NCBI GenBank assembly: GCA_903840265.1
Contig: CAIMFH010000019.1
Location: forward strand, 1-64,000
DNA length: 64,000 bases
Direction: 5' to 3'
DNA from: an uncultured Schlesneria sp.
GTDB lineage: Bacteria; Planctomycetota; Planctomycetia; Planctomycetales; Planctomycetaceae
Numbering within the stretch: the stretch's first letter is position 1; each line of letters starts with the position of its first letter. The notes beneath the pieces were generated by a model. It saw only the letters and a program-made list of their open reading frames with translations. It was not told the origin of the DNA and did no database searches. A program made the position numbers and the translations under genes. This document shows positions 1 to 64,000 of the stretch, one piece after another.

Positions 1-57
1 CGCACACTCGCATTCGGGATCCGCGATCACAGTGGACTCGACCAGCAGCGGTGACAA

Positions 58-141
58 GCCCAGGTGGCGGAACTGGCAGACGCGCTAGGTTCAGGACCTA
101 GTGCCTTAACAGGCGTGCAGGTTCGATTCCTGTCCTGGGCA
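58..141 (+). tRNA. tRNA-Leu (anticodon CAG)
   Basis: Full cloverleaf is visible. The acceptor stem GCCCAGG (58-64) pairs with CCTGGGC (134-140), A141 is the discriminator, and the T-loop GTTCGATTCC is canonical. The anticodon stem CTAGG/CCTAG (85-89 and 97-101) encloses loop TTCAGGA, giving anticodon CAG at 92-94. A long variable arm (TGCC..GGCG) marks a class II tRNA, as expected for leucine. The 3' CCA is not encoded; the sequence continues TCA. A strong terminator follows within 10 bases, so it is probably a single-gene transcript. Confidence 0.96.
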
Positions 142-149
142 TCAGTTGA

Positions 150-186
150 AAAAAGGACTTGGAGCGATTTGCTCCAAGTCCTTTTT
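150..186 (+). terminator. Rho-independent terminator of tRNA-Leu
   Basis: A perfect 16-bp stem (150-165 with 171-186) closes a GATTT loop and ends in five T. It lies 9 bases after the tRNA. The AT ends make it usable from either strand. The following bases 187-419 hold no gene I can support. Confidence 0.88.
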
Positions 187-419
187 CTTTTCCATGTCTT
201 CTCGAAGGCGGTAGCCGTCGGTTCAGTTTGATTGCCTTGCTGGCGGGGCTGGTCTTGGCGGGGCGAGTACGACGAAGATCACGATGCCGTCGCCGCCAGG
301 GTTGCCGGTTTTCCTCAAAAAAGTGGATGTTTTGTGACAGATCACGATCTCGAATGATGCCGTCTCTGAAAAACGCTCCAACCCTGCGCACTCCGCCAGG
401 CAGCGACTGGAACTAAGTG

Positions 420-1487
420 TTAGCCGGGGCCTTTGTCGGCCTCTCCCAGCCATTCCGGATTTTTGGCGGTCCCGTCGAATCCGTTGGTGGTTTTGAAGCC
501 TTCGAACCGTCCCTCGGCAGCGGCACCGGCGGTTCGGGCCAGCAGGTCGGCAGACTCAGTTTCCGTCAGTGGTTTGAAATTCTTGACCAGGTCCAAGTCC
601 TGCTGAAGGATCTTCATGCTGTCGATGCCCGTGATGACAGTCGACGTTGGCAAGCTCATCGCATAGCGGAGGCATTCAATGGCGGTCGCCGTCTTGCTCT
701 TGAGGATCAGTCCATCTCCCATCGACTTCATTCCCAAGACGCCGATGCCCTGCTCGATCAGTTCGGGCAAGACCTGTTTTTCGAAGCTACGGAAGTGGGC
801 GTCCATCACGTTGAGCGGCATCTGCACTGCGTCGAAACGGAAGTGGTGTGTGGCTGCGACTTGAACCATCCTCAGATGGACCATGGGATCCTTGTGGCCG
901 GTGAAGCCGATGAATCGGATTTTCCCCGCTTTCTGAGCGGCGATGACTGCTTCATGAGCGCCACCTTCGGCGAAGGTGCGATCGGGATCCTCGAGTCGAA
1001 TGATCTCGTGATACTGAATCAGGTCGATCATGTCGGTCTGAAGGCGTTTCAGTGATTGATCGATCTGTTCGGTCGCGGCCTTCTTGGTCCGGCCATCGAT
1101 CTTGGTCATCAGCAAGACTTTCTTGCGGTACCCGTCCTGCAGGGCATGACCCATCCGAACCTCGCTGCCACCGTCGTGATAGTCCCAGCAGTTGTCCATA
1201 AAATTGATGCCGGCGTCGATGGCGGCGCGAACGATTTCGATGCTCTCTTTCTCTTCTTTCTGACGGCCTATGTGGTGGCCTCCCAAACCGATGATTGACA
1301 CCTCTTCGCCTGTTTTTCCGAGCGGGCGGAAGCGCATGTCACCTCGTTGAGTTTCTTTCGTCCGTTCGAACGACCGTGGCTCGTTGACCTTTTCAGAGCT
1401 TGGCGGCTGTGCTGCCATTGCTGAGCCAGCGGCCAGAGGAATCGCGGCGGCAACCTGGAGCGATTCGAGAAATTCGCGTCGTTTCAT
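420..1487 (-). CDS. Tat-exported aldo/keto reductase
   Basis: A 355-residue NAD(P)H-dependent aldo/keto reductase. The N-terminus MKRREFLESLQ followed by an Ala-rich hydrophobic stretch ending near AMAA is a Tat-type signal, so the enzyme probably acts outside the cytoplasm. The TIM-barrel starts near residue 50 with RFRPLGKTGEEVSIIGLGG. The AKR catalytic set can be placed: Asp in FMDNCWDYHDGG, the following Tyr, Lys in LLMTKIDG, and His in DLIQYHE. The C-terminal cofactor region includes GVLGMKSMGDG and STVITGIDSM. Planctomycetes carry many such Tat-exported AKRs; the substrate is unknown. It reads alone, away from the tRNA. Confidence 0.9.
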   Translation of the reverse strand: MKRREFLESLQVAAAIPLAAGSAMAAQPPSSEKVNEPRSFERTKETQRGDMRFRPLGKTGEEVSIIGLGGHHIGRQKEEKESIEIVRAAIDAGINFMDNCWDYHDGGSEVRMGHALQDGYRKKVLLMTKIDGRTKKAATEQIDQSLKRLQTDMIDLIQYHEIIRLEDPDRTFAEGGAHEAVIAAQKAGKIRFIGFTGHKDPMVHLRMVQVAATHHFRFDAVQMPLNVMDAHFRSFEKQVLPELIEQGIGVLGMKSMGDGLILKSKTATAIECLRYAMSLPTSTVITGIDSMKILQQDLDLVKNFKPLTETESADLLARTAGAAAEGRFEGFKTTNGFDGTAKNPEWLGEADKGPG

Positions 1488-1596
1488 GATTTGCCCGCTT
1501 TCGGTTGTGCATCAATCTGTCGCCAGCACATCAACGATGCGTTTAGAAGACTTCACGATACCCTACAAGATGATCGCGAAAGTGTCTGACTGCGCG

Positions 1597-1626
1597 AAAA
1601 AACCACCGAGGTTATCGGTGGTTTTT
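1597..1626 (-). terminator. Terminator after the 53-aa protein gene
   Basis: ACCACCGA (1602-1609) pairs with TCGGTGGT (1615-1622) across a five-base loop, flanked by an A-run and a T-run. Read on the minus strand it gives a GC stem followed by T residues, 18 bases beyond the stop of the small gene at 1644. It may work in both directions. Confidence 0.8.
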
Positions 1627-1643
1627 CACGATGGTTGAACGTG

Positions 1644-1805
1644 TTACTTGCCAGCGTCTTTAATCTTCTGGCCTGCGTTTTTGACGGCATCACCCGTCTT
1701 CTGAGCGGCTGATGAGGCCGCGGCGGCGGCTTTGTCTGTGGCGTTCTTGGTGGCGGTCGCAGCCTTATCAACGGCCCCTTTTACGTTTTTCGCGATGTCA
1801 GTCAT
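1644..1805 (-). CDS. 53-aa Ala/Lys-rich LEA-like or CsbD-like small protein
   Basis: Starts MTDIAKNVKGAV and ends KIKDAGK (53 residues). It is almost only Ala, Lys, Asp, Thr, Asn and Gln, with 11-residue-like periodicity (AxxKTGDAVKNAGQKI), the composition of LEA-like amphipathic stress proteins. No signal peptide or hydrophobic core. AAGGA stands 8 bases before the ATG and a Rho-independent terminator follows the stop, so it looks like a complete monocistronic gene. A stress or desiccation role is inference from composition only. Confidence 0.72.
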   Translation of the reverse strand: MTDIAKNVKGAVDKAATATKNATDKAAAAASSAAQKTGDAVKNAGQKIKDAGK

Positions 1806-1988
1806 TTCATCGATCCTTGAAAGTGGAAAGTCACGGTCGCACGCTGGATGAAACGCATTTCACGTACCAGAACGAGATGGATCGTGACGGGTTTTTGGAA
1901 TGCAAGGTTGGCTGACATGGTGGACAAAAAGTAACGATGTCACCTGCGACAGCGGGCGAGAGTCGCGATACGGCGGGAATTGACTCGG

Positions 1989-2117
1989 TCGTTTAACCGC
2001 ACGGGCAACGCCCTGCGCGTGATGGCGGGTGAAGTCGGAACAGCTCCCCACGGGCCGATGGGAAAACTTCGTCCTACTCCAAATTACGCGCAGGGCGTTG
2101 CCCGTGCGGTTAAACGA
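1989..2117. repeat. 129-bp element with 32-bp perfect inverted repeats
   Basis: Bases 1989-2020 are the exact reverse complement of 2086-2117, separated by 65 bases. The arms read TCGTTTAACCGCACGGGCAA and onward, and contain a GC core able to form a very stable cruciform or RNA hairpin. No target-site duplication is evident and no transposase is nearby. A small non-autonomous element (MITE-like) or a dispersed planctomycete palindrome are both possible. The rest of the gene-free stretch 1806-2206 shows nothing else I can support. Confidence 0.8.
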
Positions 2118-2206
2118 AGAGATGCTGCAACATTGCGCTGCAAACTCTCGCCGAATAAGGCGATTAACTTGACCCATAGTCGCTGGCGGTTCAAAGTAGG
2201 GGTGCA

Positions 2207-2632
2207 TTGATCGGTCGACCGTTGTTCATGGCGGGCAAGATAACTGGACATCAGGGCATTTCCATGTGGCCTCCTCATTTCCGTGCGTTCGTTGAGCAAC
2301 ACCAGTTGGCTGGCGTGGAGGTGCAGATTCCACAGAGTGACGACCTCTCGGGACTCGGCGCTTTGATGGAACTTTACGACGAGGCTGCGGCCACCGAGGA
2401 GGCCTGCGAGTTCTACCCGGGCCTGATCGTGAAGGAGGACGGATTTGTGCCGATCGGCCAGGACTTGACCGGCAGCGGCGATCCCTATTTCATCAACACC
2501 CGGGACGATTCTGCCGGCCCCGTGTACCGAATCTATCACGACTCGGTGGCGGACCGCTCCTACAACTCAGCCGACGCGATTGTCACCGTTCTGGCGTCCT
2601 ACGAAAAACTTCTGAGCTACATCGGCACCTAG
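2207..2632 (+). CDS. SMI1/KNR4 (SUKH)-like protein
   Basis: 141 residues. The central block FYPGLIVKEDGFVPIGQDL, then GDPYFINTRD and PVYRIYHD, has the look of the SMI1/KNR4 (SUKH) fold, whose bacterial members are often immunity proteins of contact-dependent toxins. Planctomycetes also carry many such genes without a toxin partner. I chose the TTG at 2207 because AGTAGGGG precedes it; an ATG at 2228 has no ribosome binding site. No toxin gene is adjacent, so an immunity role is unproven. Confidence 0.6.
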   Translation: MIGRPLFMAGKITGHQGISMWPPHFRAFVEQHQLAGVEVQIPQSDDLSGLGALMELYDEAAATEEACEFYPGLIVKEDGFVPIGQDLTGSGDPYFINTRDDSAGPVYRIYHDSVADRSYNSADAIVTVLASYEKLLSYIGT

Positions 2633-2702
2633 TCACGCGTGGAAGCGGACCGCAACCGAAAGCCTGTCACGTCAAGTCTCATTGGTAGAGAAGAGATGAC
2701 GC

Positions 2703-3089
2703 ATGCATCCGTTTGTTGAGACCGTTAGCATCGCTGGGGGCGTTGCGGCCGCAATCGTCTCGGCCATCGTTATTCTGACGCTCTTTTACAGAGGAATCGC
2801 CTGGCTGGGAGGCGGTACAAAACCAGAGACGATTGCTGTACAAGGCGTCTTGAAAAAGGGGACGCTGGCGACCGTTCATGTCGCTGGTAAGAAGACATTC
2901 GAGCGCGTGAGATTCATCGGCTTCACAAATTCTGAAACGATGAAGACTCACCTGCCCTATTAATTGAACGGCATGGTGATACTGGAGGATGAAGCGAGAG
3001 TTCGCTATTTGATTCGCTCGCGAGACATTCAGATGATTGTTGTGCCGCCGGAGAGCGAGCGCGATTCTTCGACTGATTTCGCGCAGTAG
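2703..3089 (+). pseudogene. Small membrane-protein gene interrupted by an in-frame TAA
   Basis: The reading frame from ATG 2703 encodes a single transmembrane helix (residues about 8-28) and a soluble domain rich in GKKTFERVRFIGFT. It meets TAA at 2961-2963, but continues in the same frame for 41 sensible codons (LNGMVILEDEARVRYL and onward, ending DFAQ) to TAG at 3087. Without the stop the protein would be 128 residues. One G-to-T change (GAA to TAA) would explain it. No frameshift is seen, so the inactivation is recent, or the product is naturally truncated, or there is readthrough. Family not recognised. Confidence 0.6.
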
Positions 3090-3142
3090 TCCGTCGTTCA
3101 TCGCAGGCGCTTGAATCGTTCCCGGTTGCTGGAAGTCGTCGA

Positions 3143-4042
3143 ATGAAATGGGTCTTAACAAGCTTGCCGTTGGTGGTTGTAGGATGCAGCTTCATTTTCC
3201 TTGATGTTGCTGACCTTCCCGGCAGGAACGTGAGCACCGGATGGATATTTGTTCTTGGAGTGATGTATCTCTCCGCGTCAGTGTGCGCAATGTCCTCTAA
3301 TTGGCTGGCAAGACGAGTCGCAGTCGTGGCCTGGTGTCCACTGCTGCTGGGCTTTCCAGTCATGACAATCGTCGGAATCTTCACCATCCGGCGTCTTCTT
3401 GCTGATCCAGGGCGGGACGCGGTAATTCGCGCACAAGTCAATGCGATGTCTCCGTTGGAGGTTCGACAACTGATCGAGGCCAGAGCCAGTGCCGAATTAG
3501 ACATTCCCGGAGATCAATTCAACGTGCCGATGGAACGGGAGCTGATGGTGGCTCCCGTGGCGATCAACAATTTCCTCGATGACTTGCACATTGACTACGG
3601 ATTCCCTGTGTCCAGTGATGACCGAAAACGCGACTTTTCTGTGAATGACATCGCGGAACTCGTCTGTTCGCGAATTGTGAAGGCTGGTGTCACAACGCAA
3701 CCGACCGTGACCTATGTTTTCGCGACCGATGACGGCTCGCTGGACTCATTTCAAACTCAGGCGGAAGCAATTGCCTCCGCGGAAGGCGTCGACGTCGAAG
3801 ACGGCGTTTATCGTTTCTTCGCGGAGAACGGTGCAGAACTGCTGCCTGTTTTCACTACGCCGAATAAAAGAGGGAGTTTCACCGTGCCCTCCGGTACCTA
3901 CGTCTTGGTTCCTTCGTCAGATACTTCCACTGTCTTACCTGGGCTCGTTTCCCAAATCCGTTCGTATGAGGGCCTCATCAAGTCGCAGTTGGAACTACTG
4001 GCTACGTTGGGGGCTCATCAGGCACCAGTGTCGTCAAACTAA
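3143..4042 (+). CDS. Hypothetical membrane protein with cytoplasmic domain
   Basis: 299 residues. Three hydrophobic stretches lie in the first 85 residues (around 3-20, 31-50 and 60-82), followed by a basic turn TIRRLLADPGR. A soluble region of about 200 residues follows. Its second half (TYVFATDDGSLDSFQTQAEA, then EDGVYRFFAENGAEL) looks like a compact alpha+beta domain. GGAAG-like sequence precedes the ATG. I do not recognise the family. It sits among small accessory genes on the same strand, 31 bases before the next start. Confidence 0.6.
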   Translation: MKWVLTSLPLVVVGCSFIFLDVADLPGRNVSTGWIFVLGVMYLSASVCAMSSNWLARRVAVVAWCPLLLGFPVMTIVGIFTIRRLLADPGRDAVIRAQVNAMSPLEVRQLIEARASAELDIPGDQFNVPMERELMVAPVAINNFLDDLHIDYGFPVSSDDRKRDFSVNDIAELVCSRIVKAGVTTQPTVTYVFATDDGSLDSFQTQAEAIASAEGVDVEDGVYRFFAENGAELLPVFTTPNKRGSFTVPSGTYVLVPSSDTSTVLPGLVSQIRSYEGLIKSQLELLATLGAHQAPVSSN

Positions 4043-4073
4043 GTGTTTCAGTCGATTTCCATTCGAGACTTCC

Positions 4074-4355
4074 ATGAACTCCGACGGCAATGTTTTGACG
4101 AACGCCCAGCGCCAAAAGCTGTGTGAGATGATGAGTGAGGCGTTGTCAGAATTGCGCATGTTAGGATGGGCCGGCAAATCGGAGCTGGCTGGAGATTTGG
4201 CGGATGCGTTTCACAACCTGCCAATCGGCATCTGGCGAGATGACTTCAGCTTGTCATTTTTTCGCAATTCTTTCGTCGGAGCTTACCGGCGAAAGTATCC
4301 ACACACGCGCGATTATGCGGCAATGGTGGGCGAGATCATTGCGATGGAAGATTGA
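4074..4355 (+). CDS. Hypothetical 93-aa protein
   Basis: Starts MNSDGNVLTNAQRQKL. Predicted mostly helical and soluble, with LRMLGWAGKSELAGDLADAF and a basic C-terminal part ending EIIAMED. The ATG at 4074 follows the preceding membrane gene by 31 bases on the same strand, suggesting one transcript. Family not recognised. The size and setting would suit a small accessory or immunity-type protein, but nothing in the sequence proves that. Confidence 0.5.
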   Translation: MNSDGNVLTNAQRQKLCEMMSEALSELRMLGWAGKSELAGDLADAFHNLPIGIWRDDFSLSFFRNSFVGAYRRKYPHTRDYAAMVGEIIAMED

Positions 4356-4360
4356 ACTGC

Positions 4361-4446
4361 CGGCCCTTCAGGCCTCAAGAGATTATAAGGGTGATCGGTT
4401 CCAGGGCCTTCGACCCTGGCTAAGTGAACTGCCGGTCCTTTGGACC
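4361..4446. repeat. Cluster of three short GC hairpins
   Basis: Three stem-loops in 86 bases: GGCC/GGCC (4362-4374), CCAGGG/CCCTGG (4401-4419) and GGTCC/GGACC (4434-4446). The first and last are embedded in near-identical contexts, GAACTGCCGGCCCTTCAGG and GAACTGCCGGTCCTTTGG, so the unit seems duplicated with compensatory changes that keep the stem. May act as a terminator-like or mRNA-stabilising element between the 93-aa gene and the zinc-ribbon peptide. Confidence 0.55.
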
Positions 4447-4496
4447 TGAAAACAGACAGATCCGTGACCGGGGCTCTGTTGCAAACCAGGTTCGCA

Positions 4497-4583
4497 ATGG
4501 CTGAGCTTGATATCGCACAGTGCGATCACTGCGGAACTCGGGTGATTGCGAATCCAGATGGCATGTGCTCCGCTTGCAAGTGA
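4497..4583 (+). CDS. 28-aa zinc-ribbon peptide
   Basis: MAELDIAQCDHCGTRVIANP ends CSACK. Two CxxC knuckles (CDHC and CSAC) separated by 12 residues make a minimal zinc ribbon covering the whole peptide. AGG stands 6 bases upstream. The next gene (4605) starts 21 bases later with a strong ribosome binding site, so the two may be co-transcribed. It could instead be the surviving end of a longer decayed gene; the frame is open upstream to a stop near 4424. Confidence 0.45.
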   Translation: MAELDIAQCDHCGTRVIANPDGMCSACK

Positions 4584-4604
4584 TCTGCACGTGAGGAGGC
4601 GTTG

Positions 4605-4997
4605 ATGAAGAAGGCGGTTCCCGCTGAATCACCCGATGCGTACGTTGCGGCCCTCACAGGTTGGCAGAAATCCCTCGTTGAGATCCTGCGGCGGCACACT
4701 CTGGCTGCGGGAGAGCTTGAGGAGAAGATTAGGTGGGGGCACTTGGTCTATTTCTTTAACGGTCCCGTGCTGCTGATTCGTGCGGAAGAGAGTCGAGTGT
4801 TGTTTGGCTTTTGGCGCGGCAAGCGGTTGCAGGAACTTGATGAGCGGCTAAAGCCTGGTGGGAAGTACGAAATGGCGAATATGGTGCTTGTCGAAAATGA
4901 TCAGATCAGTCCTGCTGTGATCAAGAAATTGGTGAGGGCTGCGATCAAGCTGAACGATGAGTTCGGAGATCCGACGGCGGCAGCCCAGTCTCCGTAG
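4605..4997 (+). CDS. DUF1801 (YdhG-like) protein
   Basis: About 130 residues of the YdhG/DUF1801 fold. Features are DAYVAALTGWQKSLVEILRR near the N-terminus, EEKIRWGHLVYFFNGPVLLI in the middle, and GGKYEMANMVL followed by a helical VIKKLVRAAIKLNDEF tail. Members are small cytosolic proteins of unknown biochemical role, one relative being an intracellular iron chaperone-like fold. GAGGAGG lies 5 bases before ATG 4605, a strong site that fixes the start. Function here is unknown. Confidence 0.75.
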   Translation: MKKAVPAESPDAYVAALTGWQKSLVEILRRHTLAAGELEEKIRWGHLVYFFNGPVLLIRAEESRVLFGFWRGKRLQELDERLKPGGKYEMANMVLVENDQISPAVIKKLVRAAIKLNDEFGDPTAAAQSP

Positions 4998-5170
4998 GCG
5001 AGCTCCTCGAATTTTCAGGCAAAGGCGGCACCCCGTTGGCGTGGTGATTGCTTGGCGAACCTGTCAGTTCTAGAATCGATAGCGTCAGGCGGAATCGGGT
5101 TGCTTCGTTTTGCGGTCGTCGAATTCGCCTGTCCTTTGGATTTCTGGCATCGTGAGTGGGCGAGTTGACT

Positions 5171-5653
5171 ATGGATTTTGATCAGCGGTTAGAACGTGCC
5201 ATCGAACGTGGGCAGCGGCAGCGTTCTGCTGACGATCGTCAACGCGCCGAGCGGGCGATGACGGAAGATGAGTGTAAGAACTTGCACTCGAAGACTCGGT
5301 TGGATCTGTCCGAGCATATTGAGGCCTGTCTGAAGAAGCTGCCTGAGTATTTTCCCGGCTTCGACTTTGAGTCAGTCGTCGACACGGATGGCTGGGGTGC
5401 GAAGATTTCTCGCGATGACGTCGCTCAGGGAGCCGGCAAGCTAACGCGGCTTTACAGTCGGCTGGAACTAGTGATTCGACCTTATTCGGCCAGTCACATC
5501 GTGGAGCTGATCGCTCGCGGTGCGATTCGGAATAAGGAAGTCCTGAGCCGTTCGCACTTCCAGATGCTCGCCCAGCTTGATCTGGAAGCGTTCCGGGAGC
5601 TGATCGATCAGTGGGTTCTGGAATACGCTGAAAAGTTTTCGGCTCGTGTGTGA
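5171..5653 (+). CDS. Hypothetical cytosolic protein, 160 aa
   Basis: Starts MDFDQRLERAIERGQRQRSA. Highly charged helical N-terminus, then LDLSEHIEACLKKLPEYFPG, FESVVDTDGWGAKISRDD and a helical C-terminus (FRELIDQWVLEYAEKF). No signal or membrane segment. I recognise no characterised family. ATG 5171 is chosen; a GTG 15 bases upstream is the alternative. The 173 bases before it hold no gene. Confidence 0.6.
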   Translation: MDFDQRLERAIERGQRQRSADDRQRAERAMTEDECKNLHSKTRLDLSEHIEACLKKLPEYFPGFDFESVVDTDGWGAKISRDDVAQGAGKLTRLYSRLELVIRPYSASHIVELIARGAIRNKEVLSRSHFQMLAQLDLEAFRELIDQWVLEYAEKFSARV

Positions 5654-5804
5654 CCGCAGCGATGTTGATCGAGTGCAACGAGACTTAGCGGCTCGGTGGG
5701 AGCCTCGCCCTCCCAAAGAGGATCCTGCCACGACGAGCCCTTCGGTTTGGTTGCGAACTTATTGAGATAGGGATGCAGATCGCGTCCGCTAGAGGGTTTC
5801 CAAG

Positions 5805-6449
5805 ATGAGCCGTCACGAAAGCTTGCAGCGTGTTCTGGATCGGGGCCTGGTTGCGATTATTCGGGCGTCGTCGAGTACTCAGCTGGTCAACGTCGCGCGA
5901 GCCCTGTATGAGGGTGGCGTCGATGTGATCGAGGTGACGTTCACCACGCCGGGCGTTGTGGAAGTGATCTCTGCGGTGAAGAAGGACCTGGGGAATAAGG
6001 TGCTGTTGGGAGCGGGAACGGTGCTCGATCCGGAGACGGCTCGGACGGCGATCCTGGCGGGGGCCGAGTTTCTGGTGTCGCCCACGGTGAACCTGGACGT
6101 GATCAAGCTGGCCTTGCGCTACGACAAGGGGATCATGCCAGGGGCTTATACTCCGACCGAAGTGTTAACGGCGTGGGAAGCGGGAGCGGACATTGTGAAG
6201 CTGTTCCCGGCTGATATCGGCGGGCCGGCGTATTTGAAGGCGCTGAAGGGGCCCCTGCCTCAGGTTCGCATCATGCCGACAGGGGGCGTGAACTTGCAGA
6301 CGCTGAAAGAGTTTGTCAAAGCGGGTGCTTGCGCGGTTGGCTTGGGCGGACAACTGGTCGAGAAAGAAGCCGTGGAACGGGGCGACTTCGCTCGGATCAC
6401 ATCGCTGGCCAGCCAGTACGTCGAGCTGATGAAGCAGGCGCGTGCGTAA
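5805..6449 (+). CDS. eda: 2-dehydro-3-deoxyphosphogluconate / 4-hydroxy-2-oxoglutarate aldolase
   Basis: A 214-residue class I KDPG/KHG aldolase, full length for the family. It splits KDPG to pyruvate and glyceraldehyde 3-phosphate (Entner-Doudoroff pathway) or 4-hydroxy-2-oxoglutarate. Marks along the TIM barrel are VAIIRASS, EVTFTTPG with the catalytic Glu, GAGTVLDPETA, FLVSPTVN, the Schiff-base Lys in IVKLFPAD, and the phosphate-binding MPTGGVN near the C-terminus. It reads alone; the convergent neighbour is a DUF1080 gene. Bases 6450-6725 hold no supported gene. Confidence 0.93.
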   Translation: MSRHESLQRVLDRGLVAIIRASSSTQLVNVARALYEGGVDVIEVTFTTPGVVEVISAVKKDLGNKVLLGAGTVLDPETARTAILAGAEFLVSPTVNLDVIKLALRYDKGIMPGAYTPTEVLTAWEAGADIVKLFPADIGGPAYLKALKGPLPQVRIMPTGGVNLQTLKEFVKAGACAVGLGGQLVEKEAVERGDFARITSLASQYVELMKQARA

Positions 6450-6725
6450 GCCGACGTGGTTTGCGGCTGAGCAAAAGGGCAACGACCTCCGTGTCCCGCA
6501 GGCGCTCCGTCGGCTTGCATGGCACGGTGAAGAAGATCGGTCGCGGATGGCGGAAAGTTGCCGTTTTCGCCGATTGGTTGCTGCGAAGAAGGCGAGCTGA
6601 GTCGACTTGCGCGATCGGATCGGTTGTGAGGGCTGCTCACCAAGGCGCCGTACGAAAAACGAAGCAGCCGAAGCGACCTTTGGCGTCACCCCGGCTGTTC
6701 AAGCTGTTCGACTCAATCACTCGGT

Positions 6726-7691
6726 CTACTTCTTCACCAGCCAGATATTGCGGTAGCGCACTGGATCGCCGTGATCCTGCAGGAAGAGGCCGCCTGGTTT
6801 TTCGTCGTTGCGGGAACCTCCGGGCGTGACCTTTAAGTCGAGTTGATCCTGAACCACAACTCCGTTGTGCTTCATGGTCACTTTAGCAGGAGCGGTCACT
6901 TTGCCGTCGGTGTCAAACTTGGCGCAGGTGAATTCCACATCGTAGGTCTGCCAGCTGAGCGGAGGGAAGCACATGTTGACCTTGGGCTTGGATTGCGTGT
7001 AGACGCCGCCGCTCTCGTTGTTTTCGCCTTCGAGTCCGAAGGAATCGAGAATCTGGCATTCGTACTGGTCGCCCAGGTACATGCCACTGTTACCGCGGCC
7101 TTGACCGCGTGCGTTGGGCATGAATGGAGTGCGGAACTCCAGGTGCAGCGTGTAGTTTTCGAAGACATCTTTCGTGCGAGTGCCGACGCCCATCAGCTTG
7201 TCCGCTTCCAGCTTGCCTGGGTTCCACTTGTCGACGTTGGTTCCGTCGAACAGGACGATCGCTCCCTCGGGTGGTTTGGCACCTAGGGTCGGCGATTTGC
7301 GATCGACTTTCTTCAGATCGCCCGCAGTGCTTCCCTGCGACAGCTTCAACGTGTTGGTGGAGATGACAGCCTTGTAGTCACCACCCGACAGCGTTGTGGA
7401 GCCGTCTTTGCTTTCGCCTGAGAGCTTGTGCTTGGTCTTCTTGTCGGCATCCCAGCCGTCACCAGGAAGTCCGCCTGGATAGACGACAGCATCGAACTTG
7501 CCACCGCCCAAGGCGATAACCTGAACGCCGACCGCGTGATCGCCAAACTTGCCGGTGTATTCGCCTTGAACCAGGAAGTCGGGCCCTGCTTCGGTGGCGT
7601 CGAGGAACGCTTTCTTGTCTTGAGCACCCACGGTCACCGACATCGCCAGCAGACAGGCTGCGGCCAGAAACGAATTCAATTTCAACTTCAC
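6726..7691 (-). CDS. Secreted 3-keto-disaccharide hydrolase (DUF1080) protein
   Basis: 321 residues from GTG 7691, chosen because AGGAG stands 8 bases upstream and a good signal peptide follows (MKLKLNSFLAAACLLAMSVT, cut near VGA-QD). An N-terminal domain of about 115 residues precedes a DUF1080 / 3-keto-disaccharide hydrolase domain from about residue 143 (AIVLFDGTNVDKW) to the end, with NSGMYLGDQYECQILDS and the typical closing FLQDHGDPVRYRNIWL. The family is a laminin-G-like fold greatly expanded in planctomycetes and linked to glycan breakdown outside the cytoplasm. The flavoprotein gene lies 86 bases upstream on the same strand. Confidence 0.9.
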   Translation of the reverse strand: MKLKLNSFLAAACLLAMSVTVGAQDKKAFLDATEAGPDFLVQGEYTGKFGDHAVGVQVIALGGGKFDAVVYPGGLPGDGWDADKKTKHKLSGESKDGSTTLSGGDYKAVISTNTLKLSQGSTAGDLKKVDRKSPTLGAKPPEGAIVLFDGTNVDKWNPGKLEADKLMGVGTRTKDVFENYTLHLEFRTPFMPNARGQGRGNSGMYLGDQYECQILDSFGLEGENNESGGVYTQSKPKVNMCFPPLSWQTYDVEFTCAKFDTDGKVTAPAKVTMKHNGVVVQDQLDLKVTPGGSRNDEKPGGLFLQDHGDPVRYRNIWLVKK

Positions 7692-7777
7692 GTTGCCTAC
7701 TCCTGTTGAAGAAACAAACATCCTTTGATGCACGCACAAAGTAACAACAGCCGATGCGATGCAGCAACCGAACGGTC

Positions 7778-9205
7778 TTAGCGAACCTGGAATTGCTTCA
7801 CCCAGCGGCAGTCGATCCAGCGTTTTAGAGCCCAGGCCCAACTGCTGTGAGATGTGTAGCCCTTGTAATCCATGATTGCCGTGCCGTCGCCACATGACAG
7901 CAGACGCATGAAGCTGGTTTGCGGGCGATATTCATGTAGCGGTTTGTCGGCGAGGTAGTTTCGCAGGTTCCGCCACAAGACGGGTGCCTGGCGGACTGCA
8001 AGGACGCTCGACTTGGGGAGCGAATACGCTTCGAAGTCGGCGGTATCACCGCTGATAAATACGGGGGCATCGTCAGTGGTCTGCAGAGTCGGACGAGCGC
8101 ACAGGAAACCTCGCTCAGTTTTTGGCAGGTCGAATCCACGCAGTGCCATTGGCGGTGCTGCTCCCGCAGCCCAGATGACGAGGTCCGCTCGGACTCGGTC
8201 GCCATTTTGGAGGATGAGGTGTCCCGCACTCTCGTCATCGCAATCTTCGACGGCGGAACCAAGACTGAGATCGATGCCGCGCAGTGCGAGCAGTTTCTCG
8301 ACTCGGCGGATCGTTCGCGGCGAGAACTCGCTGAGCACCGTGGGGTTGCCATCGACGATGCGTACGTCGGCGGGGAGTTCCAGTTCGTGCTTGTGCTGCT
8401 CCAGACAGAGGGCCAGTTCGACGCCGGCAGCGCCAGCACCGACAACGACGATCTGCAGATTTTCGGGACCGGGTGCCATGCGCCATTGTTCGACAAGCTC
8501 GCGGAATCGAACTTCGAAGCGTGGCAGAAATGTCGACAGCGGTTTGACGCTGATCAGAATGCGGTGCGATTGCCACAACGGTTCGGCCGCGGGAACGGAG
8601 CCAATGTTGATCGAGGCGATATCGAATTGCAGTGCGGGTTGATGTGCGAATTCAATCGTTCGCGTGCGTGGGTCCAGGCGGTTGGCTCGATCGACGATCA
8701 GTCGCACGCCGCAGTGCTCGCAGAGTTTTGGCAGATCGATCAGCATTTGGTCGGGGGGGTAGAGTCCCGCCAAGGTGGACGGAAGCATCCCGCTTGAGGC
8801 CGCTCGATCGAACGCGGTGACTAACGTCATTTCGGTCCGCGGGAAGGGACGGCTCTTCCACCACTTCAGGATTTGCAGGTGTGTGTGACCCGCGCCAAGC
8901 AGAACGATCTGTCGGGGTGGAGGTGGTGGGGGCGCGGGTTCGGGTTCCGACTTTTTTTCCGGCGGTGGTTCGGGCTTGGCGTCATCTTCGTCAAGCATTT
9001 CGGCGACGAGTGCGGCGTCGGCGGCTTCCTCGACGAGCTCAAAATCTGCGGAACGATCTTCGTCGTCGGGGTTGTCGATGGAGGCAAATTCGATCTCGCC
9101 GTCACTGGGTGCGGCGGGTTCGGGTTCGTCCGAGTCGGGACGAACCTCAGGCGGCGCGTCTTCCTGGCGTTTCTCGGGCGAAGGTTCGTTTGTCGGCTTC
9201 CGCAC
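7778..9205 (-). CDS. NDH-2-like FAD oxidoreductase (SelD-associated type) with acidic extension
   Basis: 475 residues from a GTG start. Residues 1-98 form a low-complexity acidic, Pro-rich extension (several EPE, DDE and a run of eight Pro). The Rossmann FAD site follows at QIVLLGAGHTHLQ, then SGMLPSTLAGLYPPDQM and a second dinucleotide site IVVVGAGAAGVELAL, and VFISGDTADF. This arrangement matches the pyridine nucleotide-disulfide oxidoreductases that are fused to selenide, water dikinase in some bacteria, but here no SelD domain is present. Substrate unknown; a membrane quinone reductase role is possible. No redox-active CxxxxC is apparent. Confidence 0.75.
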   Translation of the reverse strand: MRKPTNEPSPEKRQEDAPPEVRPDSDEPEPAAPSDGEIEFASIDNPDDEDRSADFELVEEAADAALVAEMLDEDDAKPEPPPEKKSEPEPAPPPPPPRQIVLLGAGHTHLQILKWWKSRPFPRTEMTLVTAFDRAASSGMLPSTLAGLYPPDQMLIDLPKLCEHCGVRLIVDRANRLDPRTRTIEFAHQPALQFDIASINIGSVPAAEPLWQSHRILISVKPLSTFLPRFEVRFRELVEQWRMAPGPENLQIVVVGAGAAGVELALCLEQHKHELELPADVRIVDGNPTVLSEFSPRTIRRVEKLLALRGIDLSLGSAVEDCDDESAGHLILQNGDRVRADLVIWAAGAAPPMALRGFDLPKTERGFLCARPTLQTTDDAPVFISGDTADFEAYSLPKSSVLAVRQAPVLWRNLRNYLADKPLHEYRPQTSFMRLLSCGDGTAIMDYKGYTSHSSWAWALKRWIDCRWVKQFQVR

Positions 9206-9383
9206 AGCAGTTGGCCTCGTCGCGGCAGTGAGCGGATTCTTTTAGTGCTGATAGCACTTACTTGTCGCGTTGAAACATGGGTTATACTAAGCGGTTTTCT
9301 GCTCGCGGGACGCCACAGTCACATGGGATGCGCGCTAGTAGCAACCGCGAAGTGGAGAGCCCGCTTCGGGAACGAGGGTCGCG

Positions 9384-9941
9384 TTAGCCGTTCGCAGGGG
9401 CAGGGATTCCGAAATCTTCGATCGACAACAAGCAGCGGAATGGGATCTTGCGAGCCGCAAAGTTGGCGGCACCACCTTCTTTACGGTCGACGATTCCCAC
9501 CACGCAGACGACTTCGCAACCGAACTCAATCAGGCGATCGGCAGCCTGGAGAGCGCTGCCGCCGGTTGTGACCACGTCATCAATCACGACGACTTTGGCT
9601 CCGGGCTTGACCGGACCTTCGATGTAGCGCTGCGTTCCATGTCCCTTGGGCTCTTTTCGGACCAGAAAGCCGTCGAGCGACCGATTTAGTTCGGCCGCGG
9701 CGACAAGGACGCCGCCGACGATTGGATCCGCTCCGATTACCATCCCGCCGATCGCGTCGAAGGGGACATCGGACAGCAGGTCGAGCAAGCCCAGACTGAC
9801 CTGACGCAGGCCAGTGGAATGTAACGAAATCTGTTTGCCATCAAGGTAATACGTCGATTTCTTGCCGGATACCAACGTGAAGTCACCGAACTTAAGTGCT
9901 CGTTCATGGAACAGTTTGATCAGTTCCTGCTTATTAAACAT
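9384..9941 (-). CDS. pyrE: Orotate phosphoribosyltransferase
   Basis: 185 residues. Joins orotate and PRPP to give OMP in pyrimidine synthesis. Seen are KFGDFTLVSGKKSTYYLDGK (substrate loop), GGMVIGADPIVGGVL, the catalytic-loop RKEPKGHGTQRYIEG, and the PRPP motif VVVIDDVVTTGGSAL. I prefer ATG 9941, which has AAGGA 9 bases upstream; a TTG two codons earlier is too close to that site. It reads alone, 178 bases from the flavoprotein start, where a small AGTGCT-GAT-AGCACT hairpin (9244-9258) lies. Confidence 0.95.
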   Translation of the reverse strand: MFNKQELIKLFHERALKFGDFTLVSGKKSTYYLDGKQISLHSTGLRQVSLGLLDLLSDVPFDAIGGMVIGADPIVGGVLVAAAELNRSLDGFLVRKEPKGHGTQRYIEGPVKPGAKVVVIDDVVTTGGSALQAADRLIEFGCEVVCVVGIVDRKEGGAANFAARKIPFRCLLSIEDFGIPAPANG

Positions 9942-10198
9942 CGGCAAAAATCCTTGGAATGCAGAACAACCTTGTGGAATGGCATCTTACTGTTCGGCCG
10001 ACGCGGGAAAAAGTGACTTCCAGCGGATGATTTCAGGCCGGTTTGACACGGTGAACTTGAATTGCCAACCTTGGCAGCAGTCTGTCTTTCGGAACAGAGA
10101 GTCATGCGGAAGCCGACGTTGCTCTTGCTTGATTGAACTTAACGGACCTAAGATGCGAGCCGCAAATCGTACTTACCATTCCGCACTGGGAAACACGG

Positions 10199-11305
10199 AT
10201 GTTTCGCCAAGTCTGCTCCTCCCGACTCCTGCAGCTCACTCCAACGCGGATCTGCGTGATTAAGCCGAGTGCGCTCGGAGACGTTGTGCAGACGCTTCCG
10301 CTGTTGCCGGTTTTGAAGTCGCGTTTCCCCGGGGCCAGGATCAGTTGGGTGGTCAACCGCGAGTTGGCCGACTTGGTGAATGGTCATCCTTGCGTCGATG
10401 AAGTGCTGCTGTTTGACCGCCGAGGCGGTTGGCGAGAATGGTCGCGACTGCTGAGCGAACTGGCTTCGCGTCGATTTGATCTGACATTCGATCTTCAGGG
10501 ATTGCTGCGGACAGGCGTCATGACGTTGGCGACGCGGGCACCGATTCGCGTCGGTTTGCAGACGGCTCGCGAAGGGGCGTCGTTGACGACGAATTGCGTG
10601 ATCCCGGATACCAGCAAGAGCATTCCCGCGCATGCGCGCCTCTGGCGAGTCGCGGAAGTGCTGGGTCACGGCGATGCCGAAAAGCAGACTCAGATTGTGG
10701 TCTCGAATGTGGATCGCGACTGGGCCGCGAATGCACTGGCTGGCCTGCCGCGTCCAATCATTGCGGTTCATCCCGGGGCACGCTGGGAAACCAAGCGCTG
10801 GCCCGTGGAGAAGTTTGCCTCGTTAATGGAACGAGGCCTGCGCGCGTGGCGCGGTTCGGCAATCATTCTGGGGAGTCGTAGCGAGCAGCCCGATGCGGAT
10901 CGACTGCAACAGGAATTGTCCGTGCTGTTGTCCGATTCGTCACCGATCTTGAATCTGGCCGGACACACAACCTTGAAGCAATTGACGGCCCTGTTGCAGC
11001 GGGTCGATACCGTTGTCAGCAATGATTCTGGTCCGATGCATCTGGCTGCGGGGCTGGGGATTCCGACGCTGGGACTGTTCACGTGTACGTCGGCGGCTCG
11101 TTCGGGACCGGGGGGGCCTCAGCATGAGCTGGTCTCGACCACGGTTCCCTGTGCGGCGAGTTATTGCAAGAAGTGCCCGAATCGCGGTGCAGACTATCAG
11201 GCGTGCCTGGAAGAGTTGAATGTGGAACGCGTCTGGACGGCGTTCCAACGACTGATGGTGAGCAATCGCATCGTGGCGGATTCTAAAATCGCACGTGCTG
11301 CGTAA
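10199..11305 (+). CDS. Glycosyltransferase family 9 (heptosyltransferase-like)
   Basis: About 368 residues of the ADP-heptose:LPS heptosyltransferase (GT9, GT-B fold) family. The N-terminal Rossmann half begins ICVIKPSALGDVVQTLPLLP and contains FDLTFDLQGLLRTG; the C-terminal donor half has IIAVHPGARWETKRWP, AIILGSRSEQPDA, LNLAGHTTLKQL and the signature NDSGPMHLAAGLGIPTLGLF. It adds sugars to the lipopolysaccharide core at the cytoplasmic face. ATG 10199 is used; upstream TTG 10133 would add 22 residues without a fold reason. It converges with the following membrane glycosyltransferase. Confidence 0.88.
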   Translation: MFRQVCSSRLLQLTPTRICVIKPSALGDVVQTLPLLPVLKSRFPGARISWVVNRELADLVNGHPCVDEVLLFDRRGGWREWSRLLSELASRRFDLTFDLQGLLRTGVMTLATRAPIRVGLQTAREGASLTTNCVIPDTSKSIPAHARLWRVAEVLGHGDAEKQTQIVVSNVDRDWAANALAGLPRPIIAVHPGARWETKRWPVEKFASLMERGLRAWRGSAIILGSRSEQPDADRLQQELSVLLSDSSPILNLAGHTTLKQLTALLQRVDTVVSNDSGPMHLAAGLGIPTLGLFTCTSAARSGPGGPQHELVSTTVPCAASYCKKCPNRGADYQACLEELNVERVWTAFQRLMVSNRIVADSKIARAA

Positions 11306-11423
11306 TGCCTCCGGTAGCTAAGAGAATGAGTGAATTGGGGGGAGGAGAAGACACGGCCTTGTCGAAGACTCCAAAACCGTGGCACCCGAACCGAGTCTAG
11401 ACCATTATAATTGCGGCCAGTTA

Positions 11424-13211
11424 TCAGTGCTGGCGCGGTCCCAAGTGATAGATCGTCAATCGCCGGCCGCTCAATCGCAAGGGATCTCCAATCGCCGTCG
11501 CCTGGCGATCAGCCGAGATCTCATTGGTAATGCGAACTTCCTGTCGCGCCCATTCGACGACCAATTCTTCGTCCTGAGCATTGATGGCGACTTCCTGGGT
11601 TGGGCGTCGATCCTGAGCATTGGAGACATAGAACTGCGATTCGGGCCAGCGACTGGCGAGCACAAATAGCAGTGACTCGGGGGCGTTGCCGTTGGATGTC
11701 AGCAGTGTCACTCGCGGCAGCGGTTCGATCGGAGAGATTCGCTTGCGCAGTTCAGTGAGCGATTGACTTCTGGAAGTGGGACGCGACAGTTCCAACACCC
11801 CCCAGCAAAGATGGCTCACAAACATCAGACAGACGGCGGCTTGCATGACCCACCGCCAATCGCGTTCGGTCCACCGACGAGCCCCTCGACGAATTCGCAC
11901 CATCATTGTTGGAAGCAGGATGACTGTCAGAAACGCCAGACCAAAGACGGTGACGCCAAGCCAAGGCCGCTGCGAGACTCGCCAGGTGGTTAGCGCCAGC
12001 GTCGTCACGACCAGCAACGATTCCGCGAGCAGGTTGGTCTGGCGAGCGATTGTCGCCTTGATTCCCCAGGCGACGAGCAGTGCTGTCGGCAACAACAAGA
12101 ATGCGTCCCAAGTATCGATTAGAACCGATCGGCGCAGTCCGGGGATATCGAACAGCAGTCGCAGCGCTAGGGCGGTCAACCACCAACCCAGGACGAATTG
12201 ACAGCGTCGTCGGACGACTTCGCTGGTGGGGGTTCTCAGTTCCCGGATCACACTGACCAATCCGAGGATGAGCCAGCCAACGAGAAACGTGTTTTGAGCG
12301 AGCCATTCGCGCCAGCAGGAATGAGGCGTCTCAAGCGACGCGTTCAATGTGACGTGCCCTGCCCACCACGAATGCCAGAAGCCGCTTCCGTAGTTGGTCA
12401 GCATCATCAACTGCCACCAGCCACTGAAGGACAACGCTGTCAAAATGAAGACGATCAGCGTCCGCATCCCCAGCCAAAGTTGCCAGAGTCGGCTTCCTGC
12501 CGCGGGAGGAGTGGTCGATGCATTTCGCCCCCCTTGCAATAGCCAGGCGTGCAGCAGCATGGGAATGAAGAGCACGACTGCTACGGGACCGACGGTCAGC
12601 AGAGCCAAGCCCCAGGCTACTGCGCCGCAGAGCATCCGAATCGAAACGAGTTGTAGCGGGCCTTCCAGGTGGCTCAGAAATCCCCAGACCGTGAGGGCGA
12701 TCAACAGGATTCCCAGCGCAGCGGGTCCGGGATTCGGAGCCAAACGCAGCAACACCGGATGCCCACAGAGCGCCCAGACTGTAATCAGGCCGAACGCCGC
12801 GCCGCCGAGTCTGCGACCGATCAAATACATCACCCAAATGGCACAGCAGATGGCGATTAACGGAAGTGCCCGCCAAGCGAGAAGAGACTCTGTGCCCAAC
12901 CGCGGGACCACTATCGAGAGCAGCCATGATGAAAGTGGCGGTTGCTGGAGGTAGCCTTTCCCTAAGCCACCTCGTCCCGGTTCCAGCCAGTCTTGAATAT
13001 CGATCGCTCTGGTCAGATCGAGCGCCCGCAAGCCCCAACCAGCCACGACATCGTCAAACTCGGTTCCCATCACCGCGGCCAGCGCGGGGATGAGGCCGGT
13101 CAAAACAACCAATGGGCCAAAGACGGTGACCCCGCGGAGCGGAGGAAACAGGCGATATCTTAAATCACCTGCCAACCGCAAAAGTTGTGAATCGTCGAGC
13201 GGGTTTACCAT
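11424..13211 (-). CDS. Integral membrane glycosyltransferase-like protein (PMT/ArnT type)
   Basis: 595 residues with about 11 hydrophobic segments. It resembles lipid-linked sugar transferases of the PMT/ArnT superfamily: a first loop TEFDDVVAGWGLRALDL where the acidic pair usually sits, then QPPLSSWLLSIV and several helices (residues 85-440), and a soluble periplasmic domain after about 475 (VTLLTSNGNAPESLLFVL). Its partner may be polyprenyl-phosphate sugar and an envelope glycan. The epimerase gene lies 73 bases upstream on the same strand, so the pair is probably an operon for envelope sugar modification. Confidence 0.72.
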   Translation of the reverse strand: MVNPLDDSQLLRLAGDLRYRLFPPLRGVTVFGPLVVLTGLIPALAAVMGTEFDDVVAGWGLRALDLTRAIDIQDWLEPGRGGLGKGYLQQPPLSSWLLSIVVPRLGTESLLAWRALPLIAICCAIWVMYLIGRRLGGAAFGLITVWALCGHPVLLRLAPNPGPAALGILLIALTVWGFLSHLEGPLQLVSIRMLCGAVAWGLALLTVGPVAVVLFIPMLLHAWLLQGGRNASTTPPAAGSRLWQLWLGMRTLIVFILTALSFSGWWQLMMLTNYGSGFWHSWWAGHVTLNASLETPHSCWREWLAQNTFLVGWLILGLVSVIRELRTPTSEVVRRRCQFVLGWWLTALALRLLFDIPGLRRSVLIDTWDAFLLLPTALLVAWGIKATIARQTNLLAESLLVVTTLALTTWRVSQRPWLGVTVFGLAFLTVILLPTMMVRIRRGARRWTERDWRWVMQAAVCLMFVSHLCWGVLELSRPTSRSQSLTELRKRISPIEPLPRVTLLTSNGNAPESLLFVLASRWPESQFYVSNAQDRRPTQEVAINAQDEELVVEWARQEVRITNEISADRQATAIGDPLRLSGRRLTIYHLGPRQH

Positions 13212-13284
13212 CGGTTTGCTTCAGCAGCGATCCGAATGCGAGAGCGGTATTGGCACGCGTCAGTGCTCAGTGCGAAGATCTGTG

Positions 13285-14262
13285 CTAGTCGGGATCGCGC
13301 TGTTCTCGCTTCCACCGGATGATGTCGTCCAGAATCTCGCCCAGTGTCATGGATGGCTTGTATCCAATTCTGGCAGCCAGGCGCGAGACATCGGGAACGC
13401 GTCGGCGCACATCTTCAAAGTCGTCTCCGTACGCATCGCGATAGGCAAGGTACTGGATTTCTATTCGCGGATCGACTCGCTCGATAATCTGGCTGGCCAA
13501 GTCTCGAATCGAGACCGGAGCATCGCTGCCGATGTTGTAGACGAACCCCTGAGCCGCAGGAGTTTCCACGAGGCGAATGATCGAGTTAACGACCTCTTTC
13601 ACATGCGCGAAGCAGCGAACCTGTTCGCCATCGTCATAGACCACGACGGGACCGCCTTTAAGTGCCTGATCCACGAATCTCGGAATCACCATCCCGTAGT
13701 GTCCCACCTGACGCGGACCGACCACGTTGAAGAAGCGACCGATGACGACCGGCAAGCCAAATTTGCGGTGATACGCCAATGCCAGAAATTCGTCGATCGC
13801 TTTCGAGCAGCCGTAGGCCCAGCGGGGACGTGATGTCGGGCCGAAATGCAAATCGTCTTCTTCGACCCAGCGTTCCTTGGGATTCTTCCCATAGACTTCG
13901 CTGGTCGAAGCGATGAACACTCGTTGTTTGGCCGCAGCCGCGGCGCGCAACAACACCTCGGTTGGGAAGATGTTCGTTTCGATGGTGCGAACAGGATCGT
14001 CTGCCACCAGTTTCACACCCACGGCGGCCGCCAGGTGATAGATGATTTCGGCTCCCGCCATGGATTCGGCAAGCAGCACAGGGTCTGTAATTGAACCGTT
14101 GCGAATTGATAGGCGTGGGTGTTCGGAAACCCGATCGAGGTTGCTTTGCCGTCCGGTGGACATATTGTCCAGAACGACGACTTCGTGACCCAACTCCAGC
14201 AACTGCTCCGTCAGGTGGCTTCCAATGAAGCCAGCCCCGCCGGTGACCAGGCACCGTGCCAT
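13285..14262 (-). CDS. NAD-dependent nucleotide-sugar epimerase/dehydratase
   Basis: 325-residue extended SDR. The NAD site is [11 protein letters not shown] at residues 7-17. The catalytic residues are Ser/Thr in [10 protein letters not shown] and the YGCSK pair (YxxxK). Substrate-side marks are [31 protein letters not shown] and [20 protein letters not shown]. This is the UDP-glucose 4-epimerase / UDP-glucuronate decarboxylase branch of sugar-nucleotide enzymes; which sugar is not clear from sequence. It likely supplies a sugar for the downstream membrane glycosyltransferase. Confidence 0.88.
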
Positions 14263-14405
14263 TCAACGTTCCTTATTTACTATATGAGATCGCCGATCAG
14301 AGCGGATCAATTGCTAACGACCGGTATTTCCGGTCTCACTCCCGTTCTGATGTCGCAGACGATAGCGAATGCCGGATGGATTGAACAACCATTGAGCAGG
14401 TCGGA

Positions 14406-14807
14406 TCAGCCATCGTAGGCGCGTTCTTCGCGAGCCAAATCATCGATATGCCAGTCAGCGCCAAAAATTCGCAGAATTTTCTTCGGTCGATAACCTTCGA
14501 GCAAAAGGTCGGGTTGAAATCGAAGTCGCAGCCCATTTTGGCCGGGAGTCGCCGGCCTTGCGATGACTTCGACCATGGGGCCGCGAGCGGTGTCATTGAT
14601 CTAATCGTGTGTCCGCAGGTCGATATTTGCTCAACTCGCGTGCGCTGAGCCGGGAGGCGGAAATTCACCCGGTCTTAATTGAAACTAGGTGAGCTTCACG
14701 TTGCCACCGTCCGTGCGAAATGTGGGCGGTTCGGCGTGAATGGCGCTGGCACCGACGAGCAAGCACGCGAATGTGATTAATCGAATGCTGTTCGTGAGAA
14801 ATCCGAA
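14406..14807 (-). pseudogene. Decayed secreted-protein gene with three in-frame stops
   Basis: One reading frame runs from a signal-peptide-like start (SIRLITFACLLVGASAIHA) through VKLT, then TAG (14685-14687), FQLRPGEFPPPGSAHAS, TGA (14631-14633), ANIDLRTHD, TAG (14601-14603), and a good C-terminal part ending DDLAREERAYDG to a stop at 14406. All segments keep one frame; no indel is visible. The start codon is also missing (ATT where one expects ATG). Each stop can come from one transition (CAG, CGA or TGG). It lies 32 bases after the alpha/beta hydrolase on the same strand. The GEFPP-GSAHA motif recalls a planctomycete secreted family, from memory only. Confidence 0.68.
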
Positions 14808-14839
14808 TCAAATAACGTCTCAAGCTGTCGCGATCGATT

Positions 14840-16816
14840 TCATTCCGCTGGCGATTGTGGGTCACTCAGTCGCCAGCGAGGATCGAAAATCTCCGCAAGG
14901 ACTGCCTCCTGGGTGAAGCCATCTTTGGCCGGGGCGAATTTCAAGACGGCAAGGTCACCCAGTTTCGGATACAGACTGGCATTCGACGCTTTGAAGTCGG
15001 GCTCATGAAATGTGTGGCCTGAGTTCACGACCACGTACCGGTTGGGATTGAGCGGGTTCGGATAGATCAGGGCGAGGCCGTGGGTCGCGTTGTCATAGGA
15101 TTGACCCATTACGCCGATCTCAGTTTTTGTCCACTTTACAGGAAGACGGCCGACGATTTTGGCCAGCACTGCATTTGAACCTGGGTCGCCAAACAGGATC
15201 AAGTGCTTCGTTTCAATCATTTCATCAGTGACTTGAGTATCGTTGATCACCGGCACACGAGCCCGCATCCACTTGTCGAATTCGCCTTCAAAACGAGACA
15301 GCGTCCACTTGGCCCAGTCATTTTGAGCCGTTGACCACGGAACCCCGGTCGGACGAACACACACAAAGGGCGACATGAACGCGTCGTCGATCGGTCCTTG
15401 AAGGTTGTGACGTTTTCGCGGTTCGTCACCAGCGTTGTCGTGAGACGCATATTTATGGGATTGGTTGTAGTCCCAGCCCACCCAGCCTCCCTCACGCTTC
15501 TCGAAATAAACGCCGGGCAACAAGCCGCCCGCTGCGGCACCGAGCGGCAGCGGCTTGCCGCCATCAATCACAATGTTGGCTGCCACATCTCGCATGATCT
15601 GCAGGACAGACGTGTTCTGGGTTGTCACGTTCAGCGTATCGCTGGCCGGGTCCACTTCGGCTTCGATGATGCTCGCTTCATAGGGCTTGATCTGTTCTTC
15701 GACGATCAGCCAATCGGTGCTGTTGTACTTCAAGGTGTAGGTGATGAATTTGATCTTCGACGGTGCTGGATACTGGGGACGCCCCGCTGCTGAGTATTCG
15801 GCATGGAACTTCATGAACTCGGCCAAGCTTTCGGGATGCCACTTATGTTCGGTCATCGGGCCAATCAGGCGCGGAATCGGGACGCCCAGTTTTTCGCCGA
15901 GTTCATGCATCGTCTTGGAAGCAAAAATCTGCTTATCCAGTTCGCCACCGTAGCCAATCGTGGGGACATCGAACGCGTTTAGCGCGTAATCTTGAGCATC
16001 GTAGATTCGCACCAGTTGCTGATGCAGTGGCGACAGCGGCTGTTTCAAACCAAGGTGGTGGATCGTGTCACAGAAACCGGCACCGGCTCCGACGGAACAC
16101 CACTGCGACGGATAGTGCAGGCCCAAATGCCAGGCTCCGGCACCCCCCATCGAGAATCCCCGCAAGGTGACTCGGCGATCGTCGATGCGAAACAGGCGCT
16201 TCGTGGCGGCCATCGCTTCAAGGACGTCTTTCTCGCCTGCCCAACGATAGGCGTTGTTGGTGCGTCCGAAGACATCCAACTGAATATAGCTGTTGTCGCC
16301 CTTCGGATGCTTTCCTTCGTGCGAGTGGATAAAGCTGACTTCGTTCAGCGTGTCTCCACGTCCATGCAACTCGACGTGCAACGGCCAGCGTTTCGGGGCT
16401 TTGGGGTCGTAGTCGGGTGGAATCCGGACAGCGAATGGTTGGACCGAGCCATCGATCTCGGAGTAGTAGCCCAGCACGGTCGACCCCTCTCGGCCGAGCC
16501 ACGGCTTCTTTGACTCGGCGAGTTCCTTCGCACGTTTCAGGCCTGTCTCGAGGAGTTCGACAGTCCACTTGGCGTAATCCGGCTTATAGAACTCATTGTG
16601 CCGGACGATCCAATCGGCCGCCTTGGCGAAGACTTCGACATCTGCGACGGGGCGAACATCCTCGCGACCCACTTTCAACTTATCGACGGCCTCATGCAGT
16701 TCCGTCAGCGTCGCCGTGATCGTCGCAGCGGAGTCGCCGGGGGGCTGAGCCTGAGCAAAAACTGCCAAATTCGCGGAGACCCACAGACATCCGCAGAGAA
16801 ATACAAACCGCCTCAT
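14840..16816 (-). CDS. Exported alpha/beta hydrolase (prolyl-oligopeptidase-like esterase)
   Basis: 658 residues with a Sec signal (MRRFVFLCGCLWVSANLAVF, cut near AQA). An alpha-helical N-terminal part is followed by an alpha/beta-hydrolase core: WPLHVELHGRGDT as oxyanion region and the nucleophile elbow GFSMGGAGAW, with Ser in GxSxGG. A Trp/Tyr-rich C-terminal half (residues about 380-650) with KHLILFGDPGSNAVL is common in planctomycete peptidase/esterase proteins. Probably degrades or deacylates external polymers; the substrate is not evident. It opens a minus-strand group with the decayed gene behind it. Confidence 0.8.
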   Translation of the reverse strand: MRRFVFLCGCLWVSANLAVFAQAQPPGDSAATITATLTELHEAVDKLKVGREDVRPVADVEVFAKAADWIVRHNEFYKPDYAKWTVELLETGLKRAKELAESKKPWLGREGSTVLGYYSEIDGSVQPFAVRIPPDYDPKAPKRWPLHVELHGRGDTLNEVSFIHSHEGKHPKGDNSYIQLDVFGRTNNAYRWAGEKDVLEAMAATKRLFRIDDRRVTLRGFSMGGAGAWHLGLHYPSQWCSVGAGAGFCDTIHHLGLKQPLSPLHQQLVRIYDAQDYALNAFDVPTIGYGGELDKQIFASKTMHELGEKLGVPIPRLIGPMTEHKWHPESLAEFMKFHAEYSAAGRPQYPAPSKIKFITYTLKYNSTDWLIVEEQIKPYEASIIEAEVDPASDTLNVTTQNTSVLQIMRDVAANIVIDGGKPLPLGAAAGGLLPGVYFEKREGGWVGWDYNQSHKYASHDNAGDEPRKRHNLQGPIDDAFMSPFVCVRPTGVPWSTAQNDWAKWTLSRFEGEFDKWMRARVPVINDTQVTDEMIETKHLILFGDPGSNAVLAKIVGRLPVKWTKTEIGVMGQSYDNATHGLALIYPNPLNPNRYVVVNSGHTFHEPDFKASNASLYPKLGDLAVLKFAPAKDGFTQEAVLAEIFDPRWRLSDPQSPAE

Positions 16817-16866
16817 GCGTGCAACTTTCTGATGAGCGAACAGATCGAAGCGACTTCAGACACGGA

Positions 16867-17118
16867 TTAAGGAGCCGGGGTCGTTGGAGCGGGCGAGATT
16901 GGAACCACCGTGACCGGGGCGGTTTCGTTGCCGATGAAACCGCAAGTCTTGTGAGCCCCGTCGCAAAATGGCTTCCTCTGCGAATGGCCGCAGCGGCAGA
17001 GTGCGATATTGGCTTTGCCTGTCAGGTCGTACTGGTTGCCCAGGTGATCGGTGAGGGTGACCGGGCCAGTGATCAGGATCGAACCATTCTCGCGAACTTT
17101 GATAACGACGTCGCTCAT
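16867..17118 (-). CDS. CDGSH iron-sulfur domain protein
   Basis: 83 residues. The CDGSH motif is complete: Cys41, Cys43, Cys52 and His56 in CRCGHSQRKPFCDGAH, the 3Cys-1His ligand set of a redox-active [2Fe-2S] cluster. The N-terminal part (ILITGPVTLTDHLGNQYDL) is the usual beta leader and the C-terminus is a Pro/Thr/Ala tail. Its start overlaps the nadC stop by four bases (ATGA), so the two are translationally coupled. Coupling to nadC suggests a link to Fe-S-dependent quinolinate synthesis, which is inference. Confidence 0.9.
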   Translation of the reverse strand: MSDVVIKVRENGSILITGPVTLTDHLGNQYDLTGKANIALCRCGHSQRKPFCDGAHKTCGFIGNETAPVTVVPISPAPTTPAP

Positions 17119-18014
17119 TGCTGTTTTCCTTGAATTCGAGACTTCCAGTCGAATGCTAGATCCAGTGCCGGTGCGGAGTGTGTCAGAGCTCCGACGCTGA
17201 TGCGTTCCACGCCAGTCTGAGCGATCGCGGTCACAGTTGCGAGCGTCACACCGCCTGACGCTTCCAACAATATCTTGGGTGCCAGTCGATCTCGGACTGC
17301 GACAGACGCGCGCAAGGAATCCAAATCCATGTTGTCGAGCAGGACGATGTCGGGATGGCCTTGAATCGCATCTTTCAGTTGCTCAATCGAGTCGACTTCC
17401 ACTTCGATCGATACTCCCGACGGGGCAAATTGACGTGCTGTTTCCACGGCGGCCGCGATACTCGACGATTCGGACCAGGCGGCAATATGGTTGTCCTTGA
17501 TCAGGACGCCGTCATACAAACCCATGCGATGATTGGTGCCTCCACCACAGCGAACGGCATATTTTTCGAGGAGGCGCCAGCCAGGAAAAGTCTTCCGCGT
17601 ATCAAGAATCTTGGCTCGCGATCCCTGGACGGCATCGACGAACTGCCGGGTGACGGTCGCGACGCCGCTGAGGTGCGTCATGAAATTGAGCATCGTTCGT
17701 TCACCGGTCAGCAGGGACCGGAGCGGTCCCATCACGGTCGCGACGACCGTACCCCGCGAAACTAACTCCCCATCGCGTCGGTTGGGTTCCCACGTGACGG
17801 ATGGATCCAGATGGGCGAAAGCCATTTCTCCGACTGGTGAGCCCGACAGAATTCCTTTCGACCGAGCCACAACTTGAACGACCGCCTGTTCGTCGGGGCG
17901 GATCAACGCCGCGCAAGTCAAATCGCCGCGGGAATCCAGATCTTCCGCGAACGCAAGTTCAATCAGCGTCTGGGCTGCAGAGCGTTCAGGGGCCAGAAAC
18001 GTGTCCTCGATCAT
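17115..18014 (-). CDS. nadC: Nicotinate-nucleotide pyrophosphorylase (carboxylating)
   Basis: 299 residues, normal length. Converts quinolinate and PRPP to nicotinate mononucleotide in de novo NAD synthesis. Typical sequence: AFAEDLDSRGDLTCAALI, ERTMLNFMTHLSGVATVTRQ, ILDTRKTFPGWRLLEKYAV, GGGTNHRMGLYDGVLIKDNH, IEVEVDSIEQL, VLLDNMDLD, and the C-terminal SGGVTLATVTAIAQTGVERI. Catalytic and substrate-binding Arg, Lys and His of these motifs are present. First gene of a pair with the CDGSH protein. Bases 18015-18391 upstream hold promoters for the divergent unit and only one very short candidate peptide. Confidence 0.96.
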   Translation of the reverse strand: MIEDTFLAPERSAAQTLIELAFAEDLDSRGDLTCAALIRPDEQAVVQVVARSKGILSGSPVGEMAFAHLDPSVTWEPNRRDGELVSRGTVVATVMGPLRSLLTGERTMLNFMTHLSGVATVTRQFVDAVQGSRAKILDTRKTFPGWRLLEKYAVRCGGGTNHRMGLYDGVLIKDNHIAAWSESSSIAAAVETARQFAPSGVSIEVEVDSIEQLKDAIQGHPDIVLLDNMDLDSLRASVAVRDRLAPKILLEASGGVTLATVTAIAQTGVERISVGALTHSAPALDLAFDWKSRIQGKQQ

Positions 18015-18197
18015 GGGGCAATCTTCATCACGAAAGTGCGATCGAACGTCGGGAAGGTATGGCGCGATGATGCCTCAAATGCGGCATCCTTGGCAACTCA
18101 GTCGAACGCGTGACCGCGGACCGGCTGCCGTACATTACTTTATTGTTATCTTCGTGTCTGACTGCTGCTCGAGAGTCGCTGTCGGGGAGTTGCGACA

Positions 18198-18263
18198 ATG
18201 CGACTGACTGGTTTCGTTGCAGGGGTTTTGTTATCTCTTTTGTGCTTACGTCTGTTCCCGTGA
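18198..18263 (+). CDS. Possible 21-aa hydrophobic peptide
   Basis: ATG 18198 opens MRLTGFVAGVLLSLLCLRLF plus Pro and stops at 18261. GGGGAG is 8 bases upstream. The peptide is a single short hydrophobic helix. It lies in the 377-base gap between nadC and the His-tailed membrane protein, so it could be a leader peptide. Nothing else supports it, and a hairpin GGACT-TTTC-AGTCC follows at 18329-18342. Confidence 0.25.
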   Translation: MRLTGFVAGVLLSLLCLRLFP

Positions 18264-18391
18264 AGGGTTCTGGCGGATTTTACACGTCGGTGATGATTAA
18301 TCTTCTTGAGTATTTATTCCTGCGAAACGGACTTTTCAGTCCTGAAATTGGCCGGTGTCGGCGGTTTCAGAGGTGATGGAGAAATATAGAG

Positions 18392-18877
18392 ATGCATGAA
18401 CTAATCAATAACTTCCAAGCCCTGTTTTCGGCGAGCTGGAACCTCATTATCACCCTGCTGGGGATGATGCTTCCCTGGACGCCGTTGATGGCCTGGGTCG
18501 CGTTCTGGCTGCTGGCCGTGAATTGGGTCAAATTGCGCGAAGTCATGATCGTGGGTGGTTGGATTGGTGTGGTCTTGATCGGGGTGATGATGGTTCTGGT
18601 GTGGGGCATGGTCGCTCCACCGACGGATGGAACTCATCATCTTTTCGGGCTGAATGTCACCAATTTCGTGGGCAAGACGGTCTATGTGACAGCGCTGTTC
18701 ACGATCATGTTCCTGTGTGGGTCGGTGCAATTGTCGGGCGCCTGTGGGAAGCTGGCTCAGTTTCCTGAAGAAGTTGCAGACGATGGCCACGGCGACGCGC
18801 ATGGGGCCCATGACGATCACGGACATGGACACGATGATCATGGGCATGCGGATGCACATGCAGCAGTGGGACATTGA
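18392..18877 (+). CDS. Membrane protein with histidine/aspartate-rich tail
   Basis: 161 residues. Four hydrophobic segments (about 12-30, 31-45, 54-74 and 93-110), then an acidic linker, and a tail of about 32 residues made mostly of His, Asp, Gly and Ala (DDGHGDAHGAHDDHGHGH). The tail should bind Zn, Ni or Cu. The N-terminal TM region is unfamiliar. It stands 104 bases before the MMPL transporter on the same strand, so a role in metal or lipid export at the membrane is a reasonable guess. Confidence 0.65.
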   Translation: MHELINNFQALFSASWNLIITLLGMMLPWTPLMAWVAFWLLAVNWVKLREVMIVGGWIGVVLIGVMMVLVWGMVAPPTDGTHHLFGLNVTNFVGKTVYVTALFTIMFLCGSVQLSGACGKLAQFPEEVADDGHGDAHGAHDDHGHGHDDHGHADAHAAVGH

Positions 18878-18981
18878 TTCCGCAATAGGCCTGTCGAGTC
18901 CGGCCTGATTCGCCGGGCCCTGAATCCCACAAATGCCCGTCCGATCGTTCGGCGGTTGCACAGCAGAAGGTTGGCCGCTGG

Positions 18982-21501
18982 ATGTTTGAGAAGCTCGGAG
19001 AATTGATTGTCCGTGCCTGGCCGGGAATTCTACTGGCCTGGTTCAGCGTGTTAATTGTGACCGCTGTCATGGCGCCACCTTTAGATGATGTGGCAGAGAC
19101 CGAAGAATTTGCATTTCTGCCGTCCACCACACCAAGCCACGTTGCTGAAAAGCTGTTTGGTGAGGCGTTTCCGAAGAAGCTCGTTCCCAGCCGCGTCGTC
19201 ATTGTCGTTCGGCGTGAGCAGGAGAGCGGCCTGCAGGAACGCGACTGGAAGTGGATCGACAATCATCAGGAGGTCGACGCCGCCAAAGAACGCAATACCG
19301 AGCTACGACAGCGTTTACTCGAAATTGCCGAAAAACAAGGGGGCTTGGCCCAGGGTGACGAACTTGCCGACAACGTCGGTGCGGTCAGCAACAAAGGGGG
19401 ATCGCCCATCTCGGCGATTCGGACCTATCAGGATCCGACTCTGGGACGGCTGCTGAAGAGCAAAGACGGCAAAGCCACTTTGGTTCTGGTGGAACTGACG
19501 ACCGATTTCTTGGATTCTCATAACCAACCGACGGTGAAGGCGATTGAAGACCTGTTCACTGATCCGGAGTTCCGCCAGCACATCCCGGCCGGTTTAGACC
19601 TTTCTCTCAGCGGTGAAGCGACCGTCGGACGCGACATGCAGGTCGCCGCTAAGAATAGCGCCAAGGCCACGGAAACCCTGACCGTGGTATTGGTTGTGAT
19701 CCTGCTGATCGGGATTTATCGAGCTCCGCTGCTGGCGTTAATTCCATTGATGACGGTCTTCGTCTCGGTGAAGCTGACGATGTCGCTGCTGATTCTGATG
19801 GCCGAGCGACATTGGGTAACGCTGTTTACCGGCGTCGAGTCGTATGTCACCGTGCTGCTGTACGGGGCAGGCGTCGATTACTGCCTGTTCTTGATCGCAC
19901 GATACAAGGAAGAGCTGGACGGCGGAGTCAGCATTAGCGAAGGAGTTTCGAACTCGGTCGCGAAGGTCGGGGCCGCTATTGCCGCCAGTGCCGGCACCGT
20001 CATCTGCGGTATCGGGATGATGATGTTCGCCGAGTTCGGCAAGTTCCGACAGGCCGGTTTTGCGATTTCGTTCGGTCTGGTGATTGTGCTGTTAGCGTCG
20101 CTGACTTTCACGCCTGCGTTCCTGCGGTTGGTTGGTCGATGGGCTTTCTATCCGCAAATGAGAACTGAACGAGTCAACACCTCTGGAGGGTGGCTGCCGA
20201 CAGTCAGTCTGGCGTCGAAGCTGGGTGATGTTCGCTGGATGCAGAACATCTGGGACTCGGTCGGCCGACTGTTGATCACCCGCCCGATGACGCTTTGGCT
20301 GGTCAGTCTGGGTCTGATGATGCCGTTCGCCGTGGTCGGTGTCATGTTCTACACTCATCTTAGCTACGGGCTGTTGTCCGACTTGCCCTCGAACTCCGCC
20401 AGCCTGGCGGGAACTCGCGCTGTTCAGGATCACTTTCCGGCCGGTGCGACTGGTCCGATCACGGTGCTGCTGAAAAATGACAAGATTGATTTCTCTCAGC
20501 CAGGCGATGAGGCCAATCCTGGTGGGCTGACGCTCATTCGAGAGCTTTCCAAATCGTTGTACGATCGTCGCGATGAGTTGCAGTTGGCAGACGTGCGGAG
20601 TGTTTCAAACCCTTATGGTGGCGAAGAATCGATCGACGACATCATCAACGGTTTGTCACCGCTACGACGGAAGAGAACTCGCGATTTGATTATCGAGCAT
20701 TACGTGAGCCGGCAGGTTTCGGATCATGTGACTCGACTCGAAATCACGACCGCGATGGACCCGTTTTCTCGCGACAGCATGAAGCACCTGTCGTTTATCC
20801 AGAATGAAATTGGGACTCTGCTGCAGAAGTTCGGTGGGGCTGGAACAACGATTCTGATCACGGGTTCGACGGCAAGTATTCGCGATCTGAAAACGGTGAC
20901 CGACGGCGATCAGATTCGAATCGACGTGCTGGTCGTTTCGAGTGTGTTTCTGATTCTGGTCCTGCTGCTGCGAAGGCCTGCGATCTGCCTGTACCTGATT
21001 ATCACGGTGCTCTTCAGCTATCTGGTTGCTCTCGGGGCTACCTATCTGGCCTATTGGGCTTTCGATCCGGCCAACTTCGCGGGGCTGGATTGGAAGGTGC
21101 CGATGTTCTTGTTCACGATCCTGATTGCGGTTGGCGAGGACTACAACATTTTCTTGATGACTCGCATCGAAGAAGAGCAGAAGCTATATGGTCCGGTTCA
21201 GGGTGTGATCCATGCGCTGCAGAAGACCGGGCGGATCATTTCCAGTTGCGGGATCATTATGGCCGGAACATTTTGTTCGCTGGCCGCAGGTTCACTTCGT
21301 GGGATGTGTCAGCTTGGATTTGCACTGGCCTTCGGCGTGCTGCTCGATACGTTCGTCGTCCGTCCGATCCTGGTACCAGCTTACTTAGTGTTATTGAACA
21401 GCGGACGTTTTGGGCGGTTGGGACCATGGCTGGGAGCCTTGCCACCGGAGACGGCAGAATCGAAGGCTGCCCGAGCCGAGACTGCACCTGCCGCGAGCTA
21501 A
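18982..21501 (+). CDS. MMPL/RND-family exporter
   Basis: 839 residues with the duplicated RND layout: TM1 at about 10-30, a periplasmic loop, a five-helix bundle (about 225-390), TM7 at about 430, a second loop, and a second bundle (about 650-820). MMPL marks are YGAGVDYCLFLIARYKEEL in the first half and VGEDYNIFLMTRIEEEQ in the second, both with the charged GxDY/GEDY pair used for proton relay. SSCGIIMAGTFCSL also fits. Members export lipids or other hydrophobic compounds such as hopanoids. It may act with the His-tailed membrane protein upstream. Confidence 0.9.
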   Translation: MFEKLGELIVRAWPGILLAWFSVLIVTAVMAPPLDDVAETEEFAFLPSTTPSHVAEKLFGEAFPKKLVPSRVVIVVRREQESGLQERDWKWIDNHQEVDAAKERNTELRQRLLEIAEKQGGLAQGDELADNVGAVSNKGGSPISAIRTYQDPTLGRLLKSKDGKATLVLVELTTDFLDSHNQPTVKAIEDLFTDPEFRQHIPAGLDLSLSGEATVGRDMQVAAKNSAKATETLTVVLVVILLIGIYRAPLLALIPLMTVFVSVKLTMSLLILMAERHWVTLFTGVESYVTVLLYGAGVDYCLFLIARYKEELDGGVSISEGVSNSVAKVGAAIAASAGTVICGIGMMMFAEFGKFRQAGFAISFGLVIVLLASLTFTPAFLRLVGRWAFYPQMRTERVNTSGGWLPTVSLASKLGDVRWMQNIWDSVGRLLITRPMTLWLVSLGLMMPFAVVGVMFYTHLSYGLLSDLPSNSASLAGTRAVQDHFPAGATGPITVLLKNDKIDFSQPGDEANPGGLTLIRELSKSLYDRRDELQLADVRSVSNPYGGEESIDDIINGLSPLRRKRTRDLIIEHYVSRQVSDHVTRLEITTAMDPFSRDSMKHLSFIQNEIGTLLQKFGGAGTTILITGSTASIRDLKTVTDGDQIRIDVLVVSSVFLILVLLLRRPAICLYLIITVLFSYLVALGATYLAYWAFDPANFAGLDWKVPMFLFTILIAVGEDYNIFLMTRIEEEQKLYGPVQGVIHALQKTGRIISSCGIIMAGTFCSLAAGSLRGMCQLGFALAFGVLLDTFVVRPILVPAYLVLLNSGRFGRLGPWLGALPPETAESKAARAETAPAAS

Positions 21502-21547
21502 CTCGAATTGAATTGCCGTATCGCTCCACTTTGATGGGTTCTTGTCG

Positions 21548-22645
21548 ATGTCGACTGATCGCCATGCATCTCGCCGGTCAAAACTAGTCCAGTTAATTCG
21601 TAAGTCCGGCGTCAGCGCGATGCTGGTTACGAATCCGAGAAACGTCACCTACCTAACAGGCTTTACAGGCGAAGACTCGTACCTGCTGATCGGTCCGGGC
21701 CAGCTTCTAATCATCAGCGATAGTCGATTTGAGACTCAATTAAAGGACGAATGCCCCGATATCGCAGTCGAAATCCGGACCGCCCGGGCTTTGATGCCGG
21801 AATTTCTCGCGAATTTGCTGCCGAAGCTCTCGCTTAAATCGATCGGAGTCGAGAGCACGTCGTTGGTCGCCAGCGTCCGTGATCTGCTGGTTGAGAAGCT
21901 GAAGCCGGTCGAAGTCGTTTCACAACCTGGAATGACTGAAGAGCTTCGGATGATTAAAGATCCTGACGAGATTGCCGAACTTCGGCTCGCCGTGCGGCAG
22001 GCCGAACGCGGGTTCGACATCATGAGGTCGTTGATCGTTCCCAGTCAGACTGAGCGAGAGGCGGCACATGAGCTGGAGCATGGAATGCGCCGCTTCGGTG
22101 CACTTCGCGCTGCCTTCGAGCCGATTATAGCAGTAGGCGATCGAGCTGCGCTCCCTCACTATCGTGCCGGTTTGCGTCGTTTTGACGAAGCTGGTTTCAC
22201 GCTGGTTGACTGGGGTGCGGTCAGCAGCAAGGGGTATCACAGTGACTTGACGAGGGTTCTGGTCACTAGTAAGCTCCCGCCGAAACTACACCACGTGTAC
22301 GGAGTTGTGTTGAAAGCTCAGCAGGCGGGGATCGCCGCAATTCGACCGGGGGCGCGATGTCAGGATGTCGACGCTGCCGCTCGAAAGGTGATTGATCAAG
22401 CAGGCTTCGGGAAGTACTTTGGACATGGGCTGGGGCATGGGATCGGCTTGGAGATTCACGAAGGGCCGCGACTAAGTCCCATCTCAACCGACGAACTGAA
22501 ACCTGGGATGACCGTGACTGTCGAACCAGGGATCTATTTGCCGGGAGTAGGCGGAGTCAGAATCGAAGACGATATACTCGTGACACGTGACGGCCATGAG
22601 GTTCTTTCCTCTGTCCCCAAGGACGAGCCGATCACGATCATGTGA
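21548..22645 (+). CDS. M24-family Xaa-Pro aminopeptidase-like
   Basis: 365 residues, two domains. The N-terminal creatinase-like domain (1-130) starts after MSTDRHASRRSKLVQLI and includes TNPRNVTYLTGFTGEDSYLL. The pita-bread catalytic domain carries the metal ligands: Asp in VDWGAVSSKGYHSDLTR (two Asp), His in GHGLGHGIGLEIHEGP, Glu in TVEPGIYLPG and Glu in GGVRIEDDILV. Removes N-terminal residues before proline using a dinuclear metal. ATG 21548 is taken; a TTG two codons earlier is less likely. The accB gene follows 121 bases later. Confidence 0.92.
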   Translation: MSTDRHASRRSKLVQLIRKSGVSAMLVTNPRNVTYLTGFTGEDSYLLIGPGQLLIISDSRFETQLKDECPDIAVEIRTARALMPEFLANLLPKLSLKSIGVESTSLVASVRDLLVEKLKPVEVVSQPGMTEELRMIKDPDEIAELRLAVRQAERGFDIMRSLIVPSQTEREAAHELEHGMRRFGALRAAFEPIIAVGDRAALPHYRAGLRRFDEAGFTLVDWGAVSSKGYHSDLTRVLVTSKLPPKLHHVYGVVLKAQQAGIAAIRPGARCQDVDAAARKVIDQAGFGKYFGHGLGHGIGLEIHEGPRLSPISTDELKPGMTVTVEPGIYLPGVGGVRIEDDILVTRDGHEVLSSVPKDEPITIM

Positions 22646-22766
22646 GAGATGTTGAACAGGTGACGAGGCGATTGAATGGGTAGTGAACCCGCTCAACCGG
22701 GCAAGTCCTTCAAGCAACTAAAATGTCGAGCCGATAGGCTAAGACCAGAAGCGATAAGGGATTCGT

Positions 22767-23258
22767 ATGGCAGAGACTGCTAATTCGGGCGATGCCCCAT
22801 TTGACCTCGATAAGTTGAAGCAACTGGTCGAGATGATGGAATCGCATGGGTTGACGGAAGTTCACCTGCGACGCGGTGACGAGCAGTGGCGTTTGCGACG
22901 TGGTCCCGAAGTGGTCCAGGTCCCGCAGCAATACGCACCAGCTCCCGTCCAGATGGCGGCTGCACCCGCTCCGGCTGCTTCGTCGGCCGCACCTGCTGCT
23001 GCACCGGCCGCCGATGCTGGCTTGATCGATATCAAGAGTCCCACGGTCGGGACGTTTTATGCCGCACCGTCGCCGGGCGAGCCTGCATTCGTTTCCGTTG
23101 GCTCGGTGGTGACGCCCGAAACGATCGTCTGTCTGCTGGAAGCCATGAAGGTTTTCAACCAGATCCCGGCCGAAGTCAGCGGAACGATCACTGCGATCCT
23201 GGTGAAGAGCGGTGACGCGATCGAGTTCGGTCAACCCTTGTTCCGCGTGAAGCCGTAA
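22767..23258 (+). CDS. accB: Biotin carboxyl carrier protein of acetyl-CoA carboxylase
   Basis: 163 residues. A helical N-terminal assembly domain ([20 protein letters not shown]), an Ala/Pro linker ([18 protein letters not shown]) and a lipoyl/biotinyl domain with the biotin-acceptor Lys in [11 protein letters not shown]. Carries carboxyl-biotin between the biotin carboxylase and the carboxyltransferase of acetyl-CoA carboxylase. The accC gene starts 74 bases later on the same strand, the usual accBC operon. Confidence 0.96.
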
Positions 23259-23332
23259 TTGTCGCAAGTCGGCTCTGAAGGCTCTCCTTCCAGGACGACG
23301 ACCTCGCCCCTCAACACGGATAGTGTCTCAGC

Positions 23333-24679
23333 ATGTTTCAGCGCATTCTGGTCGCCAATCGAGGCGAGATAGCTCTTCGAATTCTTCGCGCCTGCCGTGA
23401 GATGGGAATCGAAACGGTCGCCGTCTGCAGCGAGGCCGATCGAGGTTCAGACTATCTGAAGCTCGCCAGCGAATCCATTTGTGTGGGGCCGGCTCAAGCG
23501 GCGGGCAGCTACCTGCTGATTAAGAACATCATCAGCGCGGCTGAAATCGGCAACGTGCAAGCCATTCACCCCGGCTACGGCTTCCTGTCGGAAAATGAGC
23601 ACTTTGCGGAAGTCTGTCGCAGTTGCAACATCGACTTCATTGGTCCTTCCTCAGATGCGATGGGCAAGCTGGGTGACAAGATCACCGCTAAGGAAATCGC
23701 CAAGTCTGCTAAAGTGAACCTGGTTCCGGGCAGTGAGGGCCTGATTGAGAGCGAAGAAGCCGCGTTGGCGATTGCCGCCAAAATCGGCTATCCAGTGCTG
23801 ATTAAGGCCACGGCTGGTGGCGGCGGTAAGGGGATGCGAGTTGCTCGCAACGACATCTCGCTGAAGACCGGCCTCAAGCAGGCTGCCGTTGAAGCCGAGA
23901 AAGCCTTCAATAACGCTGGTGTCTATCTCGAAAAGTACATCGAGAATCCTCGCCACGTCGAAGTCCAGATCATTGCCGACCTGCATGGTGAAGTGGTTCA
24001 CTTGTGGGAACGCGATTGCTCCAGCCAACGCCGACACCAGAAACTGATCGAAGAATCCCCTGCTCCAAACTTGCCGCAGGCTGTCCGTGAAGACATCTGT
24101 AAAGCTGCTGTCCGACTGATCAAGGTGGCGAACTATACGAATGCCGGGACGGTCGAGTTCATCGTCGACAAGGATAACAAGTTCTACTTCATCGAAGTGA
24201 ACGCCCGTATTCAGGTTGAGCATCCTGTCACGGAAATGGTGACCGGCATCGACCTGATCCAGCAGCAGATTCGCGTTGCCAGTGGTGAACCGTTGCCATG
24301 GAAACAAAAGGCGATTCCGTGCAACGGGCATGCGATTGAAGTTCGTATCAACGCCGAAGACCCAGAGAATGACTTCCGCGGCTCGCCCGGTCGGATCACG
24401 AAACTGCGCGTCCCCGGTGGCCATGGAGTTCGTTGGGATTCGCATGTGCACGAGGGATATGTAGTCGGTCCGTACTACGATTCAATGATCGGCAAGCTGA
24501 TTGTTCACAAGCCGTCGCGTCCCGAAGCGATTGCCTGCATGAAACGCTGTCTGGACGAATTCGTTGTCGAAGGGATCAAGACGACGATTCCGCTGCTGAA
24601 GCGAATTCTGAATAATTCGGCGTTTGTGGAAGGCCGAATGGATACGACGTTTATCGAACAACACCTGCTGGTAAAGTAA
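23333..24679 (+). CDS. accC: Biotin carboxylase subunit of acetyl-CoA carboxylase
   Basis: 448 residues, normal length. Carboxylates biotin with ATP and bicarbonate in fatty-acid synthesis. The ATP-grasp enzyme shows the N-terminal [20 protein letters not shown], the glycine-rich loop [17 protein letters not shown], and the active-site residues in [59 protein letters not shown] and [18 protein letters not shown]. Directly follows accB; the carboxyltransferase subunits are not in this window. Confidence 0.97.
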
Positions 24680-24816
24680 TCGGCTGATTTCCGCCGAGTT
24701 CGACGCTATTACGACAGATCGTTTGCGTCACCGACCTGGCTGATCCCACAATGAGTTCGTGGCGAGATGCTCGATAGCTCGCCTCGTCAATTTTCTATCT
24801 CGAAAGAGCCAGCGCA

Positions 24817-26163
24817 ATGACTGAAGTGTACTCTTCGACTCCCAAGCGTCAGTTCAAGAAGGTCGCGATCCTATTTTCCGGCGGACCGGCTCCTGCCGCG
24901 AACGCGGTGATCTCGACCGCCGCCGCCAGCTTCCTGCGACGCGGCACTGAAGTCGTCGGCATCAAGCATGGTTACTCGAATCTCGAGAAGTATGATCCGG
25001 CCACTCCACTGGTGGCAGGTACCGACTTCCTTGTGCTCGACCAGAAGACGCTGCAGCGCACGCGAAACACCGGCGGGATCTTGATGGGGACGGCACGAGC
25101 CAACCCAGGCAAGTCGATTTCCAGCCCGGCTCACCTGCAGGATGCCGAGCGAACGAAACGCTTGCGAGCGGTCTACGACGGTTTGCGTTCAATTGGTGTC
25201 GAAGCATTGATCTCGATTGGTGGCGACGACACGCTGAAGACAGCGAACAAGTTTCAGCTCTTCCAGGAATACCTGCCAAAAGACCTGCCGCGCATCCCCG
25301 TCGTGCATCTGCCCAAGACCATCGACAACGATTATTTCGGAATTGATTTCACGTTCGGTTACTTCACTGCTGTCGACGTAATGGCGACGGAAATTCGTAA
25401 CCTGCTGGCCGACGCCGAAGCGAACTCGGCGTATTTCATCGTGGAAGCGATGGGACGCAGTGCTGGCTGGCTGGCTTATGGAGCTGCCATCGCTGGTGAA
25501 GCGAGTCTGGTGCTGAGCGTGGAAGACATTCCGCCGGAAGAGCGATCGATCGAAAAGACGGTCATCGACGAAAACGGCGCGTTCATGGGCTACGACGACA
25601 TTCGCAAGCCTGGCGAACAGATTGTCGAACATGAGATCATGAATCACGACAATTTCGTCGCCCGAATCGCGAACACGATTAAGGTGCGCGAAGAGAACAA
25701 GCGTGGCTTCGGCGTCATCGTGATTTCGGAAGGTCTGGCCGAACTGCTGCCCGCCAAGTACCTCGTCGGTATCAAGCGCGACGATCACGGCCACATCAAG
25801 GTGTCGGAAGTCGATCTGTATCGTAAAGTCGCCAAGTGGGTCTCCACCGTCTACAAAGATCAGACCGGCAAGGACAAGAAGTTCACGCCGCTGCAACTCG
25901 GTTACGAAACCCGTTGTGCTCGGCCGCTGGCATTCGACGTGATCCTTGGAAGCCAGTTGGGCGTCGGTGCCTATCGTGCCCTTGCTGAACAAGGTCTGAG
26001 CGGCGTGATGGTTTCAGTTGAAGGCCAGATGCAGCTCAAGTACGTTCCGTTCGAGCAACTTGTGCGGCAGTCAGATCTGGTCACCGAAGTGCGTCACATC
26101 ATTCCTGGAAGTGACTTCCACCTGCTGGCCCGGTTCCTTGAACACTATCCCGAAGCCAAGTAG
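24817..26163 (+). CDS. pfp: PPi-type 6-phosphofructokinase
   Basis: 448 residues. Phosphorylates fructose 6-phosphate, probably from pyrophosphate and reversibly. The diagnostic residues are GGDDT at 135-139 (Asp in place of the Gly that ATP enzymes keep) and PKTIDND at 166-172 (Lys in place of Gly). MGTARANPGKS (90-100) and EAMGRSAGWLAYGAAIAGEA complete the site. A terminator follows at 26181-26210, so it is the last gene of its unit. A second, differently marked paralogue lies at 31061-32272. Confidence 0.88.
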   Translation: MTEVYSSTPKRQFKKVAILFSGGPAPAANAVISTAAASFLRRGTEVVGIKHGYSNLEKYDPATPLVAGTDFLVLDQKTLQRTRNTGGILMGTARANPGKSISSPAHLQDAERTKRLRAVYDGLRSIGVEALISIGGDDTLKTANKFQLFQEYLPKDLPRIPVVHLPKTIDNDYFGIDFTFGYFTAVDVMATEIRNLLADAEANSAYFIVEAMGRSAGWLAYGAAIAGEASLVLSVEDIPPEERSIEKTVIDENGAFMGYDDIRKPGEQIVEHEIMNHDNFVARIANTIKVREENKRGFGVIVISEGLAELLPAKYLVGIKRDDHGHIKVSEVDLYRKVAKWVSTVYKDQTGKDKKFTPLQLGYETRCARPLAFDVILGSQLGVGAYRALAEQGLSGVMVSVEGQMQLKYVPFEQLVRQSDLVTEVRHIIPGSDFHLLARFLEHYPEAK

Positions 26164-26180
26164 TGATTGATTGAAACGAG

Positions 26181-26210
26181 AAGGCCCTGTCGCAAGACGG
26201 GGCCTTTTTT
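26181..26210 (+). terminator. Terminator of the pfp transcript
   Basis: AAGGCCCTGTC pairs with GACGGGGCCTT (one G-T wobble) across a GCAA tetraloop, followed by six T. It lies 18 bases beyond the stop. The downstream gene on the minus strand ends at 26210, so the hairpin separates two convergent units. Confidence 0.92.
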
Positions 26211-27328
26211 CATTCAGCAACTGCGCGACCAGGACGATTCGTGGTGATCCATACGAATGCGCGTCCCGCTTCGTCCTGCCAGATCTCGCGAGAGAGCTTC
26301 TTGGGGATCACCATGGTCTTTAAGGCGACGCTCCATGATGTAGAGGCTCGTTTGAATGAAACATCGATTTTCGACAGGTCGATCTTCGCTTTTTCGATCT
26401 CGTAGTTATCGATCAGAACCGGGGTTTCGGTCAGCTCTTCGACAGTCGAGAGCAGGTCGGTGAGCGGGACCTGGTCGAGTTCGATCGGTGTCATCGCGAA
26501 TAGTTTGGGTGCTGCTTTCAGACGTTGCTTCTGCAGCGGCCAACCAACCGGCCACAGATCTTTACGCAGCTCTTGTGGTTCGACCAGCAATTCCAGTCCG
26601 TCAGCCGGAGTGCGATTGGGGCGAAACCCCAAGCTGCAGTCGTTCAACATGATGGCCAGCGCCGTCGCGGCGGTGAATCCACGCACATCTTGTCGAACCG
26701 TCGACTTCGAACCGAGCAGCCGTAACTGCGCCGTCGCGGCTTGACTGAACTTGATCGGAAACTTCGCCGGAAGAGGCAATTTGGTGACGGCCTCTGTGAT
26801 TGGTAAATCGATCGTCTCTGCTTCCGCAGGCTTCAGCAGACTGCTGTAGAGAAGATTGAATTGGTCTTTCGACAAGCCCCAGTTGGGTTGACCATTGGGC
26901 GTCCCTTGAGCCCCATAGGTTTTCAGTTCATCAATCCACTCGCGCAGCTTGGGCCCATCTGCGAGTTCAAACGAATGCCCCGGAAAGCTGATCCGGCCAC
27001 TGCGATCAAGAGTCCCAATCGCCGTGACATAGCGAATTGTCCCGACGATTCGTTCACGAACCTCCGGCTTGTCGTTCACGGTCGGTCGCTGAATCTGGAT
27101 CGAGACATCCATCGGCTCCAGCAGCTTGCTCCATTGCTGAGAATGCAATCCGCCGCCATCGGTGTTGGCGAACAGTCTCAGCTCGATGATCGTGCTCCGC
27201 GGCTTTGATGAGTCGGCAGGGTCAACGAGTTCATTTCGCTTTGGTGGTAGTGGTCGACTTTGGCAGTGCGCCAGTTGCGCTGAAAAACTCAGCATTAGAA
27301 TAGTCACGAGCCAGCAGTATCGAATCAT
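26210..27328 (-). CDS. Secreted hypothetical protein
   Basis: 372 residues from ATG 27328, chosen because AGAGGA sits 7 bases upstream and a clear signal peptide follows (MIRYCWLVTILMLSFSAQLA, cut near HCQ). The mature protein has IIELRLFANTDGGGLHSQQW, then an alternating alpha/beta middle, LNDCSLGFRPNRTPADGLEL and TETPVLIDNYEIEKAKIDL, ending RAFVWITTNRPG. Repeated beta-strand modules after residue 200 look like the STN/secretin-short domains of planctomycete proteins, but I do not recognise the family firmly. It is preceded by the sialidase on the opposite side of nothing else; its stop overlaps the pfp terminator. Confidence 0.6.
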   Translation of the reverse strand: MIRYCWLVTILMLSFSAQLAHCQSRPLPPKRNELVDPADSSKPRSTIIELRLFANTDGGGLHSQQWSKLLEPMDVSIQIQRPTVNDKPEVRERIVGTIRYVTAIGTLDRSGRISFPGHSFELADGPKLREWIDELKTYGAQGTPNGQPNWGLSKDQFNLLYSSLLKPAEAETIDLPITEAVTKLPLPAKFPIKFSQAATAQLRLLGSKSTVRQDVRGFTAATALAIMLNDCSLGFRPNRTPADGLELLVEPQELRKDLWPVGWPLQKQRLKAAPKLFAMTPIELDQVPLTDLLSTVEELTETPVLIDNYEIEKAKIDLSKIDVSFKRASTSWSVALKTMVIPKKLSREIWQDEAGRAFVWITTNRPGRAVAE

Positions 27329-27440
27329 GGTCGCATCCTCTTGGTGGCCTCGCGCTCGTCTCGTCCCGATATGAACCGATTTGTAGATGATTGTCAGAAT
27401 TGGCTGAATGCCAATGCCGATCATGAATGAAACGAGCCAA

Positions 27441-28613
27441 CTATCCCAGCCGCCATCTCGCCTGTCTCAACTGTGCGTTCGGTGAATCCTTGAGCAACTC
27501 GTACCAGACTGTCACCAATGTCCCGTCGTCACATTCAACAGTGGACGGGTAGCCCATATCACCGGAATGGGCACCGGCGTTGATCGTGATAGGCTCGCTC
27601 CAGGTGTCTCCCTCGTCACTGCTGACTCGGGCGTGGTTGCCAATTGACGGTCGGCGGTAACCGTAACTCATCAGGAGTCTGCCATCCCTTAGCCGCAGCA
27701 GATGCGAGGGGAAGCCCCAGACGCCGATCGGGTGCGGCGTGGACCAACTACGGCCTCCATCCTCTGACTCCGTTTGCAGGATTTCGCGATCGTTTGCTTT
27801 GTTGTGGTTGCGGATGTGAGCGATCAGGCGGCCTTTGGCGGTCTCCACGGCATGCAGTTCGTGATATTCGTGATTGTTGTCTCCTTCGCGAGTGGGGATC
27901 GTGCTGAGCCACTCCCAGGTCAGGCCGTCATTTTTGGAGTAGCAGGCTCCGACTCGTCGTTCTGGCTTCCAAAGCTCGACGCCGACGTACAAGAGGCGAC
28001 CGTCTGCCAATTGAATTGGGCCGTGAGGGCTGTTCACTGGGACTTCGTAGCGCGCCGACCAAGTCACGCCGCCATCGGTCGAGCGAATCATCCACGTGCC
28101 AACCTCGGCCTGACGCTGTTCGGCCGAGATGCGGTTATGGACCGCTCGCCATTCCCGAAGCTTCAGGTCTTCCCAAGCTCCCGGCTGACCCGGCGCGAGC
28201 TTCTCGGCTTTGTCGAGCAGCGGTTGATAGGCGAGTGACGTAAACGTCGTGACCAGGATCGACCCCTTGGCCGTCTCCAGCACGCCAGCGTCGCGTTCAT
28301 CAATCGGACCATCGAGTAAGACCTGAGGCCACCGCCAGGTCTTGCCATCGTCCTGCGACCGCATCAATTCGACACGGCCGAAGGGACAGACATGGGCTTC
28401 GCGGCCACCGGACCAGACAACCAGCAATTCACCATTCTTGCGGCGAGTGATCGTTGGCCACCCATGATACAGCGGCGGCTTCCAACTGATCAGTTTTGTT
28501 TCTTCGATGATGGCTTTCGGTTCAGCGGCCGCGCCGAAACGTGAGACTGATAGCGAGGCCAAGCTGGCGGCTGCCGCCAACAAAGCTTCTCGACGATTGA
28601 TCAAATCCGTCAT
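27441..28613 (-). CDS. Tat-exported sialidase-family protein (BNR repeats)
   Basis: 390 residues. A twin-arginine start (INRREALLAAAASLASLS) directs export. Five Asp-box motifs (SxDxGxTW) can be seen: SQDDGKTW, STDGGVTW, SKNDGLTW, SEDGGRSW and SSDEGDTW, one per blade of a six-bladed propeller. The WPTITRRKNGELLVVWSGG and LLYVGVELWKPERR segments fit the exo-alpha-sialidase/BNR family found next to sugar enzymes in planctomycetes. True sialidase activity is not assured. A 48-residue gene ends across its start codon (ATGA overlap). Confidence 0.85.
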   Translation of the reverse strand: MTDLINRREALLAAAASLASLSVSRFGAAAEPKAIIEETKLISWKPPLYHGWPTITRRKNGELLVVWSGGREAHVCPFGRVELMRSQDDGKTWRWPQVLLDGPIDERDAGVLETAKGSILVTTFTSLAYQPLLDKAEKLAPGQPGAWEDLKLREWRAVHNRISAEQRQAEVGTWMIRSTDGGVTWSARYEVPVNSPHGPIQLADGRLLYVGVELWKPERRVGACYSKNDGLTWEWLSTIPTREGDNNHEYHELHAVETAKGRLIAHIRNHNKANDREILQTESEDGGRSWSTPHPIGVWGFPSHLLRLRDGRLLMSYGYRRPSIGNHARVSSDEGDTWSEPITINAGAHSGDMGYPSTVECDDGTLVTVWYELLKDSPNAQLRQARWRLG

Positions 28614-28756
28614 GGGAGTTTTTTCCCTTTGGTTTTCGGCTGATGACTCTTGGTTTGCTGCAGTCCCTTGGTGATCGCATTCTTCTGCATCTGCTTCCGC
28701 AATTGAGGGAATTTGGACGCAGGCTTCCGTGCGCCACTGCTACTGGATCGGCTCAT
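28610..28756 (-). CDS. 48-aa very basic small protein
   Basis: MSRSSSSGARKPASKFPQLR continues KQMQKNAITK and ends KTKGKKLP. Lys, Arg, Ser and Gln dominate, with no hydrophobic core. The stop TGA overlaps the ATG of the sialidase, suggesting translational coupling. Nucleic-acid binding or ribosome-associated roles are possible; the sequence is otherwise unrecognised. The ATG at 28756 is chosen over a longer form starting at 28834, because the extra residues look non-coding. Confidence 0.45.
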   Translation of the reverse strand: MSRSSSSGARKPASKFPQLRKQMQKNAITKGLQQTKSHQPKTKGKKLP

Positions 28757-28882
28757 GTTTGGATTGCCCTCAAAGTGGAATGCTGCACGTTGAAGTGGGG
28801 TGAGAGGTTTCGCAAGTGACACGAAGCACGGCAATTTTGTGGTCGGGCAACGTCAGGGTCTTTACGCCATCATACCGGATTG

Positions 28883-28970
28883 AAACGCAAAGTCGCCAAG
28901 GCGCAAAGACGCCAAGAAGAAAAGAGTCGTCGCCTTCCTTGCGTCTTTGCGCCTTGGCGACTTTGCGTTT
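28883..28970. repeat. 30-bp perfect inverted repeat, 28-bp spacer
   Basis: Bases 28883-28912 (AAACGCAAAGTCGCCAAGGC and onward) are exactly complementary to 28941-28970. It forms a large hairpin between a minus-strand gene ending upstream and the start of the isomerase gene. The AAACGCAAAGTCGCC core resembles a dispersed repeat seen in many bacterial genomes (from memory). Likely a repetitive element rather than a terminator, because no T-run follows. Confidence 0.75.
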
Positions 28971-29048
28971 ATCACCGCCCAATTGCCGCTGGCATGGCTG
29001 ATAAGTAGGATAGCCGCTTCATCGCTGATCTTGCTTATGGAGTCGTTC

Positions 29049-30077
29049 ATGACAGACTTGCCAGCTTCTCGCGAATCGGATGGATATTCACGCCGAGCCG
29101 TCTTAGGTTCCGCGTTCGCAGCGGCGGGTACGATGGCGGCGATGCACGGTCCTTTCGGATTAGAACGCGTGGCTCAGGCCGCCGTCGGTGATGCACCGAA
29201 GCCTGGCAAACGCTATGCGATGAAGAAGTCGATTAACCAGTGGGCGTTCCCCTATCCCGACAAGATGTCCATTGAACAATGCCTGAAGCTGGCCAAGGCG
29301 GCGGGGTTTGATGCGATCGAACTGAACTATGATCTCGACAAAGATCTGTCGCCGAAATCGGGGACTAAGGAATACACGGCGATCCGCCAGATGGCTGACA
29401 AGATCGGGATTCAGATCAGTGGCATCTGCTCGTTCTTGTTCTGGCCCTATCCGTTTACGAGTCATGATCCTGCCAAGCGAGCTCGCGCGCTGGAGTTGGC
29501 GGGACTGATCGCGCAGGCCGCTCATGATCTGGGCACCGAGAATGTCCTGGTTGTTCCGGGTGCGGTTCATATTCCATGGCGAACCGACTATGAGCCCGTC
29601 GCGAACGACTTGTGCCTGACGCGGGCGAAGGAAGCGATTGGCAAGTTGATTCCTGCGGCTGAAAGGCTGAAGGTCAACTTGAACATGGAGAACATTTTCT
29701 TCAACGGCTTCCTGATGACGCCAATGGAAATGAATGACTTTGTCGATAGTTTCCACAGCGATCGCATTCACGTTCATTTCGACACCGGGAACATCATGCA
29801 GTACCAGTTCCCGGAGCACTGGATTCCGATTCTGGGCAAGCGAATTAAGAATGTGCATCTCAAAGAGTTCACGAAGAAAGGAACCGATTCGTCGTTGGAA
29901 GCCTTCCGTCCGCTGCTGGATGGAACCACAAACTGGCCAGCGGTGCTGGAGGCGTTTGAAAAGATCGATTATCGCGGCTACCTGACCTTCGAGTACTTCC
30001 ATCCGTACCAGCACTGGCCCGAGGCATTAGTCTATCAGACGGCCGATTCGCTCGATCGAATGCTTGGTATCAAGTAG
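29049..30077 (+). CDS. Tat-exported sugar-phosphate isomerase/epimerase (TIM barrel)
   Basis: 342 residues from ATG 29049, 6 bases after GGAG. The N-terminus has a Tat motif (SRRAVLGSAFAAAGTMAA). The AP-endonuclease-2/xylose-isomerase-like barrel follows: AAGFDAIELNYDLDKDL, NVLVVPGAVHIPWRTDYE, KVNLNMENIFFNGF with a metal-binding Glu, VHFDTGNIMQY with Asp, and RIKNVHLKEFT with His. This family isomerises or epimerises sugars and often carries a Tat signal in planctomycetes. Next to a GATase-like gene on the same strand. Confidence 0.87.
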   Translation: MTDLPASRESDGYSRRAVLGSAFAAAGTMAAMHGPFGLERVAQAAVGDAPKPGKRYAMKKSINQWAFPYPDKMSIEQCLKLAKAAGFDAIELNYDLDKDLSPKSGTKEYTAIRQMADKIGIQISGICSFLFWPYPFTSHDPAKRARALELAGLIAQAAHDLGTENVLVVPGAVHIPWRTDYEPVANDLCLTRAKEAIGKLIPAAERLKVNLNMENIFFNGFLMTPMEMNDFVDSFHSDRIHVHFDTGNIMQYQFPEHWIPILGKRIKNVHLKEFTKKGTDSSLEAFRPLLDGTTNWPAVLEAFEKIDYRGYLTFEYFHPYQHWPEALVYQTADSLDRMLGIK

Positions 30078-30228
30078 CCCGGATAGCAATGCTGAGAAGT
30101 TCGGAAATTGCTCGGTCTATGCGGTCGCGGTCCGTAGCACTTTCCGCTAAAAGGCATGTTCTCGAACGAGCGATATACTGATTCTTGACGGCAAATTCGG
30201 AACGAATTGAATTCTTGAAGCCAGGCCC

Positions 30229-30993
30229 ATGACAGCCCCGATCCTTTACTGTGGTGATACGAGTCTGGAGACCGCCGCGAGTTATCTCGCGGGAGTGATC
30301 ACTCATGCCGGTTGGCAGTTCGACTACGTCCCGAGCCACGTGAAGGTCTCGCGAGACATCGTCGATCAGCCGCGTTCGTTGCTGATCCTCAGCGACTATC
30401 CCGCTCAACAGTTTGCTCCCGAACTGCAGCAACTCGTGATCGACCAAGTGAATCGAGGCATGGGTTTGCTGATGATTGGGGGGTGGGAATCATTTCACGG
30501 GCTCGGTGGCGATTGGGATCAGGCACCTTTGGCGGGTCTCTTACCTGTCGAGATCAGCGCTGAGGATGATCGAGTCAACTTCGATCAACCGGCGTTGTTG
30601 CATCCGGCCGACTGGCGGGACGAGAAAGTATTTGGACTTCCCTGGTCGCAGCGGCCCCCGACTGTTGGGGGATTGAACCGGTTCATTGCCAAGCCTGAGG
30701 CATATGTCTGGCTGAACGTCACTCCTTATCAGCCACGATATGATCGGGATATTGGTGCCATTCAGTGGGTCACAACGCGTGAAAGCATTCCAGCATTGGT
30801 GGCGAGTGCTCGAGGTCGCGGTCGCGTGGCGGCCTTCGCCAGTGATGTCGCACCTCATTGGGTCGGCGGGTTTGTCGACTGGGGAGCGACTCGGGTGACG
30901 GCTCAGGCACCCGGTGCGGGAGCCATTGAAGTGGGCAGCGACTATGCTCAATTCTGGAAGCAACTGTTGGCTTGGACGGGGCAACTCGACTGA
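30229..30993 (+). CDS. Glutamine-amidotransferase-like domain protein
   Basis: 254 residues. Begins MTAPILYCGDTSLETAASYL. The layout ILSDYPAQQFAPELQQLVID, then MGLLMIGGWESFHGLGGDWD, is that of class-I glutamine-amidotransferase-like / ThuA-like proteins in planctomycetes; no catalytic Cys-nucleophile elbow is visible (GGWESF in place of GGCxx), so the enzyme activity is doubtful. The C-terminus holds RGRGRVAAFASDVAPHWVGG. Sits between the isomerase and phosphofructokinase genes. Confidence 0.65.
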   Translation: MTAPILYCGDTSLETAASYLAGVITHAGWQFDYVPSHVKVSRDIVDQPRSLLILSDYPAQQFAPELQQLVIDQVNRGMGLLMIGGWESFHGLGGDWDQAPLAGLLPVEISAEDDRVNFDQPALLHPADWRDEKVFGLPWSQRPPTVGGLNRFIAKPEAYVWLNVTPYQPRYDRDIGAIQWVTTRESIPALVASARGRGRVAAFASDVAPHWVGGFVDWGATRVTAQAPGAGAIEVGSDYAQFWKQLLAWTGQLD

Positions 30994-31060
30994 GATGACA
31001 TGCCGATGTGCTATGAGTTTGCTGTAACAATTATTCTTGGTTTCTCAGAGGGTTCGCTGA

Positions 31061-32272
31061 ATGGCCGGTGGAAATGTGCTGATCGGACAGTCGGGTGGTC
31101 CGACGTCGGTAATCAACTCGTCATTGGCCGGGGTTGTGGACGGCGCGCTCAAGACCAAAGGCGTCGGACGCGTCTTCGGGATGCGATTCGGTATTGAAGG
31201 AGTCCTGAATGATTACCTTGTCGATCTCGGCAGTGAAGCGCCGAGCGTACTCAAGGGATTGCGATCGACACCCGGCAGTGCACTGGGCTCCAGCCGGTTG
31301 AAATTGAAGGACGAGCACTTCCCGACGATCCTGAAGCAATTGAAGAAGTACGACATTCGGTACTACTTCATGATCGGCGGCAATGACACGATGGACACGA
31401 TTCATCGCGTCACGAAATACGCCAACGAAAATGGCCACTCGATGGTCGGGGTCGGCGTGCCGAAGACCGTCGACAATGACCTCTATGGGACAGATCACAC
31501 ACCGGGATATCCCAGTGCCGCGCGGTATATGGCGCTGAGCGTCCTGCAAGCGGGCGTGCTGGCTCGCGATATGCAGAAGGTAGACCAATTCGTCATCTTC
31601 CAATCGGTCGGTCGCAGCGCGGGATGGCTACCGGCGGCCACGGCATTGGCGCGGGGAGGAGATTTAACCGCACCGCATGTGCTATTGCTGCCCGAACGCC
31701 ATTTCAATCGTGACGCGTTTCTGCAGGCCGTCGCTGCCGCCCAGAAGAAATACGGCTTTGCCAGCATCGTCTGTGGTGAAGGGCTGACCAACGCCGATGG
31801 ATCTCCCGTGTCTGTGTCACAGACGAAGGACAAGTTCGGGAATGTGGAATTCGGTGCTATGGGAGGCACGAGTGCGGCGATGATGCTGCACCGGATGATT
31901 GCCGACGAATTCGGTTGGCGCGGTGAATTCCAAGTCACTGAGTCTCTGCCGATGTGTGCGGCCGACCGTGGTTGCAAGCTGGACTTCGATGAAGCATTTG
32001 CGTGTGGCAAGCAAGCGGTCAAGCTGGCGGCGCGAGGCGAAGGTGGCGTCATGGTGACGATGAAACGGACTAACAAGCCCGGTGAGCCCTACGCAATCGA
32101 CTTCGGGACGATTTCATTGAGCGAAGTTGCAAATCACGAGCGCCCGATGCCTGATAACTTCATCACGAAGGATGGCTTCGGCGTCACGAAGGCGTTTCTC
32201 GACTATGCCGCTCCCCTGGTGGGGCCGCTGCCAACCTATTCGTCGCTGGCCGCGAAAAAAGCAAAGGCCTGA
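31061..32272 (+). CDS. PPi-type 6-phosphofructokinase paralogue
   Basis: 403 residues. The ATP/PPi-discriminating loop is GGNDT at 106-110 and PKTVDND at 134-140, with LGSSRLKLKDEHF and QSVGRSAGWLPAATALARGG. The Lys in PKTVDND argues for pyrophosphate as donor; the Asn in place of Asp in GGND differs from the paralogue at 24817. Whether it is a phosphofructokinase or a relative with another sugar is not certain. It is followed 71 bases on by an SIS gene and may begin a sugar-catabolism unit. Confidence 0.85.
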   Translation: MAGGNVLIGQSGGPTSVINSSLAGVVDGALKTKGVGRVFGMRFGIEGVLNDYLVDLGSEAPSVLKGLRSTPGSALGSSRLKLKDEHFPTILKQLKKYDIRYYFMIGGNDTMDTIHRVTKYANENGHSMVGVGVPKTVDNDLYGTDHTPGYPSAARYMALSVLQAGVLARDMQKVDQFVIFQSVGRSAGWLPAATALARGGDLTAPHVLLLPERHFNRDAFLQAVAAAQKKYGFASIVCGEGLTNADGSPVSVSQTKDKFGNVEFGAMGGTSAAMMLHRMIADEFGWRGEFQVTESLPMCAADRGCKLDFDEAFACGKQAVKLAARGEGGVMVTMKRTNKPGEPYAIDFGTISLSEVANHERPMPDNFITKDGFGVTKAFLDYAAPLVGPLPTYSSLAAKKAKA

Positions 32273-32343
32273 TTGATGCCGGTCTTTGTTATCATTCAGA
32301 GATTGCCGCACTTTCGCTGGCAACATTGATGAGGAATTGAATC

Positions 32344-33363
32344 GTGATCGCTGATCGAGCTCCCTATTCTCAATGCAATCTTGTGAAAGATATGCTGTCT
32401 ACGGCTGACGTCATCAAGTCGTTCGACCCCAGTGTCGTGAATGCTACCGCGGCGGAGATCGCCGCCACCGGACGGCTGCTGTTTACGGGTGAAGGATCCA
32501 GCCGATTGTTTCCCGCGAAAGCGGCGATTATGCAGTCGCGACAGCAGGGATGGCCCTGCGTGCTGCATACGGAAGCGGGGCGGCAATCGCAGCAGTATTG
32601 CGTAAAAGGCTGGTCTGTGCTGGGGATGTCAAATTCGGGTCGTACCGCCGAAGTGATTCGGCTGTTCAACGGCCTGAAAGGATCGGAGCATGCCGCTCGG
32701 TATAGCCTTACTGCGATGCCAGATTCGCCGCTGGAAGCTTTAGCTGCCCGTGGCCATGTCTTGAAGTGCGGCAAAGAAGGAGCTGTCGCCGCGACGAAGA
32801 GCGTCGTCGAACAGGCGCTGTTCTGCCGAGCTCTGGTCGAAGCGATTGCCGGACAGCCGACGCTCGCCTCGCGACTACCGTTGCTGTCAGAACAAGTTCG
32901 GACGGCTCTGACTCAGACGATTGATCCAGCGATCACGGCCAAACTGGCCAAAGCGGGCGCGATTTACTTCGCCGGACGGAATGACGGTGTGGCCGAGGAA
33001 CTAACGCTTAAGACGAATGAGATCACTCGGAAGCGTAGCGACTACCTCGAGGGGACGTACGCGGTGCATGGGATCGAAGAGATAATGCAGGCGGACGATG
33101 TGGTGGTCTGGATTGATCCGTACGAAGAGTCTGAACAGAAATTCCACGATGTGCTGGTGAAAGGTGTTGGCCTGACGGTGATCGCCATTTCGTCTCGGCC
33201 GACGATGTTCCCGACAGTGACCATTCCCGATGCCGGCGACCTGGCAGGATTTGTGCAGTTGGCTGCGGGATGGAATCTGCTGGTCGAAGCAGGAATGGCC
33301 TTGGGGATCGATGTGGACAAGCCGCAGCGGGCTCGCAAGGTGGGCAATGAATTCACTGGTTGA
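32344..33363 (+). CDS. SIS-domain aminosugar isomerase/deaminase
   Basis: 339 residues from GTG 32344 with GAGG 9 bases upstream. Two SIS domains: the first has LLFTGEGSSRLFPAKAAI and LGMSNSGRTAEVIRLFNGL, with the phosphosugar-binding Ser in NSGRT, and EGAVAATKSVVEQALFCRAL; the second has IYFAGRNDGVAEELTLKTNE and SDYLEGTYAVHGIEEIMQAD. This is the AgaS / isomerase half of glucosamine-6-phosphate synthase family, without a glutamine amidotransferase domain. It likely handles an aminosugar phosphate or a ketose phosphate in the same pathway as the adjacent dehydrogenase and PfkB kinase. Confidence 0.84.
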   Translation: MIADRAPYSQCNLVKDMLSTADVIKSFDPSVVNATAAEIAATGRLLFTGEGSSRLFPAKAAIMQSRQQGWPCVLHTEAGRQSQQYCVKGWSVLGMSNSGRTAEVIRLFNGLKGSEHAARYSLTAMPDSPLEALAARGHVLKCGKEGAVAATKSVVEQALFCRALVEAIAGQPTLASRLPLLSEQVRTALTQTIDPAITAKLAKAGAIYFAGRNDGVAEELTLKTNEITRKRSDYLEGTYAVHGIEEIMQADDVVVWIDPYEESEQKFHDVLVKGVGLTVIAISSRPTMFPTVTIPDAGDLAGFVQLAAGWNLLVEAGMALGIDVDKPQRARKVGNEFTG

Positions 33364-33412
33364 TAGCAGCGTGTGAGAAACGGGTTGAAGACTTCCACAA
33401 TGATCGACGACT

Positions 33413-34600
33413 ATGAATTATTCGTTTCTCGCACCCCGGCAGATCGTCTTCGGCTGGGGTCGGCGTGCTGAACTGGGCACATTGGCTGCGACCTTGGGGC
33501 AGCGAGTGTTTTTGGTGTCGGGAAGCCGTACGCTCGAACGGACCGGCGTGATTGATCGGCTGATTGCCGATCTGGCTTCGGCGGGATTGCAGGTGCTGGG
33601 ATTTCCGGTCGAATCGCGCGAGCCGGAAGTTCTCGATGTCGATGGACTAACGGCCTCTTTTCGCTCGCTAAATCCGACCGCGAACGATGTCGTGATTGCG
33701 ATTGGCGGTGGATCGACGATCGATCTCGCCAAGGCGGCAGCCGCGCTGGCCACGAATCGACAGGCCGATTCGGTGGTCGACTATCTGGAGGGGGTCGGTC
33801 GCGGATTTCAGATCACTGAGTCACCGCTGCCATTTATTGCCGTGCCGACAACAGCGGGAACCGGTGCCGAAGCGACCAAGAACTCAGTGGTTTCCTCGAA
33901 TGCCGCCAACGGGGATTCATCGACCAAGCCCTACAAGAAGAGTTTGCGGTCGGATCTAATGGTGCCGCGGTTGGTGGTGATCGACCCCGAACTGACAGTC
34001 AGTGTGCCTGCAACGACGACTGCTTACACCGGGATGGATGCGATCACGCAGTTGATCGAGAGCTATATCTCACGACGTGCGGCTCCGATTCCTCAGGCAC
34101 TCTGTCGCCAAGGGCTGCAACTGGCTGTTCCCGCGTTGGCCGGTGTCGTTGCCGACGGTACGTTGCGGGAATCGAGAGAGGCGATGTCGCAGGCGGCACT
34201 GCTGTCAGGTATGGCGCTGGCAAATTCAGGACTGGGATTGGCTCATGGCGTCGCGGCGGCATTGGGTGTGACATGTCAGGTGCCGCATGGGCTCGCGTGT
34301 GCGGTGATGTTGCCGACGGCACTGAGAGTAAATCGCGAAGTGAGCCAGGCGCGGCTCGCGGAACTGGAACGCCTGTTTGATCAATCGAATAGCCGGGATG
34401 CCCTGGCTGCTGATTGCTTTATCAAACGCATCGAGCAGCTCTGTCGAAGTGTGGGGATCCCTGAACGCCTGCGCGAGATCGATGTCAAACGAGTGCAACT
34501 GCAAGGACTGGTTGCCGGTTCGCGTGGCAATAGCATGAGCGGCAACCCGCGCGATGTTTCGGATGACGAGCTGTATGCGTTGTTGGAGCAACTCTGGTGA
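33413..34600 (+). CDS. Iron-containing alcohol dehydrogenase
   Basis: 395 residues of the group III Fe-ADH family. NAD-binding GGGSTIDLAKAAA is at residues 101-113, and the metal/substrate region is VPTTAGTGAEATKN, then LANSGLGLAHGVAAALG with the metal-binding His. Reduces or oxidises small alcohols, aldehydes or polyols. The stop overlaps the next gene by four bases (GTGA), so translation is coupled to the PfkB kinase. The product of the upstream SIS enzyme or a polyol phosphate may be its substrate. Confidence 0.88.
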   Translation: MNYSFLAPRQIVFGWGRRAELGTLAATLGQRVFLVSGSRTLERTGVIDRLIADLASAGLQVLGFPVESREPEVLDVDGLTASFRSLNPTANDVVIAIGGGSTIDLAKAAAALATNRQADSVVDYLEGVGRGFQITESPLPFIAVPTTAGTGAEATKNSVVSSNAANGDSSTKPYKKSLRSDLMVPRLVVIDPELTVSVPATTTAYTGMDAITQLIESYISRRAAPIPQALCRQGLQLAVPALAGVVADGTLRESREAMSQAALLSGMALANSGLGLAHGVAAALGVTCQVPHGLACAVMLPTALRVNREVSQARLAELERLFDQSNSRDALAADCFIKRIEQLCRSVGIPERLREIDVKRVQLQGLVAGSRGNSMSGNPRDVSDDELYALLEQLW

Positions 34601-35475
34601 TTTTGGCAGCCGGACTGACACCTGCTTGGCAGCAGATTCTGTCGTTTGACCGATTGACGACGGGTGAGGTGAATCGCGCGCGAGAGAGTCTGTGGTGCGG
34701 TTCGGGCAAAGTACTGAATGTCGGCGCGGCTCTGCATCACCTGCAAGCCGATTCGCTGACGCTTTGTCCGATCGGTGGCAGCACCGGAACGCAGATCAAA
34801 GACGATTTCACTCGGCGCGGGATTGCTGCGCGATGGTTATCCATCGCGGCATCGACTCGAGTCTGCACGACACTGCTCGATGAAGCGACCGGAACAACGA
34901 CGGAGCTTGTCGAGAATTCATCGCCGCTGACCGAGTTGGAATTGAATCATTACATCGAGGCCTTCGCAGAAGAGTCGCGGGCCGCAAAAGTGGTGGTGCT
35001 TAGTGGGTCGCTCCCGAAGCAGACACCGCACGACTTCTATCGCAGTTTGCTGGAACGGACGACGGCCTCTGCGATTATGGATGTGCGGGGGCAAGAACTT
35101 GTCGAATGTCTGCCGTTGCAGCCACTGTTGGTGAAGCCCAATCGGGAGGAGCTGGCAATGACAGTGGGACGGCCGCTGAAGACGGAATCTGCTGTCATCG
35201 AAGCGATGGCCGAAGTGCGACAACTGGGCGCCCAGTGGGTGATTGTCAGTGGTGGTCCCGATCCACTGTTGGTACTGGGCCCGCGTGGGTTGGAGCGGAT
35301 TGTCCCACCGTCGGTGCGCGTGGTGAACCCGATTGGTTGCGGCGATTCCTTGACGGCTGCGATAGCTGCGAAGATCTCGTCGGGCTCTGAGCCGCTGGAT
35401 GCCATTCGGTTCGGTGTCGAATATGCCGCACGCAAAGCCGCGATTCTCTACCCAGTGCTGCAGCCTGAAAAATAG
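34597..35475 (+). CDS. PfkB-family kinase (1-phosphofructokinase / tagatose-6-phosphate kinase type)
   Basis: 292 residues from GTG 34597. The sequence starts MILAAGLTPAWQQILSF; the LacC/FruK branch shows SGKVLNVGAALHHL, VVVLSGSLPKQTPHDFY, LLVKPNREELAM and the catalytic loop NPIGCGDSLTAAIA with the base Asp in GCGD. Phosphorylates fructose 1-phosphate, tagatose 6-phosphate or a like sugar. Overlaps the Fe-ADH gene by four bases. With the SIS and PPi-PFK genes upstream it suggests a small sugar-phosphate route. Confidence 0.85.
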   Translation: MILAAGLTPAWQQILSFDRLTTGEVNRARESLWCGSGKVLNVGAALHHLQADSLTLCPIGGSTGTQIKDDFTRRGIAARWLSIAASTRVCTTLLDEATGTTTELVENSSPLTELELNHYIEAFAEESRAAKVVVLSGSLPKQTPHDFYRSLLERTTASAIMDVRGQELVECLPLQPLLVKPNREELAMTVGRPLKTESAVIEAMAEVRQLGAQWVIVSGGPDPLLVLGPRGLERIVPPSVRVVNPIGCGDSLTAAIAAKISSGSEPLDAIRFGVEYAARKAAILYPVLQPEK

Positions 35476-35594
35476 CCTGCAGGCTGGCAGTGGATAGCTA
35501 TTCAGATTGCCCAATCGATATAATTTGGCCAATCGGGGCACGCCTCCTGTCGCAGCAGCGACCTTCGCATCATTGCCCTGTTTGAAAGGATCAA

Positions 35595-36122
35595 ATGATG
35601 AGTCGATGGATTCTGGCAATGGCAATGACAGTGGTTGCGGCTCAGTCGGCGCAGGCCCAGGTCGTTTCGGCCTATGGAGGGACCGGCGGCGTCTATGTCC
35701 CGGGATTGTCGTATGCGGCACCTTTGGCACCGAGTCCGGCTGTGACTTCAGCGTACTACTCGGAACCAGTCTACAGTTCAGCTCCCGTCTACAGCGCGGC
35801 TCCTGTGTATGCTGCGCCGGTCTATGCGGCACCGATGTACGCTCCGGTTTATGCACGGCCCGTCTATGTGGCTCCGAGCCCGATCGTGCCGATGGCGTAC
35901 ACAGTGCCTGTCTATTCGCCCCCAGTCGTCGTGGCCCGGCCTGTTTATGCGGCTCCGGCACCGCTCTATGGTCCGAACTATGTGCAACAAACGACGCGAG
36001 CCTTGCCGAACAACTATACGCAGGTGACGCGAGTGTATGGCCCCACTCCAGGACCGCACTACAGTCGCGTCCACGTTCACAATGGTCCTTTTGGGACGAC
36101 CGTTCGTGAGCGCATTCGCTAA
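35595..36122 (+). CDS. Secreted PVY-repeat protein
   Basis: 175 residues. Signal peptide MMSRWILAMAMTVVAAQSAQ cut before QVV. The middle is built from short repeats PVYAAP, PVYSAAP, PVYARPVYV and related units (residues about 60-135), low in charge and rich in Tyr, Pro and Ala, followed by LYGPNYVQQTTRALP and a C-terminal RVYGPTPGPHYSRV. Structural envelope or exported matrix proteins of this kind are common in planctomycetes. AAAGG is 5 bases before the ATG. Confidence 0.7.
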   Translation: MMSRWILAMAMTVVAAQSAQAQVVSAYGGTGGVYVPGLSYAAPLAPSPAVTSAYYSEPVYSSAPVYSAAPVYAAPVYAAPMYAPVYARPVYVAPSPIVPMAYTVPVYSPPVVVARPVYAAPAPLYGPNYVQQTTRALPNNYTQVTRVYGPTPGPHYSRVHVHNGPFGTTVRERIR

Positions 36123-36134
36123 AGATTCTTTTCG

Positions 36135-36175
36135 ACGAGGCCTCGGATGACTACGGTTTTCCGAGGCTCGTTTTG
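36135..36175 (+). terminator. Terminator between the PVY protein and the convergent esterase
   Basis: ACGAGGCCTCGGA pairs with TCCGAGGCTCGT with one bulged base, followed by TTTTG-TTTT. It lies just beyond the stop at 36122 and just before the esterase stop at 36178, so it can serve both genes. Confidence 0.75.
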
Positions 36176-36177
36176 TT

Positions 36178-36921
36178 TTAAGGCAGCTGTTTTGCGATGA
36201 ATTCGATCACGCGTGGCGCCATCGCATTGGCGTAGGCCCAACCGAAGCCACCATGTGTTGATTGGAAATCGGTATCGAACGGAATGCCCGTCGACGACAG
36301 CTTGCTGGACAGAGTGATCGTCCCGTCAATGCAGTAATGGTCTGCGGGATCGCAAAGCAGCAACTGATGCTTGGGCCAGTCGAGCGGATGGATGTGCAGG
36401 ATCGCCGTTGCTTGTCGGGCCGCCTCGCGGTCCGGGAAGATCTGGTCCAGTGATGTTCCGTGTCCGTACCAGGTTTCGAAATCGACTTTCGGCGAGATCG
36501 CGACGACGATCGAGAACTTGCGAGCGTGCCTGTACGACAGTTGCAGCGCGCCCTGCCCTCCCATTTCAATACCGGTGACTCCGAGGCGACTCGGTTCGAG
36601 GCCCCACTTCTTGAGACAGTACTCGGGAAGTTGCTGAGCGAGGAAATCAATCGGGCTCAACGTTGCATCGAACGATTCGAACACACGATCTGTCCACCAG
36701 CATTCCGGTCCGTGGGGACAGACGCAGGCCAGGCGATTCCGATTCAGTTCGCTCGTATAGGCGGGGTTGTCGCGAATCGTCACGCCGTCGTAGCCGTGCA
36801 GGAACACGACCACTCCGCTGGCCGATTCGGATCCTTCAGGAGTAAAGATGTCAGCAGGTTTCCCTGAAAGAGTGTCCGACGACCAGGGCACGACGAGATC
36901 CTTAATGGCGGGAGCATGCAA
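36178..36921 (-). CDS. Alpha/beta hydrolase fold protein with Ser-to-Glu nucleophile change
   Basis: About 247 residues. The start is uncertain: TTG 36921 gives LHAPAIKDLVVPWSSDTLSG, where related planctomycete proteins seem to begin; an upstream ATG at 37038 would run into hpt. Oxyanion region VVVFLHGYDGVTI; in the nucleophile elbow one expects GxSxGG but the sequence reads GIEMGGQGAL, with GAA (36565-36567) where Ser should be. Asp in CDPADHY and His in STHGGFGWAY remain. This suggests a non-catalytic or altered hydrolase. The family resembles esterase D / PHB-depolymerase-type proteins. Confidence 0.7.
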   Translation of the reverse strand: MHAPAIKDLVVPWSSDTLSGKPADIFTPEGSESASGVVVFLHGYDGVTIRDNPAYTSELNRNRLACVCPHGPECWWTDRVFESFDATLSPIDFLAQQLPEYCLKKWGLEPSRLGVTGIEMGGQGALQLSYRHARKFSIVVAISPKVDFETWYGHGTSLDQIFPDREAARQATAILHIHPLDWPKHQLLLCDPADHYCIDGTITLSSKLSSTGIPFDTDFQSTHGGFGWAYANAMAPRVIEFIAKQLP

Positions 36922-37028
36922 ACGAAGCGTTATCAAGGTAAGGTACGCACGCCGCCACCTGTTTTCCAAGGGAGTCGGTGTATTCGTTGCATCAGACTCT
37001 GAAACTTCGAGATGATTGGCATCCCGAG

Positions 37029-37547
37029 ATGTACACATTGATTACCGCTGATCAAATCGCCGCTCGAGTTGCCGAGTTGGGAGTGCAGATCTCCACGGTC
37101 TATCAGAACCGTCCGCTGACTGTTTTGGGGGTTCTCAATGGGAGCGTGATTTTCGTTGCCGACCTGATGCGTTCGATCAGCGTTCCGCACCGCGTCGGCT
37201 TTGTGCAGGCCTCCAGCTATCGCGGAGCGACGACAGAAGGGGGCGAAATCACGGTCGGCACCAGTCTGATGCCCGATCTGACCGGCCGCGACGTGCTGCT
37301 GGTGGATGACATCTTCGACACCGGTCGAACGATCGTGCGTTTACAGCAAGAACTCGCCAGCGCCGGTCCGGCATCGATTCAGACGGCCGTGCTGCTTTGG
37401 AAAGACGGTCGCAGCCAGGTCGAGATCACTCCCGACTATCATGGCTTCCGCATCCCCAACGAATTCGTGATCGGCTACGGCCTGGACTACAACGACGATT
37501 ATCGGCATCTGCCGATGATCGGGGTGTTGGAAGAGCAGGAAAGATGA
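37029..37547 (+). CDS. hpt: Hypoxanthine phosphoribosyltransferase
   Basis: 172 residues (ATG 37029; GTG 36978 is an alternative). Makes IMP or GMP from hypoxanthine or guanine and PRPP in purine salvage. Seen are LTVLGVLNGSVIFVADLM, SSYRGATTEGGEITV, and the PRPP-binding motif DVLLVDDIFDTGRTI, then WKDGRSQVEITPDYHGFRIP with the purine-contact Lys and the closing YGLDYNDDYRHLPMIGVL. Its end is followed by a hairpin array and cysS on the opposite strand. Confidence 0.93.
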   Translation: MYTLITADQIAARVAELGVQISTVYQNRPLTVLGVLNGSVIFVADLMRSISVPHRVGFVQASSYRGATTEGGEITVGTSLMPDLTGRDVLLVDDIFDTGRTIVRLQQELASAGPASIQTAVLLWKDGRSQVEITPDYHGFRIPNEFVIGYGLDYNDDYRHLPMIGVLEEQER

Positions 37548-37621
37548 AAGTGACGAGATGATAGTAACGAGGCAGGAATTCTTCCCTCGTTACTTTCATC
37601 TTTTCTCTCGTCACTATCTTA
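37541..37621. repeat. Modular inverted repeat between hpt and cysS
   Basis: Four related units, GATGAAAGTGACGAG, GATAGTAACGAG, and their inverted forms CTCGTTACTTTCATC and CTCGTCACTATC, fill 80 bases around an AATTCTT centre. The arms differ by swapped modules rather than by simple mismatches. It lies between two convergent genes and probably ends both transcripts. Confidence 0.7.
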
Positions 37622-39184
37622 GTTTTTCCGCCACAACGTTTGATCGGTGCGGTCTTCGAGCGTGATCTTCAGTTCGTTGAGCTTGTTGCGAATCAGGTCG
37701 GCGACTGCAAAGTTCTTGTTTTTGCGAGCGTCGGCGCGGATCTGGATGACCAGTTGCATCAGGCCGTCGACGGTCCCGTCGTCGGCTGAAGCGGCCTTCT
37801 TCTTGGCGTCGCGGAACACGCCTAAGATCGACGACAGTTCCTTCAGCAGCTGCATTCCCGCAGTCACGGCCGGGAGCTTGGACTTGTCGGCGGTTGCGGT
37901 ATCCAGCTTGTGATCGCCGATGAAAGCGTTCAGTGTCTTGCGCAGATCGAACAGGACACCGACTGCTCCACCCGTATTGAAGTCATCATCCATCGCTTCC
38001 AGATAGCGCTGTCGCAGAGTATTCAACTCTGCGAAGTAAGCGGCTGGTTCGCCGGCGAGCGGTGTGTTGTCGCTGCGGACATCGCTTGATTTCAGGGCAT
38101 AGAACGACTGGCCGGCAACACGTTCGTAGGTTTCGAAGAGACGGTAGAAGCCTTCGAGGCTTTTGCCTGTTTCGGCGATACGTTCGTCGCTGAAGTCGAT
38201 CGGGCTGCGATAGTGAGTCGCCAGCAGGAAGAAACGAATCGTCTCCGGGTCGTGCTTGGCAAACAATTCCTTGACGGAGGCGGCTCCCTTGGAACCTGCC
38301 AGCTTATTCGCTTCCTGAGCTTCCTTAGCAGCCGTCAAATCGGCGGTTTTGTCGCCATGCTTGTCGTGGCCGCCGCCGACCTTTCCCGCAGCACCGCTGG
38401 CCTGCATCAGGCCGTTGTGCATCCAATAGCGAGCGAACGGTTTCCCGGTGCAGCTTTCGGATTGTGCGAGTTCGTTCTCGTGATGAGGGAACATCAGGTC
38501 GAGACCACCACCGTGGATGTCGATCGAATCACCGAGGATCTTCTTCGCCATGGCTGAACATTCGATGTGCCAGCCGGGACGACCTGGTCCCCAGGGGCTA
38601 TCCCAGGCTGGTTCTCCCGCTTTGGAGCCCTTCCAGAGGGCGAAGTCAGCGGGGTGATGCTTGCCGCCGTGCGTCTCAGCTCGTGTTCCGGCGAGCAACT
38701 CGGTCAGGCTGCGTCCGCTGAGCTTGCCGTAATCTTCGTCCTTCGTGCAGTTGAAGTAGACATCGCCTTCGAGCGGGTAGGCATAACCCTTTTCGATCAG
38801 CGTGCTGATGATGTCCTGCATTTCCTGGATGTGCTGCGTCGCGTATGGGAAATGATCGATTCCATCGACCGCCATCGTTTTGAGGTTGTCGAAATAGTCC
38901 TGCGTCATTTCTTTGGCGAGGGCTTCGACCGTCATCTTACGCTCGTTCGCACGATTGATCAGCTTGTCATCGACATCGGTGATGTTGACGACCCACGTCA
39001 CCTTGTAGCCGCTATAGGCGAGATAGCGTTTGACCGTGTCGAAGATCACGGGCCCGACCATATGGCCGATGTGAGCGGGTTTGTAGACGGTGGGACCGCA
39101 CAGGTACATCTTCACCTGGCCGGGTTCAACGGTCTGAAAATCTTCTTTTTGACGCGACAGCGTGTTGTAAACGCGAAGTGGCAT
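37619..39184 (-). CDS. cysS: Cysteinyl-tRNA synthetase with altered KMSKS region
   Basis: 521 residues from ATG 39184, giving the family start MPLRVYNTLSRQKEDF. Activates cysteine and charges tRNA-Cys. The class I HIGH motif is at 38-41 (KPAHIGHMVG); zinc and substrate residues are present in CGPTVY, GWHIECSAMA and FPHHENELAQSE. The usual KMSKSLGN loop after HNGLM is replaced by an insertion (about residues 261-293, Gly/Lys/Ala/Asp-rich) and a degenerate KLAGSKG (294-300). The downstream region IRFFLLATHYRSPIDFSDE is normal. ispF begins 46 bases upstream, same strand. Confidence 0.93.
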   Translation of the reverse strand: MPLRVYNTLSRQKEDFQTVEPGQVKMYLCGPTVYKPAHIGHMVGPVIFDTVKRYLAYSGYKVTWVVNITDVDDKLINRANERKMTVEALAKEMTQDYFDNLKTMAVDGIDHFPYATQHIQEMQDIISTLIEKGYAYPLEGDVYFNCTKDEDYGKLSGRSLTELLAGTRAETHGGKHHPADFALWKGSKAGEPAWDSPWGPGRPGWHIECSAMAKKILGDSIDIHGGGLDLMFPHHENELAQSESCTGKPFARYWMHNGLMQASGAAGKVGGGHDKHGDKTADLTAAKEAQEANKLAGSKGAASVKELFAKHDPETIRFFLLATHYRSPIDFSDERIAETGKSLEGFYRLFETYERVAGQSFYALKSSDVRSDNTPLAGEPAAYFAELNTLRQRYLEAMDDDFNTGGAVGVLFDLRKTLNAFIGDHKLDTATADKSKLPAVTAGMQLLKELSSILGVFRDAKKKAASADDGTVDGLMQLVIQIRADARKNKNFAVADLIRNKLNELKITLEDRTDQTLWRKN

Positions 39185-39229
39185 AGCTCCGTCTTCCCTG
39201 CTGACAAAAGAATCCTGAATCAAACCAAT

Positions 39230-39730
39230 CTATACGTTCGCAGTGCTCCGCCCGAGCAGCACCACGGCATCGGCATCCATTGCTTCCAGTCGGCCGATCG
39301 GGCCGACTTTTTCTCCGGTCTTCGCTTTTACGTTGACTCGATCTTCGGCGATTCCCAGTTGTTCGGCAATGCTGGCTGCGATGAGTCGTTTATGAGGCGA
39401 CAGCTTTGGTCGTTCGGCGTGGATCGTACAATCGACGTTGACCACTTCCCATCCGCGTTCGCCAACGGCCTTGACCGCAGCCTTCAGGAAGACTTTCGAG
39501 TCAACCCCCGCCCATTGTGGATCGGTATTGGGAAACCATTCACCGATATCCCCCAATCCGGCGGCTCCCAGAATCGCATCGGTCAAGGCGTGCAGCAGCA
39601 CATCGGCATCGCTATGGCCATCCAGTCCGAATTCATAATCGATCGAAACACCACCGAGCACGAGGGGACGCCCCGCCACCAGTCGATGGCGATCATGTCC
39701 GAGTCCTACGCGAAATTCCGGCAGTGACAT
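39230..39730 (-). CDS. ispF: 2-C-methyl-D-erythritol 2,4-cyclodiphosphate synthase
   Basis: 166 residues. Forms the cyclodiphosphate intermediate of the MEP isoprenoid pathway. Metal ligands are in GLGHDRHRL (Asp and His) and the nearby LDGHSDADVLLHALTDAILGA; WFPNTDPQW and DSKVFLK complete the site, and AKTGEKVGPIGRLEAMDADA is the C-terminal family signature. Upstream of cysS by 46 bases on the same strand, an arrangement seen in other bacteria. Confidence 0.94.
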   Translation of the reverse strand: MSLPEFRVGLGHDRHRLVAGRPLVLGGVSIDYEFGLDGHSDADVLLHALTDAILGAAGLGDIGEWFPNTDPQWAGVDSKVFLKAAVKAVGERGWEVVNVDCTIHAERPKLSPHKRLIAASIAEQLGIAEDRVNVKAKTGEKVGPIGRLEAMDADAVVLLGRSTANV

Positions 39731-39896
39731 ACTGAACTCAGTCCTTGGTAAGGGTCTTTTCCGAGCGCGGATAATAGCTGCGGTAGGGGATCATGACAAT
39801 TGGATGATCCACGTAACTCAAATTGACATGAACCGATGGTGCGCCTAGATTCCGCCGTTCCCCTCTCCCACAACCCAATCTGCTACGGAATCGCAC

Positions 39897-40760
39897 GTGT
39901 TCGTGCTCGTCGACAACGCTGCGCTGCGTCGTTGGCTGCCATTGCTGGCTGTCCTGGTGGGACTCTGCGTCTTTGGAGGGTGTTCGCTGTTTCCTGCAGC
40001 GGATTTGAGCAAGAACGTGCGGCTCAACCGGCCTTCATTGCCTCCCATTCAGACTGCCGCCGACTCGGTTCAATTGGAAGTGTTCTTCGTCGACCGGCCC
40101 GCGGACGATCCGCTGTTGGGGCCCTCGCTCTGGCGAGAGATCGATCAAATCGCGGCAATTCCTGCCGAAACTCGACAGGTGCTTCACGAAAATGGATTTT
40201 TAGTGGGCCTGGCAGGGTCGAGTCCGCCGTTAGCCGTGCAGACATTGCTGAACCTGGTGACCGACTACAGCTCCAGCGAAACGAGCAGTAACAAACTAAT
40301 GGTCGGCTTGCGAAAGCTGCTGCCACCTGGCATTGAGACCGAAGTTCAGGCGAGTAATCCAATCGAGAAATGCCACGTCAATATCGCGGACGGTCAACGG
40401 ACCAAGCCTCGCGATTACGATAACGTTCGCGGGATGTTCCGAGTCAAGTCGGCTCGCCTGCGTGATGGCTGGGTTCGGATCGATTTCCAGCCAGAAATTC
40501 ATCACGGTGACATGAAGGTGCGAACGACATCGACTCCGGAGGGCTGGATTTATCAGAATCGACAAAACGTCGACGTGCGACACGCTCAGCAATTTAGCCT
40601 GACGATGAATGTGGGCGAGATCGCGATCATTACGGCCGCTCAGGACAACCCAGAATCGATGGGTGACCTCTTCTTCCGACGCGGCGATGATGCCGGGAAA
40701 ACACAACGACTACTGATCGTTCGCGTCGCCGACGGCGGACAGTTGTCCGGGGCCTATTGA
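39897..40760 (+). CDS. Lipoprotein of unknown function
   Basis: 287 residues from GTG 39897. Lipobox VFGGC follows a hydrophobic stretch (LLAVLVGLCVFGGC), so the protein is lipid-anchored. The mature part has VQLEVFFVDRPADDPLLGPS, LWREIDQIAAIPAETRQVLH and a C-terminal region LTMNVGEIAIITAAQDNPES. No known catalytic motif. It resembles planctomycete-only lipoproteins. The 166 bases upstream hold the divergent start of ispF. Confidence 0.65.
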   Translation: MFVLVDNAALRRWLPLLAVLVGLCVFGGCSLFPAADLSKNVRLNRPSLPPIQTAADSVQLEVFFVDRPADDPLLGPSLWREIDQIAAIPAETRQVLHENGFLVGLAGSSPPLAVQTLLNLVTDYSSSETSSNKLMVGLRKLLPPGIETEVQASNPIEKCHVNIADGQRTKPRDYDNVRGMFRVKSARLRDGWVRIDFQPEIHHGDMKVRTTSTPEGWIYQNRQNVDVRHAQQFSLTMNVGEIAIITAAQDNPESMGDLFFRRGDDAGKTQRLLIVRVADGGQLSGAY

Positions 40761-40813
40761 GGCGCCACCGCAAGAGCATCTGCTTTTCGTTCTGCGCGGC
40801 AGTTATCTCTGTA

Positions 40814-42598
40814 CTATTCAGCCGTGATCGTCAGCCAGCCGTTGTCCGATTTCAGCGAGGCGATACGCGGCGCGGGCCCCGATGCCTTCCACAATGACGC
40901 TGGTAGCGTGCGATCGAAGTCCAGCGGAATCAGATCCGCCTCGATAATCTTCTGAACGGCTGTTTCGAGGATTGTCGGCGGTCCGTTGGGGTCCTTCCGG
41001 TCCTGAGCGACCACGCGAGGCCTTCCAGCCACCAGCCGGATCTTATTGCCCGTAATCTGGGATTGATAGGGAATCGTGACGCTCATCGGCGGGACAAGAG
41101 TCTGTCCTCCTGGCTTGAACTGGGCTTTGATGGTGACAAGGACCTGATCTCGGTCGTATCGCACGGTCAATGGATCGACTTCGTCGAATTCGATGTCCGT
41201 GACAATCCCTTCGGTCGCTCCGGGCGCCGCTAAGCCATTCGAATCACCCGCGTTCGTGTCATCGTCACCGGGGACAATCTGCCCAGCTGCTGACAGAAAT
41301 GTCTTCTCCAGTTCTCGCAATTTCTTGTCGGTCGTTTTCAGCCCCTTCAGCCCGGTGCGCGAGATGAACGTGTTCACCAGGCTTTCGTGAATCGAAACGC
41401 GCAGTCCAATATCTCCTTCGACTTGATCGACAGGTGCCAATGTGCTCGCCGCCTTGTCGTCCCCTACGAAACCTTCGTAGTTCAGCTGCGAATCGGTTGT
41501 CCAAACGGACTGCGTCGACGGCAACAGTTTGACGTGATCAAGCCACCGGCGAATAGGTTCGAGTTGACGGTTCGCCTGGGCCAGCTTTTCGTCCACTTCG
41601 CCATCGAAGGTGGGGAACAGTTTTTCGGCCAATCGGTCTCGTGCAACGGCTTCGCCGGCGGACTTCTGACGTTCGGCAACTCGATAAGCGATGCGATCAG
41701 CGAGTCCGCCGAACATTGTTCCTGAGAATGCCGTTGTGGCACCGATTGTCTGATTGTTAGCACGTATGTAGACAGTGGCGTGGCGGGTCGAGAACTTCTC
41801 GCCGTCGAAATACACGTCCTTCATTGCCGAAAACTGCTGTTGTCCCGCCGTATCAATCATGGCTTGCGGCGTAACACCCGTCGTTAACGTCTTCACATCG
41901 CCATTCAAAAGCAGTGAGATTCGAGCCTGCTCGTTAGAGGGAAGTAGATCTACCCGTAAACGAGAGATCGTGGTCTGGCGACCTGTAATCTGCGCACCCA
42001 AGATGTTGTCACGAACCGGACCCGGCTCGACTCGCTCTTGCGCGACAATTCGATTCAGGAATGATTCACCGACTGAAAATCGCAGGTTTGCTGGGCCGGT
42101 GGGGCGACGAGCTTCGATCGCTTGAGGAGCCAGTGGAAAGCCTGCCGCGGGAGCGTTCGCTTGCGAATAAGTGGTGATTGTCGATGCATCAGTGCTTGTG
42201 ATCGGGACCGGCTTGGGAGGATATGCCAATACGCCCGGTGCCAGGCCCACCGGTCTGCCGTAGACTGGAGGTCCATAGACGGGGCCGTACACGGGTGGAC
42301 CGACATACACGGGACGCCCGTCGAATGCTCGAACTGGGCTGGGGTACACCGCCATCGGCGGGTTGTAGCCGGGCGCAGGAGCAATCGACATGGGGGGCAC
42401 AACGGCGGACGCTCGCGGGATTGGCGTCGCGAAGTTCGGCCCGATATTTACGGGGGGGGCTGGGTCGTTTAGCGGCGGCGGCACCAGCGCCGGTTGGGCG
42501 TCGGCATTCAACCCGAACGCAAACACTGCGACCAACATCGCCGCGCCGGTATTGACCAGCAATCGACTCATCAACTTGGGGAAACAGAGATTAGCCAT
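40814..42598 (-). CDS. Secreted hypothetical protein with PVY-rich N-terminal part
   Basis: 594 residues from ATG 42598, 7 bases after AGG; an ATG one codon upstream is equivalent. Signal MANLCFPKLMSRLLVNTGAA, then a Pro/Ala/Tyr-rich stretch (PVYVGPPVYGPVYGPPVYG, residues about 95-125) like the PVY-repeat protein at 35595. After residue 160 a regular alpha/beta domain begins (LRFSVGESFLNRIVAQERVE), ending LIPLDFDRTLPAS. No catalytic motif was recognised. Probably an exported, envelope-associated protein. Confidence 0.6.
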   Translation of the reverse strand: MANLCFPKLMSRLLVNTGAAMLVAVFAFGLNADAQPALVPPPLNDPAPPVNIGPNFATPIPRASAVVPPMSIAPAPGYNPPMAVYPSPVRAFDGRPVYVGPPVYGPVYGPPVYGRPVGLAPGVLAYPPKPVPITSTDASTITTYSQANAPAAGFPLAPQAIEARRPTGPANLRFSVGESFLNRIVAQERVEPGPVRDNILGAQITGRQTTISRLRVDLLPSNEQARISLLLNGDVKTLTTGVTPQAMIDTAGQQQFSAMKDVYFDGEKFSTRHATVYIRANNQTIGATTAFSGTMFGGLADRIAYRVAERQKSAGEAVARDRLAEKLFPTFDGEVDEKLAQANRQLEPIRRWLDHVKLLPSTQSVWTTDSQLNYEGFVGDDKAASTLAPVDQVEGDIGLRVSIHESLVNTFISRTGLKGLKTTDKKLRELEKTFLSAAGQIVPGDDDTNAGDSNGLAAPGATEGIVTDIEFDEVDPLTVRYDRDQVLVTIKAQFKPGGQTLVPPMSVTIPYQSQITGNKIRLVAGRPRVVAQDRKDPNGPPTILETAVQKIIEADLIPLDFDRTLPASLWKASGPAPRIASLKSDNGWLTITAE

Positions 42599-42975
42599 CA
42601 TTCCACCTGCCCCGGTTATTGGAGAATTGAACCGGTTGACAATCCTACAAACGTCGAACCCGAATATGGTAGACATTTCAAAAACGGCGAAACTGGAAAT
42701 ACCGCGTCTGAGGAGTGAATTCCACAAAATCGTACTCTATTAATCACTGATCGCTGATTCGAGTTGTGCTTCACCGTCTCACATTGCGGAAACGTTCAAC
42801 TCGAATGCGTCCGCGTTGTGATATTCGTTACGAACGCAATCCATGTGCCAGCCACTCAGCCATAGAGCGATTCGGAGGATTTGGCTTATGCCGTTTGTAG
42901 CGATCGTTTCGCGAAGGCGATATGACATAGCGACTTCAGTCCTCTGTCGTTTCCGCAACTTCTGAAAGCACAACC

Positions 42976-43746
42976 ATGGCAACTCCCTTGTTTGATCTGA
43001 CAGGCAAAGTGGCTCTCATCACTGGTGGCAGTAAAGGACTCGGCAAGGCGATGGCGAGGGGCTTCGCCGAGGCGGGAGCCGACATTGTGATCTCGAGTCG
43101 CCATCAGGAGGAGCTCGAACCGGCACTCGCCGAGATCCTGGCCGGGACAAAATCCAAGGGACGATGGTTCGTCGCCGACATGAACGACCGCGCCGCTTCG
43201 GATCGTTTGGCGAACGACGCAATTCAAGCGATGGGACGCGTGGACATACTGGTGAACAATGCAGGGTCGAATATCCCGCAATCGATTGACTCGATCGACG
43301 ACGACAAGTGGGATCGGATCGTCGAACTCAACCTGACCTCATGTATGCGATTAAGTCGCGCGCTGGTTCCGCAGATGAAAGCCCATCGTTGGGGCCGCAT
43401 CATCCACATTTCCTCGGTGATGGGACTGACTTCGAAGCCGGGTCGCAGTTGCTATTCGGCGACGAAAGCCGCGCTGATCGGCATGACGCGGGCGATGGCG
43501 CTGGATGTCGGCGAGGATGGGATTACTGTCAATTGCATCGCGCCGGGGCCCTTTTTGACGGATCTTCCCGCCAGTGTGCTTAGTCAAGCTGAGCAGGACA
43601 CTTTCGCCGAGCGGACGGCCGTCAACCGCTGGGGCAATCCACGCGAACTCGCTGGCCCCGCTCTACTGCTCGCCAGCGATGCGGGAAGTTACATCACCGG
43701 GACGACTTTGCTGGTTGACGGCGGCTTGTTGGCGAAGGGTTTTTGA
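42976..43746 (+). CDS. Short-chain dehydrogenase/reductase (FabG-like)
   Basis: 256-residue classic SDR. Cofactor site TGGSKGLGKAMARG at residues 14-27, NNAG in VDILVNNAGSNIPQ, catalytic Ser in IIHISSVMGL and the YSATK pair, with the C-terminal GTTLLVDGGLLAKGF. Such proteins reduce 3-oxoacyl-ACP or sugar keto groups; the SGGxx sequence does not tell which. It stands alone with a 229-base gap before the next gene. Bases 42728-42975 upstream hold no other gene. Confidence 0.85.
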   Translation: MATPLFDLTGKVALITGGSKGLGKAMARGFAEAGADIVISSRHQEELEPALAEILAGTKSKGRWFVADMNDRAASDRLANDAIQAMGRVDILVNNAGSNIPQSIDSIDDDKWDRIVELNLTSCMRLSRALVPQMKAHRWGRIIHISSVMGLTSKPGRSCYSATKAALIGMTRAMALDVGEDGITVNCIAPGPFLTDLPASVLSQAEQDTFAERTAVNRWGNPRELAGPALLLASDAGSYITGTTLLVDGGLLAKGF

Positions 43747-43974
43747 CTCCAATCGGGAGCAGTGAGCAGTTGTCAGGCACTTCCGTGTGGACGGGTTGGT
43801 CGGAAAAACTGGGCTGGCCAAGCGAAGTTAAATCCATTGCTGCGAGCAGTTCAGGACGGACTTGATTAAAAGATCGAAAGTCGTCGAATGAATTTGGATG
43901 CCTCTTGGCCATTCAGGTGGATACAATAATCAAGCTGAAATTCAGAAGGCCATTTTAAGTCTGGAGTCCTGGCC

Positions 43975-46080
43975 ATGATTCGCCCCCCTCGCGTTGGCAT
44001 TGCTGCCTGTCTCATTGTTGCACTCACCACAGCGCCCTATGTCCATGCACATGGGGGTGGGCACGGAGGTGGCGGACATAGTGGCGGCGGACATATGGGT
44101 GGGGGCCACATGGGTGGCGGGCATATGGGCGGAAGCCATATGGGAGGCGGTGGCCTCACGGGCAGCCACATGGGTGGTTTCAACGCTCACTCCGGCTTTA
44201 GCGGAGGCAGCCACATTGGTGGCCAACATATGGGTGGTGTGCAGCATCTCGGCGGGATGCAGCATCAGGGACTACAGCATCAAGGAATCCAACACCAGGG
44301 GATTCAGCACCAAGGCCTACAGCATCAGGGCGTTGGTGGATTGCAACATCAATCGGTGCTGAACGGTGTGACCCATCCTCAGGGGAATAATGCATTCCAC
44401 GGTGGGCAGCAGCATCTTGGCAATGCGGCCACCACTCATCACTTGAATTCACAGTTCTATTCGAATCACGCCCATACTCAATCAGCGCTGGGCAACAATG
44501 CGACTCATCACGTGAATTCCACGATGCTGAGTAACACGCATAACAACCACGCCTCGCAGTTCCTGCAACATCACGGCAACACGCAGCACAACGCGAGTCT
44601 GGCGTCGATGGGTTCGCAGCAACACTCATCGCAATTCTTGCAGCACCATGGAACTCAAGGTGCGTTGGCGCACAATGGGCTCCAGAACCAGGGATTGCAT
44701 CACCAGGGGCAGCAGAGCTTTGCCAATCATCAGAACGTCGGGAATTCCGCATTCCTGGCCCATCATCATCAAACGGCCAACTCATCGTTCAACAACCATC
44801 ACAACGGCATCAACGGGTTGGGACAAAATAATGCTTTGCATCACAATCATGTCGGGAACTATGTCCACAACAGCCTGACTCAAAACTTCAACTACCGTCA
44901 TAACGGACATGTCGGTGGGATTGGTAACTATGGCTACCGACATCATGGTTGGGGCGGGTACGGTGGTTACGGCGGCTATGGTTATCGTGGCTACGGAGGC
45001 TGGGGGCTCGGCTATTATCCCGGATTCTACGGTTTCGGCTTTGGCTTGGGCCGATTCGGTTACGGCTGGGGTTGGGGTGGCGGATACGGCTATGGTTATG
45101 GTGGATACGGCTATGGCCGCTGGGGATGCTTCGCCTATCAACCCTATTGCTCCTACCAGCCGTATGGGTATGGCTATGGATACGGGTATCCTGGCTACGG
45201 GTATGGGGGATACGGTTATGGATCTGGATATGGTGGCTACGGCTACAATGGGTATGGCTACGGAAGCTATGCCAGTCTTTCGCCGGGATTGATGGGATAC
45301 GGCTACGGCGCGACTTATGCCCCTTACGGTTCGTCAATGGCGATCGTTTCATCGACTCCCGTCATGACTGATGCGTCACTGGCTGCTATGCCAGCAGATC
45401 CCGTGCAAATCGCCAGTGCCGATCCAAAATCGGCGGTGACTTCAGCCCTGCCTACTCCTGAACAGTATGCCGCGATCGGTGAGACCGCGTTCAAGGCCCG
45501 TGATTACAAGGGTGCCGTGCGAGCCTGGCGGCATGGTTTGATCGACGATCCCAACAACGGCGTGCTGGTTTTGATGCTGTCTCAAGCACTCTTCGCATCC
45601 GAGCAATTCAATGAATCGGCCGGCGCGACTCAGTTTGGGATGCAGCAAATCCCCCAAGACAAGTGGGAGACGGTCGTCAAGAACTACCGCGAACTGTATG
45701 GCAAAATCGATGACTACACGAATCAACTGCGAGCTCTGGAAAAGGTCGCTCGCGAAAAGACCGACGATCCCGCCTTGCGATTCTTGCTGGGTTATCACTA
45801 CGGATTCCTAGGCTATCCCAAAGAGGCCGTTCAGCAACTCGAAAAATGCGTGAGCCTGGCGCCTGAAGACGAGACCGCTCAGAAGCTGCTCGACTACTTC
45901 AGCGAGAAGTTACCAAAGGATCCGAACAAGAAGGTCGATCCCCCTGCCCCAGGCAAACCACCAGAACCGGGGTCGACAACTGACAACGGCTCGCTTCCTC
46001 CTCTGAACCCGACACTGTTGCCGCCGGCCCCAACCACCCCCGAACCGATCGCGATTCCCAAGGCCGCCGACGGAAACTGA
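43975..46080 (+). CDS. Secreted His/Gly/Gln/Tyr-repeat protein with TPR-like C-terminal domain
   Basis: 701 residues. A signal MIRPPRVGIAACLIVALTTA is followed by HAHGGGHGGGGHSGGGHMGG repeats, then HQG units (LQHQGIQHQGIQHQGLQHQG), Asn/His/Gln-rich linkers (around residues 140-310) and a GYGYGGYGYG array (residues about 315-450). From about residue 485 a helical domain with TPR-like motifs appears (YAAIGETAFKARDYKGAVRA, LRFLLGYHYGFLGYPKEAVQ), ending in a Pro-rich tail. It looks like a cell-surface or metal-binding scaffold. A terminator follows at 46101. Confidence 0.75.
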   Translation: MIRPPRVGIAACLIVALTTAPYVHAHGGGHGGGGHSGGGHMGGGHMGGGHMGGSHMGGGGLTGSHMGGFNAHSGFSGGSHIGGQHMGGVQHLGGMQHQGLQHQGIQHQGIQHQGLQHQGVGGLQHQSVLNGVTHPQGNNAFHGGQQHLGNAATTHHLNSQFYSNHAHTQSALGNNATHHVNSTMLSNTHNNHASQFLQHHGNTQHNASLASMGSQQHSSQFLQHHGTQGALAHNGLQNQGLHHQGQQSFANHQNVGNSAFLAHHHQTANSSFNNHHNGINGLGQNNALHHNHVGNYVHNSLTQNFNYRHNGHVGGIGNYGYRHHGWGGYGGYGGYGYRGYGGWGLGYYPGFYGFGFGLGRFGYGWGWGGGYGYGYGGYGYGRWGCFAYQPYCSYQPYGYGYGYGYPGYGYGGYGYGSGYGGYGYNGYGYGSYASLSPGLMGYGYGATYAPYGSSMAIVSSTPVMTDASLAAMPADPVQIASADPKSAVTSALPTPEQYAAIGETAFKARDYKGAVRAWRHGLIDDPNNGVLVLMLSQALFASEQFNESAGATQFGMQQIPQDKWETVVKNYRELYGKIDDYTNQLRALEKVAREKTDDPALRFLLGYHYGFLGYPKEAVQQLEKCVSLAPEDETAQKLLDYFSEKLPKDPNKKVDPPAPGKPPEPGSTTDNGSLPPLNPTLLPPAPTTPEPIAIPKAADGN

Positions 46081-46100
46081 TTTCTGCTGCAATTGATTTG

Positions 46101-46136
46101 GCCCGGTTCTGGCATCCGCTGGAACCGGGCTTTTTT
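46101..46136 (+). terminator. Terminator of the repeat-protein gene
   Basis: GCCCGGTTC (46101-46109) pairs with GAACCGGGC (46122-46130), with six T after it. It lies 20 bases past the stop codon of the repeat protein. Confidence 0.92.
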
Positions 46137-46336
46137 CGTTATTTTGAGTCGCCCTGCGTCCCTTTTCTGAACCAAAGCCAATGCGGCCCTCGTAGTTGTA
46201 GCTTCCGACGAACTTCTCATTCGGCGAGCCGAACTCTACACTGGCCGCACAAGCTGGCCACCTTGGTGAACCATCGACAGCGGCCGGTGTCAGAATCGAA
46301 ACGTTTCCTCATTTTTGTGATCGCGCAAGTCCAATC

Positions 46337-49072
46337 ATGCCTCGCTACGACGCCAAACGAATTGAGCCCAAGTGGCAAGCCTTCTGGGATCAGCATCAAA
46401 CCTTCGCGGTCGACTCGTTCGATTCCACCAAGCCCAAGATGTATGTGCTGGATATGTTCCCTTACCCTTCGGGCTCGGGATTGCATGTTGGTCATCCTGA
46501 AGGGTATACGGCAACTGATATCGTTTGCCGGTACAGCAGGATGCAGGGCAAGCAGGTTCTGCACCCGATGGGCTGGGACGCCTTCGGCCTTCCCGCGGAA
46601 GACTACGCGATCAAGACGGGGACTCATCCCGCGACGACGACTGCGAAAAACATCGAGACGTTCAAGCGACAATTGAAGATGCTCGGTTTCAGCTATGACT
46701 GGAACCGCGAGATCGCCACCACCGATCCCGAATACTATCGCTGGACGCAGTGGATTTTCTTGCAACTTTTCGACACTTGGTACGACGCCGATCACACCTG
46801 GACCGGCCCTGACGGAATCACTCGTCGAGGCAAGGGCCGGCCGATCGCCGAGTTGCCGATCCCTGCTGACGTCACCGCGAATGGAACAGAAGCGGTTCGC
46901 CGTTATCAAGACAAGTATCGTTTGGCTTATCAGCACGAAGCCCCGGTGAACTGGTGCCCGGAACTCGGCACGGTGCTCGCCAACGAAGAGATCATCGACG
47001 GCAAAAGCGAACGGGGCGGACATCCGGTCGAACGAGTCGCCTTGCGCCAGTGGTTGTTGCGGATCACGGCCTATGGCGACCGCCTGGCCGAAGAATTGCA
47101 GCCGCTCAACTGGCCCGAGTCGATCAAGCAGATGCAGCGGAACTGGATCGGCCGCAGCGAAGGAGCCGAAGTCGATTTCTTCCTCGGCTCCTCCAACGCC
47201 TCGTTCGCCGACTGGAAATCGACGCGCGGAAAATCCGGCTTCCCCAAGGAACCCGGCAATGACGTCTTGCGCATCTACACCACTCGACCAGACACGCTGT
47301 TCGGTGCGACGTACATGGTGCTCGCGCCAGAACATCCCGCCGTGGATAAGCTCACGACCCCCGAGCAACGCGCGGCCGTGGATGACTATCGGCAGAAGGC
47401 CGCCTTGAAGAGCGATCTTGATCGCACCGATCTCGCCAAAGACAAGAGCGGTGTGTTCACCGGTGGCTATGCGATCAATCCGGTCAACGGTGCGAAAGTT
47501 CCCGTTTGGGTCGCCGACTACGTGCTGATCAGCTACGGAACCGGAGCGATCATGGCCGTTCCCGCTCACGATTTGCGCGACTGGGAATTCGCCGTCAATT
47601 TCAACATTCCGATCATCGCTGTCGTCAAACCACCTGCCGGCTATGAGCCGTCCAAAGACGAGTTGGCGCTTGCCGTGTTATTGCCGAGTGACGAAGCGGG
47701 TCGATCGACATGTCCGATGATCAGCGAAGGGACGGCGATCAATTCGGACCGGTTCAACGGTTTGCCGACTCAGGAATTCAAAGCCACGATCAGTGGTGAA
47801 CTCGCCGAGGGAGGCGTTGGCCACAAGGCGGTGAACTACCGTTTGCGAGACTGGCTCTTCTCACGCCAGCGCTACTGGGGCGAGCCGTTTCCGATCTGGC
47901 ACGAACTCGATGCGAACGGTCAGCCAACCGGCTTGATGCGCGCGGACGCGGAAGCGACGTTGCCAGTCCGCTTGCCAAGTCTCGCCGAATTCAAGCCGAC
48001 CGGAACGCCAGACCCGATGTTGTCGAAGGCCCCCGCTGAGTGGTTGTACAAGACCGATGCGGACGGAGTCCGTTTGAAACGCGAAACCAACACGATGCCG
48101 CAATGGGCCGGCTCCTGCTGGTACTACTTGCGATTCGCCGATCCGAAGAACTCTGAGTGCTTCCTCGATCCCGAGATTGAAAAGAGTTGGTTGCCGGTCG
48201 ACCTGTACGTTGGCGGTGCCGAGCACGCGGTGCTCCACTTGCTCTACTCGCGATTCTGGCACAAGGTGCTGTTCGATCGAGGTCTCGTTTCCACCTGCGA
48301 ACCATTCCAGCGGTTAGTGAATCAGGGGATGATCCTCGGCGAGGTCGACGAGCATGGCAAAGCCGAGAAGATGTCAAAGTCGCGCGGCAACGTCATCAAC
48401 CCGGATGTCGTCGTCGACGAGTTCGGTGCGGACTCATTGCGTCTATACGAAATGTTCATGGGGCCGCTCGAAGCGGTGAAGCCATGGAGCATGAAGGGTG
48501 TCGAAGGTGTGTCGCGATTCCTCGGTCGCGTCTGGCGAATGATAGCCGATGAAAAGGCCGAGGACGTCGCGCGGCTTAATCCTGCGATTCAAAACGTCGA
48601 GCCGACGGCAGATCAACTTCGGGTCTTGCATCACACGATCAAGCTGGTCACACGCGACATCGAATCGCTCGGATTCAACACTGCGATCAGCCGGATGATG
48701 GAATTCGTCAACGAATTCCTGGCTCTCGAGGTGCGACCTCGATCAGCCATGCAACCGTTCGTGTTGTTGCTCAGCCCGTTCGCCCCGCACCTCGCCGAAG
48801 AGTTGTGGCAGTTGCTCGGACATACTTCGAGCTTGGCTTACGAACCTTGGCCGAAGCACGACGAGCAGTATCTGGTCGAGAACGAGATCGAGATCCCGGT
48901 GCAGATCAACGGCAAGCTGCGCGGCAAGGTGAAGATCCCGACCGGGGCGGATCAAGCTACGATGGAAGCGGCCGCTAAAGCCGAACCAACGATCGTCTCG
49001 CAGATGGAAGGAAAGACAATCGTGAAGACGATCGTCGTGCCAGGCAAGATGGTGAACTTCGTTGTGAAGTAA
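46337..49072 (+). CDS. leuS: Leucyl-tRNA synthetase
   Basis: 911 residues, full length. Class I HIGH motif in [17 protein letters not shown], catalytic KMSKSRGN near residue 676, the CP1 editing domain including [19 protein letters not shown], and the C-terminal [20 protein letters not shown]. Charges tRNA-Leu; the window also encodes tRNA-Leu(CAG) at its left end. Start 46337 gives [20 protein letters not shown], the usual family beginning. A convergent terminator follows. Confidence 0.97.
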
Positions 49073-49078
49073 ACAATG

Positions 49079-49130
49079 TAGTACTGGTGAGCTGCGCAAT
49101 GTCATTCGTCGCGGCTCACCTTAGCACTAT
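49079..49130. terminator. Convergent terminator between leuS and the VOC gene
   Basis: GGTGAGC (TGCG side) pairs with GCTCACC (CGCG side) around 49085-49121, flanked by TAGT/ACTA ends. Stem-loop between two gene ends on opposite strands. T-runs are weak, so efficiency is uncertain. Confidence 0.6.
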
Positions 49131-49135
49131 TTCCT

Positions 49136-49570
49136 CTATCGCTTCACCGCGTTGGCTCGCCGCTGTAGTTCTTCAGAACTCAATTGCTCTTTGTTCGTCG
49201 CGATCCACCACTGATTGCCCGATTCATCTTTCACCGACCCAACTCGATCACCGTAAAACATATCTGCTGGTACAGTCGCTGAAGTCGCCCCGGCAGCCAA
49301 TGCCATCTGATACGTTGCGTCCACATCCGCCACATAGACGTACAACGATGTCGGCTGACAGACACAGTCGGGCGAAGCTCCGCCCAGCATGATCAACGAA
49401 TCACCGATCCGAACCTCGGCATGCCCGGTGGAACCATCAGGTCGAGTCATCCGCTCTTTCACTTCGCCATTGAATACGGTGACCAGAAAGTCGATCAAGC
49501 CGCCAGCATTTTTCACGGTCAGGTAGGGACTGACACTGTTATAGCCGGGTGGAGCAAAACTTTTTGACAT
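49136..49570 (-). CDS. VOC-family protein (glyoxalase/PhnB-like)
   Basis: 144 residues from ATG 49570, 5 bases after AAGGAGG, which fixes the start. Two beta-alpha-beta-beta-beta modules of the vicinal-oxygen-chelate fold: YNSVSPYLTVKNAGGLIDFL, TGHAEVRIGDSLIMLGGA, SLYVYVADVDATYQMALAAG and FYGDRVGSVKDESGNQWWIA. Members include glyoxalase I, bleomycin-resistance and PhnB proteins; the reaction here is unknown. It lies 45 bases beyond the rnpB 3' end in the same direction. Confidence 0.85.
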   Translation of the reverse strand: MSKSFAPPGYNSVSPYLTVKNAGGLIDFLVTVFNGEVKERMTRPDGSTGHAEVRIGDSLIMLGGASPDCVCQPTSLYVYVADVDATYQMALAAGATSATVPADMFYGDRVGSVKDESGNQWWIATNKEQLSSEELQRRANAVKR

Positions 49571-49615
49571 GTTGCCTCCTTCGAATTCAAGGGTCGAAAC
49601 ATGAAAGTCAAAAAT

Positions 49616-50062
<447 letters not shown>

Positions 50063-50215
50063 GCTCAAACTGTACGGAGCCGCGTTGACGCTGGAAAGCC
50101 ACTTCTGAGAAGAATTCGCATCGGTCAGTAGCGATCTTAAGACCAGGCGCGCTATAAGAACGCGCTGGCTATCGCCTTGGTGCGAGCAATCCTGAAGCTC
50201 AACGGGAGATCGAAA

Positions 50216-51328
50216 ATGGCGGACCGTCTTCGTGTCGGAATCATTGGCCGAACGGGCAAGGGAAACTATGGCCATGGGATCGATACCGTCTGGACGAATA
50301 TTCCCGAGACCGAAGTTGTCGCCATCGCCGATGAACATGAAGCAGGTCGACTCGACGCTCAGAAACGAACGAAAGCGGCGACCGCCTACGTCAGCTATAC
50401 GGAGATGCTCGATAAGGAGCGTCTCGATCTGGTGGCGATCGGACCACGCTGGATTGATCAGCATCGCGACATGGCCGTGGCCGCCGCGCGTCACAACTGC
50501 CATGTTTACATGGAAAAGCCGTTCGTCCCGACGCCAGTACAAGCGGACGAAGTCATTCGCGAATGCGAAATGCGGCACATCAAGTTGGCGCTGGCTCATC
50601 AGACACACTATTCGCCGACGGCCATTCTGGCTCGCCAGTTGATTCAGGAAGGACAGATCGGCGATCTTCTCGAACTGCGTGGCCGTGGCAAAGAAGATGC
50701 TCGCGGCGGCGGCGAGGATCTGTGGGTCCTGGGTTCGCACGTTCTGGATCTGATGCGGTTCTTTGCGGGGGATGCCATCGATTGTTACGCCACCGTGACC
50801 AACAAAGGAGAACCTGTTTCCTCCGCAGGCCTGGTCGAGGGGAATGAAGGAGTCGGACTGCTGACGGGTGATGCGGTTCACGCTCGTTACACGTTTGAAA
50901 ATGGGGTTGTGGGAACTTTTGATTCTGTGCGGGGGAAAGGACTGAATCCGTCGCGGTTCGGTCTGCAGATTTTTGGTAGCCGAGGCATTATCGAAATCGG
51001 TACTGGGTATCCTGCCCCTGTGTGGCTGTTGAAGGATCCCGCGTGGTCGCCGGGACGCAGTGGTACGACTTGGCAACAAGTCACGTCAGCCGGGGTGGGC
51101 GAACCCGAACCGATCAAAAGCAGTGGCCTCGATGCCGGCAACATCGCCGCAGTGCACGATCTGCTCGACGCGATTCGAGATGACCGCCAGCCCGAGTGCA
51201 GCATGTATGATGGGCGGGCGATCGTGGAAATGATCACGGCCGTGTTCGCTTCGGCGCGAGACAGCAAGCCTGTTAAGTTTCCACTTGCTGAACGGGGCAA
51301 TCCGCTCGCGAAGCTGCCGTTGCCATAG
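50216..51328 (+). CDS. Gfo/Idh/MocA-family oxidoreductase
   Basis: 370 residues from ATG 50216, preceded by GGGAG. NAD-binding N-terminal part: LRVGIIGRTGKGNYGHGIDT and VVAIADEHEAG; the EKPF motif (VYMEKPFVPTP) at about residue 100 is the hallmark. The C-terminal alpha/beta domain contains GGGEDLWVLGSHVLDLMRFF and the conserved closing NIAAVHDLLDAIRDDRQPEC. Family members oxidise or reduce sugars and inositols. It converges with the sterol-desaturase gene, 26 bases apart. Confidence 0.9.
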   Translation: MADRLRVGIIGRTGKGNYGHGIDTVWTNIPETEVVAIADEHEAGRLDAQKRTKAATAYVSYTEMLDKERLDLVAIGPRWIDQHRDMAVAAARHNCHVYMEKPFVPTPVQADEVIRECEMRHIKLALAHQTHYSPTAILARQLIQEGQIGDLLELRGRGKEDARGGGEDLWVLGSHVLDLMRFFAGDAIDCYATVTNKGEPVSSAGLVEGNEGVGLLTGDAVHARYTFENGVVGTFDSVRGKGLNPSRFGLQIFGSRGIIEIGTGYPAPVWLLKDPAWSPGRSGTTWQQVTSAGVGEPEPIKSSGLDAGNIAAVHDLLDAIRDDRQPECSMYDGRAIVEMITAVFASARDSKPVKFPLAERGNPLAKLPLP

Positions 51329-51354
51329 AGTCGGCAGTACACGGAATCTGCTGT

Positions 51355-52113
51355 CTACTTTGAAACCCAATCTGGCACAGTTCCGATGGACTCGAAATAG
51401 TCCTTCCGAAGCGTGCCGAACAGCTTGTCCCAGACGAGCGTGTAAAAGCCAAAGTTGCACGCAAGATCCTGATGATGGCGGGCATGAAACGAGCTGCCGC
51501 CGATATAACGCAGGACTGGCACTCGCCCCCACCATATCGGAAAGGGCTCGACTCCCAGATGTCCCATCGTCCCGAAGAGCACGTTCAGCATCAGGTAAAT
51601 CGACATCCCCATCCACGATGCGTTGTAGAGCGAGATCACGACCAGCCACAGTGATCCGAACGCCAAGTTTTCGAGCGGATTCAGGATGAACAGCGTTAAC
51701 GGTCTGGGTCGATCAAAGTCGTGATGCAACCGATGTAACCAGGAGTAGAAAAGCGGATGATGAGCCAGGCGATGCAGGAAGTACATTGCCAGATCCATGA
51801 CGAGCAACAGGACCAGTACGTCTAACCAGGCCCAAAGGCCGACATCCGTGCGAAAGCGAATGATTTGCCATCGCCACAGGAACAATCCGATCACGGTGAT
51901 GATTGTGCACGTCACCACTGAGCTGACTGCTGTCAGTACTTCGTTTCGCTGCAATGGAGGTGCTATCGCTGAGACTCGTCGATCTCGGTATCGCCAGGCC
52001 ACCCACTCGCCCCAGCCAATCGCCAACAGCAGGACGATGGCGTTTTCAAGCAGCAGCGCCGGGATTGCGATCCACAGTGGCATCGTCTGCAAGGAACTGA
52101 TCAACGATTCCAT
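51355..52113 (-). CDS. Sterol desaturase / fatty acid hydroxylase family membrane protein
   Basis: 252 residues. Four hydrophobic segments and the di-iron His motifs HRLAHHP, HRLHHD and HARHHQ, in the canonical order. The family hydroxylates or desaturates sterols, hopanoids or lipids at the membrane. C-terminal FGFYTLVWDKLFGTLRKDYF is typical. Planctomycetes make sterols or hopanoids, so a lipid target is plausible. Its start 52113 leaves the 303-base gap 52114-52416 before the next gene. Confidence 0.87.
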   Translation of the reverse strand: MESLISSLQTMPLWIAIPALLLENAIVLLLAIGWGEWVAWRYRDRRVSAIAPPLQRNEVLTAVSSVVTCTIITVIGLFLWRWQIIRFRTDVGLWAWLDVLVLLLVMDLAMYFLHRLAHHPLFYSWLHRLHHDFDRPRPLTLFILNPLENLAFGSLWLVVISLYNASWMGMSIYLMLNVLFGTMGHLGVEPFPIWWGRVPVLRYIGGSSFHARHHQDLACNFGFYTLVWDKLFGTLRKDYFESIGTVPDWVSK

Positions 52114-52337
52114 GGGACGTTAAACCCGCAGCACTACTAGGCCGATTCGGTAACACGCAAGAGAGCGTTTTCTCGGATTGAACGTCGTTCTGCAAGTCGA
52201 ACTCGACGGCCAATCTGTGCGATCCCTGGTTTTGACGATTGCCATCCGGTGGCCCAACTCAACTCTCATGTCTAGAATCCGTTGCGGCCGCGGGGTCGCA
52301 ATTGCTGAAACATTAGGCGGAAGTGTCTAACATGGAA

Positions 52338-52364
52338 GAACAAGGCGACAGAAGTCCCTTGTTC
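52338..52364. other. Hairpin in the 52114-52416 gap
   Basis: GAACAAGG (52338-52345) pairs with CCTTGTTC (52357-52364) over an 11-base loop, 53 bases before the next start. The rest of the gap 52114-52416 shows no gene and no clear promoter. The hairpin could be part of the leader of the SDR gene or a weak terminator. Confidence 0.35.
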
Positions 52365-52416
52365 GAGCCGTCTTCACATCATCCGCGAGCATCACATCAA
52401 GTAAGGACAGCAGGCC

Positions 52417-53313
52417 ATGAAGGTACTGGTCACAGGGGCGACGGGGTTAGTCGGTTCGGCACTCGTTCCAGTTCTGACTGCGAATGGTCACGAAGTCTTC
52501 CGTCTGACGCGGTCGGAGGCGAAACAGGGGAACGATATTCACTGGAATCCGACCTCGCGCGATCTGCCAAAGGCGCGTCTGGAGGGTCTGGATGCGGTTG
52601 TTCACTTGGCGGGCGAAAACATCGCAGCGAGTCGTTGGACGAAAACGGTTAAAGAGCGATTGCGAACCAGTCGCGTCGATACCACCAAGTTCCTGTGCGA
52701 TACGCTGGCCCAGTTGCAGCAGCCGCCGAAAACATTGGTCTGCGCATCCGCGATTGGCTACTACGGCCAGCGCGGGGCTGAGATCCTGACGGAGTCGACG
52801 AGTCCGGGAACGGGGTTCCTCGCGGATCTCTGTCGCGACTGGGAAGCGGCCTGCGAACCTGCCCGGAAGTTGGGAATGCGCGTGGTGAATCTGCGAATCG
52901 GAGTCATTCTCAGCCCCAAGGGAGGGGCGTTGGCGAAGATGCTGACCCCGTTCCGTATGGGCGTAGGGGGCGTGATTGGCAGCGGGCGACAATATTGGAG
53001 TTGGATTTCGATCGACGATGTTGTCGAAGCGATTCACACCTCGTTGACGAATCCGGGTCTGTCGGGACCGGTGAACGCCACTGCACCGACGCCCGTGACG
53101 AATGTTGATTTTACGAAGACGCTGGGAACCGTACTGGGACGCCCGACGATCTTCCCGATGCCAGCTTTTGCGGCTCGTCTGGCACTGGGCGAAATGGCAG
53201 ATGACCTGCTGCTGGGAAGCGCGCGAGTCATGCCGAACCGGCTCAGTGAATCCAATTTCCATTTTCAACACCCCAAGTTGGAAGGTGCGCTGCGGTTTTT
53301 ACTCGGGCGATAG
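52417..53313 (+). CDS. TIGR01777-type epimerase (YfcH/SDR39U1-like)
   Basis: 298 residues. N-terminal MKVLVTGATGLVGSALVPVL with the NAD(P) site GATGLVGSAL, the family marks VHLAGENIAASRWT, KERLRTSRVDTTKFL, ASAIGYYGQRGAEILTEST, RIGVILSPKGGALAKML and the DUF1731-type C-terminal ending FHFQHPKLEGALRFLL. The biochemical role of this extended SDR family is not firmly known. It is followed by the zinc-ribbon membrane protein 102 bases on. Confidence 0.87.
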   Translation: MKVLVTGATGLVGSALVPVLTANGHEVFRLTRSEAKQGNDIHWNPTSRDLPKARLEGLDAVVHLAGENIAASRWTKTVKERLRTSRVDTTKFLCDTLAQLQQPPKTLVCASAIGYYGQRGAEILTESTSPGTGFLADLCRDWEAACEPARKLGMRVVNLRIGVILSPKGGALAKMLTPFRMGVGGVIGSGRQYWSWISIDDVVEAIHTSLTNPGLSGPVNATAPTPVTNVDFTKTLGTVLGRPTIFPMPAFAARLALGEMADDLLLGSARVMPNRLSESNFHFQHPKLEGALRFLLGR

Positions 53314-53414
53314 TCTCCGGAATTGGCTGAAGCTCCAAATGGACGCGCCGGTTTCGTATGCTGAACGCTTGAATTGGCAGATGCCGCATCTACACCGCTG
53401 CGCTGGGGAATTCT

Positions 53415-55820
53415 ATGGCTGACCGAATCTCCGTTGAATGTCCGGGTTGCCTGGCGAAGGTGACACTTCCCGACAGCAGCAAGCTGGGCAAGAAGGTCAA
53501 ATGTCCAAAGTGTTCCGACGTTTTTGTCGCGGAAGCCTCGGACGATGAGGAATCGGACGAAGCGGATGACGATGCGCCCGCTCAATCCAAAGGTCGAAAG
53601 CGACCTTCAACGGCCCCGACCCCTGCGAAGAGTGGCAAGAAACGAAAGTCCTCCGGAAACGGCGGCGGTGGTGGTGGCTCGAACGGACCGCTGATCGCCG
53701 GAGGTGCGGTTGCGGTTGTTGCACTGCTTGGCGTCGGCCTGTGGTTGTCCGGCATCTTCTCGAGCAAGCCTGCTCCGGCTCCCCCGATGGCAGAACCTCA
53801 GCCCGTCGCGGCCGCTCCGATGGTTGCGCATGCTCCACCAGCACCTCCGGCTCCACCTGCAATCTCACCAACCGAACGCATGCTGGCCTTGCGGTGGTTG
53901 CCCCAAGATACCGAACTGATTGTGCATGCCAAGGTTGCCGACCTATGGCAGGCACCACTCTTGAAGGGCCTGGTAGACAGTCCGAGTGCCGCGGCCGGGA
54001 TCAAGGATTTTCAAGCGGCGACAGGCCTGTTGCCGACCGACGTGGAAAGCGTGACGATGGGCATGACCGACACGCAACAGCTTCAGAATGTGGCAGCCAG
54101 CAGCATGATGGGACTGCCACCACAACCTCCCAAGGTCATTGCCATCGTCCGTACGAAGAAGCCGATCTCGATGGAAGAGATTCTGAAATCGGCGCCGGAT
54201 CTGAAACCGGCCGAATACAAATCGAAGAAGTATGTTGAAGCGACAAATAACGAGTATTGCAGTTGGCTGGCCGAGCCTTCGACTCTGATCATCGCCAAAA
54301 GTGATGACTTGAAGACGATCATGGATCGTGGTGAAACAGTCACTCCTCGGAAAGAACTGTCGTTTGCGGATGCGACGCCGCACGTCGTTTTGCTGGCAGC
54401 TCCTAAAGATCCAAAATCGCTGTCTCAAGCACAAGTCCAACCGATTCCCGGCATGTCACCTGAAATTGGAGCGATGCAGAAGACTCTGACGGAATCCATG
54501 ACAGCGTTCAGTCTGGGCGTGAATATCCGCGGTGGATTTGACGTGCAGACATCATTCCTGTTGAAGGATGCTCAAGGAGCGACAACTGTTAAGACCGGAG
54601 CGGAATCAGGACTTATTGAAGTTCGCAAAGCGTTCGATTCCTTCAAAATGACGGGCCAACCGTTGTTGGTGGAATTGGGCGATCAATTGCTGAACAACCT
54701 GAAAATCGAGACGAAAGATCAGGTCGTAAAAGTGACGACCAATCTGCCGGACAGCGACCAGCAAAAGATTGAGCAACTTCCTCCGCTATTGATGATGATG
54801 GCGATGACCGGCGGCATGGGAAGCGGCGGTGGAGGACCACTCGCTGGCGCCCCGAAGTCGATGTCAACTGGTCCAGGCGGCGCACCTCCAGGATTCAATT
54901 TTCCGACCTCTGCAGATGGGAAAAATCCAGGTCAAACGGATCCCGTCGATGCACAGGTTGCTGAAGGTCTGCCCGATGGAACGACGCTGTCGGCGCTGAC
55001 ATCGTGGAGTCAATTTCCCGCGCTGGGTCCAGACCTCAAAACATCCTACCAGATGCAATTGATCTTCGATTTGAAGGGGGATGACCTGCATGAAATCTGT
55101 GGCTTCGGCCAAGTCTCTCTGAAGACTGTCGCACTGGCCGGCGGCGGCGCGTTGAAAGTCTCGAAGACTCAATCGATTGTGCATGCCAACGTCGTCAAGA
55201 TGGTTGTCCCCTTCGAACCGGGCGAGGGAATCAGTTTCGATCATCCCGAGGGGACGTTGCGTTTGATTGTTGCCGTCGATCAGCCTGCCGGAACTGCGAA
55301 GGCGATTGCCGCGATCGAAGGATCGTTCAAAATCTTGACGGCCGATGATTCCGAGGAGTTCACGATTGCTGAAGCTCCGAAAACGGCGAAGCGCCCGCTG
55401 ACAGATCCCGGACTGAAGGCAGCCGGAGTCAAATTAATGAAGTCGAACGATCTGATGGGAGAGGCACTAACGCTTTCGTGCGCGAAGGGGTTCTTCCTGG
55501 GACAGGTGAAAGCGAACAACCCGGAATCGCAGGAGTTGTTTGCCAACATGAGTTCGCACCCCGAATTCGAAAAGAATCAAACCGTGCAAAAATTAACTGC
55601 GCTCGGAAACAACGGCAAATTCGCTCCGCAATTGAACCTGCAAGGAAAGGTTTTCAAAGGGGTCAAAGAGAAGACCGTTACCTTCAAGTTTGTGGATGTT
55701 GCCCTTCCCACCGCGGAAACACGACCTGTGCCTGCGCAGGGAAATTTTCCTCAACAACCAAACGGTGCCGGTTTCAGTGGACAACCTCAGCCTGGCCAGC
55801 CGATGCCAGGTCAACCGTAA
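53415..55820 (+). CDS. Zinc-ribbon (MJ0042-type) membrane-anchored protein
   Basis: 801 residues. Zinc ribbon of Cys9, Cys12, Cys30 and Cys33 (CPGC..CPKC) at the N-terminus, an acidic/basic linker, a Gly-rich run and one transmembrane helix (about residues 94-116), then a Pro/Ala linker and a large extracytoplasmic domain (ISPTERMLALRWLPQDTELI and onward). The C-terminus is QQPNGAGFSGQPQPGQP-like. Such zinc-ribbon plus TM proteins are characteristic of planctomycetes; function unknown. Confidence 0.75.
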   Translation: MADRISVECPGCLAKVTLPDSSKLGKKVKCPKCSDVFVAEASDDEESDEADDDAPAQSKGRKRPSTAPTPAKSGKKRKSSGNGGGGGGSNGPLIAGGAVAVVALLGVGLWLSGIFSSKPAPAPPMAEPQPVAAAPMVAHAPPAPPAPPAISPTERMLALRWLPQDTELIVHAKVADLWQAPLLKGLVDSPSAAAGIKDFQAATGLLPTDVESVTMGMTDTQQLQNVAASSMMGLPPQPPKVIAIVRTKKPISMEEILKSAPDLKPAEYKSKKYVEATNNEYCSWLAEPSTLIIAKSDDLKTIMDRGETVTPRKELSFADATPHVVLLAAPKDPKSLSQAQVQPIPGMSPEIGAMQKTLTESMTAFSLGVNIRGGFDVQTSFLLKDAQGATTVKTGAESGLIEVRKAFDSFKMTGQPLLVELGDQLLNNLKIETKDQVVKVTTNLPDSDQQKIEQLPPLLMMMAMTGGMGSGGGGPLAGAPKSMSTGPGGAPPGFNFPTSADGKNPGQTDPVDAQVAEGLPDGTTLSALTSWSQFPALGPDLKTSYQMQLIFDLKGDDLHEICGFGQVSLKTVALAGGGALKVSKTQSIVHANVVKMVVPFEPGEGISFDHPEGTLRLIVAVDQPAGTAKAIAAIEGSFKILTADDSEEFTIAEAPKTAKRPLTDPGLKAAGVKLMKSNDLMGEALTLSCAKGFFLGQVKANNPESQELFANMSSHPEFEKNQTVQKLTALGNNGKFAPQLNLQGKVFKGVKEKTVTFKFVDVALPTAETRPVPAQGNFPQQPNGAGFSGQPQPGQPMPGQP

Positions 55821-55872
55821 GGTATAGTTTGATCGAAAAGAGAAGACTGGGTAAACGTCAATCGAGGACTCG

Positions 55873-56796
55873 ATGGCAGCTCGACTCGAATCAATTCAAT
55901 GGACTGACCAGCGTTCGATTTCGGAGATAGTCGAAGATGCGAAAGGCTGCGGAGTCGACTATTTGGTGATTCACGCGCGGCCGGAAGCGATGCCGACAGA
56001 GTTCATTCAGCAATCGGTTCTGCAAAACCCTTCTGCAAGCATGATCGCATTTGTTGACCCCAATCATCCGGCGCGAAATCCGCGCCTCACCAGCTTGCTG
56101 CCAGCCATCATCAGCTTTATCGCGGCTCGACCAGAGCAGGATCTGGCAATCGCAATCTCCGTTCAGACATGGCCTTCGCCAGCACTGGCGTGTGACTGCT
56201 CGCAGTCGTTGTGCGAGTTCGTCGTGCGGATGTCCGAAACCGGTGCCGTGTCCTTTGTCGAGACTCCGCATGCTTCAACGGGATACGTGGTGCCTCCCTT
56301 GACTGCATCAGCGGTCCCGACCCAATCAGGCTGGATGCGAGAGATCGTTGAGCGAATTCACGTCGCGAATGCGAAAGGAGCGACCCTGACTGCGTTACGT
56401 GCCGGGCTATTTCTGTTGAATGACTTATTCGACGAAAGTCATGCCTGTTCGCAGTCGATTGAAGGTGAAGGTCGCTATCACACCGGTGACTATTGGCACG
56501 CCATTTTGCATCGGCGAGAACCCGATTACGGCAATTCAAAGTATTGGTTTCGCCGAGTCGGCAAGCATCCCATCTTTACGGACCTGGCGATGGGAGTCGA
56601 ACATCGCTTGCAGAGATCCGCGATTTCAAATCCTCTCGCCAACGGTGCTTGGGATCCTTTTGCCTTTGTCGATCTTTGCGCTGCGGCCGAGAGCGATCCA
56701 GTCCTGAAGGAATGGTGCGAGCAGGTTCAATATCTGGAAATGCTGCTGCTACTCGAATTCAGTTATCGAGAAGCAGCGGGTCTCGTATCGACTTGA
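55873..56796 (+). CDS. Planctomycete hypothetical protein
   Basis: 307 residues from ATG 55873. Soluble and mixed alpha/beta; marked by DYLVIHARPEAMPTEF, CSQSIEGEGRYHTGDYWHAI and HRREPDYGNSKYWFRRVGKH, the last two of which recur in a group of planctomycete proteins I recall but cannot name. No transmembrane segment. The stop lies 20 bases before the convergent GT39 gene. Confidence 0.6.
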   Translation: MAARLESIQWTDQRSISEIVEDAKGCGVDYLVIHARPEAMPTEFIQQSVLQNPSASMIAFVDPNHPARNPRLTSLLPAIISFIAARPEQDLAIAISVQTWPSPALACDCSQSLCEFVVRMSETGAVSFVETPHASTGYVVPPLTASAVPTQSGWMREIVERIHVANAKGATLTALRAGLFLLNDLFDESHACSQSIEGEGRYHTGDYWHAILHRREPDYGNSKYWFRRVGKHPIFTDLAMGVEHRLQRSAISNPLANGAWDPFAFVDLCAAAESDPVLKEWCEQVQYLEMLLLLEFSYREAAGLVST

Positions 56797-56815
56797 GAAG
56801 GTGGTCGACAACGAC

Positions 56816-58606
56816 TCAGCGCTGCGTCGCTGCCCCCGCGGCGGCAACTTGCTGCGATCGAGCCAGCAGGACGACATCGTAGCGTCGCAGGAAACGTCGA
56901 CAGCGCGAGACTTCGACGAGATGATTTTCTTTCAGCGGCAATTTGCCCATGCGATCCGCCCGAGTCACCACGAAGCCATCGGGATGTTCCTTCAGGAATG
57001 TCGTGACATCGTCAGGGCGTCGCAGGCCCTCGACTGGTTTCTTGGCGTAGAAAATCAAGCTGGGAGCGTAGGCATCGATCGTCGCCATCGTCGGTCGATC
57101 GCTACCAGAAATCAGCCGGGCGGCATCCGCGAGCTTCGGCGAATCCAGATGCTGGCCGACCCGCAAAGGGGCAATCCCCACGACCAGGACGGCTAGCGTC
57201 ACGGCCGTCACACAGATGACTCGCAACGCACGAGTCCGTTGTTCTTGTAATGTTGCCAGATAGGCAATCGCCCCGCCTACCAACGGAACTACCCCAATCA
57301 AAGATAATAGTTGCTCGCCGGGAAACAGGATCGTCGAGGCGATCGGAATTCCCACCATGATCACGACCCCAACGAAGCTGAGTGCACGAAGGCAATGCCG
57401 AAACGAGACCATTCCAGTTCCGACTGCCGACATAGTCCACTCGTGCAGGAACCGGGCTGTGACCAGAGCCAATGCTGGATACATCGGCAACACGTAGTTG
57501 GGTAACTTCGTCCTCGCCAGGGAAAAGAAGACGAACCAGACTCCTGTCCAACACGCCAACAGGCGGTCGCTGTCACTCCATGCCGCACCCTTGATCAGCC
57601 TGGATCGCAATTGCCAAACGGCCAGCGGTAGGAACACAGACCACGGAAAACATCCCATCAACAAAACGACGGCGTAGTAGAAAATCGGCCCGCTGTGATT
57701 CTCTTTCGGTTCGAGAAACCGACCGAGATTGTGATCACCCAGAAAGCCCTTCAGCCAGGCACCGTCAGTTTTCAGACCGACCAACACGTACCAGGGAAGC
57801 GCGACCGCCATGACGATCAGCCCCCCCCAGATCAAACGCATCGCGAGAGCCGTTTGAAAAAACGGTCCCAGGCGGAACACCTGCAGCACGACTTGCACGT
57901 AGCGTCGCCACCACGATCCTGTCAGCGCTGGCAGTCGGCCCTCGGTCAGATCTTGAGTCCGCCTGTTGATCAGCAGAAACAAGCCGATGATCGTGCATGG
58001 CAGCAGAACCCCGATGGGGCCCTTGGCCAGAATCGCCAGTCCCATCGCAGCGAACATGGGCACGGCAGTCCACATTGACTGTGGAACGAGTTCGATGTGT
58101 TGCGGCGTCGCATCGACTCCGCAAAAGTGTCCACCGCGGCGAGCGGCGACGGCCCAGACGTAGCTTGAGAAGACCAGCATCAGACAGGAGAGCAGCGTCG
58201 CATCGGGAGTGACAGCGCGACCCAATACAGAGAACATTAAGCTGGTTGCCAGGATCAACGCGGCCAGAAATGCGATCGGAGGCGAATACAACTTTCGCCC
58301 CATATGATACGTCAGAAAAACGGTTCCTACAGCCAGCAACGCCGAACCCAGCCGCGCCGAGAATTCGGAAACACCAAACAGTCGAAAAGAGAGCTGCATC
58401 CACCAGTAAATGAGAATCGGCTTGTCGGTGCGCAACTCGGCGTTGAATGTGGGGACGATCCAATCGCCACGCTCATACATTTCAAAACCGCAGACTGCAT
58501 TTTTGGGTTCATCTTCGTCGAAGAGCGCGTAGCTGCCAAGATTCGTGAAGAACACGAGTCCTGCCACCAGCCCCAAGATGACTTGGTGTCGCCACAGCAC
58601 CGACAT
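56816..58606 (-). CDS. ArnT-like integral membrane glycosyltransferase (GT39-like)
   Basis: 596 residues from ATG 58606, which follows the earlier in-frame ATG by 8 codons. First extracytoplasmic loop contains the catalytic acidic FDEDEPKNAV, followed by ILIYWWMQLSFRLFG, about 11 TM helices, and a C-terminal extracytoplasmic domain (SGSDRPTMATIDAYAPSLIF). Members transfer a sugar from a polyprenyl phosphate to lipid A or proteins. It is transcribed away from the retron-like locus; the two share the 58607-58755 promoter region. Confidence 0.82.
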   Translation of the reverse strand: MSVLWRHQVILGLVAGLVFFTNLGSYALFDEDEPKNAVCGFEMYERGDWIVPTFNAELRTDKPILIYWWMQLSFRLFGVSEFSARLGSALLAVGTVFLTYHMGRKLYSPPIAFLAALILATSLMFSVLGRAVTPDATLLSCLMLVFSSYVWAVAARRGGHFCGVDATPQHIELVPQSMWTAVPMFAAMGLAILAKGPIGVLLPCTIIGLFLLINRRTQDLTEGRLPALTGSWWRRYVQVVLQVFRLGPFFQTALAMRLIWGGLIVMAVALPWYVLVGLKTDGAWLKGFLGDHNLGRFLEPKENHSGPIFYYAVVLLMGCFPWSVFLPLAVWQLRSRLIKGAAWSDSDRLLACWTGVWFVFFSLARTKLPNYVLPMYPALALVTARFLHEWTMSAVGTGMVSFRHCLRALSFVGVVIMVGIPIASTILFPGEQLLSLIGVVPLVGGAIAYLATLQEQRTRALRVICVTAVTLAVLVVGIAPLRVGQHLDSPKLADAARLISGSDRPTMATIDAYAPSLIFYAKKPVEGLRRPDDVTTFLKEHPDGFVVTRADRMGKLPLKENHLVEVSRCRRFLRRYDVVLLARSQQVAAAGAATQR

Positions 58607-58715
58607 GAATGGCCCTCGATCCTTGCACAAGCCGCCTTAAGCAAAAGCGAGGTTGTAGAAAAAGGGCCGAATTACGGCAACGGCAATCCAAGCGTCTGAA
58701 TCTCCGTCCATGGAA

Positions 58716-58745
58716 TTAAGACGATTGACGATAACTGGTTAGAAT
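58716..58745 (+). promoter_or_regulatory. Possible sigma70-type promoter of the retron-like transcript
   Basis: TTAAGA (58716-58721) and TAGAAT (58740-58745) are separated by 18 bases. A start 7-10 bases downstream would fall at about 58752-58755, exactly at the 5' end of the a1-like repeat. The match to the -35 consensus is weak. Confidence 0.35.
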
Positions 58746-58754
58746 TTTACCGTA

Positions 58755-58930
58755 GGGAATGGGTGGGTGCCCTTGGTTTCGCCTCGGCTTCGTCCTTTGA
58801 CGCCTGGGTGACTTTGGGGCTACCCCTTAGATTTTGGTTCGCTTGGCATCTCGCAGCACGAGTGGAACTCCACACCGGTGGAGAATTACTCGCGCCTCAC
58901 TCGTCTTGGCAGGGCACCTCACCCAATTTC
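58755..58930 (+). ncRNA. Retron-like ncRNA candidate (msr-msd with a1/a2)
   Basis: GGTGCCCT (58766-58773) pairs exactly with AGGGCACC (58911-58918); GGGTG (58761-58765) pairs with CACCC (58920-58924) after one bulged base, and the outer GGGA-AT pairs partly with ATTTC, giving an a1/a2-like stem of 16-18 bp. Between them are hairpins fitting an msr (GTC-CTTT-GAC with flanking GGC/GCC, 58786-58804; GGGG-CTA-CCCC, 58816-58826) and an msd stem-loop (58859-58892: CGAGTGG..TTACTCG with CTCCAC-ACCG-GTGGAG inside). The segment ends 3 bases before the RT start. The msr/msd boundary and branching G are not established. Confidence 0.65.
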
Positions 58931-58932
58931 CG

Positions 58933-60288
58933 ATGCCGATCCGCGAACGATTAGCGATTGCGATTTCAGACTCGTTTCTGGGCGGGTCTTGGACTGCCGA
59001 CGGGTTGTTAACGCGGGCACAGTCTGTGTTTGTGCAGGACATTCAGCGTCAGTGGCTTCGGGAGTTGGTTGATCGAGTGTTGATGGCGTTTCCAGCCACG
59101 TCTGCCCGGCCAACACAACGTCATCTGCAGGAATATGTCGCTGCTCAGGCTGTGATCCCCAAACCGGAACGCGTACCGGGAACCACTCGATTTCGTCGCA
59201 GGATTCAGTCTTGGCAGAGCCAGATGCAACCCGCCGACGGCGCCGCCATGTTGTGGTCGGTTCCTGCGCTTGTCACCATCGCGGAACTTGCGGCCTGGTT
59301 CGAGATCACGGTTGGCGAATTGGAATGGTTTGCAAATCGCACGGGCTGGAACACGGAACATTCTGGCAATGTGCCCGCGAAAGAGACGCTCGGTCACTAT
59401 CGCTACCGCTGGTTGGCAAAGCCTTCCGGCGGGCAGCGGTTGCTTGAGACACCGAAGCCGCGACTAAAGTCTCTGCAGCGAAAAATCCTCACCGGAATTC
59501 TCAACCACGTTCCTGCTCATCGAGCGGCACACGCCTTTCGCAGGGGGCGTTCTGTTGCCACGTATCTTTCTCCGCACGCAGGACAGCAGGTCGTATTGCA
59601 CATCGATCTCAGGGAGTTCTTCCCGTCAGTGCATGCTTCTCGAGTTCACGCCGCCTTCCGAACGATGGGATATCCTGAACGCATTGCCGGTTTGTTGACG
59701 GGCCTTTGCACGAATGACACCCCCTCCGCAATTTTGTATTCGGCAGACGGTCAACGCGTCGACGAAGGGACATGGCTGCGTCAGAGGGCAAAGCATCTGC
59801 CTCAAGGCGCTCCGACATCTCCGGCCCTGGCAAATCTCTGCGCCTACAAACTGGATTGCAGGCTGGAAGGACTGGCGCGAACTGTCTCCGCTCAATACAC
59901 GCGCTATGCCGATGATCTGGTGTTCTCGGGTGAATTCGAATCGCAAAAGTCGCTAGCTCGACTCCGCATTCTCATCAACGCCATCATCTTGGATGAGGGG
60001 TTCGAAATTCGCCATCGCAAAACGCAGGTGATGCCAGCCGGAACAAGGCAGCAAGTTGCAGGCGTTCGTCTCAATGTTCACCCCAATATTCCCCGAGAAG
60101 CTTTTGATGAGTTGAAAGCAATCCTGCACAATTGTTGGCGTTACGGCCCTGGTTCTCAGAATCGAACGGGTCATCCCAATTTTCGAGATCACCTGAACGG
60201 ACGACTGGCGTACTGGTCTAGTATTTGCCCGGTTCGAATCGTCAAGTTGCAGGAAATGTTTGATCGAATTGAATGGACAGAGCAATAG
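58933..60288 (+). CDS. Retron-type reverse transcriptase
   Basis: 451 residues from ATG 58933. An N-terminal extension of about 150 residues precedes HYRYRWLAKPSGGQRLLE (155-172). RT core: HIDLREFFPSV with catalytic Asp225, LPQGAPTSPALANL (289-302), YTRYADDLVFSG with Asp327 and Asp328, HRKTQVMPAG and QQVAGVRLNVHPNIPRE, then a thumb-like C-terminus with HNCWRYGPGSQN and FRDHLNGRLAYW. No maturase X-domain or HNH, so not a group II intron. Retron hallmarks are altered: YLSPH (211-215) where NAxxH is usual and VAG (375-377) where VTG is usual. I reject a start at 58834, which would overlap the ncRNA. No strong ribosome binding site. Confidence 0.85.
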   Translation: MPIRERLAIAISDSFLGGSWTADGLLTRAQSVFVQDIQRQWLRELVDRVLMAFPATSARPTQRHLQEYVAAQAVIPKPERVPGTTRFRRRIQSWQSQMQPADGAAMLWSVPALVTIAELAAWFEITVGELEWFANRTGWNTEHSGNVPAKETLGHYRYRWLAKPSGGQRLLETPKPRLKSLQRKILTGILNHVPAHRAAHAFRRGRSVATYLSPHAGQQVVLHIDLREFFPSVHASRVHAAFRTMGYPERIAGLLTGLCTNDTPSAILYSADGQRVDEGTWLRQRAKHLPQGAPTSPALANLCAYKLDCRLEGLARTVSAQYTRYADDLVFSGEFESQKSLARLRILINAIILDEGFEIRHRKTQVMPAGTRQQVAGVRLNVHPNIPREAFDELKAILHNCWRYGPGSQNRTGHPNFRDHLNGRLAYWSSICPVRIVKLQEMFDRIEWTEQ

Positions 60289-60428
60289 TATTGTCGTGTG
60301 CCTTGCCAGCCGCATCTGGTTGCACTGACTTTCCGGATTGACGCAAATGCGTTAATGTGATACGCGGTAAGTGGTTGTACGCGCATAGGAAGCGGCATCC
60401 GGCAGGGATCGCCTTGATTTGGGATATT

Positions 60429-60839
60429 ATGGGTCAGACCAACTATCAACTGCTGATTGCCGACGATGACGCGGATTTTCGCCAGGCATTGTGCGACATT
60501 TTTGCGCCGTTTTTTCGCTTGATCGAAGTCGGATCAGGAGAGGAAGCGGTTGAACTCGTCACGCATCAGGAAATTCATTTGGCCCTGTTTGACATGCATA
60601 TGAAGCAATTAACAGGGCTGGATGCGCTACGACAACTGCGGGCGCTTCATATCGTGGCTCCGTGTATCATTATCACTGCGGACTACACGGACTCGCTGCG
60701 CGACGATGCCGAACAGGCTGAGGCTTTCTCGGTTTTACGGAAGCCTGTCACACGGCGGGATCTGGTCAGTGCAGTGGCCAATGCCGTCGAATCCGTCTAC
60801 GACGACAGCGAGTTTACACACCGCCTGTTGTGCGGATAA
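60429..60839 (+). CDS. Single-domain response regulator
   Basis: 136 residues from ATG 60429. A receiver domain only: acidic pocket Asp12-Asp14 in IADDDADF, phosphoacceptor Asp55 in LALFDMHMKQ, the switch Thr83 in IIITADYTD, and Lys105 in LRKPVTRRD. No output domain. Partner kinase is not in view. It lies 140 bases after the RT stop with no strong terminator between them, so co-transcription with the RT is possible but unlikely to be functional. Confidence 0.87.
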   Translation: MGQTNYQLLIADDDADFRQALCDIFAPFFRLIEVGSGEEAVELVTHQEIHLALFDMHMKQLTGLDALRQLRALHIVAPCIIITADYTDSLRDDAEQAEAFSVLRKPVTRRDLVSAVANAVESVYDDSEFTHRLLCG

Positions 60840-60935
60840 TTTGCTCCTTGACGCTTCGGCGCAGCACACGCTAGAAGAGATTGTCGTTGCCGCCGGCCAA
60901 CGATTGCTAGCTCGCTTGCGTTTTTGGATTCCACG

Positions 60936-61607
60936 ATGACTTTCGTAACGTTACGGATCTTGGACGGGATGGAACGCGGCAAAAGTTACGTTCGACTGGC
61001 GTTGCCGATCACGATCGGCCGCGAATCCGATAGCGACATCCAGTTGAATGACGATCGCATCAGCCGGGCTCATGCCAAGCTGCAAGATCATTCGGGACGC
61101 GTCATTCTGACCGATCTTGGCAGCACAAACGGAACGCGGGTGAATGGGCATCCGATCCAGATGCGGGTCATGCAGCATGGCGATATTATTCTCGTTGGCC
61201 GATGCGTGCTGCTGTTCGATCAGTCTCCCAGCGACGAACCACTGACGGATTTGGGCCTGCCTCGACCGACAGTGGTGGGCTCTGCCGAAAAGAGCAACTT
61301 AGACGACAGTGACCTGGAAGTCTCGTTTGATCCCGATCCGGCTATCGACGCAGACGCAACTCCACTCTTCCCACTGGGAAGGCCTCCCGTTCCTGCGGAG
61401 TTGAATGCTTTGCAGCGCGTTCAACTTTCTGATCTCCTGTCTTATGTTCACGAGCAACTTGGCGTCGTGATTCGTGGAGCGGTGGAAGATTTGCACGGTT
61501 CGCAGACGAGGACGATCAAGGTGGACTGGCCTACCTGGAGCCGACTGTCGTCCCTGATGGGCGAAGTGTCGCAGGATATGCGTTCGATCTGCGATCCCGA
61601 CGACTAG
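60936..61607 (+). CDS. FHA-domain protein
   Basis: 223 residues from ATG 60936. The FHA phosphothreonine-binding domain is at residues 5-90: GRESDSDIQLNDDRISRAHA followed by TDLGSTNGTRVNG, with the conserved Arg, Ser, His and Asn residues. The C-terminal half has ELNALQRVQLSDLLSYVHEQ and no recognised domain. Binds phosphorylated partners in Ser/Thr kinase signalling. The 96-base spacing to the response regulator suggests a small signalling group. Confidence 0.85.
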   Translation: MTFVTLRILDGMERGKSYVRLALPITIGRESDSDIQLNDDRISRAHAKLQDHSGRVILTDLGSTNGTRVNGHPIQMRVMQHGDIILVGRCVLLFDQSPSDEPLTDLGLPRPTVVGSAEKSNLDDSDLEVSFDPDPAIDADATPLFPLGRPPVPAELNALQRVQLSDLLSYVHEQLGVVIRGAVEDLHGSQTRTIKVDWPTWSRLSSLMGEVSQDMRSICDPDD

Positions 61608-61904
61608 TGTTCGGTTGTGGCAACGTTCTCGCGCAATGCGGTCATCCTCTGACGTCTGCCGATTGCGATCGTTAGATTCCGGATTATCGGCACAACCGGT
61701 GATATCTGTGTAATTGCTCAATATCGCCGGGTGTCACGCGTGTCGCCGATTTACCATGCCTAGATTTTCGCGGTTCGGCGGCGACGTGAACTAATCTTCA
61801 CTTGGACCCCCCACCCGGTTCGCGTCCGATCCTGGCCGTCTCTTCGTTCGAGTCAGATGGCGAGGATAACGCGAACGACAATCGAGCCGTTTTGGTGACT
61901 CAAG

Positions 61905-63860
61905 ATGATTGACCCCACACGAATTTGGTCGCTGACCCAACTCCCTTCGCTGCCGACGGTCGCGCAGGCGCTATTGAAGTTGACCGCTAACCCAGAGACC
62001 GAGTTGCGGCAGATCGTCCAACTCGTGAAGGCTGATCCAGCCATCTCCGCGAAAGTCGTCAAAGCGGCGAATTCGACCTTTTTCGGCGTTAGATCGGAAG
62101 TCAAAGGGATCGAGCGGGCGGTGTCGTTACTCGGCCCTAGCGTTTCAAATTCATTGGCGCTGAGTTTCGGGCTGACTCTGGCTTCTGCGGCGAATTCGCC
62201 AATGGCGAATCACTATCGAGATTGTTGGAAGCAGTCGATCATCCAGGCTTCCGCAGCGGCTGAGATTGCTCATCGGATTGCACCCGCATCGGCGGACGAT
62301 TTTTCACTTTGCGGCCTGTTACTCGAAGTCGGTCGGCTGGCACTGATGTCGACTTTCGAAACCGAATACCGCCCCGTCCTGGAAACATCGCAGGAGGGAC
62401 GGCTGTCCCTGTCCCAAATCGAAGAAGAATGGCTGGGAATCCAGCACGCCGAAGTCGGTGCCCGTCTAATGGAACATTGGAAGATGCCGGTCGCTGTGAT
62501 CGAGGCGATCCGCTGGCATCATGCTCCCTATGTTCTGTTAGAGGAGCAGCGTCAACATGAATACTTCCCCGCTCTGGCGGCCACGGCGGTCGCCTCTTGC
62601 GCGGGAGATGTGCTTTGCACTAAGTCCAACGAGCAGGCTCGCGAACGCCTGGATCGAATGGCTCGAACTCTGCTGCACTGGCGAACGGAAGAGACCGCCG
62701 AATTTCTGCACCAGACGGAGTTGAGCTGGCAGCAACACGCCAATCTCCTTGAGTTTGATGAAACTCAGGCCCCTGCCGATTTGATGATGCAGGCCAACGA
62801 ACAACTGGTCCGGCTGACATTGCGAGCACATGTGGCCTGCACGCAAGCGACATTGCGCCAACAACTGGCCGAGCAGGAGCGACGAGACCTTGAGTTTCAG
62901 AACAAGCAACTGCAGAAGCAGGCCCTTCACGACCCGTTGACGAAGGTGTACAACCGCCAGTTTTTCGACGAGATGCTCGATACCGAAGCGAAGCGATGCA
63001 CTCGCTGTGCTTCGCCGATCGGGCTGATCTTTGCGGATGTCGATCATTTCAAGCAGATCAACGACACCTACGGACATCAGTTCGGTGATGTGGTGCTGCA
63101 ACAGATTGTCAAGGTTTTTGCAGACGCGATTCGAAACTCCGACATCCTGGCTCGATTCGGCGGCGAAGAGTTCGTGATCCTTGTGAACCAGCCGACTGAA
63201 CGCTGCTTAGAGCGATTGGCAGAGAAGATTCGTGGACGAGTGGAAGCGGAACCCTTCCTGTTTGGCGATATGCGAGTCCCGGTCACCGTGAGTCTGGGTG
63301 CAGCCATTTCAATCCCGGGCCGCGACGATGTTGATCTGCCACATCGATTGATCGCAGCGGCGGATGCCAGCCTGTACGACGCCAAACGCTCAGGCCGCAA
63401 TCGCTGTTGCATCCGATCGTTAGTCGACGAAAATGAGCGAGCACTCTCGCAACTTGTGCTGCAACATCGATTCAGTCGATGGCTGGTTTCCAAACGCCTG
63501 CTGGATATTCCTTCGGTCTCCCGAGCCCTCTTGGAATGCCCTCACGAGAATACTCGCATAGGCGAATTGGCGATTCAGTCCCATTACCTGGATGACGACC
63601 AGGTGAATCACATTATCCGCCTTCAGAATGACACGAACGAGCGATTCGGTACGGCCGCCATTCGTCTGGGTTGGATCAGCGAAGGTCAACTCGTCCATCT
63701 CTTGTCGTTGCAGCAAGAGAATCCGAAGCAACTGGCCGCGGCCGTCGTTCGTTTGGGAATGCTTTCAGCGCCTCGAACGGCAGAGTCTCTCGAGGACTAT
63801 CTGTTGTCGAAGATCCCCGATGGACATCGGTATCTCGAAACAGAAATGGTCACGTCCTGA
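61905..63860 (+). CDS. HDOD-GGDEF diguanylate cyclase
   Basis: 651 residues. HDOD domain at about 10-210 (LPSLPTVAQALLKLTANPET, VKAANSTFFGVRSEVKGIER). A coiled-coil link (RQQLAEQERRDLEFQNKQLQ) leads to a GGDEF domain at about 343-500: DPLTKVYNRQFFDEML, FADVDHFKQINDTYGHQFGD and ARFGGEEF (about 415-422) with an intact signature, plus an I-site RxxD (RNSD) five residues ahead, so it should make c-di-GMP and be product-inhibited. The last 110 residues repeat LxxQ-G-type motifs (IGELAIQSHYLDDDQVNHII, FGTAAIRLGWISEGQLVHLL) like MshEN domains that bind c-di-GMP. Bases 61608-61904 upstream show no gene. Confidence 0.88.
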   Translation: MIDPTRIWSLTQLPSLPTVAQALLKLTANPETELRQIVQLVKADPAISAKVVKAANSTFFGVRSEVKGIERAVSLLGPSVSNSLALSFGLTLASAANSPMANHYRDCWKQSIIQASAAAEIAHRIAPASADDFSLCGLLLEVGRLALMSTFETEYRPVLETSQEGRLSLSQIEEEWLGIQHAEVGARLMEHWKMPVAVIEAIRWHHAPYVLLEEQRQHEYFPALAATAVASCAGDVLCTKSNEQARERLDRMARTLLHWRTEETAEFLHQTELSWQQHANLLEFDETQAPADLMMQANEQLVRLTLRAHVACTQATLRQQLAEQERRDLEFQNKQLQKQALHDPLTKVYNRQFFDEMLDTEAKRCTRCASPIGLIFADVDHFKQINDTYGHQFGDVVLQQIVKVFADAIRNSDILARFGGEEFVILVNQPTERCLERLAEKIRGRVEAEPFLFGDMRVPVTVSLGAAISIPGRDDVDLPHRLIAAADASLYDAKRSGRNRCCIRSLVDENERALSQLVLQHRFSRWLVSKRLLDIPSVSRALLECPHENTRIGELAIQSHYLDDDQVNHIIRLQNDTNERFGTAAIRLGWISEGQLVHLLSLQQENPKQLAAAVVRLGMLSAPRTAESLEDYLLSKIPDGHRYLETEMVTS

Positions 63861-63930
63861 AGCCGCCACAGCCTCAGTTTAGCAGCGGCGGATGATTCGC
63901 GGATCATATGTTTGTCCACGGATTGACCGG

Positions 63931-64000
63931 TTAGGCATCGTGGCGACGATAAACGCGACCGGAATCAATGGCTCGAAAGCCGGCCGATTCGAGCACGGCG
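63931..64000 (-). CDS. C-terminal end of an unidentified gene (partial)
   Basis: The minus strand reads AVLESAGFRAIDSGRVYRRH then DA and a TAA at 63931-63933. The reading frame runs off the right edge. Too short to name. Confidence 0.4.
   Translation of the reverse strand, partial: AVLESAGFRAIDSGRVYRRHDA

What the first reader, a model, noticed from the sequence alone, without database searches (positions are those of the whole stretch)
58755..60288. Retron-like locus with a1/a2 repeats directly upstream of a reverse transcriptase
The sequence shows an RT with a YADD active site directly preceded by a 176-nt segment bounded by an imperfect inverted repeat with one bulge (GGTGCCCT/AGGGCACC plus GGGTG/CACCC and outer pairs), enclosing several hairpins. 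Established knowledge: in retrons an ncRNA of msr and msd parts lies upstream of, and close to, the RT gene and its ends (a1/a2) pair. The a2 side here ends 3 bases before the RT start. The inference is that this is a retron in a planctomycete.
Basis: partly seen in the sequence, partly recalled or inferred. Interest (0 to 1): 0.85.

Follow-up and report, generated by a model that had tools for sequence, protein, structure and literature searches.

The report
Effector-less retron in a planctomycete
This is very probably a real retron, a small element in which a reverse transcriptase turns part of its own RNA into DNA; it belongs to an unclassified kind found in several bacterial phyla that seems to travel as just the enzyme and its RNA, with no separate toxin gene beside it.

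Summary
An RT gene (58933-60288, YADD) is directly preceded by an RNA whose ends pair (58755-58773 with 58911-58931; 0 of 200 shuffles fold as well). The same RNA precedes homologous RTs in six phyla (by record title). In 51 aligned copies 28 of 33 pairs, and all 13 of the a1/a2 helices, show compensatory double changes. A covariance model finds the RNA in 77 of 80 named loci (36 of the 39 outside its training set) and at 13 of 13 such loci in a myxobacterial genus, not at Mx162 or Mx65. With group II intron RTs as outgroup the RT nests among retron RTs, in a clade 'A' of its own, sister to a clade 'B' seen in 68 of 101 genomes of the window's family. PADLOC's best models are the untyped RT_other/RT_outgroup, not type XIII. 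Two same-genus genomes have the flanking genes adjacent without the retron, so the unit is about 1.6 kb, RNA plus RT. No partner gene recurred across lineages. An N-terminal helical domain without a known family or fold may replace the missing effector. msDNA and defence are untested.

The parts
58712..60314 (+). retron unit (approximate limits), absent between the same two genes in two relatives
   Evidence: PMT and RR genes adjacent without RT in L181 (G009) and L183 (G007); weak homology to the intergenic DNA reaches window 58711 on the left (G009) and starts again at 60315 on the right (G007)
58755..58773 (+). a1 arm of the ncRNA
   Evidence: fold; covariation of helices 1 and 2
58775..58776 (+). 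candidate priming (branch) guanosine, G58775 or G58776, just 3' of a1
   Evidence: inference by position; the family consensus here is CAAGC, the window has TTGGT
58779..58811 (+). first msr hairpin
   Evidence: fold of the window only; not among the consensus helices, its sequence and length vary between relatives
58812..58830 (+). second msr hairpin with the core GGGG-YTA-CCCC (58816-58826)
   Evidence: the four core pairs are standard pairs in 51 of 51 sequences, but sequences were picked by this core; outer pairs covary (helix 3)
58856..58895 (+). msd hairpin (two stacked stems)
   Evidence: helices 4 and 5, 97.2 and 99.0% of cells paired, 9 of 11 pairs with double changes
58896..58910 (+). 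3' end of msd template; cDNA synthesis expected to begin near 58907
   Evidence: alignment with the conserved AGACTCG-TTGG of relatives; start site inferred from the layout of known retrons (recalled)
58911..58931 (+). a2 arm of the ncRNA, ending beside the RT start codon
   Evidence: fold; covariation
58933..60288 (+). retron reverse transcriptase, 451 aa
   Evidence: PADLOC RT_other E 5.7e-147 and RT_outgroup E 3.3e-139, Pfam RVT_1, trees; dN/dS 0.17 against the nearest relative
58933..59250 (+). N-terminal domain of the RT (four helices in residues 3-72, then a low-confidence linker)
   Evidence: AlphaFold2, 10-residue pLDDT means 83-96 over residues 1-70; shared by the 49 sequences aligned; no Pfam family in more than 2 of 49, no NCBIfam match in more than 1, no PDB fold at E 0.001

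Best explanation
It is a true retron of an untyped clade (called A here). The ncRNA and the RT are transcribed together; a1 and a2 pair; the RT binds the msr hairpins (the GGGG-YTA-CCCC hairpin being the likely landmark) and starts cDNA from the 2'-OH of a guanosine just after a1. It copies the msd from near 58907 leftwards through the hairpin, giving a branched msDNA of roughly 60-70 nt that stays with the RT. Shown: the RNA, its conserved covarying structure, its linkage to the RT, purifying selection on the RT, and that the extra DNA at this site holds nothing else. Inferred: priming, msDNA, its length. No conserved neighbour effector was found, so I propose that the N-terminal helical domain is the built-in output module (effector, or the dock for a chromosomal one), held in check by RT-msDNA and released on phage attack, as in other retrons. 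That last step is a guess by analogy (about 0.4).
For: Covariation of a1/a2 and msd in 51 sequences. ncRNA in 77 of 80 named loci, 36 of the 39 outside the training set (two of those 36, L033 and L075, are the same contigs as training rows L004 and L009); in 13 of 13 clade-A loci of a myxobacterial genus, 12 outside the training set. RT among retrons by HMM, solved structures and tree. Retron-free site in two relatives, with limits at RNA plus RT. No partner gene across lineages in 81 neighbourhoods. N-terminal domain shared by the 49 sequences aligned and folded with confidence in the window protein. dN/dS 0.17 for the whole RT, 0.28 for residues 1-105.
Against: No msDNA or transcript was measured. 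The typical retron motifs NAxxH and VTG read TYLSPH and VAG here. NCBIfam's retron St85 and Ec67 models match below their cut-offs (174.6 of 235 and 155.6 of 450 bits). The window subgroup lacks the family's CAAGC at the branch site. The nearest relative (L032, 90% RT identity) carries about 455 nt with a 136-aa ORF between ncRNA and RT. One of 80 loci with enough upstream DNA (L035) has no RNA match. No paper seen states that a clade-A RT makes msDNA. An effector role for the N-terminal domain has no direct evidence.
Confidence: 0.85

Rival explanations
1. A retron, but its effector is encoded elsewhere on the chromosome, and the N-terminal domain only helps bind RNA or dock that effector.
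For: No linked effector was found in 81 neighbourhoods; the N-terminal domain is small and helical, without a consistent family or fold match.
Against: The family has members in six phyla and lies in the window lineage as a two-part unit; a partner would have to be present already in each host.
Confidence: 0.3
2. A retron with a chromosomal, non-defence role (msDNA as regulator or repair substrate), as long suspected for myxobacterial retrons.
For: The sister clade B is widespread in the family (68 of 101 genomes) with partly shared gene neighbours; RTs that I read as the Mx162 type are in 27 of 27 genomes of the myxobacterial genus (three of them checked in the tree).
Against: Clade A itself is patchy: A-level RNA scores in 29 of 150 family genomes (my cut, 59 bits; the next score, a clade-B RNA, is 57.7), retron-free sites in two close relatives and members in six phyla, which looks more like defence or mobile cargo.
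Confidence: 0.25
3. Another kind of defence RT (DRT/UG class) with an ncRNA that is copied in repeats rather than as a branched msDNA.
For: Such RTs can also carry an adjacent ncRNA (DRT2, abstract start of PMC12039810 in a search listing); weak hits to Drt2 and Drt3a models.
Against: Those hits are far below the models' cut-offs (35.8 of 390 bits, 21.4 of 200), whereas PADLOC retron models score 489 and 463 bits; end-pairing arms with a guanosine after a1 are the retron layout. No DRT sequence was in the trees: a search for Drt2 in 61 family genomes found none, but nothing rang in the controls either, so it is no test.
Confidence: 0.04
4. The structured leader only regulates translation of the RT and is not a template.
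For: a2 touches the RT start codon in the window.
Against: The RNA is still recognised when an insertion separates it from the RT (L032, L036), and the msd hairpin, which has no link to the start codon, covaries.
Confidence: 0.03

Closest known systems
PADLOC RT_other / RT_outgroup (retron RT models without a numbered type)
   Same: Best-matching models over nearly the whole protein, N-terminal part included; the clade-A RTs of M. xanthus (L154) and Paraburkholderia (L040) score the same way
   Different: HMM labels only; no ncRNA, effector or function comes with them in any call. PADLOC also holds msr-msd covariance models (PMC9252829, passages), which could not be run here
Retrons Mx162 and Mx65 of myxobacteria (best PADLOC model RT_XIII)
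   Same: RT with N-terminal extension (PMC6868368, passages); near neighbours in the trees
   Different: Separate clades; RT_XIII is their best model (435-510 bits) but not that of clade A (304-313); six loci of these two types have no match to the clade-A RNA model at E 0.1
Clade B retron of the window's planctomycete family (named here)
   Same: Sister clade (99/99); its RNA is found by the clade-A model at 22-58 bits in 15 or more loci
   Different: N-terminus is a short hydrophobic segment plus linker instead of the clade-A domain; the RNA match ends about 27-213 bases before the RT start where I could place one; widespread with partly shared neighbours
Ec86 retron
   Same: Best structural and sequence match in PDB; same order a1-msr-msd-a2-RT (Ec86 layout recalled)
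   Different: Ec86 has a separate effector (title of 7v9x); no such gene was found here

Membership tests
Retron | RT of the retron lineage | tested here: met
   PADLOC retron models 489/463 bits; Foldseek ranks 1-18 all retron RTs; nested among named retron RTs with group II intron RTs outside, 100/100
Retron | ncRNA beside the RT, ends pairing as a1/a2, structure conserved | tested here: met
Retron | Priming guanosine just 3' of a1 (most commonly TAGC; CAGC, GAGC and others known, PMC6868368 passages) | tested here: inconclusive
   Family consensus CAAGC; window has TTGGT with a G at the expected place
Retron | Region X NAxxH (typical: 14 of 16 validated retrons, PMC6868368 passages; Mx65 and Ec48 deviate) | tested here: not met
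   TYLSPH in the window, only the histidine kept; NAxxH present in clade-A L011 and L014. Not universal, so not taken as defining
Retron | Region Y begins with VTG (typical: 14 of 16; Vc81 and Ec48 deviate) | tested here: not met
   VAG in the window. Not universal, so not taken as defining
Retron | Branched RNA-linked msDNA | not testable with these tools
   needs nucleic acid from cells
Tripartite defence retron with a recognisable effector | Linked or fused recognisable effector | tested here: not met
   Pfam shows only RVT_1 in the RT and no effector-like family in the four neighbours scanned; no cross-lineage partner among the clusters printed
Retron type XIII (Mx162/Mx65) | Best match to RT_XIII and shared ncRNA | tested here: not met
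   RT_XIII 304 bits against RT_other 489; Mx162/Mx65 loci without R1 match at E 0.1
DRT/UG defence RT | Match above curated cut-off to a DRT model | tested here: not met
   Drt2 35.8 of 390 bits, Drt3a 21.4 of 200

The most novel reading that the evidence does not exclude
Clade A is a distinct retron type that works as RNA plus one protein: its undescribed N-terminal helical domain is the effector or sensor. It has spread among at least six phyla, sits in Myxococcus xanthus as a third retron beside Mx162 and Mx65, and its sister clade B is a long-kept, near-core retron of a planctomycete family.
Probability: 0.4. Interest if true: 0.75.

Novelty: new variant of a known kind. Interest (0 to 1): 0.55.

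Why it matters
Most studied retrons are described as guards of a separate or fused toxin. A widespread clade with a well-conserved RNA and no recognisable effector would show either a new output module of about 75 residues or a retron that acts without a linked effector. The RNA model and the M. xanthus copy make this testable in a laboratory strain, and the compact unit (about 1.6 kb, short msd) may be useful for making DNA in cells. The planctomycete sister clade B is a candidate for a retron kept by vertical descent, as argued for myxobacterial retrons.

Tried and rejected
Rfam at gathering and permissive thresholds: nothing relevant. Search for an effector: 3031 mechanical ORFs from 81 neighbourhoods, clustered; only the 40 widest clusters were printed. 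The widest hold 8 of 81 loci. One of these (L034, L064, L065, L071, L088, L091, L102, L111) and one of 5 loci (L045, L092, L105, L107, L109) mix lineages, but the offsets printed differ by kilobases and in side; most of the rest lie within Burkholderia, Paraburkholderia or Undibacterium groups. Rejected as partners. ORFs under 70 aa, contig ends and unprinted clusters could hide a short partner. N-terminal domain: Pfam (DUF1707 in 2 of 49, best E 5.6e-5; 17 other families in 1 each), NCBIfam (10 families in 1 each, best E 0.013), PDB sequences (E 0.0085 and worse, designed helix bundles and unrelated proteins) and PDB folds (best E 2.6) gave nothing usable. My first thought that the nearest relative lacks the RNA was wrong: it ends 455 nt before the RT. 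My thought that clade A is the Mx65 type was refuted by the M. xanthus genome and PADLOC. Of seven PMT loci of the genus looked at for a retron-free site, two carry retron and PMT (own, G012), two show PMT and RR adjacent (G009, G007), three (G011, G010, G013) show neither RT nor RR within the DNA held; the other PMT loci were not examined.

The key classification paper (Mestre 2020) is not held, so whether it describes this clade could not be checked. Library searches for retron with Planctomycetes, with Mx162, with Mx65 and related terms listed no paper whose title or abstract start describes it; passages of PMC8867640, PMC6868368, PMC8934634, PMC12548924 and PMC9252829 were seen, not the whole texts or supplements.

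The first tree held retron RTs only, so it could not show retron membership; on re-checking I added group II intron RTs. In both trees the Ec73 and Ec78 rows have long branches and their place is unsure.

Full report
Names used here: clade A = the window's RT and its close kin with the N-terminal domain; clade B = a sister group found in the window's own genome (G000:C161) and family; R1 = covariance model built from alignment A3.

Observation. The RT gene runs from ATG 58933 to a stop ending at 60288 (451 aa). The RNA 58755-58931 folds at -78.8 kcal/mol, z -4.23, with 0 of 200 shuffles as stable. It has a 19-pair a1/a2 stem with two one-base bulges on the a2 side, two msr hairpins, an msd hairpin, and a2 ending one base before the ATG.

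Where it lies. Upstream and divergent is a mannosyltransferase-like gene (PMT families); downstream are a response regulator (RR), an FHA protein and an HDOD-GGDEF protein. None looks like a retron effector. The nearest named records are Schlesneria MAGs, so the host is a planctomycete of that kind. In G009 and G007, two genomes of the same genus, the PMT and RR genes lie next to each other with no RT between; three further PMT loci examined show neither RT nor RR in the DNA held. Weak homology to the window's intergenic DNA reaches 58711 on the left (against G009) and resumes at 60315 on the right (against G007), so the limits are approximate. The extra piece is about 1.6 kb and holds the RNA and the RT only. 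In the nearest relative (G012 = L032) PMT, RT, RR and FHA are in the same order.

Relatives. A protein search of 59 related genomes gave matches in 45 and showed two main groups. In most, about 120 nt upstream of the RT lies a hairpin with the core GGGG-YTA-CCCC, flanked by arms such as GCTCCAAGC and GTTGGAGC.

Structure test. The core motif gave 82 upstream stretches, 61 of them non-redundant. 51 went into alignment A3. Ten were left out by hand before any count: L084 (misplaced anchor), L062 (runs of N), L046, L101 and L108 (uncertain RT start), L053, L056, L068, L079 and L092 (to limit near-likes). RNAalifold gives 33 pairs, 28 with at least one double change. Pair counts: 93.8% of cells paired against 77.8% shuffled, 248 double-change cells against 62.3, covariation score 0.469 against 0.171, each 0 of 500; slid versions 36.5-49.0% paired. 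All 13 pairs of the two a1/a2 helices have double changes. Control (a) does not allow for relatedness; control (b) does but favours a structure derived from these sequences. Because stretches were picked by the GGGG core, its invariance is partly selection; the arms and msd were not selected for.

R1 finds the RNA in 77 of the 80 named loci: all 41 training loci and 36 of the 39 others, of which L033 and L075 are the same contigs as training rows L004 and L009. The three without are L051 and L077 (too near a contig end) and L035 (a real miss). It finds it at 13 of 13 clade-A loci of the genus of Pyxidicoccus caerfyrddinensis, a genus that also holds M. xanthus; one of the 13 (L115, the same as L050) was in training. 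In L032 and L036 the RNA is present but separated from the RT by an insertion.

Place among RTs. A careful tree of 47 rows with five group II intron RTs as outgroup puts all 42 retron rows on one side (100/100); Ec67 and St85-type rows branch off first; clade A (16 rows, 99/94) and clade B (8 rows, 100/99) are sisters (99/99), near a group with Mx162 and Mx65 (92/84). A quick tree of 74 retron rows agrees on A and B (97, 98; sisters 99). No DRT-class row is in either; a Drt2 search rang nowhere, controls included. M. xanthus was identified because a published Mx65 position (FNOH01000027, 37959-39242; table in PMC8934634, passages) coincides with an ATG-to-stop ORF of 427 codons in G205 contig 27. 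The Mx162 label of L152 rests on its 485-aa length (the length of Mx162 RT is recalled) and on such RTs being in 27 of 27 genomes by my reading of the rows. PADLOC: Mx162 and Mx65 best to RT_XIII; clade A and B best to RT_other and RT_outgroup. So clade A matches models that PADLOC leaves without a numbered type. 13 of the 27 genomes have a clade-A RT; M. xanthus carries one with its RNA (L154, 55.7 bits), a third retron by sequence.

Motifs. YADD is intact. NAxxH reads TYLSPH and VTG reads VAG in the window. PMC6868368 (passages) states each motif is in 14 of 16 validated retrons, so I do not count these as disproof; they are deviations.

Effector. In 81 neighbourhoods (80 loci plus the window; about 5 kb each side, fewer at contig ends) none of the 40 widest ORF clusters recurs across lineages at a steady place. 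The RT's N-terminus is shared by the 49 clade-A sequences that I aligned, chosen for having a full start, and is predicted in the window protein as four helices with pLDDT mostly above 90. It has no consistent Pfam or NCBIfam match and no PDB fold. Between the window and its nearest relative dN/dS is 0.17 for the RT and 0.28 for residues 1-105, so the extension is under selection too.

Clade B. In 101 family genomes, 68 have a B-level match by my cut of the rows (identity 48% or more; one, G076, partial). Its RNA matches R1 at 22-58 bits and aligns well among 15 loci; its covariation was not counted. Of 15 neighbourhoods, 7 share an upstream gene that is M50-type by Pfam in the one scanned (L157), 9 a membrane-like gene downstream, and 4 MutL and shikimate-pathway genes. 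This suggests vertical descent but is not proof: the 15 loci were chosen by hand.

Mechanism and limits. That it is a retron rests on RNA, RT and their covariation, confidence about 0.95. That it makes a 60-70-nt msDNA is inference from the layout of known retrons. That the N-terminal domain is the output module is a proposal with about 0.4 probability. Patchy occurrence of clade A (A-level RNA scores in 29 of 150 family genomes, two of them partial matches; my cut at 59 bits, the next score being 57.7 for a clade-B RNA) fits defence cargo, but no defence test exists.

Noticed in passing
L002 (G000:C161:70347-71675) and L012, L013, L015, L016, L019, L021-L031: A second, related retron (clade B) in the window's own genome and, by my cut, in 68 of 101 genomes of its family, with a homologous RNA shortly upstream and partly shared neighbours; candidate near-core retron.
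   Followed up: partly
L154 (G205, inferred M. xanthus DSM 16526, contig 5, about 214.4-216.0 kb): A clade-A RT with its RNA: by sequence a third retron of M. xanthus beside Mx162 and Mx65.
   Followed up: partly
L032 4546-5000: About 455 nt inserted between RNA and RT in the nearest relative, with a 136-aa membrane-protein-like ORF without Pfam match and a repeated AATTTCC at its ends.
   Followed up: partly
L036 3708-4961: An OrfB_IS605/TnpB-type gene (Pfam) sits between the RNA and the RT in Singulisphaera.
   Followed up: partly
L066, L092, L018: Clade-A RT frames that stop early (40 and 135 codons from the start I chose) or are truncated; some copies may be decaying.
   Followed up: no
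G030:C1008:6683-6885: A clade-A-level RNA match (74.9 bits) on a different contig from that genome's clade-A RT (C243 = L007/L035), whose own upstream has no match.
   Followed up: no
window 49614-50060 and 58-141: Bacterial RNase P RNA (class A) and a tRNA gene.
   Followed up: no
window 60357-63860: Response regulator, FHA protein and HDOD-GGDEF protein in a row downstream; the first two also follow the PMT gene in retron-free relative G009.
   Followed up: partly
G003 (same genus): Eleven group II intron RT matches in one genome, many nearly identical in score: an active-looking group II intron.
   Followed up: no
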